33,884 bases of DNA from Bacillota bacterium (lineage in GTDB: Bacteria; Bacillota; Limnochordia; Darwinibacteriales; DTU012). Below are positions 1 to 33,884 of the stretch, piece after piece. The notes beneath the pieces are model-generated. The model saw nothing but the letters and a program-made list of their open reading frames with translations, was not told where the DNA came from and made no database searches. The stretch's first letter is position 1; every line of letters starts with the position of its first letter. A program made the translations under genes and the position numbers. The stretch is taken from contig JAAZMN010000075.1 in assembly GCA_012798795.1 (NCBI GenBank), forward strand, positions 1 to 33,884, written 5' to 3'.

Positions 1-848
1 GTGTTAATCTTATGAATTACTTCTTGAATAACCCAATCGGGAGTAGAAGCACCGGCAGTTATTCCGATTTTTTTTACTGCATCACCTAATATAATTCGCT
101 CATCTAATTCAGCACTGTTTTCAATTAATATTGTTTTTTCACAGTTCTCTCTGGATATTTCAAACAGTTTTTTCGTGTTTGAGCTGTGTTTACCACCTAT
201 AACAATCATTAGATCAACCTGCCGCGAAACCTCAACTGCACTCTGCTGTCTTTCTTTAGTTGCACTGCAAATAGTATTAAAAGCTTCTACTTCAGCACAT
301 CGTTTAGAAACAGCTGTCACAACCTGTTCAAAATTGTCCGCTTTTTCAGTTGTCTGAGCTACTATGCATACTTTTTGCCCAAGCCTGACATCATCTAGTT
401 CATTACCATCCCGAACTATAACTGCTGAATTATCACACCAGCCATTAATGCCGATCACTTCCGGATGCTTTTTATTGCCAACAATGATAATCTGATAACC
501 CAGAGAATGATATTTCTGTACCTTTTTATGAATAGTACTTACATAAGGACAAGTTGCATCTACTACTTTAGCACCGGTTTCATTTATTTTTTCTATCACA
601 TCCGGAGTAACTCCATGAGACCGCAATACTATAACATCATTTGCACTTAATTCGTCTATCTGGGCCAAATTGATGTCCTTGATATTGTGCGCCTCTAAAT
701 GTTCTATCACGTCATTATTATGAATAAGCGGTCCTAAAGTACTAACTTTTACGCCTTTAGTATAATAGTATTTGACTACCATATCCACAGCACGCTTAAC
801 CCCAAAACAAAATCCGGAGTTTTTAGCCAAAATAATCTCTTTATCCAT
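1..848 (-). CDS. ispH: 4-hydroxy-3-methylbut-2-enyl diphosphate reductase (IspH), C-terminus cut by left window edge
   Basis: Minus-strand reading from ATG at 848 is open to the edge: MDKEIILAKNSGFCFGVKRAVDMVVKYYYTKGVKVSTLGPLIHNNDVIEHL...VIVLRSHGVTPDVIEKI...VVDATCPYVSTIHKKV...VAQTT. These are IspH hallmark motifs with conserved Cys (GFCFGV, DATCP). Not in the ORF track because no stop lies within the window. Confidence 0.95.
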   Translation of the reverse strand, partial: MDKEIILAKNSGFCFGVKRAVDMVVKYYYTKGVKVSTLGPLIHNNDVIEHLEAHNIKDINLAQIDELSANDVIVLRSHGVTPDVIEKINETGAKVVDATCPYVSTIHKKVQKYHSLGYQIIIVGNKKHPEVIGINGWCDNSAVIVRDGNELDDVRLGQKVCIVAQTTEKADNFEQVVTAVSKRCAEVEAFNTICSATKERQQSAVEVSRQVDLMIVIGGKHSSNTKKLFEISRENCEKTILIENSAELDERIILGDAVKKIGITAGASTPDWVIQEVIHKIN

Positions 849-891
849 AATCTACCTCCGAGGCCGCTGTTTACACCGCAAACCAACTAAA

Positions 892-1410
892 TCAATTTTC
901 CGCTGAGATAAGTTCATTCAGAGGAAGGCCTGCTTTAGCTAAACTTCCCTTTAATGCAAGGGCAATTACAGAGTCAACACTATGGTGTAAAATGGTTCCG
1001 ACTCCAACAACGATAAAAGCTTGATATAAATCAAAGCCAAGCGGTATTACCACCAATGCTTCGCCAAGAGCATGGGGAACAGCGGTTAATGCCAAAACAA
1101 CCCAAGACTTCTTACCATTTCTGAAAAGCTTAGCACCAATCACTCCAAAAATTATGTGAACAGCTGCACGTATAGCCACAACTGGCCCCAGAGTAACAAA
1201 AAAACCGAATGCTGAACCAATACCAACCAAAGTCGCTACCCAAGGGCTGATAAACATGGCCAACATAGTAGGAACATGGCTACCTAAAGTAGCTGAAAAC
1301 GGCGGAATATATACCTGCAGCCAACCTTTAAAAACTGTCGGTATGAGAATTGCCAGCGCTGCCAATAATGAACCGTAAACTAATTCTTGCACCTGTAATC
1401 GAGATTTCAT
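892..1410 (-). CDS. niaX: ECF transporter S component, probable niacin transporter NiaX
   Basis: 172-aa hydrophobic protein of ECF S-component type; divergent from a 3H-domain NiaR-like regulator with a shared inverted-repeat operator candidate. Confidence 0.75.
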   Translation of the reverse strand: MKSRLQVQELVYGSLLAALAILIPTVFKGWLQVYIPPFSATLGSHVPTMLAMFISPWVATLVGIGSAFGFFVTLGPVVAIRAAVHIIFGVIGAKLFRNGKKSWVVLALTAVPHALGEALVVIPLGFDLYQAFIVVGVGTILHHSVDSVIALALKGSLAKAGLPLNELISAEN

Positions 1411-1459
1411 CCCATTCGCCTCCGCATTTGAATCTATTGCTTAGCTGTTATTTTAACAG

Positions 1460-1495
1460 AAATATTGTCAGCTGTCTATACACCTGACAATATTT
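1460..1495. promoter_or_regulatory. Putative NiaR operator in the niaX/niaR divergent region
   Basis: Perfect 12-bp inverted repeat AAATATTGTCAG (1460-1471) / CTGACAATATTT (1484-1495) around ctgtctatacac. Confidence 0.65.
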
Positions 1496-1569
1496 ATTGT
1501 AAAATAAAGGGAAAAATATTCTTTAAGCGAATGAAATCTTAAGTACATTCACAAAGAAAGGTGATTTAT

Positions 1570-2091
1570 ATGAGCAGTATAAAAAGACGTCAAGCTATTC
1601 TCAACCACCTCAAACATGCCAAACAACCAATAACCGGCGGACAACTGAGTAAATTATTCAACGTATCCAGACAAATAATAGTTGCCGATATTGCCTTACT
1701 ACGGGCAAAGGGAGCAGATATTATCGGTACACCCCAAGGATACATATATAATATTACAAGCTCACCTAGCTTCCAACAAAAAATTGCAGCAATACACTCA
1801 AACAGCCATGAGCAAATCCGCGAGGAATTAACCATAATCGTAGATAATGGAGCATCAATCCAAGATGTAATTGTTGAGCATCCCTTGTATGGCGAGATTA
1901 CGGCCAGCCTTCACATTTATTCCAGACATGATGTAGACAGATTTATTGAAAAACTAGCTAAATCCAACGCCGAACCGTTACTGGTTCTTACAGACGGACT
2001 CCATTTACATACTATAACTGCAGAAAATTTAGAAACACTGACCACAGTTAAGCAGATTTTAGCTGAAAAAGGTTATTTGGCTTTAGACTAA
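1570..2091 (+). CDS. niaR: NiaR-type transcriptional repressor (HTH_11 + 3H domain)
   Basis: N-terminal winged HTH (RRQAILNHLKHAKQPITGGQLSKLFNVSRQIIVADIALLRAKG..I.GTPQGYI) followed by a 3H-like domain (VEHPLYGEITASLHI...LTDGLHLHTI). RBS AAAGGTGA favours ATG 1570 over the ORF-track start at 1561. Confidence 0.85.
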   Translation: MSSIKRRQAILNHLKHAKQPITGGQLSKLFNVSRQIIVADIALLRAKGADIIGTPQGYIYNITSSPSFQQKIAAIHSNSHEQIREELTIIVDNGASIQDVIVEHPLYGEITASLHIYSRHDVDRFIEKLAKSNAEPLLVLTDGLHLHTITAENLETLTTVKQILAEKGYLALD

Positions 2092-3423
2092 TCAAAGACC
2101 TAAATACCATGTGGCGATGGAAAAATAAATCAGTACACCGGCAATATCTGCAATTGATGTTACCAATGGCCCACTGGCGGCTGCCGGATCAATATTGATC
2201 CGGTCGAATATAAATGGAAGCAGCATACCAATTAAACTGCCGATTATAACAACAATAGCCATGGACAGCGAAACTATAATTGCAAGATCCATACCGCCTC
2301 TGTAAAAACCTAGCACTGATACAGCCAGTGCCATACATATACCAAGAGAAATAGAAACCATAACTTCCTTTTTTAAAAGGTCAAACCAATCTTCCGTATC
2401 TACATCGCCTAAAGCCAGTGCACGAATCATCAAAGCAGCTGATTGAGAACCGGCATTCCCAGCACTGTCAATAAGCAGCGGCAGGAAAAAAACTAAGGAA
2501 ATCACTGATTGAATTGTCTCTTCAAAACTGGCAATCCCTGCACCTGAAAATATATTTACAAATACCAATATAAGCAGCCAGGGAAGCCGCTTCTTTATCA
2601 ATAATGAAGGACTGGCATTAAGTATAGTAGTGTCAAGTTCACCTACTGTTGCCATTTTATGTAAATCCTCTGTATATTCCTCATCAACAACATCCATAAT
2701 ATCGTCAACGGTAATAATTCCTACTAAGCGATTTTCATGATCCGTTACCGGCATTGCCAAAAAGTTATATTTCTTAAACAGTTCAGCCGCTCTTTCTTGA
2801 TTATCCAATGTTGTTACTGAAATTACATCCCGATGCATAATATCTTCAATCTTCTCGGTTAACGAATGCAGCACCAAATCTTTAAGGGTAACGATTCCTT
2901 CCAAATGCCGCTCATGATCCATTACATAACAAGTATAAACAGTTTCTTTCTCTAAGGCAGTGGCTCTAATTTTGCTTAACGCCTCTTCAACCGTCATTTC
3001 CTTTCTCAAACTGACAAATTCAATAGTCATTACACTTCCGGCAGAATCGTCAGGATAATTGAGAAACTGATTAATTAATTTTCGTTTCGATTCCGGAGTG
3101 TTAATGAGAATTCTCTTAACAACATTAGCCGGCATTTCTTCAAGAAAGTCGATCATATCATCAAAAAACAATTCATTTACAATTTCTTGAAGTTCTTTTT
3201 CATGAACTAATCTTGAGATTGACCCCTTACTGTCAGAGCTTAAAAATGAAAACACATCAACTGCTAATTCCTTAGGCAATAACCTAAATACCAGCAGACC
3301 GCTCTTAGAATCTAATTCATCAATAATTTCAGCAATATCCGGTGCTTTTAGTTCAAGCAGTGCTTCTTTTAACAAAACATATTCCTTGTCGTCCAGCAGT
3401 GACATAATCTGATCAAATTTCAT
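2092..3423 (-). CDS. mgtE: Magnesium transporter MgtE (N domain, CBS pair, TM domain)
   Basis: 443 aa with MgtE N domain, CBS motifs and C-terminal TM region (SAGNAGSQSAALMIRALALG); preceded by an M-box riboswitch; SD AGGAGGA 7 nt before ATG. Confidence 0.95.
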   Translation of the reverse strand: MKFDQIMSLLDDKEYVLLKEALLELKAPDIAEIIDELDSKSGLLVFRLLPKELAVDVFSFLSSDSKGSISRLVHEKELQEIVNELFFDDMIDFLEEMPANVVKRILINTPESKRKLINQFLNYPDDSAGSVMTIEFVSLRKEMTVEEALSKIRATALEKETVYTCYVMDHERHLEGIVTLKDLVLHSLTEKIEDIMHRDVISVTTLDNQERAAELFKKYNFLAMPVTDHENRLVGIITVDDIMDVVDEEYTEDLHKMATVGELDTTILNASPSLLIKKRLPWLLILVFVNIFSGAGIASFEETIQSVISLVFFLPLLIDSAGNAGSQSAALMIRALALGDVDTEDWFDLLKKEVMVSISLGICMALAVSVLGFYRGGMDLAIIVSLSMAIVVIIGSLIGMLLPFIFDRINIDPAAASGPLVTSIADIAGVLIYFSIATWYLGL

Positions 3424-3446
3424 GATAAATTCCTCCTTCTCTTCTA

Positions 3447-3494
3447 TTTTAGGAGGAGCTGCCGTAGATGATTATACAGATAGTCCTCCTAAAA
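3447..3494 (-). promoter_or_regulatory. Long hairpin overlapping the leader ORF 3' end, with an alternative anti-SD pairing
   Basis: Minus strand TTTTAGGAGGA (3494-3484) pairs perfectly with TCCTCCTAAAA (3457-3447). TCCTCCT (3457-3451) can instead pair with AGGAGGA (3437-3431), the mgtE SD. Confidence 0.55.
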
Positions 3495-3534
3495 GTATTC
3501 TGATCATAAATTGTCGTTTAGGACCTGAATCCAT
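3472..3534 (-). CDS. Candidate 20-aa leader peptide MDSGPKRQFMIRILLGGLSV between the M-box terminator and mgtE
   Basis: ATG at 3534, TAA at 3474-3472, strong SD GGAGGTGG just upstream; below the ORF-track length cutoff; lies in the readthrough part of the mgtE leader. Confidence 0.5.
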   Translation of the reverse strand: MDSGPKRQFMIRILLGGLSV

Positions 3535-3558
3535 ATAACCACCTCCACAAAATAAAAA

Positions 3559-3584
3559 CCTTACTCATAAATTACGAGTAAAGG
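3559..3584 (-). terminator. Intrinsic terminator of the M-box expression platform
   Basis: Minus strand CCTTTACTCGTAATTTATGAGTAAGG followed by TTTTTATTTT. Confidence 0.8.
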
Positions 3585-3616
3585 TAATTATAATCAGCAA
3601 AAATATATCTGACATT

Positions 3617-3771
3617 CTCCCTACTCGTGACAGCTTTGACTCCATACAACGTAAGGGCTAACCCTAGCTACATTAAATAACACCTTAATCCGATGTTACC
3701 TGCTAACCCTTTAGCATCTCTCGATATTGCAGGGCAGTAGCATATTTTTGTATAGTAATCTCACCTAACTG
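3617..3771 (-). ncRNA. M-box (ykoK) Mg2+ riboswitch aptamer
   Basis: Minus strand GTTAGGTGAG...CTATACAAAAATATGCTACTGCCCTGCAATATCGAGAGATGCTAAAGGGTTAGCAGG...GGATTAAGGTGTTATTTAATGTAGCT matches the M-box core (UUAGGUGAG, GCU-CUGCCC, AUGUCGAGAG, GGGU-AACAGG); upstream of mgtE. Boundaries approximate. Confidence 0.88.
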
Positions 3772-3789
3772 GTTTTTGGTTCCTATTAC

Positions 3790-3817
3790 ATTATAATGCA
3801 ATTACAGCAATTTGCAA
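3790..3817 (-). promoter_or_regulatory. Sigma-A-like promoter for the M-box/mgtE transcript
   Basis: Minus strand TTGCAA (3817-3812), 16 bp, TATAAT (3795-3790), just upstream of the riboswitch. Confidence 0.65.
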
Positions 3818-3919
3818 ATCATTTTCCCAAAATACCGGAATTAAGCATCAATTATTTTTTTATAACACATACTAACATTAAATAATTAAGTACAAGATTA
3901 CAAAGAAAGGAATATTACA

Positions 3920-4966
3920 GTGGACAAAATTAGAATAGCAATTATCGGAACCGGCATGGCATTTGAGCGGTTACACTACCCAGTATTTCGACAACTTAGC
4001 GATAAATTTGAAATTGTCGCTATATGTGATCAAGACCGGGAAAAGCTGGAAAAATGGCGCACCAATCTAGGATTAAAACCTGAAGATGCTTATACTGATT
4101 TTAAAGATATGCTGGTTCGCAGCGATGTAGACGCCTTTGATATATTAGTACCAATTGAACTAAACTTTAAAATTGCTGAAGCGGTTGCCCGTAGCAATAA
4201 ACCGTTTATCTTAGAAAAGCCTCTTGCGCCGACTCAAGAACAAGCTAATGCCGCCCGCAAACTAACAAAAAAATTTAATGTTCCAGTTATGGTAGCGGAA
4301 AACTATCGATACAATGAAGAAAATAATATTATTCGAGACCTAGTCCGCACTAAAGAAATAGGCGATGTTTTCTATTTCATTAAGAACAAAGTAATGGATT
4401 TTCCACAGGATATGCTTAAAGACGACTTTGCAGCTGCCGAGTGGAGGCAGCATCCCGAATTCCCCGGTGGAACTGTCTTCGATACAGGTGTACATGATAT
4501 TGCAGGATTACGGCATATTTTCGGAGCAGTTGATTTTGTTCATGCAGTTGCCCTACCCCAAAAAGCCGACTTTGCTCCTTACAGTGCTATCCAAGTCAAC
4601 CTGAGTTTTAAAACCGGAGTGATCGGACAATTTTCATTTTTTTCAGCAGGCGAAGAAATGCAGCGCCCCCTAATTGGACTGAGAATTTTCGGCAGCACTG
4701 GCATGATTTATCTTGAAGAAGCTACCTGTGGCACGATTAATGTAGCATATAATGACGGAAATAGTAAACAAATTCCATATGAACCAGACAAAGGCTTTTA
4801 TAATGAAATGCTCAATTTTTATAAAGCTGCAATTGGAGAAGAACCATTGTCAGTAACTCCGGAAATGGAATTTGGAGATGCAGATACTATGTTTGCCATT
4901 CTTAAATCAGCCCGAACAAACAGAATAGTTAAAGTAGACAAAACAAGAGAGTATGAATTCGTATAA
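3920..4966 (+). CDS. Gfo/Idh/MocA family NAD(P)-dependent oxidoreductase
   Basis: N-terminal Rossmann motif RIAIIGTGMAFERLHYP, EKP motif (FILEKPLAPT), C-terminal GFO_IDH_MocA domain; GTG start with RBS AGAAAGGAATATTAC. Confidence 0.9.
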   Translation: MDKIRIAIIGTGMAFERLHYPVFRQLSDKFEIVAICDQDREKLEKWRTNLGLKPEDAYTDFKDMLVRSDVDAFDILVPIELNFKIAEAVARSNKPFILEKPLAPTQEQANAARKLTKKFNVPVMVAENYRYNEENNIIRDLVRTKEIGDVFYFIKNKVMDFPQDMLKDDFAAAEWRQHPEFPGGTVFDTGVHDIAGLRHIFGAVDFVHAVALPQKADFAPYSAIQVNLSFKTGVIGQFSFFSAGEEMQRPLIGLRIFGSTGMIYLEEATCGTINVAYNDGNSKQIPYEPDKGFYNEMLNFYKAAIGEEPLSVTPEMEFGDADTMFAILKSARTNRIVKVDKTREYEFV

Positions 4967-4984
4967 ACAAATTATCTCAGCAAT

Positions 4985-5022
4985 AATAAGGCTGTCGGAA
5001 TCACGATACCGACAGCCTTATT
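4985..5022. terminator. Bidirectional terminator between convergent genes
   Basis: 14-bp perfect arms AATAAGGCTGTCGG (4985-4998) / CCGACAGCCTTATT (5009-5022). Confidence 0.85.
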
Positions 5023-5027
5023 TATAT

Positions 5028-5273
5028 TTAGTGTCTGATCTTTAATGCTTTTTCAACTTCATTTACTACTTGATCTGCACTTAAACCCGATGCATCAATA
5101 ATATGAGCTTCAGTATCGATGGTTTGATCTCCAAAACGATTTTTAGCCATGCCGCTGATAACAACTACATCCGCGTCTTGAAATCTAGAATCTAAATCCA
5201 AAACTTGATACCCTTGAGATTCGAGAGCTTGTCTTATATTAGTTAAGCTTTCATCCACAGCTATATTTCGAAT
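5028..5273 (-). CDS. YkuS/UPF0180 family small protein, probably starting at ATT
   Basis: Frame from ATT 5273: (M)RNIAVDESLTNIRQALESQGYQVLDLDSRFQ... The SD GGAGGTGAT ends 6 nt before ATT but about 21 nt before the GTG (5258) used in the ORF track. Confidence 0.7.
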   Translation of the reverse strand: MRNIAVDESLTNIRQALESQGYQVLDLDSRFQDADVVVISGMAKNRFGDQTIDTEAHIIDASGLSADQVVNEVEKALKIRH

Positions 5274-5387
5274 AACTAAATCACCTCCGGGAAATAAAAA
5301 ATGCTATTAACTTTACTTTCCCCAAAAAAGTGAGAAATATTTAAAGAAGTTAAAATAAGAAGTTAAAATCCAGCGGGAAGCACAATC

Positions 5388-5443
5388 ATTGTCAAATGGT
5401 TTATAATTTGTTATTGACAATAATGTATCTTCAACAGTATACT
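5388..5443 (+). promoter_or_regulatory. Promoter and possible autoregulatory operator of the PadR gene
   Basis: TTGACA (5414-5419), 18 bp, TATACT (5438-5443); inverted repeat ATTGTCAA (5388-5395)/TTGACAAT (5414-5421) overlaps the -35. Confidence 0.55.
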
Positions 5444-5461
5444 AACAATAGAGGTGATGAC

Positions 5462-5815
5462 ATGAGCGAAGTCTCTGATTTAATCGCAAGTCTAACCCAG
5501 GAATTGAGGCGTGGAACTATTATCGTTGGAGTTTTGAGCCAATTATCAGAGCCGCAATACGGATATTCATTAGTTTCAATATTGGAAGAAAAAGGACTTC
5601 AGGTTGAATCTAATACTCTCTATCCTTTGCTGAGGAGATTAGAAAAGCAGAAGCTACTTAAAAGCGTGTGGGATACTAAAGAATCCAGACCGCGTAAATA
5701 TTATGTATTAACTGAAATGGGTACTGAAATCTTTGCCAGGCTTTGTATTGAGTGGAGAAATATGGCGGACAGTCTCGATAAACTGCTGGATGAATATGAA
5801 AATAACCGGTCTTAG
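5462..5815 (+). CDS. PadR family transcriptional regulator
   Basis: MSEVSDLIASLTQELRRGTIIVGVLSQLSEPQYGYSLVSILEEKGLQVESNTLYPLLRRLEKQKLLKSVW...SRPRKYYVLTEMG, a PadR winged helix. Start placed at 5462 (RBS GAGGTGAT) because 5396 would lie upstream of the promoter. Confidence 0.88.
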   Translation: MSEVSDLIASLTQELRRGTIIVGVLSQLSEPQYGYSLVSILEEKGLQVESNTLYPLLRRLEKQKLLKSVWDTKESRPRKYYVLTEMGTEIFARLCIEWRNMADSLDKLLDEYENNRS

Positions 5816-6117
5816 TCTTTATCTGTATTTGAACACTTAAGATCTTTCGCTGCTTGTCTATCAAGTTTATAGACAAATGCCAACACCACAGCTGCAGCTT
5901 CATAAAGCTCAGGTGGTATTTCTGAGCCTATATCTAAATTTATAAGTTGCTCTACCAAAGCAGGATCCTGATAAAGAGGAATATTATACTTTTTTGCTAA
6001 AGCGATAATATCATCAGCTATCAGGCGTACACCCTTTGCAGTTATTTCAGGACTGCTGTTAACACTAGGATCGTAGCGTAAAGCTGCTGCTTTATTATAC
6101 TCGTGTTTTTTGTTCAT
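5812..6117 (-). CDS. Standalone FlhB C-terminal-domain-like protein (EscU/YscU/HrcU-FlhB family, YlqH-like)
   Basis: MNKKHEYNKAAALRYDPSVNSSPEITAKGVRLIADDIIALAKKYNIPLYQDPALVEQLINLDIGSEIPPELYEAAAVVLAFVYKLD matches FlhB residues after the NPTH site; ATG 6117 has RBS GAGGGGAAG. Confidence 0.82.
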   Translation of the reverse strand: MNKKHEYNKAAALRYDPSVNSSPEITAKGVRLIADDIIALAKKYNIPLYQDPALVEQLINLDIGSEIPPELYEAAAVVLAFVYKLDRQAAKDLKCSNTDKD

Positions 6118-6130
6118 AATAATCTTCCCC

Positions 6131-7366
6131 TCAAATCCGTAAATCAACTGAGCCTTTGGCCTGCTCAAACACAATATCCAATAATCGCCGTTTAGGCCTA
6201 AGCTCTTTAACGTCTCGGGAATTTACAGTGATGGACTTAAAAAAAGCTTTACCTGCTTTACTTAATTCATTAATTTGATCAATATTAGCCTTAATCATTT
6301 CAGCAGCCCAAGGCTCAGCTGCTGTAATGGTTAATAAAAATTCATCATGTTTAAACTTTATATCAGCTATTATTAATCCTAAATTGGCGGTGGGAATCTC
6401 TACAACTAAGTCAAAGCCTGACTTTTTTTGTGAAGACCTCTGTTTTGATTCATCGCCTTCAAATCCGTCTTTAAAGAACAGCATATTTACATGAAAAAGA
6501 TTACCATCATGATAAATTGGAATTTGACAATAAAACGGATTAGCCAGTAAATTGCTCTGTTTTAATGCTGAGTTCAAGAGTTTTTCAACGGTCATTTGTT
6601 CTGCCAAATCAATAATTAAGTTCATGAAAGGCATAATTTTTTCATTTTCAATTTCATCTGTAGCTCGCTCAAAACTGAACGCCTTATTAAACAGAAAGAA
6701 TAATGAAAATAAATTTAATGCCGGCTCGGGCTGTAAAAAAGCCGCAGATTGCGGATGAACAACATTTTGCGAGGGAACCAAGAGAACCACAGGCCGCTGG
6801 GAAGTCCATCGAGACAGTTCATTAGGAATCTCCAAATCATATCTGCTATCCGGCAGTAATTCTAGTAATTCATCCCGATAATTAATTAGTTCCACTAATT
6901 TGTATGCCAATTTTGGTTCCTGCCAATACTGAAACCATAAACGCAAATTAGAATGAGTCAGCGGAATCTCCGTCCTCAGCAGTAACTTAAATTGATTAAC
7001 TGCATTTGTAATCAAAGATGAAGCACGCTGTTTATTTTCAAATCTAACTCGATGAACAGTAGCACAATCTTCAATTTTAAGTTTGAACCCGAAATAATTT
7101 AAATAGTGGTTTAACCAAGTAATAATTTCAAATGTCTCAGGAATGGAAAATTGACTAAAAATATCGCCTAGAGATTGACCTTGCGACTGTATACCAGTTG
7201 ATGAAGTTTGAATAATGCTAAATATCTGCTTTGCATCACAGGGTCTCACTTGCTCATTTAAAGTAACTAAAGCAGCGTTCTTTGGCGGTACTTTTGTCTG
7301 AACTAAAAATGTCCTGCCCCGCCAGTTTACTATCGTCCAAGAGGTATTGGGATTGAGAATCTCCAT
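6131..7366 (-). CDS. FliK-like/YlqG-like protein with a C-terminal Flg_hook-like region
   Basis: C-terminal segment LGLIIADIKFKHDEFLLTITAAEPWAAEMIKANIDQINELSKAGKAFFKSITV resembles the FliK C-terminal domain; directly upstream of the FlhB-like gene (13-nt gap). Confidence 0.55.
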   Translation of the reverse strand: MEILNPNTSWTIVNWRGRTFLVQTKVPPKNAALVTLNEQVRPCDAKQIFSIIQTSSTGIQSQGQSLGDIFSQFSIPETFEIITWLNHYLNYFGFKLKIEDCATVHRVRFENKQRASSLITNAVNQFKLLLRTEIPLTHSNLRLWFQYWQEPKLAYKLVELINYRDELLELLPDSRYDLEIPNELSRWTSQRPVVLLVPSQNVVHPQSAAFLQPEPALNLFSLFFLFNKAFSFERATDEIENEKIMPFMNLIIDLAEQMTVEKLLNSALKQSNLLANPFYCQIPIYHDGNLFHVNMLFFKDGFEGDESKQRSSQKKSGFDLVVEIPTANLGLIIADIKFKHDEFLLTITAAEPWAAEMIKANIDQINELSKAGKAFFKSITVNSRDVKELRPKRRLLDIVFEQAKGSVDLRI

Positions 7367-7415
7367 TATTCATCCTCCTCGACAAAAATTATATATCTCA
7401 ACCGGAAGTGATTTT

Positions 7416-7886
7416 ATGAAATACAAAATCGGTGTAATATCAGATACCCATGGCCTTTTACGTCCCCATGTCTTGACTCATTTCCAAGGTATGGACTTAA
7501 TTATTCATGCAGGAGATATCGGTTCACCTGAAATACTGACTAAACTGAAAACCATCACAAACACGACAGCTGTTTTAGGTAACATGGATGTCCCATATTA
7601 CTATCCAGGAATAACAACAACAAAAAGCCTAGAAATATTAGAGAAGAAAATTTATGTTATTCATAATATTGATATGCTAAACATTGACCCGACTGAACTT
7701 GGAATAGATTTAATCATTTTCGGGCATTCTCATCGTCCAACTCTGCAAAAGAAAAGTAATGTGTTATATTTTAACCCTGGCAGCGCTGGTCCACAAAGAT
7801 TTAAACTGCCGATAACACTAGGAATGATTAATATTACTGAGAATAAAATTACAGGAAAGCACATCCGAATAAAACCGCAGTCTTGA
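7416..7886 (+). CDS. YfcE/MJ0936-type metallophosphoesterase
   Basis: MKYKIGVISDTHGLLRPHVL...LIIHAGDIGSPEIL...AVLGNMD...LIIFGHSHRPTLQKK...FNPGSAGPQR, all metallophosphoesterase motifs; ATG 7416 with RBS GGAAGTGA. Confidence 0.9.
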   Translation: MKYKIGVISDTHGLLRPHVLTHFQGMDLIIHAGDIGSPEILTKLKTITNTTAVLGNMDVPYYYPGITTTKSLEILEKKIYVIHNIDMLNIDPTELGIDLIIFGHSHRPTLQKKSNVLYFNPGSAGPQRFKLPITLGMINITENKITGKHIRIKPQS

Positions 7887-7891
7887 AAAAA

Positions 7892-7931
7892 TACCCTCAA
7901 ATTAATCTTATAAAAGACGTATTTGAGGGTA
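7892..7931 (-). terminator. Terminator between convergent genes, T-tract oriented for pdxS
   Basis: TACCCTCAAAT (7892-7902) / ATTTGAGGGTA (7921-7931); minus strand followed by TTTTTTC. Confidence 0.75.
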
Positions 7932-7949
7932 CAAGCTTGTGTTATTAAG

Positions 7950-8831
7950 TTATTCGCTTCGATCCTGCATTCTATCCTCCGATGGTATTTGGCTCATATC
8001 TAATCCTTTCATCGCCATTCCCAGATCTTTAGATAACTCTGCAATCAGCTTATAATCTCGATAATTTTTGACTGCTTCCACAATAGCTTTAGCATATTTT
8101 TCCGGATTTTCAGACTTAAAAATTCCTGATCCGACAAATACTCCGTCAGCACCTAATTCCATCATTAATGCCGCATCGCTGGGAGTAGCAATTCCACCTG
8201 CTGCAAAATTTAAAACCGGCAGGCGTCCCTGTTCGCGAATGTTTAAAAGCACTTCAAAAGGTGCTCCTATTTCTTTAGCAAAAAGCATGACCTCATCTCT
8301 TGACATAGACAAAAGTTTACGAATCTCGCTTTGGACCTGACGCATATGTCGTACTGCTTCTACTATATTGCCTGTGCCCGGTTCACCTTTAGTCCGCAGC
8401 ATAGATGCACCTTCACCCAACCTTCTGGCAGCTTCACCTAAGTTACGACAACCACATACAAAAGGAACTGTAAACTCAGACTTATTTATATGATACCGCT
8501 CATCCGCCGGGGTTAAAACTTCGCTTTCATCAATATAATCAACATCCATAGCTTCCAGCACCCGGGCTTCAACAATATGTCCTATGCGGCATTTCGCCAT
8601 AACAGGTATGGAAACTGCTTTTAATACTTTCTCTGTAATCCTTGGGTCAGCCATTCGCGCAACTCCTCCGGCAGCACGGATATCTGATGGAACACGTTCT
8701 AATGCCATAACAGCAGCTGCTCCTGCTTGTTCAGCAATTTTTGCTTGTTCAGCGTTAACAACATCCATAATAACGCTGTTTTTTTGTATATCTTTATTAC
8801 CTAATCTACCATGAACTGTTTTCATCATCAC
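7950..8831 (-). CDS. pdxS: Pyridoxal 5'-phosphate synthase lyase subunit PdxS
   Basis: [44 protein letters not shown]...[34 protein letters not shown]...[35 protein letters not shown] is strongly diagnostic. Confidence 0.97.
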
Positions 8832-8925
8832 ACATTCCCCCTAACATCTCAAATTGCTTCAGCATTGAGACTGATATAATCATACCTCTAAAACCAAATG
8901 TGGTCAACACTAACTGTAGATTATC

Positions 8926-10458
8926 TTACATTAATGGAGCAAATAAATTTAGCAGTGCACGGCCAACCCTTCTTGGTAAAATCAGCTTTTCTTGCTGTAT
9001 TTCTTGACTTACTTTAATTATATCAATAAAGTCCTGTTTAATCTGCATAACACTGCTGGTCTTATACAACCAAACTCCACATTCAAAATGCAGATATAAG
9101 CTTCGGTAATCCAAATTAATTGTTCCGGTTACCGCATATTCATCATCTACTACAAAAGATTTTGCATGAATAAAACCAGGCGTATATTCATAAATCCTAA
9201 CACCTGCTTCTAAAAGCACGTCATAATTCGATCTCGTGACTGCATGCACATACCATTTATCGGGAATATGCGGTGTTATAATCCGTACATCAACTCCTTG
9301 TTTAGCTGCTAAGCACAGTGCCGAAACCATCTCTATGTCTATAATCAAGTAAGGTGTACAAATATAAATATATTCTTTTGCCCTGCTGACTAAATTTAAA
9401 TATACAGTCTCCCCAACCGACTCATCGTCAAGGGGATTATCACTGAATGGCTGAACATAACCGTCAGTAGGAAACTTTTCTTTAAGATAGTATTTAGGTT
9501 TATACTGTTCGTAATCTTCAATAACGCCTCGTAAGTAATCCCACATTGCTAAGAACATAACCGTTAAACTGTAAACTGCATCTCCTTTTATCATAATTGC
9601 AGTATCTTTCCAATGCCCAAATCTCTCAATGGCATTTATATATTCGTCAGCAAGATTAATACCTCCTGTAAAACCGGTATGTCCGTCAATTACCACAATT
9701 TTTCGGTGATCACGATTGTTAAATCTCAGTGTCAATATAGGCCTAAACGGATTAAAAATACAGCACTTAATGCCCATTTCCTCAAGCTGTTTATCATATT
9801 GATATGGCAGTTTCATAATAGAACCTAAATCATCATAAATGATTCTAACATCTACTCCTGCTTGTGCTTTTCTCTTTAAAATATCTAGAATGGTGTTCCA
9901 CATGATCCCTTCTTCAATAATAAAGTACTCCATAAAGATAAAATGCTCGGCTTTCTCCAATTCTTCTATTAACCGTTCAAATTTTACTTCACCAGAAGGC
10001 AAATATTCAGTATAAGTATTAGTAAAAGGAGGACTATATGCATATTCCTGAATATAATGTGACTGACAAGCAGCTCCAGTGCTTTCTTGTTTAATTTCAT
10101 TTACAATTGCGCTATCACTGGCTAAAGCATCAGCCATTTTAGCTGTAATGCTGTTCATCTTTTCACGTGTTCTAGCCCCTAAACGGCTGCCTCCGAACAT
10201 CAAGTAGAAAAGACCTCCAAAAATGGGAAACAACATGATCGGGATAATCCATGCAATTTTATACCCGGGTTTACTCCTCCCATTAGCTATTAATATTACA
10301 ACAATCATACTGATAAGTGTACTAATACCGTAAAATATTACAAAATACTGCTGGAATCTATAAATCATCATAATTAAAACAGCAACCTGAATAGCAATAG
10401 CTGCTCCAAATAAAAAGGCTCGATGAAATAATACTTTAAATATATTGGTCACGGCCAA
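8926..10458 (-). CDS. cls: Cardiolipin synthase (two PLD/HKD motifs)
   Basis: N-terminal TM helices, NNRDHRKIVVIDGHTGFTGGINLADEY and FIHAKSFVVDDEYAVTGTINLDYRS HKD motifs. Confidence 0.93.
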   Translation of the reverse strand: MAVTNIFKVLFHRAFLFGAAIAIQVAVLIMMIYRFQQYFVIFYGISTLISMIVVILIANGRSKPGYKIAWIIPIMLFPIFGGLFYLMFGGSRLGARTREKMNSITAKMADALASDSAIVNEIKQESTGAACQSHYIQEYAYSPPFTNTYTEYLPSGEVKFERLIEELEKAEHFIFMEYFIIEEGIMWNTILDILKRKAQAGVDVRIIYDDLGSIMKLPYQYDKQLEEMGIKCCIFNPFRPILTLRFNNRDHRKIVVIDGHTGFTGGINLADEYINAIERFGHWKDTAIMIKGDAVYSLTVMFLAMWDYLRGVIEDYEQYKPKYYLKEKFPTDGYVQPFSDNPLDDESVGETVYLNLVSRAKEYIYICTPYLIIDIEMVSALCLAAKQGVDVRIITPHIPDKWYVHAVTRSNYDVLLEAGVRIYEYTPGFIHAKSFVVDDEYAVTGTINLDYRSLYLHFECGVWLYKTSSVMQIKQDFIDIIKVSQEIQQEKLILPRRVGRALLNLFAPLM

Positions 10459-10537
10459 CTCCTCCCGTATTTAAATAAATCAAATACATTATATCAGAAC
10501 AACCGATATAATTCATTAGCAGGAGGAATTACCGAAC

Positions 10538-12505
10538 CTACAATTCGCCCAGCCTTTGAAAAAATTCTCTGATTAATGGTGCAGCAGCCTGCCCACCCAG
10601 TCCCCCACCTTCAACCAGTACAGAAAAAGCTAGATCCCTACCGTTAAAATCTTTCACATACCCGCCAAACCAAGCATGGGATTCCTCGGTCCCTGTTTCA
10701 GCGGTACCTGTTTTTCCGCAAATCTTTAAGCCCTCAACCGCAGCTGACCTGCCAGTTCCGGCAAGCACTACTTGTTCCAACAGCTGCTCCATTTCTAAAG
10801 CCGTTTCAGACTGAATTACCTGAACGCTGTTGTCACCTAACTCGTCTTTAATTAGATGAAATTCAGGTAAGACACCTTCATTAGCAAATACGGTAAAAAT
10901 CGATGCTACATGAAATGGGGACAATAACACTTGATCCTGTCCAATCGCCGTCCACGCTAAGCCCACTTTACTCCGGCCGGGACTGCCTATTTGCCCGGGA
11001 ACAGCTTCCAGAAAGAGTTTTGGCGCAGTATCCAGCCGCCAACGGACAAAATACTCGCTAAGTATATCAGCTCCTACTTCAAGTCCAACTCGCGCCATAG
11101 TCGTATTAATTGATTTAATAATCCCATCAGCGAATTGATGTTCATAAAATACTTCTTGTTGAAAATTCCTAATTATATTACCTTCTACCCTCAATTCTCC
11201 TGTATCATGAAAAACACTGTCAGTGGTAAATATGTTTTGATCCAGAGCAGCTGCTGCAGTAACAACTTTGAAAACAGATCCAGGAGGAAATCTCCCCTGC
11301 AGCGAGCGGTTAAACAATGGTTTACTCGGATCAGTACTCAGCTCCTGCCAACGCTTGCTCGATATACCCATAATAAACTCATTTGGGTCATAACTAGGTG
11401 AAGCAGCCAATACTAATACTTCGCCGCTTTTGGCATCCAAAACAATAAATGAGCCAGTCAAATCTGACAGTACATCATAAGCTAACTGCTGCATCTGTAA
11501 ATCAATTGTCAAATAAATATCTTCTCCATTAGTCACAGGCCGTTCTAAGAACATCATTTCCGATGCTTCTTCGGTATCGACAAAAAGACGATAACCGGGG
11601 ACTCCCCGTAATTTTTCTTCCATGCCAAATTCCAAACCACTGCGGCCAGCACTTTCACCCACTATGTATTCCCTATCGGGAAACTGTTCAATAATTTGTG
11701 AACTTACTTCGCTCATATAACCTGTAATGTGAGCAAATGCTTGAGAAGCAGGGTAAAACCGAACATGCTGACGTTGAAAGAAAATGCCCGGTATAGGCCG
11801 TAAAATCGGATCCAGCATCTGATATTCGGCTTCCGTTACTGAAGTTAAAGGAACAAACCAGTGTTCTTCAACACCTGGTGCTTGGTACTGTCGCTGCACA
11901 TAATCAGGACTCAGCCCCAGGTTCTCTTCAAGCACCTGATAGAGTAAATCAGGGTCAGTTATGCGACCGGGTTGAACTCCTACAGTTACTACGCTGCCTT
12001 TTCCCGCCAATAGACTTCCACTGCGATCATAAATACTGCCTCGGATCGGTTCAATGCGAGTACGCTTATATTTGGCATTAATACCGTGAGCCGGTACTGG
12101 CAGCACGTCATTCCACTTAACTTTCCAGGCAAAAAGACCATCCCAGGCAAGCTGCAATTTAAATTGAACAAATAAAGGCTCAAAAAACTTGCTCTCATAT
12201 CTTAAATCAACAACATATTCTGCATCCCTAAGAGTCTCTTCAACCGCATTTATCCCAATTAACTCTACTGAATTTAAGCCATATTCCTCAGCAAATTGTT
12301 TAAAAGCAGTCTCTAGTTCTAATGCAGACGGCGAAGGATAATCAGTATGATGAAAAGCTTCCAATTCTTGATAATCCTCACTAATAATATTATTAACATA
12401 CTCTTTCACAACTTCTAGAGGATAATCATAAAAATACTGCATAAAAACAAAGGCAGCACCGGCCAATATTAATACAACAACAGCAATACCGGCAATAATA
12501 CGCAT
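10538..12505 (-). CDS. Class B penicillin-binding protein with MecA-like (NTF2-like) N-terminal domain
   Basis: N-terminal TM + MecA_N-like region, RGSIYDRSGSLLA dimerisation motif, RFPPGSVFK (SxxK), INTT (SxN-like position), GKTGTAETG (KTG). Confidence 0.88.
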   Translation of the reverse strand: MRIIAGIAVVVLILAGAAFVFMQYFYDYPLEVVKEYVNNIISEDYQELEAFHHTDYPSPSALELETAFKQFAEEYGLNSVELIGINAVEETLRDAEYVVDLRYESKFFEPLFVQFKLQLAWDGLFAWKVKWNDVLPVPAHGINAKYKRTRIEPIRGSIYDRSGSLLAGKGSVVTVGVQPGRITDPDLLYQVLEENLGLSPDYVQRQYQAPGVEEHWFVPLTSVTEAEYQMLDPILRPIPGIFFQRQHVRFYPASQAFAHITGYMSEVSSQIIEQFPDREYIVGESAGRSGLEFGMEEKLRGVPGYRLFVDTEEASEMMFLERPVTNGEDIYLTIDLQMQQLAYDVLSDLTGSFIVLDAKSGEVLVLAASPSYDPNEFIMGISSKRWQELSTDPSKPLFNRSLQGRFPPGSVFKVVTAAAALDQNIFTTDSVFHDTGELRVEGNIIRNFQQEVFYEHQFADGIIKSINTTMARVGLEVGADILSEYFVRWRLDTAPKLFLEAVPGQIGSPGRSKVGLAWTAIGQDQVLLSPFHVASIFTVFANEGVLPEFHLIKDELGDNSVQVIQSETALEMEQLLEQVVLAGTGRSAAVEGLKICGKTGTAETGTEESHAWFGGYVKDFNGRDLAFSVLVEGGGLGGQAAAPLIREFFQRLGEL

Positions 12506-12535
12506 TAGTACACGCTCCTTAAATAAAAATTTTAA

Positions 12536-13045
12536 TTATTTCTTCTGCATTTTATTGGCAACACCTGCTGCATCTAAATTACCAATGAGATTTCCATTTT
12601 TTGCAGCTGCCAATTGTTCTAATCTTGCCACGCGAGATTCAAGTTCAAGTATGCTGCTGCCAATCTGACTGTAACTGTCTGTAAGCCTATTGGTAATAGC
12701 CGCAGTCAACTTAAGGTTAAGCATATTTTGCTCAGTAATCCTCTGCAACATACGCACTGCTGTATACTGAGCCCCGACCAAATCAGCAGTAATCAAATCG
12801 CGCAGTCGCTGATTTTTACCGATCACCTTATTTACAGCTCTGGCAAGAAATCCTTGGGCAGTAAGCTCCTTTATACGAGATTCCGAAGCAGTTAAAGTAA
12901 CAACATTTTCCAATGCCAATTGCACAATTGCTTTACTGTTATATTTATATCTTTCGATAACTGCATCTACAATCTTATCGATGACTGCTTTTTCATCAGG
13001 AGCAATTGTTAAACCATCCTCAATATTTAAGATACTCGAGTTCAT
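12536..13045 (-). CDS. Helical/coiled-coil protein of unknown function, translationally coupled to patatin
   Basis: ATG overlaps the upstream patatin stop by 1 nt (TAATG); predicted helical sequence; no recognisable family. Confidence 0.75.
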   Translation of the reverse strand: MNSSILNIEDGLTIAPDEKAVIDKIVDAVIERYKYNSKAIVQLALENVVTLTASESRIKELTAQGFLARAVNKVIGKNQRLRDLITADLVGAQYTAVRMLQRITEQNMLNLKLTAAITNRLTDSYSQIGSSILELESRVARLEQLAAAKNGNLIGNLDAAGVANKMQKK

Positions 13046-13920
13046 TATTTCAGATTCTCCTTTACAGTTTGTAGATAACTCAAAGATTTTACCTGCACCA
13101 TGGCAAACGAACGAACCATGTCGGCAATTCTCAGCCCATCTTGATAACCTAAATCTATTCTTTTTCTAATCCCAGCAGGCGAAAAATCCAAAGTACCGTT
13201 AATAAATGAACCTAAAGACTGGGAAGGAACGATCTCAAAAATTTTTGCACCTGCAAAATCATCTTGATTTATTAACACACTCGGACTTAAATGAACAACA
13301 ATGATAATATCACAACCGAGCCGGTATATAGGTAGTATCGGGACATTATCGACAATACCCCCATCGACATAGAATTTGCCATCGATCTGAACCGGGTTAT
13401 AAATCAATGGTATGGCCGATGATGCCAAAAGAATCGATTTTATTCTATCGGGTGAAAAAGTATTTAATTGAAAGTACTTGACTTTAGGTAGAGGAAACTC
13501 CATACAAACAGCAGTTAATAATCCAGTTGAATGCCGGGAAATTAAATTTAAATCAATGTGTCTGTCAATGATTCCCAGCAATCCACTGCGTGAAAATACT
13601 CCATGTACTGCTGTGGAAAAAGCCCATTTAATAAGTAACGCTCTTGCCGATTGACTTAAGGGAATAGAACGCAAGTATTGAGTCACAATGGTATGCGGAT
13701 TAAAAGAAAAGATTTGATCCGGAGTAACAGAAAGCCAAATTTGTTCAGCAAGCTCTAGGTCATTTTGTACAAATAAAGCTAAGTTAAGAGCTCCAATCGA
13801 AGTACCAGAAATAGCCGAAAATTGTCTAACATCAAACCCTAAACTTGCTAAAGCTTTAAGTACACCTATCTGGTATGCACCCTTACCGCCGCCTCCGGCA
13901 AGAACTAAACCATACCGCAA
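13045..13920 (-). CDS. Patatin-like phospholipase
   Basis: MRYGLVLAGGGGKGAYQIGVLKAL (oxyanion Gly-rich), SGTSIGALN (GxSxG), YVDGGIVDNVP (catalytic D-G-G). Confidence 0.92.
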   Translation of the reverse strand: MRYGLVLAGGGGKGAYQIGVLKALASLGFDVRQFSAISGTSIGALNLALFVQNDLELAEQIWLSVTPDQIFSFNPHTIVTQYLRSIPLSQSARALLIKWAFSTAVHGVFSRSGLLGIIDRHIDLNLISRHSTGLLTAVCMEFPLPKVKYFQLNTFSPDRIKSILLASSAIPLIYNPVQIDGKFYVDGGIVDNVPILPIYRLGCDIIIVVHLSPSVLINQDDFAGAKIFEIVPSQSLGSFINGTLDFSPAGIRKRIDLGYQDGLRIADMVRSFAMVQVKSLSYLQTVKENLK

Positions 13921-14013
13921 ATTTGTCAGTTTTATCCCTCCTGTTTTTGCATTTTTCTGTTTATTTCTTTTATTGTATTTATTCGGCGAATTGGGCTGAG
14001 TTTCCTGCTTTAA

Positions 14014-14019
14014 ATTATA
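14014..14019 (-). promoter_or_regulatory. Extended -10 of the patatin operon promoter
   Basis: Minus strand TGATATAAT (TGn-TATAAT), about 95 bp upstream of the patatin ATG; -35 not clear. Confidence 0.45.
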
Positions 14020-14030
14020 TCATAACAAAA

Positions 14031-14063
14031 GATGGGATATTTCGCTGCTTGAAACATCCCATC
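14031..14063 (-). terminator. Terminator of the beta-barrel-like gene
   Basis: GATGGGATATTTC (14031-14043) / GAAACATCCCATC (14051-14063), one non-Watson-Crick pair; minus strand followed by TTTTGTT. Confidence 0.7.
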
Positions 14064-14107
14064 TGCTGTAGTACAATCACCGCATAAATTTGCTATTAAA
14101 AGCGGAC

Positions 14108-14560
14108 TTAAAAACGATAGTGTATTCCCGCACCAACATTATTGCCGATAGATAAAGCAGAATCTCCAGCTTTTTGTCCGCTAATACCTAACTCAACAGA
14201 TAGTAAAAACGGAGTCGAACCTAGGGGAAACTCTATTCCAACAGAACCATGACCTCCATATGTCATATATGATTGGTCCCCGCCTCCATCACTATAACTG
14301 CAGTTAACTCCAACGCTAAAATAGCGCTCTACTGCTCCAGATTTATTAAGGAAATACAGCCCACGCAATCCTGCTTCAACATATAGCGATCCTCCCCAAG
14401 AATAGATTTGACCGATAAATTGTGGTCTTATAACACCCTCGGAAGACTTCACACTAATTCCATTAACATTATTCGTATGGAAGTATCCTAAATCTACTGC
14501 TGATACGTTTACTGCCATACATAGTACTAGTACTGCAACTAAAAGCCCAATTTTTTTCAT
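14108..14560 (-). CDS. Small secreted protein resembling an outer-membrane beta-barrel
   Basis: Signal peptide MKKIGLLVAVLVLCMAVNVSAVD; alternating Gly/aromatic strands (GGSLYVEAGLRGLYFLN, YFSVGVNCSYS, HGSVGIEFPL, PFLLSVELGISG) and C-terminus VGAGIHYRF with terminal Phe. Confidence 0.6.
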   Translation of the reverse strand: MKKIGLLVAVLVLCMAVNVSAVDLGYFHTNNVNGISVKSSEGVIRPQFIGQIYSWGGSLYVEAGLRGLYFLNKSGAVERYFSVGVNCSYSDGGGDQSYMTYGGHGSVGIEFPLGSTPFLLSVELGISGQKAGDSALSIGNNVGAGIHYRF

Positions 14561-14785
14561 TAAAATCACCTACCTCCATTTATTATTTTTGATTAATGGA
14601 TTAAAATATAATTACCCATTGGCTGTATTAATTCGTCATAAAAACATAAACTCATGCTAACCCATTATTTTCTAAACAAGAGTCTGTTAAATTCATGCGT
14701 TCATTATAGAGGAGTCTATTTGTTTAGCAACGAATGTGATATCATTAGTAATTGTAAGTTCTAAATTAGTTAAAGAGGGATCTAT

Positions 14786-15799
14786 ATGGAAAATCACGAT
14801 GTGGCAAAATTCCAAATTTCTTGGAAAGGCATTGTTGTTTTATTGGTACTAACCGCCACAGCACTATATTTTATTTTTACTAGATTAGTTAATCCATCAG
14901 AGATGATTGAAATCTTAAGTGATTATCCACTGCTTTTTTTATTTTTAGCAGTGCTTTCCATGTGCTTGGCTTGGATGGTAGATGCGTTACGTGTTTTTAT
15001 TGCATCCCGGTCTATCGGGTTTGTTATTTCCTATCCGGTGCTGGTTGCTACATTAGCAGCATCTCATTTTTTAACTTTAGTAACCCCATTTACAGCCGGA
15101 GGGTTTCCTTTTGTTATTTATATTCTGTATAAACACGGAATGAGTGTAGGACAAGCAGCAGGAATTGTGGCTAGCTCCGGATTAGCTGCACAGCTTGGCC
15201 TAATCGCACTTGTATCTTTAGTTCTAAATTTAATGAAAGAGATTCCTCCACAGATTGCCTCTGTGTTTTTATATTTGAAAATTATAATTTGGCTATATGG
15301 CATAGGCGTGTTATTCTTAGTAATAATTACCTCTCACGGGCAGAAATTTAGAAGTTGGTTCGAAAGGTTTTCTAAATACCCAAATATTGCAATGTGGTTT
15401 GGCACATTCGTTTCTACATTTAAACGAACTTTTACAAATTACGGTTTTTATTTTCTGTTCACACTTATCTGTGGTTCTTGTTATTTTGGATTAAATCACC
15501 TAGCCGGGTTTTTCATATTAACCGGGTTTCAACCAGTTCCAAAACTAACATTTGCTAATTTCAGTATGGCAACATTATTGGGCATTTCTCCCTCTTTTAC
15601 ACCGGTGCCGAGCGGAGCAGGGATTTCTGAAGCCTTTTCCGTATATATGCTTGCCAATGCTCTGCCTGACGATATGCTGGGCACATTTATTATTCTGTGG
15701 AGAACAGTCTTGTTTTATTTTCCTATAGTTTTCGGTGGATGCTGCTTTGCTTATTTATTTTTGATTTGGTCAAAATCCCCTAAGCGGAGAAGAAAATAA
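14786..15799 (+). CDS. Lysylphosphatidylglycerol synthase TM region / flippase-like integral membrane protein (UPF0104)
   Basis: Multi-TM protein with LTLVTPFTAGGFPFVIYILYKHGMSVGQAAGIVASSGLAAQLG and TPVPSGAGISEAFSVYM motifs. Confidence 0.85.
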   Translation: MENHDVAKFQISWKGIVVLLVLTATALYFIFTRLVNPSEMIEILSDYPLLFLFLAVLSMCLAWMVDALRVFIASRSIGFVISYPVLVATLAASHFLTLVTPFTAGGFPFVIYILYKHGMSVGQAAGIVASSGLAAQLGLIALVSLVLNLMKEIPPQIASVFLYLKIIIWLYGIGVLFLVIITSHGQKFRSWFERFSKYPNIAMWFGTFVSTFKRTFTNYGFYFLFTLICGSCYFGLNHLAGFFILTGFQPVPKLTFANFSMATLLGISPSFTPVPSGAGISEAFSVYMLANALPDDMLGTFIILWRTVLFYFPIVFGGCCFAYLFLIWSKSPKRRRK

Positions 15800-15823
15800 A
15801 CAGTTCTACAGGAGAGTGGTTCT

Positions 15824-17515
15824 ATGCAGGTTTATCTGGAAAGTGCTTTAATTATTACCTTAGTGATTTTATTGATGCTGCTGATATCAAATCTGGCTTT
15901 CGCTCTGGAAATTGGAGAAGAAAGAAAAGATATGCAGGCTTTCTATGAAACTTGGCACCCGGGCTGGAATTTAGGCAATACTTTTGATGCAACCGGCAGC
16001 GAGACTTCTTGGGGCAATCCTTTGACAACCAAAGAACTTATCGATTATATTGCCTCAGCCGATTTTCACAGTATTCGCATTCCAGTTACCTGGGGGCATC
16101 GCATGGGTCCAGCACCTGAATATACCATCCAGGAAAGTTTTCTTAATCGAATTGAACAGGTAGTTCAATGGTCGCTGGACGCAGGGTTATCAGTAATGCT
16201 CAATGTACACCATGATACTGGTGATACCGGCTGGATTAAAAATATGGCTGATGATCCAACAGTTTTACCGAAATTTAAGGCACTCTGGGAGCAAATTAGC
16301 GAGCATTTTAAAGATTATCCCCACAGCTTAATATTTGAAGGTTTAAATGAACCCCGCTTTTCCCAGGACTGGAATGAAGATAAACCCCAATATTTTGAAA
16401 TGCTTGAACAGCTGAATACCACTTTTTACCAAGTTGTACGCAGCTCCGGCGGGAATAATTCTACTCGTCCGCTGGTATTGTCGACTCTTACCGGTTCGTC
16501 TACCCAAGCACGCTTAAATAAACTGGCCGATACTATTGCGAAACTGAATGACCATAACATAATTGCCACGGTGCATTACTACGGTTATTGGCCCTTTAGT
16601 GTTAATATTGGCGGTGCCACTCGTTTCGATAATCAAAGTAAAAATGATATAACTGCCGCAGTTAACAGAATTTATAATACATTTGTTTCCAAAGGTATTC
16701 CAGTAATTATCGGCGAATACGGACTATTAGGGTTCGACAAATCTTACAACACAATTCAACGAGGAGAAGTCTTAAAGTACTTTGAATTTCTTTCATATTA
16801 TGCCAAAGAAAAGACCGTGCCTTTAATGCTTTGGGACAACGGACAGCATCTTAACCGCAGCAAATTAGAATGGCGCGATCCTGCTTTGTACAAAACAGCG
16901 ATATCCAGCCAACGCTCTGCAAATACCAATTCCGACACTGTTTATTTTAAAGCCGGAGCACCGATTAACGATGCGGCAATAAGAATCAATCTAAACAAAA
17001 ATACATTAACCGCAATTAGTTATAATAACAACCCACTGAAAGAACCCGAGGAATACCAGTTAAATGGCAGTATTCTTACACTTAAGCAAGAATTCTTAGA
17101 AAAAGTAATAACCAAAGAATATGGTGTAAACGCCATGTTAGAACTAGAATTTTCTGCAGGACCTAATTGGGAAATTAAAATTGTATACTATGATACACCG
17201 GTTCTGAAAGTAAAACAGGCAATGATGAACAACTACTATATTCCGATTAACTTTAATGGCGATAATTTAGCAACTATGGAAGCAATCTACATTAGCGGCG
17301 GTAATGCGGGACCGCAAAATTGGACATCATTTAAAGAATTTAATTTCTGCTTCCAGCCGCGTTACGATATGGGAATCATTCAATTAACTCCAGCATTTTT
17401 TAATGAAGTTAAAGACCAAGAAGTACTGCTGAGATTTCATTTTTGGAGTGGTGAAATTGTAGAATATATAATTTGTAAATCCGGTATGAACATTACAGGT
17501 TTGCCTAAAAAATAA
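15824..17515 (+). CDS. Secreted GH5 endoglucanase with CBM_X2-like and C-terminal carbohydrate-binding domain
   Basis: Signal peptide; GWNLGNTFDA, FHSIRIPVTWGHRMG, LNVHHD, IFEGLNEPRF (acid/base), TVHYYGYWPFS, VIIGEYG (nucleophile); downstream DAAIRINLNKNTLTAISYNNNPL... (X2-like) and a C-terminal beta domain. Confidence 0.92.
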   Translation: MQVYLESALIITLVILLMLLISNLAFALEIGEERKDMQAFYETWHPGWNLGNTFDATGSETSWGNPLTTKELIDYIASADFHSIRIPVTWGHRMGPAPEYTIQESFLNRIEQVVQWSLDAGLSVMLNVHHDTGDTGWIKNMADDPTVLPKFKALWEQISEHFKDYPHSLIFEGLNEPRFSQDWNEDKPQYFEMLEQLNTTFYQVVRSSGGNNSTRPLVLSTLTGSSTQARLNKLADTIAKLNDHNIIATVHYYGYWPFSVNIGGATRFDNQSKNDITAAVNRIYNTFVSKGIPVIIGEYGLLGFDKSYNTIQRGEVLKYFEFLSYYAKEKTVPLMLWDNGQHLNRSKLEWRDPALYKTAISSQRSANTNSDTVYFKAGAPINDAAIRINLNKNTLTAISYNNNPLKEPEEYQLNGSILTLKQEFLEKVITKEYGVNAMLELEFSAGPNWEIKIVYYDTPVLKVKQAMMNNYYIPINFNGDNLATMEAIYISGGNAGPQNWTSFKEFNFCFQPRYDMGIIQLTPAFFNEVKDQEVLLRFHFWSGEIVEYIICKSGMNITGLPKK

Positions 17516-17534
17516 GAAAATTGGAGGAGAAAAT

Positions 17535-18251
17535 ATGAAAAAGAACAGACTTTTTCTGATGATATGTGTTTTAGTACTGCTGTTAACTTCAAATTTATCT
17601 GCCAAAACTACTGCAGAAAACAGCGGTGGCAGCATTAGAGTAGCGGGTAATTCTATTGCTTCGGCGGCTCCGGATGTTGCCTATATTGCACTGGGAGTTG
17701 AAACTAGAGATCGCTCTGCAGAAACTGCATCTTCGCAAAACAGCCAGATTATGTCTGATATAATGAAAACCTTGAAAAAATTTGGTCTGAAGGATAACGA
17801 AATAACTACAAGCGGTTATTATATCTACAGCTATCAAGAATCAGACCGAACTCAAGAACCCATCGAGTATTACTATGTATATAATGTACGCAACCAGGTA
17901 AATGTAAAAGTAACCGATCTTGAAAATGTAGGTACAATAATCGATTTAGCGATCAAAGCAGGAGCCAATCAAGTACAGGGCATTACTTTCGACATTAAGA
18001 ATAAAGAAGATCTACAGCTTAACGCCTTAAAAAACGCCACCCGGCAGGCACGAGAAAAGGCCGATGCAATTGCTGAAGCTGCAGGAGTAACTATTAAAAA
18101 CATTGTTTCCATTTCCGAGCAGACCGAAAGTTACGTACCCTATACAGAAGAAGTAATGTTTAAAGCTGCTGGCAATAGACTGGCCGATACTCCAATAAAT
18201 CCAGGCGATGTAGAAGTAAAAGCCAGGGTAGTAATTGAATATAGTTTCTAA
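17535..18251 (+). CDS. SIMPL-domain (DUF541, YggE-like) secreted protein
   Basis: Signal peptide; IRVAGNSIASAAPDVAYIALGVETRDRSAETASSQNSQIMSDIMKTLKKFGLKDNEITTSGYYIY and QAREKADAIAEAAGVTIKNIVSISE. Confidence 0.9.
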   Translation: MKKNRLFLMICVLVLLLTSNLSAKTTAENSGGSIRVAGNSIASAAPDVAYIALGVETRDRSAETASSQNSQIMSDIMKTLKKFGLKDNEITTSGYYIYSYQESDRTQEPIEYYYVYNVRNQVNVKVTDLENVGTIIDLAIKAGANQVQGITFDIKNKEDLQLNALKNATRQAREKADAIAEAAGVTIKNIVSISEQTESYVPYTEEVMFKAAGNRLADTPINPGDVEVKARVVIEYSF

Positions 18252-18267
18252 CCACTGACTGGCATTT

Positions 18268-18314
18268 AAAAAGGCCGATGGCATCACAATTTAGTGTATG
18301 CAACCGGCCTTTTT
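18268..18314. terminator. Bidirectional terminator between SIMPL gene and asnS
   Basis: AAAAAGGCCG (18268-18277) / CGGCCTTTTT (18305-18314) followed by T-run. Confidence 0.75.
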
Positions 18315-18320
18315 TGTTTG

Positions 18321-19712
18321 CTAAAATTCAGCAGAACGGACAGTCCTTGGAAAGGATATTACATCGCGAATATTGGATAATCCAGTTATATACATTATGG
18401 CACGTTCAAAGCCTAATCCATAACCGGCATGTTTATTGGTACCATATTTTCTTGTCTCTAAATACCACCAATATTCTTCTTGATCAAGCCCAAGCTCTTC
18501 CATGCGTTTTACTAAATAATCATAACGCTCTTCCCTTTGGCTTCCTCCAATGATCTCGCCGACTCCCGGCACAAGTAAATCCATAGCTGCCACTGTCTTT
18601 TGATCATCATTCAATCTCATGTAAAATGCTTTAATTTCTTTAGGATAATTAATTACAAATACTGGTTGATGGAAAACTTTTTCGGAAATATAACGTTCAT
18701 GCTCTGTCTGCAGATCACAGCCCCATTCAACAGGATATTTGAAATCATGCTTGGATTTTTTCAAAATATCGATTGCTTCAGTATAAGTGATTCTTCTAAA
18801 ATCAGAATTAACCACATTATCCAGTCGGGCCATTAATTCCCGATCAATAAATTTATTGAAAAACTCCATTTCCTCTGGTGCATTCTCTATACAGTAATTA
18901 ATCAAATACTTAAGCATCGCTTCTGCTACATCCATATTATCATTGAGATCAGCAAAAGCCATTTCAGGCTCTAACATCCAAAATTCAGCTGCATGTCTTG
19001 GAGTGTTGGAATTTTCAGCACGAAATGTAGGCCCAAATGTATAAACATTGCGGAAAGCAAGAGCGTAGGTTTCAGCTGCCAGCTGACCACTTACTGTTAA
19101 TTTTGCGTCCTTCCCAAAAAAGTCTTCGGAAAAATCCACGCTGCCGTCAGGATTCCGTTTAAGGTTATCTAAATCCAAAGTTGAAACCCGAAACATCTCT
19201 CCCGCACCTTCACAATCGCTTGAGGTAATAATGGGAGTATGCACGTGAACAAACCCTCGTTCTTGAAAAAACTTATGAACAGCATAAGCAGCTAAAGAAC
19301 GAATGCGAAAAACAGCCGAAAAAGTATTAGTGCGCGGCCTGAGATGTGCAATTGTTCTCAGATATTCAAAGGTATGGCGTTTTTTCTGTAACGGATAGTC
19401 AGCAGCTGCTGGCCCTTCTATCACAATTTGTTTCGCCTTCAACTCAAATGGCTGCTTAGCACCGGGGCTTTCCACCAGCTCACCTTGGACTGTAATTGCC
19501 GAACTGATATTTAACTTAACTACCTCTGTAAAATTATCCAAAGAGTCATCAATAACAATCTGTAGATTTTTAAAAAATGTTCCGTCATTCAACTCAATAA
19601 AACCAAATTTTTTAGAATCTCTAATTGTTCTAATCCAACCTGATAGTTCAACTTCCTTATTCATGTATAAATCAGGATTACGAAATATTTGTTTAACAAA
19701 AACAGTTTCCAT
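18321..19712 (-). CDS. asnS: Asparaginyl-tRNA synthetase
   Basis: Class II aa[55 protein letters not shown]...[29 protein letters not shown]...[31 protein letters not shown] 19712 with RBS GGGAGGAA. Confidence 0.97.
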
Positions 19713-19732
19713 GTTTATTCCTCCCACTAAAT

Positions 19733-20734
19733 CTATAATAAAAAAATATTATGCTTGCTGCAGGCCTCTATAATTTGACGTGACCAAACCGAAGCTTGTA
19801 CCTCACCAATGTGTATTTTTTCTAAAAAGTACATACATAAACGGGACTGGCCGATTCCTCCTCCGATTGTTTGGGGTAAATTGCCTGCTAATAACTGCTT
19901 GTGAAAATCTTGCTCTGCTCTTTCTTCACATCCCGCCTTTTTAAGCTGTTCCATCAGCGTAGGCGGATCAACACGAATACCCATAGAAGAAAGCTCAAAT
20001 GCCATATTTAACAGCGGATGCCAAACAAGAATGTCTCCATTCAAACTCCAATCATCATAATCCGGTGCCCGTCCGTCATGTTTGATACCGGATTTTAGTT
20101 TCCCACCAATCTCCATTAAAAAAACTGCCCTTTTATCTTTAGTAATAGCATCTTCTCTAGCTTCGGGAGGAAGGTTCGGATATAAATCCTCAAGCTCCTG
20201 AGTAGTAATGACAAAAATCTCTTCAGGCAGCTGCCAAGTAAGACCCGGATAATCGCGATGAATTGTCTTTTCAGTGAGTTTTAAACAGCGGTAAATTTTA
20301 GCAACAATGGACAGCAGAAAATCAGAATTCCTTTCATCTGCCTGCATGATTATTTCCCAATCCCATTGGTCAACATATAAGGAATGAAGATTATCCAACT
20401 CTTCGTCACGCCGGATAGCATTCATATCTGTATAAAGCCCTTCGCCCGCGCAAAAGCAGTACTTTTTTAAAGCCATTCGCTTCCATTTAGCCAATGACTG
20501 TACAATTTCACAGCGGGAATTTCCCAATGCAGGGACATTAAAATCTATCGGCCGTTCCACACCGGTTAGATTATCATTTAAACCTGATTCCGGCTGCACA
20601 AACAGAGGAGCGGAGACTCTCAGTAAATTTAATTCTTGTGCCAAAGCTGATTCAAAAAAATCCTTTAGCTTCTTAATTGCAATTTGAGTTTCTCTTAAAG
20701 ATAGTTTGCTGGTATAATCTTGAGTTATTATCAA
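19733..20734 (-). CDS. asnA: Aspartate--ammonia ligase (AsnA)
   Basis: [63 protein letters not shown]...[13 protein letters not shown]...[27 protein letters not shown]...[29 protein letters not shown] start. Confidence 0.97.
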
Positions 20735-20849
20735 TAATAGTTCCTCCCATTAACTTTCCCTTGACTTTCAGCCATTAAACTCATTACATTCCACCTCTAT
20801 GCTGTAAAATCCTGCTATTAGTAATAAATCAGTAAAAAAAACTGTAAAT

Positions 20850-20875
20850 AAAGGATACCCTTAAGGATATCCTTT
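20850..20875 (-). terminator. Terminator downstream of the carbohydrate operon
   Basis: AAAGGATA (20850-20857)/TATCCTTT (20868-20875) stem; minus strand continues ATTTACAGTTTTTTTTAC. Confidence 0.6.
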
Positions 20876-20915
20876 TTAGACACTAATTATCTAACTATAT
20901 GGTCTCCAGCAGTAG

Positions 20916-21776
20916 TTATTTATCTATTCCGGCACTGCCCATAGTCTGTACAACTTTGCTTTGGTTAATTATAAATATTATAATCGGAATGAGCATCATC
21001 AATACTGTTACAGCTGCTCCTGTACCGGCTCTCGCTATTCCCCCGGAAACAATCTGATTAAGAGCATACGGTAGTGGTTTTAACTCCTCCGTATAGATAA
21101 ATCTAGCTCCAGTTTCTCCCCACATGCTTTGAAATGAGAGAATGATTAAGGTTAACCATGCCGGTTTAACGTTAGGCATTACAATACTCCAAAAAATTTT
21201 GAATTCACCGGCTCCGTCAATTCTAGCCGCTTCCAGCAGTGGATTAGGAATTTGTTCCATAAACTGTTTCATTAAATATAATCCTAACGGCATAGCCCAT
21301 GCAGGGGCAACAATTGCTAAGTAGGTGTCTACCCATCCGATATGTGACATTATTAAATAGTTAGGAATTGCTGTCACATGCCAAGCAAACATTAATGAAA
21401 AGACTATTATATTAAAGTACACACCCCGCCCGGGGAATTTATGCTTTGCCAAAGCATATGCTGCCAGAGAAGCCATTAAAACATGCCCGCAAGTTCCAAA
21501 AGCCGTAATAACTAATGTATTGAACAAATAACGGGTAATCGGCACCCACGAATCTTCCATCAAGAGAAACAGATCATAAAAGTTTGCCATAGTCGGATTG
21601 CGTACAAAGAACCGAGGAGGCCAAATAAATAATTCATTCATGGGTTTAAATGCCTGACTGATAGTATAGACCATAGGTAAAGCCATGAAGGTGCCGCCTA
21701 TAACCAGCAGAATAAATACAATTGTATCACCCCCGGCTGAACGAGTAACTTTCTTTTCGCGTATGCTTAATTTCAT
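20916..21776 (-). CDS. Carbohydrate ABC transporter permease, MalG-type
   Basis: Six-TM permease with EAA loop EAARIDGAGEFKIFWSIVMPNVKPAW. Confidence 0.92.
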   Translation of the reverse strand: MKLSIREKKVTRSAGGDTIVFILLVIGGTFMALPMVYTISQAFKPMNELFIWPPRFFVRNPTMANFYDLFLLMEDSWVPITRYLFNTLVITAFGTCGHVLMASLAAYALAKHKFPGRGVYFNIIVFSLMFAWHVTAIPNYLIMSHIGWVDTYLAIVAPAWAMPLGLYLMKQFMEQIPNPLLEAARIDGAGEFKIFWSIVMPNVKPAWLTLIILSFQSMWGETGARFIYTEELKPLPYALNQIVSGGIARAGTGAAVTVLMMLIPIIIFIINQSKVVQTMGSAGIDK

Positions 21777-21794
21777 CCGGCGTCCTCCTTTTTG

Positions 21795-22748
21795 TTAACT
21801 ATCCAAATTTCTCAATAAACCCTGTACTATCTGCTGAGTTATAACCATTGCAAGAAACAAAATTACAGCAATAGCTGATGCATATCCCATTTCAAACCTG
21901 ATATTTCCATAATCCAATAAATGAGCAACAACTGTATGAGCAGCATAGTCTGTGCTGGGAAATCCAACCAGCGGAATAATCTGACTGGCTGCTGCAAAAG
22001 AGCCGGTGATGGACATAATTGCACCAAACATCAACTGCGGCTTTAAAGCTGGTAGTGTTAAATACATAAACTCTTGAAATCGATTTCTTACACCATCAAC
22101 TGCACCAGCTTCATATAAAGTAGGGTCAATCCCCTGCAGTCCAGCAATAAATACTAAAAAGCTGGTTCCTAAACTCATCCATAAAGTAACTAAAATCGCA
22201 ATCGGCATCATCCAGTCCGGATCCGTTAGAAACTGGATCGGTTTATCAATTAAACCCCAGTAACTAAGAAACCCATTGATAACACCGTATGAATCGCCGC
22301 TGAACAAATAGGTCCAAATCATATATACATTTCCAGAAATACTTGGTGCATAAAATAAGAGCGTAAGAAAAGCTCTTAATCGCGGCTGCAAATCATTAAT
22401 CATCCAAGCAAACACCAGGCAGAGAAAATAACTTACCGGGCCGGTAATTACAGCAAACACAAAAGTATTCTTAATGGCAATTAAAAATACATCGTCGGCG
22501 AAAAACAGACGCAGATAATTCTGCAATCCAATCCACTGGGGAGCTTCTAACATATTATAATGGGTAAAACTTAAACCCATCGCCAACAATACCGGCAGCA
22601 ACGTAAACCCAAAAAAGAAAATTCCAAAAGGAGCAATAAACAAATATGAAATCTTATTGGACTTGACATCATGTACAATACTGCTCAATCGTCTTTTTAT
22701 CCATCTTGTCAGCCTCGGCGCCTTAGTAGGAGCTGTAACTGCACTCAT
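21795..22748 (-). CDS. Sugar ABC transporter permease, MalF-type
   Basis: EAA loop YEAGAVDGVRNRFQEFMYLTLPALKP; ATG overlaps the upstream stop (ATGA). Confidence 0.92.
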   Translation of the reverse strand: MSAVTAPTKAPRLTRWIKRRLSSIVHDVKSNKISYLFIAPFGIFFFGFTLLPVLLAMGLSFTHYNMLEAPQWIGLQNYLRLFFADDVFLIAIKNTFVFAVITGPVSYFLCLVFAWMINDLQPRLRAFLTLLFYAPSISGNVYMIWTYLFSGDSYGVINGFLSYWGLIDKPIQFLTDPDWMMPIAILVTLWMSLGTSFLVFIAGLQGIDPTLYEAGAVDGVRNRFQEFMYLTLPALKPQLMFGAIMSITGSFAAASQIIPLVGFPSTDYAAHTVVAHLLDYGNIRFEMGYASAIAVILFLAMVITQQIVQGLLRNLDS

Positions 22749-25702
22749 CTTTCTCCCCCTTCCATATCAGGAAACTCCAGATAATAACGGCGGTTTTCCG
22801 GTAATTGTTCAATTTCCGTTTCTAAATCAAATTCCGTGCGCTTAATGGCAATTTCCTCATTAATCAAGCGATTATAATCAAGCAGCACCTCACGTGCGGA
22901 TTCATGGTCATAGACAACCTTACGAAATGCATTGTCAATATGTCTGCCAACCATATAGGCACCAGGTACATTCGGCACCCCAACAGCCCAGATTCTTTGC
23001 TGATCCAATAGCTTATACTCATCCACAGTCCAAGGTAGACCCCGAGAAGCTTCGACATTAGCAGTAGGATAGCGGGCAGCCCTTCCCATAACACTTTCCA
23101 ATTCTTGACCAAAACGCATTTGAATCTCACTGCTCGACCACCATTTGATAAACTCCCAAGCTGCCTCATAATCTTTTGCTGTTTTCATAATCATGGTGCC
23201 AGAACCCTGAGACGGAACATGATGATTAATGGTACCGTCATCACAAACTGTCCCGGGAACCAAAGTAAAATCCCATTCTCCTCTCAATTCTGGAGCAAAT
23301 ACCGTGAGAGTATTATAAAGCTGATAATCTGCAATAACAATAGGCATTTCCCCCATTCTAAACCGATTAGCCGGATCATACCACATGGGAACATCATATA
23401 ATTCATACAGTTCTGTCCAGGTAATAAAAGATCTGACTGCTGATTTTACATCGAGATTCGTCGCAATTCCATCCCATTTATAAAGAGGTACTCCCTGCTG
23501 ATACAAAAACATTAAATACGTCTGCACGCCACCATGATTTACCAGTGAAACTGCAGATGCTGATTCACCTAGTGCACCGCTGGCAGCTTGGGCAACACCT
23601 GAATAAGGTAGCCCCACATCCATATGCTCTCGTTTTAATTCAGGGATAATCCGAATTAAATCTTCCCAAGTACGCGGCACTTCCAATCCCAGTTCTTCTA
23701 AAATATCCTTGCGGTAAAACATCATGGGAAACGACTGAACTTCCGGGATAGCATAGACTGAATCCCGAAAAGTAAAAGGAACAACTGCACTGGGCATAAA
23801 GCGGTCTGCCACCATGGGATAATCTGGAAAGTCAGTCAAATCAACAACTGCACTACGAATAGCAAATTCCACAGGCTGTGCAGCAGGAACTCCCATTGCT
23901 ATATCCGGCCCCCGCCCTGCTAAAGTAGCTGGAAGCAATATCCCCATATTGATCAATTCTAAGTTTACTTTAATGCCAGTTGTAGAAGTAAAACTATCCT
24001 CAATCATTTCTTTTAAAATGTAAGCCTGATCTCGCCCAAGGCCAATCCAGACTTTTAACGCTGTTTTTTCGTCTTCATAGACATCTCCCACCAAAGAGTA
24101 ATCATGACTGAAAGATGCAGCAAAAGACCTTAGTTCATGCACAAGTCTCTGGTAAAACCGGGGTTTGGCTGGCGGCAGTTGCTGATCCGGGCTGGAAACA
24201 ATTAAATAATCAATCTGCAGAGGTTGTTCTTTTGTATTTAAGATCCATTCTCCTAAAGCTCCTGAATTATCCCGAAATTCATCTAAACTTCTGGGGATAA
24301 CATCTGGATCATCCGCCATTTTTGCCAAACTAAATGCTAATTCATTCAGCAGGGCAACATGTGTGCCCTGCTCTCCTGCTATCTCAGCAATTTTTTTAGA
24401 TAAATCGGCAAACACCTGACTTTGAACACGTAAACTTTCAATTACGTCAGGAATGCGTTCGCCCAATTGATAGTCGCGGATTACATCAGGATTGGTAGAA
24501 GTAATCATGACAATTCTGCGAAATATGGTGTTTAATTCATAAAGGCATTCCTCGGTTATCCGCAGAATTTCAGCTAAATCCCCCATAACTATCTCTAACT
24601 GAATAATGTTTTTACCCTCATTAAGATAGAATAAATATGGCTCGCCGCATTCTTCCATTCCTAATGTAACCATCTGATAACTGCTGGAAAAAGGAAATTT
24701 AACTGCTTCTACTTCTGCAAATGGAAGCTCATCATTGATCTTTAGACGGCGGTTAACAAAAGTGCCGCGGCTGAATTTCTGTTTTGCTTTAAATGATATA
24801 CTGTACAAACCGGATTCAGGCACAGTAACCTCCCAAGCAATCCAATCTCCTGGTTGGCTCCACCGCTGTCCCCCAATGGCATTTAGTCTAATCAGTGCCG
24901 GATCATATTCCTCTAATGTGGGATCACTGCGATCATGAATGGCAAACAATGATGGACTGGAACGATAAATACTGTCCTCAGCTTGTACTTTTTCAAAAAC
25001 ACCTGATGTTATTTTGTACCCAAGCTCCTGATAAGACTTTAAAACCTGCTGGTAAGTAGAATTTTCAGCAGCAGGCCTTAAAGTTAAGCTGTGAATTACC
25101 ATTGGTTCCCGCCGTGATACTAATGTAATGGTATTTAAACCCTGCTCAAAATAGAAGCTTAACGGAATCCGGTAATTCCCATTAGAATCTTCCAACAACA
25201 CCGTACGCCACATAGGTTTTTCCACTTGGCGCGGACGAATCTGATTCCCCCTGTTATCCATGTGCGGTTCATCTTCGTCACCCCAAACACGATGGAAATT
25301 CAAATAGCCGGCTTCGATATACGGCCGTTTACCATTGATCAATAAATCACGCTGAATATTACCGCGTCTGCCTGCTACTGGATAATAAACAACGGCAATA
25401 TTATATAAACCGGCTTTTTCTACATTTACTTCCCATGCAATTAGGCCTTCTTCATCTGTTTTTACGGATAAACCTTTCATACCGGCAAAATTTTCCAAGT
25501 GCTGTATATTTCCGGAACTTTTAGTATAGGCTTCCGCAGGTATTACAATACAGCTATCAGGAGCAGGCGTGCCTTGATAGATTTTAAGATAATCATGAAA
25601 AGTTACTCTATTATTATTGAAATCTGCTTGAGCTTGCACGACAAAATTAATTAATAAGAGCATGGTAACAGCCAATACTGCTGTAAAATATTTCCTTCTC
25701 AT
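22745..25702 (-). CDS. Giant extracellular solute-binding protein: signal peptide, two CBM35/CBM6-like domains, helical linker, C-terminal sugar SBP
   Basis: About 985 aa; N-terminal repeats WEVNVEKAGLYNIAVVYYP...LNTITLV and WEVTVPESGLYSISFKAKQ...KNIIQLEIV; C-terminal family-1-like SBP (GIKVNLELINMGILLPATLAGRGPDIAMG...YAIPEVQSFPMMFYRKDILEELGLEVPRTWEDL...AWEFIKWWSSSEIQMRFGQELE). Confidence 0.88.
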   Translation of the reverse strand: MRRKYFTAVLAVTMLLLINFVVQAQADFNNNRVTFHDYLKIYQGTPAPDSCIVIPAEAYTKSSGNIQHLENFAGMKGLSVKTDEEGLIAWEVNVEKAGLYNIAVVYYPVAGRRGNIQRDLLINGKRPYIEAGYLNFHRVWGDEDEPHMDNRGNQIRPRQVEKPMWRTVLLEDSNGNYRIPLSFYFEQGLNTITLVSRREPMVIHSLTLRPAAENSTYQQVLKSYQELGYKITSGVFEKVQAEDSIYRSSPSLFAIHDRSDPTLEEYDPALIRLNAIGGQRWSQPGDWIAWEVTVPESGLYSISFKAKQKFSRGTFVNRRLKINDELPFAEVEAVKFPFSSSYQMVTLGMEECGEPYLFYLNEGKNIIQLEIVMGDLAEILRITEECLYELNTIFRRIVMITSTNPDVIRDYQLGERIPDVIESLRVQSQVFADLSKKIAEIAGEQGTHVALLNELAFSLAKMADDPDVIPRSLDEFRDNSGALGEWILNTKEQPLQIDYLIVSSPDQQLPPAKPRFYQRLVHELRSFAASFSHDYSLVGDVYEDEKTALKVWIGLGRDQAYILKEMIEDSFTSTTGIKVNLELINMGILLPATLAGRGPDIAMGVPAAQPVEFAIRSAVVDLTDFPDYPMVADRFMPSAVVPFTFRDSVYAIPEVQSFPMMFYRKDILEELGLEVPRTWEDLIRIIPELKREHMDVGLPYSGVAQAASGALGESASAVSLVNHGGVQTYLMFLYQQGVPLYKWDGIATNLDVKSAVRSFITWTELYELYDVPMWYDPANRFRMGEMPIVIADYQLYNTLTVFAPELRGEWDFTLVPGTVCDDGTINHHVPSQGSGTMIMKTAKDYEAAWEFIKWWSSSEIQMRFGQELESVMGRAARYPTANVEASRGLPWTVDEYKLLDQQRIWAVGVPNVPGAYMVGRHIDNAFRKVVYDHESAREVLLDYNRLINEEIAIKRTEFDLETEIEQLPENRRYYLEFPDMEGGER

Positions 25703-25727
25703 CAAGGGCCCTCCTTTAGCCTATAAT

Positions 25728-26630
25728 TTAACCAATAATACCTGTGCGTTCAATACTCTCAATAAAATAACGCTGCATTAAGGCAAACAGAATTAATAAA
25801 GGCAGTATAAATAAAATCATGCCTGTATTACTAATCAGCGAGCTGTAGTGGGTCCGCAAAAGATCTGTACGGCCTTCCACTGCCTTCACAGCAATATTAT
25901 CCAATGCATGAGTTAAAAATTTACCCTGTCCACCCATAAACAATGTCGTATAAAAATAATCATTCCACTGCCAGACGAAAGCAAATAAAAACACAATAAC
26001 TAAACCGGGAACTGCACTGGGAAGCATAATAGTTAAAAAAGTACGCAAAAGCCCAGCACCGTCCACATACGCCGCATCCTCCAAATCTTTAGGCATACCC
26101 CTAAAAAACTGGCGCATTATGTAGATAAACAACCCGTTGCGCAGTCCCACACCGGTTATTGAAATTAAAATAAAAGGCCAAACGCTGTTTAACAAATTCA
26201 ACCCAGGTGGAGGCAGCAATCCGTAAATATCAAAATATCTAAAATTGAGATACATAGGAACCATCAACATCTGCGGAGGTACAATTAGAGTAAAAATCAC
26301 CATTGCAAAAATAATTTTTCCGCCCTTAAACTTAAATCTTCCTAAGCCGTACCCTACCAAAGTACAGGAAGCGAGCTGCAGAATACTTACAGCTAAAGTT
26401 AGGGAAAATGTATTGCGAAAAGCGATAGGATAATTCATAAAACCCCAAGCATCTTTATAATGCTGCAGTGTAAAAGTGCGTGGGAGCCACTTGACAGTCT
26501 GATCAAACATATCCGATATAGTCATAAATGAAGAGGAAAGCTTAGTAAGTAACGGCTGTAAAATAATATAAGCTACTCCAATAATAAAGACAGCCCTTAA
26601 AACTCCAATAACAAACGATTTTCCTTTCAT
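25728..26630 (-). CDS. Carbohydrate ABC transporter permease, MalG-type (second pair)
   Basis: EAA loop EDAAYVDGAGLLRTFLTIMLPSAVPGL; MalG-like topology. Confidence 0.92.
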   Translation of the reverse strand: MKGKSFVIGVLRAVFIIGVAYIILQPLLTKLSSSFMTISDMFDQTVKWLPRTFTLQHYKDAWGFMNYPIAFRNTFSLTLAVSILQLASCTLVGYGLGRFKFKGGKIIFAMVIFTLIVPPQMLMVPMYLNFRYFDIYGLLPPPGLNLLNSVWPFILISITGVGLRNGLFIYIMRQFFRGMPKDLEDAAYVDGAGLLRTFLTIMLPSAVPGLVIVFLFAFVWQWNDYFYTTLFMGGQGKFLTHALDNIAVKAVEGRTDLLRTHYSSLISNTGMILFILPLLILFALMQRYFIESIERTGIIG

Positions 26631-26650
26631 GTTCCCAACCCTCCTTTAAC

Positions 26651-27550
26651 TTATTCCTGGTAATATACCCATTTGGAGACTACCTGCAGTACTAATCCTA
26701 ATACAGCAGCAATTACAATGAAATACAATACTGCCATGGCCGTACTGACTCCAAACCCTTGAGAAGTAAAAGCTGTCGAGCGAATCATTGATACTAACTC
26801 GTTATCTGCAGAAGTAAATGAATCAATAATTGTATAAACCACAGCAGTTAAAATCAGTGGGCTGAGCATAGGAAAAGTTATTAACCAAAAACTTTCCCAT
26901 GCTGTTGCTCCTTCAACATCTGCTGCTTCATAAACACTGCTGGGTATGGACTGCAAACCAGCTAAAAAAATGAGAATTTGTATGCCAGAAGCACGCACAA
27001 TAAGAGGAATCCTTTCCACAGCATCGATAATAAACTGGAGAAACTGCTCCGGTAATCTGGTGGACAATAACAGATTCTGCAGTGCAGTACCGCTGAAGAC
27101 AAGCCCAGGTTTAGCTGCCCCCAAAGAAAGCTGAGTAATCATATCAGTTTGTTCTAATCGAAAGATAATCCCGGCACCTAAGATAACCGGTAAGAAAAAT
27201 ATTACCCTGGCCAGCAAACGGCCGAAAAACTTTTGATTAAGTATTATTGCTGTAAAAAAGCTGAAAGCCAGGATTAAGGGTACATTAACCGCCAAATTAC
27301 CGATTTCTGCCGCTAAGTCCATGGGGAAACTAGGATGAACATTAAGAGCATAGCTGTAATTGGACCACCCTACAAAAGTGAGTTCATATCCGATAGGGGT
27401 CAGCTGTAACTCATTAAAACTAAAAATTAAAGTCTGCATAAATGAATAAAAGAAAAATAACGCGAATCCGATTAAAAATGGCAGGCAGAATAAATATCCT
27501 GCAATAATCTTTCTGCGCTGGAAAGATATTCTAAATAACTTATTTTTCAT
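26651..27550 (-). CDS. Sugar ABC transporter permease, MalF-type (second pair)
   Basis: EAA loop YEAADVEGATAWESFWLITFPMLSPLI; ATG 27550 overlaps the upstream CDS stop by 11 nt. Confidence 0.9.
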   Translation of the reverse strand: MKNKLFRISFQRRKIIAGYLFCLPFLIGFALFFFYSFMQTLIFSFNELQLTPIGYELTFVGWSNYSYALNVHPSFPMDLAAEIGNLAVNVPLILAFSFFTAIILNQKFFGRLLARVIFFLPVILGAGIIFRLEQTDMITQLSLGAAKPGLVFSGTALQNLLLSTRLPEQFLQFIIDAVERIPLIVRASGIQILIFLAGLQSIPSSVYEAADVEGATAWESFWLITFPMLSPLILTAVVYTIIDSFTSADNELVSMIRSTAFTSQGFGVSTAMAVLYFIVIAAVLGLVLQVVSKWVYYQE

Positions 27551-30281
27551 CCGGATCACCCTCTACCTTGATAAAACTCTCACCCTCAATAATACAGCTG
27601 TCTAATATGACTCGATGCTGATTGTAATTTACAATAACTGTAACTCCGCTTTCATATGTAGTTGAAAACACTTCGGGTGCTAAGCGTCGATGATCAACAA
27701 TTCGCTGACCTTTGATTTTTTCAAGCAGTTCTTCCGTTTCTAAATAGAAATCTACTGCATCATCCAGCCAATCTCCATAATGAACTGCATATAAATAATC
27801 AAAATCCGTACGTTTTAGCAAAGAAGACGGAGTGAAAGTGCCGATATAATACTGCCCAGCTCCTGTTTCCAAAGTTTTTAATAATGCTTGGCGCATATTT
27901 TCCGCTAAATTAATTGCCTCACCGGTATAATGCCAATAGCCGCTTAAAACAATGGGCAAAAAAGGAATACCCTGATCAATGATATGCAGTGAACTAGCAG
28001 TTAACGGCACATTTACTGCTGTACTTACATAAGGCAGAACGTAACTGTTGGCACCGTCTGTCATCAGTTTAAGTTCATACTCTTCGGCAAGGGTCTTTAC
28101 TCCATTTTCAAGCAGATAACGTGCCTGCTGCCGATTTATTAAGTCGTGTTCACTAAGTCGGTAATCTGAATTAAGCAGCACTCCAAAATCCCGTAGGCAG
28201 ATATTGTTAACCTGATATTTTAAATAGTCCTGAGCAAATTTGTCTATTAAATCCGAAAGCTTGCGTGGAGAAAGAATATACGGGCTTCTGCCCTGCTGCC
28301 TTTGAGAAGTAGCAATACTATAAGGATAAATTTGGGCAGCTTGGCGAGAAATAAATCGAGATGCATCAGTACGAATGATAAAACTGTCAAACAGTCTATT
28401 TTTGTATACTAAGAGCAAACTAACATCAGGGTAAAATGCTGCATTATTAGCTTCTAAATGCCGCATCAACTGCTTCCAATCGTGATTAGTACCTAGTATA
28501 GGCTCTAAACTAACTTTATCCGGATAGAAATGCTCAATTCCACCTTTAAGCCAGCCAGAATATCTAATCTGTAACCCTGATATTTCTTTTGCCATTAATT
28601 GATGGACAACAGCTGCCGCCTGTTCAAAAGTGGTTAATGGATAGATTACTTGTCGGGGCACTCCTAAAATCGGTTCTGAATGGTCAATGGCTGCCGCTAG
28701 TTCCACAATAAAGGGCTGCTTGGAATCAAGTGGAGTTAATCCGTAATTGTTTACTAAGTATTCTTGGTAACGATGTGCCATACCCACGTAATCAGCTTCA
28801 CCACCTATTAAAAATTTATAGCGAATCCGAAGATTACCCTGATAAATCTGATGCTGATATACGTTAAGATAAGTCGTAGTTGCATCATAATACATCTGTA
28901 GCTGGGAAAAAGGCCTTAGGTTAAAATTTGTGTAGACCTTATTATATCCGTCAGTTCTGCCAGCGGTATCTGCCCGGATTCTACCAATGGCATCTCCTTC
29001 CTCGATAATGGCCAAAAAAGCTAGTTCATCTTGTTTCAGACCAAATATAGGAAGATGAATCTGCTGTCCTGGATAAGGCATGCTGGCAATAGGCGTTACG
29101 GAAAAATCTCTACCATATATTATTTTTTCATAAGATGAAGTAAAGCGTTTATCTGTATTAAGATAGATAAGTGCACCTGAGCCATCCGGTATCACAATAT
29201 AACCTTCAGCTTGATCATGGGCAGCCCCAAAATATGGTAAAACGCTGAGAGTAGTCAATGGAAACGAAACCTGCCGTTTATCTCGAGAACGATCTTCCAC
29301 ATCCTGCGGAAATCTCAATTCGTTTACAGGCACATTAACAACTAAATCCCTGCCATCGAGCCGATATTCAATTACAATTTTGAAAACACGAATGTTTTCA
29401 AGCGGAGGATCAATCCTATTAGCTTCATGATCAAATTGTGTATCATAAGGAGTGTACCCGGAAGCTGTAATTGTCTCCACCAATCTAGTCCAATCCCAAG
29501 CACGAATCCGATCCTTCAAAATATAAGTAGGGTTGTCTTTTAACTGCACAAAGTTTTCTGGCTTTAGCTCTTGACGAGCCGAATAGTCCTCCCGATTATT
29601 AACAATATGAGTTGCTGCCCCTTGAATTAAATTACGCCTAGCAGATCCCTCCAGCACTTCACCAACTAAAGTCAGCATATAATCCGCACCAAAGAGATAA
29701 TCCTTATCCATGTTTAAAACTGAAACTCGTTCATAACCTTCGGGGATTTGTGTAATCTGAATTAATTGATACTGTTTTAAAATAAACTCCTGATCTTCAG
29801 AGGCAAGATGCTGTAAAATCTTAGACTCCATACGCTCTCTGCTGATGATTACCGGGACAATATCATCTGAAGCCCACCGCTGCCCAAACAAGTACTTAAC
29901 CCGAAATCCATCTGTTATTTTCTCGATTTCAGCCTGATCTAAAAGATTGCTGTTTCGGTAATTATTCATTGTTTGTCTAACATCTTCAGGAGTGTAGTAA
30001 TCAAACAGTAATTGCGAACTTAACTCATCAATTACACTGCCCCGAGCAATGCTGTCTTTTTCACGATTTTGGGGATTTGAAAACCATACCGCATCAAAGT
30101 CTTTAAGTTTAACCGCTATTTCTGTGGTTTGGGAATTAAGATAGAGAATGGCTTGTTCATTTTCTACCTGCAGGTCAAATTCTGCTAGATCAATGGCAGA
30201 AACCTGATTAGAAACTGCTGGAATTATTATAGCCATAATCAAAGCGATAATCTTAAATTTATAATTAAAGCAGATACGCAT
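27540..30281 (-). CDS. Secreted DUF5696-like protein, possible glycoside-hydrolase-type fold
   Basis: 913 aa, signal peptide; C-terminal LRDFGVLLNSDY...LMTDGANSYVLPYVSTAVNVPLTASSLHIIDQGIPFLPIVLSGYWHYTGEAINL resembles the DUF5696 family seen in Paenibacillus-type carbohydrate operons (recall, not searched). Confidence 0.65.
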   Translation of the reverse strand: MRICFNYKFKIIALIMAIIIPAVSNQVSAIDLAEFDLQVENEQAILYLNSQTTEIAVKLKDFDAVWFSNPQNREKDSIARGSVIDELSSQLLFDYYTPEDVRQTMNNYRNSNLLDQAEIEKITDGFRVKYLFGQRWASDDIVPVIISRERMESKILQHLASEDQEFILKQYQLIQITQIPEGYERVSVLNMDKDYLFGADYMLTLVGEVLEGSARRNLIQGAATHIVNNREDYSARQELKPENFVQLKDNPTYILKDRIRAWDWTRLVETITASGYTPYDTQFDHEANRIDPPLENIRVFKIVIEYRLDGRDLVVNVPVNELRFPQDVEDRSRDKRQVSFPLTTLSVLPYFGAAHDQAEGYIVIPDGSGALIYLNTDKRFTSSYEKIIYGRDFSVTPIASMPYPGQQIHLPIFGLKQDELAFLAIIEEGDAIGRIRADTAGRTDGYNKVYTNFNLRPFSQLQMYYDATTTYLNVYQHQIYQGNLRIRYKFLIGGEADYVGMAHRYQEYLVNNYGLTPLDSKQPFIVELAAAIDHSEPILGVPRQVIYPLTTFEQAAAVVHQLMAKEISGLQIRYSGWLKGGIEHFYPDKVSLEPILGTNHDWKQLMRHLEANNAAFYPDVSLLLVYKNRLFDSFIIRTDASRFISRQAAQIYPYSIATSQRQQGRSPYILSPRKLSDLIDKFAQDYLKYQVNNICLRDFGVLLNSDYRLSEHDLINRQQARYLLENGVKTLAEEYELKLMTDGANSYVLPYVSTAVNVPLTASSLHIIDQGIPFLPIVLSGYWHYTGEAINLAENMRQALLKTLETGAGQYYIGTFTPSSLLKRTDFDYLYAVHYGDWLDDAVDFYLETEELLEKIKGQRIVDHRRLAPEVFSTTYESGVTVIVNYNQHRVILDSCIIEGESFIKVEGDPDEK

Positions 30282-30299
30282 AGATACCCCCCTTTATTC

Positions 30300-32435
30300 C
30301 TAATTTCTAAAGACAAGTTCAATGTATATTTCCGAGAAAAACTGATAAACTTGTTCAGCAAGATTAAAATACAATAATCCGATAAATAGTGTTAAGCCCA
30401 TGCCAGCAATAGTTAAACCGGTAAATAATGCTGTCTTTCCAAAATCATATTGATGAACCACCATTGTACCGATGAAAATCAAAATCACGGTCCACACTAC
30501 TCCCAATGAAGTAAGGGTATAATAGAAAGATCCTTCTTCAACTATAATATAATTGCTGATAAAGGTTAAAGGAATATTCATGATTATTAAGGGAGTACAT
30601 GCATAAGCAACCGTAATAAAAATATCTTTGAAACTTCCCTTCCCATCTGATACGGTTGTCAGCGACCAGTTAACAATACACCACAGAAAAAACGGTATTA
30701 AAATACTGGCAAATTCCACATATATATTTAGTTTATTTAGATCACGTCGATTGAAAATAAAACCTGTGTATTGACGAGCATAAACATAACTTAGGGTCAG
30801 CAGCCCTAGAATGATTCCGGCAGATACTGCATTACCCCGTTTTTCATGTTTTAAATCCCAGAAACCTTCTAGAGGATGAATAATTAAATATAGTGCATAA
30901 GCCAAGCTTTTGGCAATAGTATACGATTTCAACCGGCCTCCCCATTTTTCCAGCGTATATCTTAATTTTTGGATCAACCTAAATTTAGATATTACAAAAA
31001 TTGCTGCAGCCATAACTACTATTAAAATAACAACCATAGTAAAGTTTTTATAAATAACTTCGCGCCGATAAAGTGCAAATGCTTTAGAATAATTAATCCG
31101 ATCCTCACCTAAACGAAAACTATACATAGCTTCAGCAAAACTGTCTTCTCGCATTTGAGCCCGGCCTATTCCCGTATGAGCTACATCTAAATTAACATTC
31201 ATCTGCTTTACTTTCTGCCACTCTAAAACCGAGTTATCCCAGTCATCATCATGGTAATAGGCAATAGCTGCATGAATAGATTGGGCATAATCAGTAGAAT
31301 TAAAAACTGTAATCATATTTGTTCCCCTGTCAAGCACCAAAATGCTCTCATCCAGTTCGGCTATGGCTTCTGGAATTTGAAAAGTTCCCCGGCTTTGGCC
31401 TAAACCTCCGAAAACATAAAGTAAATTCCCGTTTTCATCATAAGTAAAAACACGGCCCCGCCTCTGATCAAGGGCAGAGTACATCCCATTTTTTCTGGCA
31501 ATCACATCGACTAGCAATGATGACGCCAGTGTTGCCTCGCCGTATTGATCTAATAATGCAGAACCATAATCACCTATGGGTGGATTAAAGCCTGCCCTGC
31601 GCATTACATCAGTTCCGGCAGGATTGAGGCGTCTAATAGCTTCTGTATAGCGGATTTCTCCATCTGTAACCGTCGCAAAAATAAAGCCTCGTTCATCAAT
31701 ATCAATACTGCTGTGTTCTGTAGGTAAAAACAAAGTCAGCAGCTTTTTTCTCTCAGCTGATGAAAATCGCCGCCATAAATAATCAATTAAACTTGGGGTA
31801 ACGCGGGGAGCACCAATAAAGCCGCAGAAATCACCTTGAGGATCAAACTCCAAAATACCGTCATAAACCTCATCGGACACCACAAAAATACGGCCAACAT
31901 TATCCACACCGATCCGATTAGGATTATAACGGAAATCTGCTCGTATTACTCCGGAGAATTCAGGCTGAGGAGGACCTACCATCTGCACTAACTGACCCTT
32001 TTGATCAAGCACGACAATGCGTGAATTATTCCGATCAGCAATATAAATATGGCCATTGTCGGTAACATAAATTCCGCGAGGAGTATTAAAACAATCAATT
32101 ACACCATTATTGACAAACTCACTAAAAATCCGGATAACTTCATAGTCGCTATTAAGCTGAATGATTCTGTTATTGCCGGTATCAGATATATAAATACTCT
32201 TTTCAGCATCGACAAATATATCTCGCGGTGATGAAAACGCACCGACACCTAAATCCATACCGCGAATAGTTTTCACAGGAACATAAGCTTGAGGAGCATA
32301 GACAGGTTCCTGCCAAAAATCATAGGTATAACTGGAATAGGGAACTGCCAGAGTAGAAGAATCCCCCAAACCTTTAGCTGCTGTACTCGTTAAAAGTAAA
32401 ATCATGCATAAAGTTAGCAACAATGCCCTACGCAT
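30300..32435 (-). CDS. NHL-repeat beta-propeller + TPR-like + Yip1-family integral membrane protein
   Basis: Signal peptide; repeated NHL motifs (FSSPRDIFVDAEKSIYISDTGNNRIIQLN; FNTPRGIYVTDNGHIYIADRNNSRIVVLD); TPR-like stretch; multi-TM Yip1-like C-terminus. ATG 32435 with RBS GGGGGGAGGG preferred over the 32477 start, which overlaps lacI. Confidence 0.82.
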   Translation of the reverse strand: MRRALLLTLCMILLLTSTAAKGLGDSSTLAVPYSSYTYDFWQEPVYAPQAYVPVKTIRGMDLGVGAFSSPRDIFVDAEKSIYISDTGNNRIIQLNSDYEVIRIFSEFVNNGVIDCFNTPRGIYVTDNGHIYIADRNNSRIVVLDQKGQLVQMVGPPQPEFSGVIRADFRYNPNRIGVDNVGRIFVVSDEVYDGILEFDPQGDFCGFIGAPRVTPSLIDYLWRRFSSAERKKLLTLFLPTEHSSIDIDERGFIFATVTDGEIRYTEAIRRLNPAGTDVMRRAGFNPPIGDYGSALLDQYGEATLASSLLVDVIARKNGMYSALDQRRGRVFTYDENGNLLYVFGGLGQSRGTFQIPEAIAELDESILVLDRGTNMITVFNSTDYAQSIHAAIAYYHDDDWDNSVLEWQKVKQMNVNLDVAHTGIGRAQMREDSFAEAMYSFRLGEDRINYSKAFALYRREVIYKNFTMVVILIVVMAAAIFVISKFRLIQKLRYTLEKWGGRLKSYTIAKSLAYALYLIIHPLEGFWDLKHEKRGNAVSAGIILGLLTLSYVYARQYTGFIFNRRDLNKLNIYVEFASILIPFFLWCIVNWSLTTVSDGKGSFKDIFITVAYACTPLIIMNIPLTFISNYIIVEEGSFYYTLTSLGVVWTVILIFIGTMVVHQYDFGKTALFTGLTIAGMGLTLFIGLLYFNLAEQVYQFFSEIYIELVFRN

Positions 32436-32461
32436 ATACAAAAGACCCTCCCCCCGTCTTA

Positions 32462-33478
32462 TTAAATACGGCAGCATGAATCGCGCTCAATTAATTTTAC
32501 AGATAACACAACCGGGCTAAGAGCAGTTTCTGTTTGACGAATTAAACCCAATAAAACCTTGGCTGCAGTTCTACCCATTAAATCCGTATCCTGCCTAATT
32601 GTTGTTAATCTCGGTTTAATATATTTACATAAATCAATGTCGTCATAGCCAATTATGGAAATATCATCTGGGCATTTCAACCCTGATTCTTCTATTGCCA
32701 TTAAAGCCCCTACCGCAATAGAATCGCTTTGGCAGAACACTGCCGTCGGCCTATCGGATTGTTTAATTAACTTCTTCATGCCTTCATAGCCACAAACCTC
32801 AAGATAATCATTACCCACAATCCACTGAGTAGGACAAGTAAGATTATATTTTCTTAAAGCTTCCAAAAAGCCTTCTGTCCGCTCTTCTGTTGGCTTTACA
32901 CCAGGTAAACCTTGAATTAGTGCAATTTTTCGATGTCCTAAATTATAAAAATACTCCACAGCCTGCCTAGCCCCGCTGTAGTTATCCCATACAACGCACC
33001 TTGAATTCCTGCCACAGTGATCTCCGTCAATAAATACACTAGGTAGTTTAGAATTAAGCAAGGAAGCTAAACTGGGTTCATTTTTATCAATACCCATAAA
33101 AACCGCCCCATCAACTTGACGCGTACGGCATTTTTGCAGAAAATCTTTGCTACCTTTTAACGTAGAATCCGATAACAGCACAAAATCGTACCCGTGTTTG
33201 CCCAATGTTCTTTGTAATCCAAATACTACACCCTGGAAAAATGCATGATGCAGCCCGGGAGTGGGATTATGAGCCACAAATAAACCTATAGAATAAGACT
33301 GCTTTCCTGATAAGCTTTTTGCTATTACATTAGGTTCAAATGACTCTTCCTCTAAAATCTTTAGAACTCTCTGCCGTGTTTCAGCTCCTATATCTGAATA
33401 ATTATTAATTACTTTAGATACAGTAGCTACAGAAACTCCTGCCTTTTTTGCTATGTCTTTAATAGTTTTTACAGTCAT
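32462..33478 (-). CDS. LacI family transcriptional regulator
   Basis: MTVKTIKDIAKKAGVSVATVSKVINNYSDIGAETRQRVLKILEEESFEPNVIAKSLSGKQSYSIGLFV; LacI HTH + periplasmic-binding-like domain; RBS GGGGGAGGA before ATG 33478. Confidence 0.95.
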   Translation of the reverse strand: MTVKTIKDIAKKAGVSVATVSKVINNYSDIGAETRQRVLKILEEESFEPNVIAKSLSGKQSYSIGLFVAHNPTPGLHHAFFQGVVFGLQRTLGKHGYDFVLLSDSTLKGSKDFLQKCRTRQVDGAVFMGIDKNEPSLASLLNSKLPSVFIDGDHCGRNSRCVVWDNYSGARQAVEYFYNLGHRKIALIQGLPGVKPTEERTEGFLEALRKYNLTCPTQWIVGNDYLEVCGYEGMKKLIKQSDRPTAVFCQSDSIAVGALMAIEESGLKCPDDISIIGYDDIDLCKYIKPRLTTIRQDTDLMGRTAAKVLLGLIRQTETALSPVVLSVKLIERDSCCRI

Positions 33479-33558
33479 TTTATCCTCCCCCAACGTACTA
33501 TTACCAAACTTATATCCAGCAGGAAGGAAGTCCAAGGACTCCCTCCCCATTTTCTATA

Positions 33559-33884
33559 CTATTGATTTAAAAACTCATCTATCACCGCTTGAATCTGTGG
33601 TGCTGCAGCAGCCCAAGCAGCTGCAGGACTCTGCTCTCCATTTTGAATAGCTTGTAGAGGAGCGTGCAGCGGCCTGCGGTCATCCCAATCTGGACCTAGC
33701 ATTCCATCTAAATGAAAACCGGATCCATCCCATTCTTCTTCAGCCATAAGCAGAAGTTCATAATCAAATTCATTTAAAACATAATCGTAGCGCAGCTCTT
33801 CTCTTTCCATTAACTCTTCTTCAATCTGGAACAAGAAGTTATGCAGAGCAACCAATCCTTCAGGAAATTCAGCCGAAGCCGGAA
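33559..33884 (-). CDS. C-terminus of a possible second extracellular solute-binding protein, 5' end beyond right window edge
   Basis: Frame open to the edge: PASAEFPEGLVALHNFLFQIEEEL...PLHAPLQAIQNGEQSPAAAWAAAAPQIQAVIDEFLNQ*; the ending resembles sugar SBP C-termini (NG..SP.EA...A..I..ll). Confidence 0.45.
   Translation of the reverse strand, partial: PASAEFPEGLVALHNFLFQIEEELMEREELRYDYVLNEFDYELLLMAEEEWDGSGFHLDGMLGPDWDDRRPLHAPLQAIQNGEQSPAAAWAAAAPQIQAVIDEFLNQ

Follow-up and report, generated by a model that had tools for sequence, protein, structure and literature searches.

A predicted leader-peptide translational attenuator between an M-box riboswitch and mgtE, and a candidate family of related leaders in the Bacillota

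In attenuators of the erm and cat type, the position of a ribosome on a leader ORF selects between helices that hide or free a Shine-Dalgarno sequence (SD), and the drug-induced stall takes place deep in the leader. Ribosome destabilization as a sensor of Mg2+ has been described for enterobacterial leaders, and under low Mg2+ the ribosomes translating MgtL dissociate at its EPDP motif (PMC8934632, PMC11282234). The mgtQ leader of Salmonella contains acidic codons and acts as a translational attenuator, in which helices 1:2 and 3:4 alternate with helix 2:3; removal of its start codon resulted in less MgtB (PMC8092293). A report of such leaders in the Bacillota was not found in the open-licence literature, though an unseen paper may exist, and the leader design presented here, found before mgtE in dozens of families, appears to be undescribed.

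The DNA analysed (hereafter the window) is a stretch of 33,884 nucleotides from a Bacillota bacterium of the order Darwinibacteriales (contig JAAZMN010000075.1 of assembly GCA_012798795.1). We consider it likely, on the basis of modelling, that the minus-strand stretch 3548-3423, between an M-box and mgtE, is a leader-peptide translational attenuator of mgtE that would be on when ribosomes drop off the leader at low Mg2+ and off under full translation or no translation. The mgtE locus has the following features:

2092-3423, minus strand: mgtE magnesium transporter, 443 aa (TIGR00400, E 2e-135; PF01769, PF03448 and CBS domains)
3559-3583, minus strand: intrinsic terminator, the M-box expression platform, with an 11-pair stem followed by TTTTTATTTT
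3613-3779, minus strand: M-box (ykoK) magnesium riboswitch aptamer (RF00380, 131.2 bits, E 1.7e-29)
3790-3818, minus strand: promoter-like site TTTGCA-17-TATAAT, from a consensus scan only (10/12 matches)

With 131 bits against a gathering score of 44 bits for the RF00380 covariance model, the 11-pair stem terminator as its expression platform and mgtE downstream, the M-box and terminator that the earlier note had placed upstream of mgtE were corroborated. Across the window and 46 other loci, the M-box was the sole Rfam match, and the leader itself matched no RNA family, which ruled out an Rfam riboswitch inside it; likewise, the leader peptide had no Pfam match, so a protein domain in the leader was rejected. 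In a genus of the window's own family (g5; L049, L052 and L057), M-box and leader are both missing before mgtE, and their joint absence implies that the whole control region is gained or lost as a unit. Elsewhere in the window, an HTH_11 and 3H-domain regulator, probably NiaR-like, neighbours a small membrane protein that has no Pfam match (1561-2091, plus strand, and 892-1410, minus strand); judged by eye, the latter may be a niacin transporter targeted by this regulator.

The leader SD and ORF, as read from the sequence, and the RNA segments of the putative attenuator are:

3539-3546, minus strand: Shine-Dalgarno of the leader ORF, GGAGGTGG
3472-3534, minus strand: leader ORF MDSGPKRQFMIRILLGGLSV including the stop, 20 codons, ATG at 3534-3532 and TAA at 3474-3472
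3528-3548, minus strand: segment 1 (A), leader ribosome-binding site (RBS) and start codon, partner of segment 2 (duplex -21.4 kcal/mol, P 0.009 against shuffles)
3484-3494, minus strand: 5' part of segment 2 (B'), TTTTAGGAGGA, partner of segment 3 in the ON helix (11 nt, perfect)
3460-3482, minus strand: 3' part of segment 2 (B), TATCTGTATAATCATCTACGGCA, partner of segment 1 (from folding)
3447-3457, minus strand: segment 3 (C), anti-SD TCCTCCTAAAA, partner of segment 2 or segment 4 (from sequence and duplex energy)
3431-3437, minus strand: segment 4 (D), mgtE SD AGGAGGA, 7 nt 5' of the ATG at 3423 (C:D -12.5 kcal/mol)

The extended limits of the segments are 3548-3528 (1), 3495-3460 (2), 3462-3446 (3) and 3438-3430 (4). 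Codons 1-5 of the leader ORF read MDSGP, a conserved acidic/proline start. In the unconstrained RNAfold structure, which has no ribosome, 3482-3460 (the last part of the leader ORF and the bases just beyond it) is the partner of the leader RBS and its start codon (3548-3528); the anti-SD is taken up by the mgtE SD, and the B':C helix is not chosen. The extended B':C duplex, 3495-3475 with 3462-3446, has -18.2 kcal/mol (P 0.0023), and the CTGT of segment B is common to the A:B partner region and to this helix. Together, sequence and computation point to a predicted four-segment attenuator in which 1:2 and 3:4 would close the mgtE RBS and 2:3 would open it. The earlier note had drawn the leader SD, the 20-codon ORF, its 11-nt complement, the pairings of TCCTCCT and the mgtE SD, all of which we recovered at the same minus-strand coordinates, and it had proposed two mutually exclusive helices (its 1:2 is B':C, or 2:3 here; its 2:3 is C:SD, or 3:4 here) that we also found. 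Both of its helices recur in kind among the relatives, and B':C covaries in the best-aligned group (see below); the A:B helix turns the device into one of four segments.

Chance pairing was rejected by shuffle tests of the window helices, of the leader motif and of the helices across loci. An 11-nt perfect inverted repeat occurred within the stretch in 0.3% of dinucleotide shuffles; taken one by one, the helices reached their observed strength in 0.23% (B':C), 7.4% (C:SD) and 0.9% (A:B) of shuffles, and jointly in 0/3000.

Folding after masking a ribosome footprint (-15 to +16 relative to the P site) indicated which leader codons could act as a switch. With energies that take no account of tertiary structure, of Mg2+ or of co-transcriptional timing, the predicted probability that the mgtE SD is unpaired was 0.16 without a ribosome, 0.67-0.68 with a ribosome on codons 1-5 (MDSGP), 0.53 on codon 6, 0.18 at codon 7 and 0.16 from codon 8 onwards, with values of 0.16-0.32 towards the end. 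Thus exposure is predicted only with a ribosome on codons 1-6 (MDSGPK), and these switching codons coincide with the conserved peptide start; a gain as large as that of the window was seen in 0.25% of shuffles. In the nearest relative bearing the leader (L051 of genome G001), the predicted opening was absent (0.29 to 0.18).

According to our model, the M-box would first let transcription through, and the attenuator would then act on mgtE. Without a ribosome, 1:2 and 3:4 would form and mgtE would be off; once a ribosome occupied the first codons, 1:2 would melt, and 2:3 could then form and free the mgtE SD. By analogy with MgtL, the nascent M-D-S-G-P would destabilize the ribosome at low Mg2+, and ribosomes would load and drop off at codons 1-6, leading to translation of mgtE; at high Mg2+ they would reach the stop and disrupt segment 2, and 3:4 would close the mgtE RBS. 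Leader translation, ribosome drop-off and the Mg2+ trigger are the parts of this model that we infer. One point against it is that MDSGP contains one acidic residue versus two in MgtL. The logic of the earlier note, in which early abortion turns mgtE on and read-through turns it off, was supported, but the third helix, A:B, had been overlooked. As a consequence, that version implied that mgtE would be on without the leader start, whereas folding without a ribosome gives the OFF state (SD unpaired 0.16). Since the ON state needs a ribosome on codons 1-6, loss of the start codon should silence mgtE, as is reported of mgtQ.

Because only one informative relative came from a DNA search that used the leader as query, relatives were collected via mgtE, as regions upstream of this gene (TIGR00400) from the same order, class and phylum plus named genomes. 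The first distant homologues were ORFs starting MDSSP, MDSGP, MDSFP and MGPDP before mgtE, with or without an M-box. When the motif was scored blindly, as an SD-preceded ORF starting M[DE]x0-3P with dinucleotide shuffles as controls, 49 of 194 mgtE upstream regions carried such a leader ORF, compared with a shuffle mean of 1.15 (maximum 5), and a relaxed SD raised the count to 63 (3.35 in shuffles); the conserved ORF that the earlier note had asked of relatives does exist, while about 70% of mgtE loci lack such a leader by this motif. The family start is M-D-x-D/G-P; an M-box may or may not be present, and the loci span about 39 groups at family level. The leader ORFs, of 20-40 aa, are from Bacillota and one Fusobacteriaceae MAG; Fervidicella metallireducens and Thermotalea metallivorans are among the named carriers. 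Residue 2 is Asp in 43/49, residue 5 Pro in 38/49 and residue 4 Asp in 20/49. The Asp2 codons are GAT in 26 and GAC in 34, Pro5 uses all four CCN codons, and the ORFs start with GTG, ATG or TTG; this variety of synonymous and start codons implies selection on the peptide. Peptide conservation ends after about residue 8, and ORF length varies widely. In family f3, of the same order as the window, some leaders start MTG, MAS or MVP and not MDS, yet the RNA helices are kept; in the same family (L029-L050) the mgtE RBS and spacer, GGAGGATAAAAACATG, are near-invariant and match the anti-RBS GTTTTTATACTCC.

The element, which the earlier note had seen downstream of an M-box, does not depend on the presence of one. 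An M-box accompanied the leader in 10 of the 40 loci scanned (L006, L010, L011 and L012 likewise carry one), whereas 30/40 had none in the stretch available. A gene-blind scan of 399 genomes for AGGAGG plus MDxDP, which gave 18 hits, supported the link to magnesium. Among the short-ORF hits, five were before mgtE, and one that shares their MDGDPGS start was at the end of a contig. Two more, each downstream of an M-box, preceded a CorA gene (PF01544, E 8e-53) and a PRC-MgtE_N-CBS gene, respectively; the remaining short-ORF hits (L221, L229, L238) were inside or beside unrelated genes. In the CorA case (L237, about 1300-1520, minus strand), an MDGDP leader lies between the M-box and the CorA-family gene, and its RBS pairs with a downstream segment (-21.5 kcal/mol). 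In L228 (1454-1700, plus strand), the leader MDTDPDGRCLYLNMVMEGIKTLIY lies between the M-box and the PRC-MgtE_N-CBS gene, and the segment that can pair with the leader copy (-21.0) doubles as the 5' arm of a predicted intrinsic terminator (-19.0). From this competition, a transcriptional version of the device seems to exist.

The strong conservation of Pro5, comparable to that of Asp2 (38/49 versus 43/49), could be read as a response to another signal (proline supply, EF-P or ABC-F activity, or elongation speed), in which a stall on the early Pro codon would drive the same RNA switch; in Salmonella, both mgtP and mgtL are reported to be responsive to proline and EF-P (PMC6460261, PMC8092293). 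However, the acidic residue 2, and often residue 4, is conserved too, and the leaders stand before mgtE, CorA and MgtE_N genes, often after M-boxes, which favors Mg2+ as the signal. We therefore regard a different signal as unlikely, and favor Mg2+-dependent drop-off.

The RNA helices were also retained among relatives. As the sequences are too diverged for global alignment, each locus was compared with its own shuffles; for A:B this was the only route, because MAFFT cannot align segment 1:2 across families. In 70 loci, A:B (the partner of the leader RBS) had -23.5 versus -16.8 kcal/mol in shuffles (P 3e-12), C:D (the partner of the mgtE RBS) -14.8 versus -12.0 (P 1e-9), and B':C (the anti-SD with its upstream leader partner) -19.3 versus -13.7 (P 2e-9), by tests that preserve composition and not ancestry. 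In many loci (L100, L102, L169, L191, L200), segment 2 is common to segments 1 and 3. In the covariation alignment A2 (15 sequences from one alignable family of the same order), 7/16 pairs of B':C had changed on both sides in a compensatory manner, with a covariation score of 0.325 versus 0.216 +/- 0.015 that was exceeded by 0/500 shuffles; sliding the B':C partner by 1-3 columns lowered pairing from 91% to 39-54%. The C:D helix (3:4) was 96% paired and nearly invariant in A2, and was silent on covariation because its SD side does not vary; of the two stems for which the earlier note had suggested covariation as a check, B':C covaries but C:SD is uninformative. The leader-peptide translational attenuator first put forward there is thus backed, by sequence and computation, by a homologous architecture in about 70 loci.

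Predicted opening of the mgtE RBS extended beyond the window as well. The mean gain in unpaired SD over 38 family-level groups was +0.105 versus -0.012 in shuffles (P 4e-4), and over 39 such groups the RBS opening cost fell from 8.6 without a ribosome to 6.4 with one at the leader start, compared with 7.0 to 7.6 in shuffles (real versus shuffled, P 1.4e-5); collapsing loci to families reduces the shared ancestry behind these values and does not remove it. In family f3 (L039-L050), an early ribosome would already cover the start of segment 2, at codon 4-5, and the simple model holds for this family only once that ribosome has dropped off.

At many loci, no more than 30 nt separate the leader stop from mgtE; since a ribosome terminating at such a stop covers the SD or opens it, read-through there could amount to coupling and not repression. 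Under translational coupling, ribosomes that complete the leader would either unfold the anti-SD hairpin or reinitiate on mgtE, making full translation the ON state and early drop-off the OFF state. In support of this idea, the distance from leader stop to mgtE start is 5-30 nt in many loci, and with a ribosome placed on the stop the opening cost is low (L164 0.5, L013 0.4 and L010 2.0 kcal/mol). However, the window has its stop 48 nt upstream, and the SD stays paired with a ribosome at that position (0.17 unpaired); furthermore, coupling leaves the conserved B':C helix unexplained and has the wrong sign for a Mg2+ importer with an abort-prone leader. Taken as a general explanation, coupling seems rather improbable to us. 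Conservation of the N-terminal residues at the amino-acid level might also indicate a functional micropeptide, for instance a regulator of the MgtE protein, with the helices as by-products, but conservation ceases after about residue 8, length is variable and the helices persist with compensatory changes, which makes this very improbable. Finally, that the M-box and terminator are the entire control and the 114 nt an ordinary leader is scarcely credible: single-locus helices of this size do arise at 0.2-7% each and the g5 relatives lack both elements, but all the cross-family statistics oppose this already disfavoured reading.

With somewhat less assurance than for the window itself, we favor the view that these leaders form a large undescribed class in the Bacillota, with an M-D-x-D/G-P start, in which Mg2+-dependent ribosome drop-off would control mgtE, CorA and MgtE_N/Nramp-type genes, and that in the subset with an M-box two independent Mg2+ sensors, an aptamer and the ribosome, would act in series on one mRNA. 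If the class works as predicted, Mg2+ sensing by ribosome destabilization would extend across dozens of Bacillota families and stand beside the M-box in rank, the Bacillota leaders having evidently arisen separately from the enterobacterial ones. It would also raise the question of why an RNA sensor and a ribosome sensor are placed in series. The roughly 70 natural sequences are a ready set for testing which nascent chains destabilize Gram-positive ribosomes.

Among the known systems, the mgtE motif of the Breaker laboratory (SRC-65-1, PMC11109978) resembles the window in being a structured RNA that includes the mgtE SD, but it is a riboswitch candidate confined to Thioalkalivibrio with no described uORF; the different taxon and the lack of a uORF led us to reject identity with it. 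The M. tuberculosis pe20 M-box with uORF2/Rv1805A shares a conserved small ORF after an M-box, an early proline and an anti-SD/anti-anti-SD logic; there, however, it is the small ORF that the M-box regulates, and its peptide is limited to mycobacteria and has no assigned role (PMC12810186), whereas the window-type ORF would control a transporter RBS, often without an M-box. In mycobacterial uORF2 after M-boxes, a proline is conserved at position 7 (PMC12810186), and this ORF might be a further candidate for ribosome drop-off. With the erm/cat-type attenuators the window leader shares the logic of helix choice, but its switching codons are 1-6 and the proposed signal is Mg2+.

The resemblance is closest to the two enterobacterial leaders. 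Like mgtQ, which lies between mgtC and mgtB in Salmonella (PMC8092293), the window leader is a short ORF with early acidic codons and a strong SD, and would exert translational control through 1:2 and 3:4 versus 2:3, with 3:4 hiding the RBS of a Mg2+ transporter, which here rests on prediction and covariation. In contrast, mgtQ is an 8-aa ORF within an Enterobacteriaceae operon, before a P-type ATPase and without an M-box, in which Pro is not required, whereas the window-type leaders have 20-40 aa, precede mgtE and conserve Pro5. Given the different genes, phylum and ORF length, the likeness to mgtQ is presumed to be convergence. With MgtL, in the mgtA leader, the family shares a start of broadly the M-[D/E]-x-D-P type right after the initiator, a position before a Mg2+ importer and an early ribosome drop-off proposed to switch the transporter on. 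Against the E/D-P-D-P motif of MgtL, the window reads MDSGP and many relatives MDPDP, MDADP or MDGDP; beyond this kind of start there is no sequence homology. The ORFs are not homologous to mgtL, but the "unrelated in sequence" of the earlier note goes too far, given that the MDxDP/MDxGP start is of the same sort as the motif of MgtL. The output of MgtL is Rho-dependent transcription termination, while that of the leader family would be the mgtE SD (in L228, apparently an intrinsic terminator). By analogy, the window leader may be described as joining an MgtL-like start to an mgtQ-like RNA, ahead of another transporter and in another phylum.

Follow-up and report, generated by a model that had tools for sequence, protein, structure and literature searches.

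Known CUT1 sugar importers (the MalFGK2 class, with a shared MsmX/UgpC/MalK-type ATPase) require a solute-binding protein (SBP), two permeases and an ATPase. The gene set described here resembles them in its SBP_bac_1/8 receptors, its EAA-loop MalF/MalG permeases, its ATPase-less operon, its glycosidase neighbours and its LacI regulator. Individual components also have described counterparts. The NHL propeller of Mycobacterium PknD is an extracytoplasmic sensor domain, and it is joined to the membrane as is the propeller of the NHL-Yip1 protein in this set. The GH129 enzymes NagBb (5wzn) and ZgGH129 (5opq, 8rzk) share with the DUF5696 protein an N-terminal β-sandwich, a TIM barrel and a C-terminal β domain over nearly the whole protein. 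In ZgGH129, the residues D486, E517, E531 and D202 are required (PMC5698469). Two SBPs for one uptake system, as found here, are also present in CuaA/CuaD of Ruminiclostridium cellulolyticum, where the second SBP, CuaD, acts in cellobiose sensing with CuaSR (PMC10384115). The SBP domain of the large SBP found its best structural and sequence match in Lin1841 (5ysb).

The locus encodes a CUT1-type importer accompanied by a constant partner importer and by two additional obligate components. The set recurs in many Bacillota: in bacteria of many families, the permeases are accompanied by two further protein families, one of them without a described function. The searched literature, which covers few subscription papers or preprints, contained no paper naming DUF5696 and no description of the gene set, including NHL/Yip1 proteins with a transporter or in Paenibacillus. 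We read the set as one conserved CUT1-type machine for the uptake of glycan oligosaccharides, a reusable chassis with the roles proposed below, and give this joint claim a probability of roughly 0.6.

Gene content and layout of the operon

The window, a 33,884-nt stretch of DNA, is the entire contig G000:C190 of a 1.77-Mb genome in 242 contigs. The first-pass annotation had described a tightly spaced operon on the minus strand, and all the genes it named were located between positions 20916 and 33884. In the direction of transcription, the operon comprises the following features, with the evidence in brackets:

33559..33882, minus strand: plain SBP, C-terminal 107 aa, start outside the contig (homology to the SBP of locus L112)
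32462..33550, minus strand: LacI-family regulator, 362 aa (Pfam LacI 2.3e-17, Peripla_BP_3 8.7e-41)
30300..32477, minus strand: NHL propeller-TPR-TM-Yip1 membrane protein, 725 aa (Pfam NHL and Yip1)
27540..30281, minus strand: DUF5696 protein, 913 aa, signal-like N-terminus, GH129/GH101-like fold (Pfam 2.6e-183, AF2)
26651..27559, minus strand: MalF-like permease F1, 302 aa (NCBIfam UgpA-like 9e-7, EAA motif, conserved beside DUF5696)
25728..26630, minus strand: MalG-like permease G1, 300 aa (BPD_transp_1 9.9e-15, EDAAYVDG loop)
22745..25705, minus strand: large SBP, 986 aa (SBP_bac_1 5.6e-21, AF2 model)
21795..22748, minus strand: MalF-like permease F2, 317 aa (BPD_transp_1 1.5e-9, EAG motif)
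20916..21776, minus strand: MalG-like permease G2, 286 aa (BPD_transp_1 8.5e-17, EAA motif)
20832..20877 (about), minus strand: hairpin and T-run between G2 and asnA, likely transcription terminator (sequence, -14.1 kcal/mol)

Neighbouring genes overlap by at most 20 nt or are separated by at most 22 nt. In the upstream half they were +8 nt (SBP/LacI), a 16-nt overlap (LacI/NHL-Yip1), +18 nt (NHL-Yip1/DUF5696) and a 20-nt overlap (DUF5696/F1). Those of the downstream half were +20 nt (F1/G1), +22 nt (G1/large SBP), a 4-nt overlap (large SBP/F2) and +18 nt (F2/G2). The operon is truncated by the right end of the contig, so the system starts outside it. The "possible SBP" noted at this edge could be identified as the end of a plain SBP, with 72% identity over 106 aa to a 447-aa, SBP_bac_8-matching SBP encoded ahead of LacI at the syntenic locus L112. 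The gene order of L112 is identical throughout to that of the window's operon. At the other end, asnA and asnS come after the hairpin, beyond G2; a consensus terminator scan did not flag this hairpin. LacI genes adjoin many related cassettes. PADLOC defence models gave no matches.

The protein labelled "DUF5696-like" was assigned to the right family, and the match of 2.6e-183 makes it a true member. BPD_transp_1 was above the Pfam cut-off in three of the four permeases. The exception, F1, fell under it (21 bits against 26.4) and was backed by NCBIfam matches and its EAA motif. EAA-type loops were present in F1, G1, F2 and G2 alike. No ATPase gene was found within the operon for either permease pair. 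The genome gave a single OB_MalK-type ATPase match, on another contig (G000:C116), and in Paenibacillus cellulosilyticus ugpC lies directly upstream of the cassette. Because of these observations and the EAA loops, a shared ATPase serving both importers is the simplest reading. The set thus has the SBP_bac_1/8 proteins, the MalF/MalG pairs with EAA loops and the MalK-type ATPase in trans that characterize CUT1 importers.

Conservation of the gene set

To survey the neighbourhoods of DUF5696, loci were drawn from relatives and from named genomes, and the window proteins served as seeds for the profiles used to label genes. The order NHL-Yip1, DUF5696, F1, G1 was near-invariant across 159 loci, which are partly non-independent since the two locus sets overlap in some genomes. 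NHL-Yip1 lay upstream of DUF5696 in 150 loci, and F1/G1 lay downstream in 149. Most exceptions were contig ends or artefacts of antisense ORF calls; in one locus (L058), NHL-Yip1 was placed after G1. An arrangement that recurs in well over 100 loci is far beyond chance.

The presence of the genes followed the same pattern. DUF5696, NHL-Yip1 and the large SBP occurred jointly in 42 of 60 relatives and were jointly missing from the other 18, with weak matches in four genomes (G009, G036, G041, G045) scored as absent. In a sample of 199 genomes from 162 genera, drawn evenly across the phylum, DUF5696 and NHL-Yip1 shared the same 16 genomes and were both missing from the other 183. The large SBP was found in these 16 and in two more, G160 and G209. 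We rejected the latter as genomes with a partnerless large SBP, because the gene lies on contigs of 3.8-4.3 kb that are cut inside or beside F2. Weak, low-score matches to PF18952 were also seen in Thermotoga and Lactococcus, and were read as distant barrel matches.

Named hosts include Paenibacillus, Cohnella, Lederbergia, Caldicoprobacter, Mahella and a Butyrivibrio plasmid. The plasmid's gene-by-gene annotation lists an SBP, permeases, an NHL protein, a YIP1 protein, a DUF5696 protein, permeases and SBPs. The suggestion that similar sets may exist in Paenibacillus-type genomes was therefore borne out. The first-pass annotation had also named the lack of joint conservation as grounds for discarding the idea of a unit; the neighbourhood survey found the reverse, with co-occurrence in both genome samples and a fixed order, and the set is more conserved than had been guessed.

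The block of large SBP, F2 and G2 was less firmly placed. It lies before the core in some genomes and after it in others, and is absent beside many cassettes. Up to 11 cassette copies occur within one 2.4-Mb genome, and copy numbers were unequal, with 11 NHL-Yip1/DUF5696 cassettes against four large SBPs in G004. This difference implies that cassettes do not all require the second importer as a neighbour. Such mobility is what would be expected if two independent CUT1 importers had come to be adjacent by chance, with NHL-Yip1 and DUF5696 as hitch-hikers of unrelated function. However, the identical presence and absence of the markers in the 60 genomes, the same for DUF5696 and NHL-Yip1 in the 199, and the near-invariant order over many families largely refute this explanation, which we consider very improbable.

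Sequence divergence was uneven among the components. Mean pairwise identity among cassettes was highest for F2 and G2 (0.56 each), followed by G1 (0.46), F1 (0.45) and the large SBP (0.44). NHL-Yip1 (0.41) and DUF5696 (0.35) varied more, and the plain SBP (0.28) was the most variable part.

The DUF5696 and NHL-TPR-Yip1 proteins

The AlphaFold2 model of the DUF5696 protein had a pLDDT of 91.9 and a pTM of 0.88. It shows the β-sandwich, TIM barrel and C-terminal β domain that the GH129 (PF11308) fold demands. In structure comparison, the best matches were NagBb (5wzp, Z 31.3) and ZgGH129 (5opq, Z 30.7). Matches to these two enzymes overall had Z values of 29-31, with 558-579 residues aligned at 3.9-4.3 Å, and the next best was about 20. 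HMMER matched the protein to 5opq (7e-8), and hhalign gave a full-length profile alignment with ZgGH129 at a probability of 96-98%; the two methods agree that the protein is homologous to GH129-like enzymes. DUF5696 was the sole Pfam entry for the window protein, which had no match to the GH129 family profile. That profile also gave no matches over the 60 relatives, a result that is uninformative because the controls gave none either.

We compared the acids required in ZgGH129 with the corresponding positions in 142 DUF5696 sequences. Position 742, the equivalent of the β-5 acid E517, was acidic in only 55 of them, and V756, the equivalent of E531, was V, I or L in most. The equivalent of the nucleophile D486 is ambiguous between D698 and D706, since the profile alignment has low confidence near barrel strand 4; a gapless hand alignment places D698 there, at the end of the predicted strand 4, whereas hhalign gives another register. 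At positions 698 and 742, the residues are D/D, Q/E and V/G in the genome's three paralogs. Other residues of the barrel β-to-α loops are kept: D706 in 133 sequences, N745 in 133, D769 in 120 and N791 in 141. An acidic residue was found at 706 in 133, at 769 in 121 and at both in 112. Judged from the alignments and the predicted secondary structure, DUF5696 seems to keep a site, with altered chemistry.

Since the acids on which the solved relative depends are not kept in DUF5696, glycan binding is favoured over classical hydrolysis, and the "processing" of glycans first attributed to this protein is doubtful. DUF5696 might instead have glycosidase activity and represent a new family of the GH101/GH129 superfamily, clipping a terminal residue from incoming oligosaccharides at the membrane with non-classical acids such as D706 and D769; we regard this as possible but rather unlikely. 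The clear GH129-like fold, the full-length profile alignment, and the largely acidic character of these two positions in predicted barrel loops would suit such an enzyme. The low conservation at 742 and at the E531 equivalent, and the differences between paralogs of one genome, argue against it. In addition, DUF5696 accompanies glycosidase sets for many polysaccharides, which would be odd for one specific hydrolase. We therefore retain binding as the favoured function.

For the NHL-Yip1 protein, an extracytoplasmic propeller tethered to the membrane had been proposed. In support of that proposal, both Pfam matches were above cut-off (NHL 1.3e-14, Yip1 6.9e-14). Hydrophobic segments lie at 11-29 and 472-490, with another five starting at 549, a pattern compatible with a signal anchor, a single linker helix and a Yip1 domain of five helices. 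Between the propeller and the membrane segment lie TPRs that the first-pass annotation had missed. The NHL and TPR regions match solved structures, including the NHL relative 1rwi. Paenibacillus and some other hosts encode NHL-TPR and Yip1 in two neighbouring genes at the same position. The natural reading of this architecture is a protein that would form an outward-facing platform at the membrane, and that may serve as scaffold or as sensor.

Two importers and the glycans they may serve

The AF2 model of the large SBP (pLDDT 86.5) contains two β-sandwich modules, a helical linker and an SBP domain (546-960), which is the best-conserved portion (0.55). The top match of the SBP domain was the β-1,2-glucooligosaccharide binding protein 5ysb (Z 35.5; sequence 1e-24). 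Assignment of a substrate from this domain was rejected, since scores almost as high were obtained for many other sugar SBPs, so that the ligand is not readable from the Lin1841 match. The description of this protein as CBM-fused is weakly supported, although the model shows two β-sandwiches: the N-terminus scored 19.7 bits against CBM35 (cut-off 28), a golvesin match was likewise sub-threshold, and weak CBM35 matches occurred in 9 of 41 members. The N-terminal modules also gave a weak match to a CITase domain; in the fold search, matches to the SBP domain took up the list. Two genomes encode a large SBP with a GH10 xylanase and an F5/8C domain at its N-terminus, a fusion that joins hydrolysis and capture on one chain.

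Instead of a second importer, the large SBP, F2/G2 and NHL-Yip1 might constitute a device for glycan sensing, comparable to CuaD with CuaSR for cellobiose. The precedent is documented (PMC10384115), the large SBP is far more conserved than the plain SBPs (0.44 against 0.28), as would suit a constant signal, and NHL propellers, with the solved relative 1rwi, are sensor domains in PknD. However, F2 and G2 retain EAA-type ATPase-docking loops and are the best-conserved parts, the operon has no kinase or other output domain, and the GH10-SBP fusion better fits capture for uptake. We regard a sensor as improbable and keep to a second importer.

Glycosidases of many families are encoded downstream of the cassettes (GH26, 31, 29, 2, 5, 36, 10, 3, 28, 43, 115, 38 and 8), together with esterases, and the set therefore looks like a reusable uptake chassis. 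The proposal of a dedicated, jointly conserved set for glycan capture and import is supported, and there is good support for oligosaccharides of plant glycans as its cargo. Two features count against the proposed machine: in P. cellulosilyticus the neighbours are flavin oxidoreductases, not glycosidases, and in the window the nearest glycosidase lies on the opposite strand, past asnA/asnS. This nearest glycosidase is a GH5-CBM_X2-CBM46 enzyme (15824-17515). L191 and L123 have enzymes with these three modules in their neighbourhoods, and L187 has a close homologue. Presumably this architecture points to β-glucan or xyloglucan; the window operon's substrate is probably, by a weak inference, a plant cell-wall β-glucan such as xyloglucan.

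Gene content, operon layout, joint conservation, folds, the ATPase-less operon and the linkage to glycosidases are computational findings; complex formation, the division of labour between the importers and the roles of DUF5696 and NHL-Yip1 are inferred. Taken together, these features suggest how the machine may work. The variable plain SBP with F1/G1 would be the substrate-specific importer, and the large SBP with F2/G2 a second, near-constant importer alongside, both borrowing a common MsmX/UgpC-type ATPase. Anchored by the NHL-TPR-Yip1 protein, a platform of propeller and TPRs would face outward from the membrane, and there the secreted DUF5696 protein with its GH129-like barrel most likely binds, presents and perhaps trims glycans. 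The oligosaccharides would come from secreted glycosidases, whether encoded in the vicinity or joined to the large SBP, and LacI would regulate the set. We also consider, tentatively and as rather less than an even chance, that the set is a Gram-positive functional counterpart of Bacteroides SusCD. Both permease pairs might then join with the constant receptor, the variable one, a non-hydrolytic GH129-like glycan binder and the NHL-TPR-Yip1 platform in a single membrane complex that captures, holds and imports polysaccharide fragments, duplicated and retargeted by exchange of the plain SBP and the glycosidases. If the uptake machine is as proposed, it would be an overlooked standard chassis of plant-polysaccharide degraders, would give DUF5696 and bacterial NHL-Yip1 proteins a function, and would offer a marker predicting the glycan served by each copy.

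The set differs from each of the closest known systems. Compared with GH129 enzymes, DUF5696 has 12-16% identity and an extra N-terminal region, lacks conserved equivalents of ZgGH129 E517 and E531, and is invariably encoded together with NHL-Yip1 in a transporter operon. In contrast to PknD, NHL-Yip1 has TPRs and a Yip1 membrane domain, no kinase, and is encoded with ABC permeases. Lin1841 lacks the N-terminal modules of the large SBP, to which it has only 23% identity. While CuaD signals via a two-component system, the second SBP here has its own permease pair and no kinase. Finally, the set departs from other CUT1 importers in its doubled permease pair and its two SBP types, all within a single conserved unit, in its obligate NHL-TPR-Yip1 and DUF5696 partners, and in a large SBP with a 500-aa N-terminal extension that is fused to GH10 in two genomes.

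Flanks and gene order

The genes asnA and asnS lie immediately 3' of the operon, and a class II D/K/N-type tRNA synthetase gene is likewise found downstream of the operon at the syntenic locus L112. Since a tRNA synthetase gene follows in both cases, the synteny extends past the operon. At another DUF5696 locus, L058, the cassette (NHL-Yip1, DUF5696 and the permeases F1 and G1) was rearranged, with NHL-Yip1 behind G1 and not ahead of DUF5696.

window 18321-20734, asnA and asnS
L058:5467-14715, rearranged cassette

Associated and fused enzymes

The window also encodes a secreted endoglucanase, close relatives of which occur in the NHL-Yip1/DUF5696 neighbourhoods L191, L123 and L187.

window 15824-17515, plus strand, GH5 endoglucanase with CBM_X2 and CBM46

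At two loci, a single polypeptide of about 1,530 aa combines a GH10 xylanase, an F5/8C domain, a region of tandem beta-sandwiches and a solute-binding protein of the ABC type; it is a transporter receptor with an enzyme fused on.

L066:12945-17573, fusion polypeptide
L072:11085-15659, fusion polypeptide

Cassette copies and substrates

The cassette core is strongly expanded in genomes of genus g5, G004 among them, with up to 11 NHL-Yip1/DUF5696 cassettes in a 2.4-Mb genome but just 4 large-SBP blocks. The window's own genome (G000) holds further copies or fragments, which adjoin beta-helix/esterase genes and GH30-like/GH115/GDSL genes.

L032, G000:C152
L033, G000:C193
L199, G000:C57
L198, G000:C94

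On a Paenibacillus cellulosilyticus plasmid (L204, NZ_CP054609.1), the cassette is accompanied by its own ugpC, three LLM-class flavin oxidoreductases and extra SBPs, which suggests a non-standard substrate for some copies.
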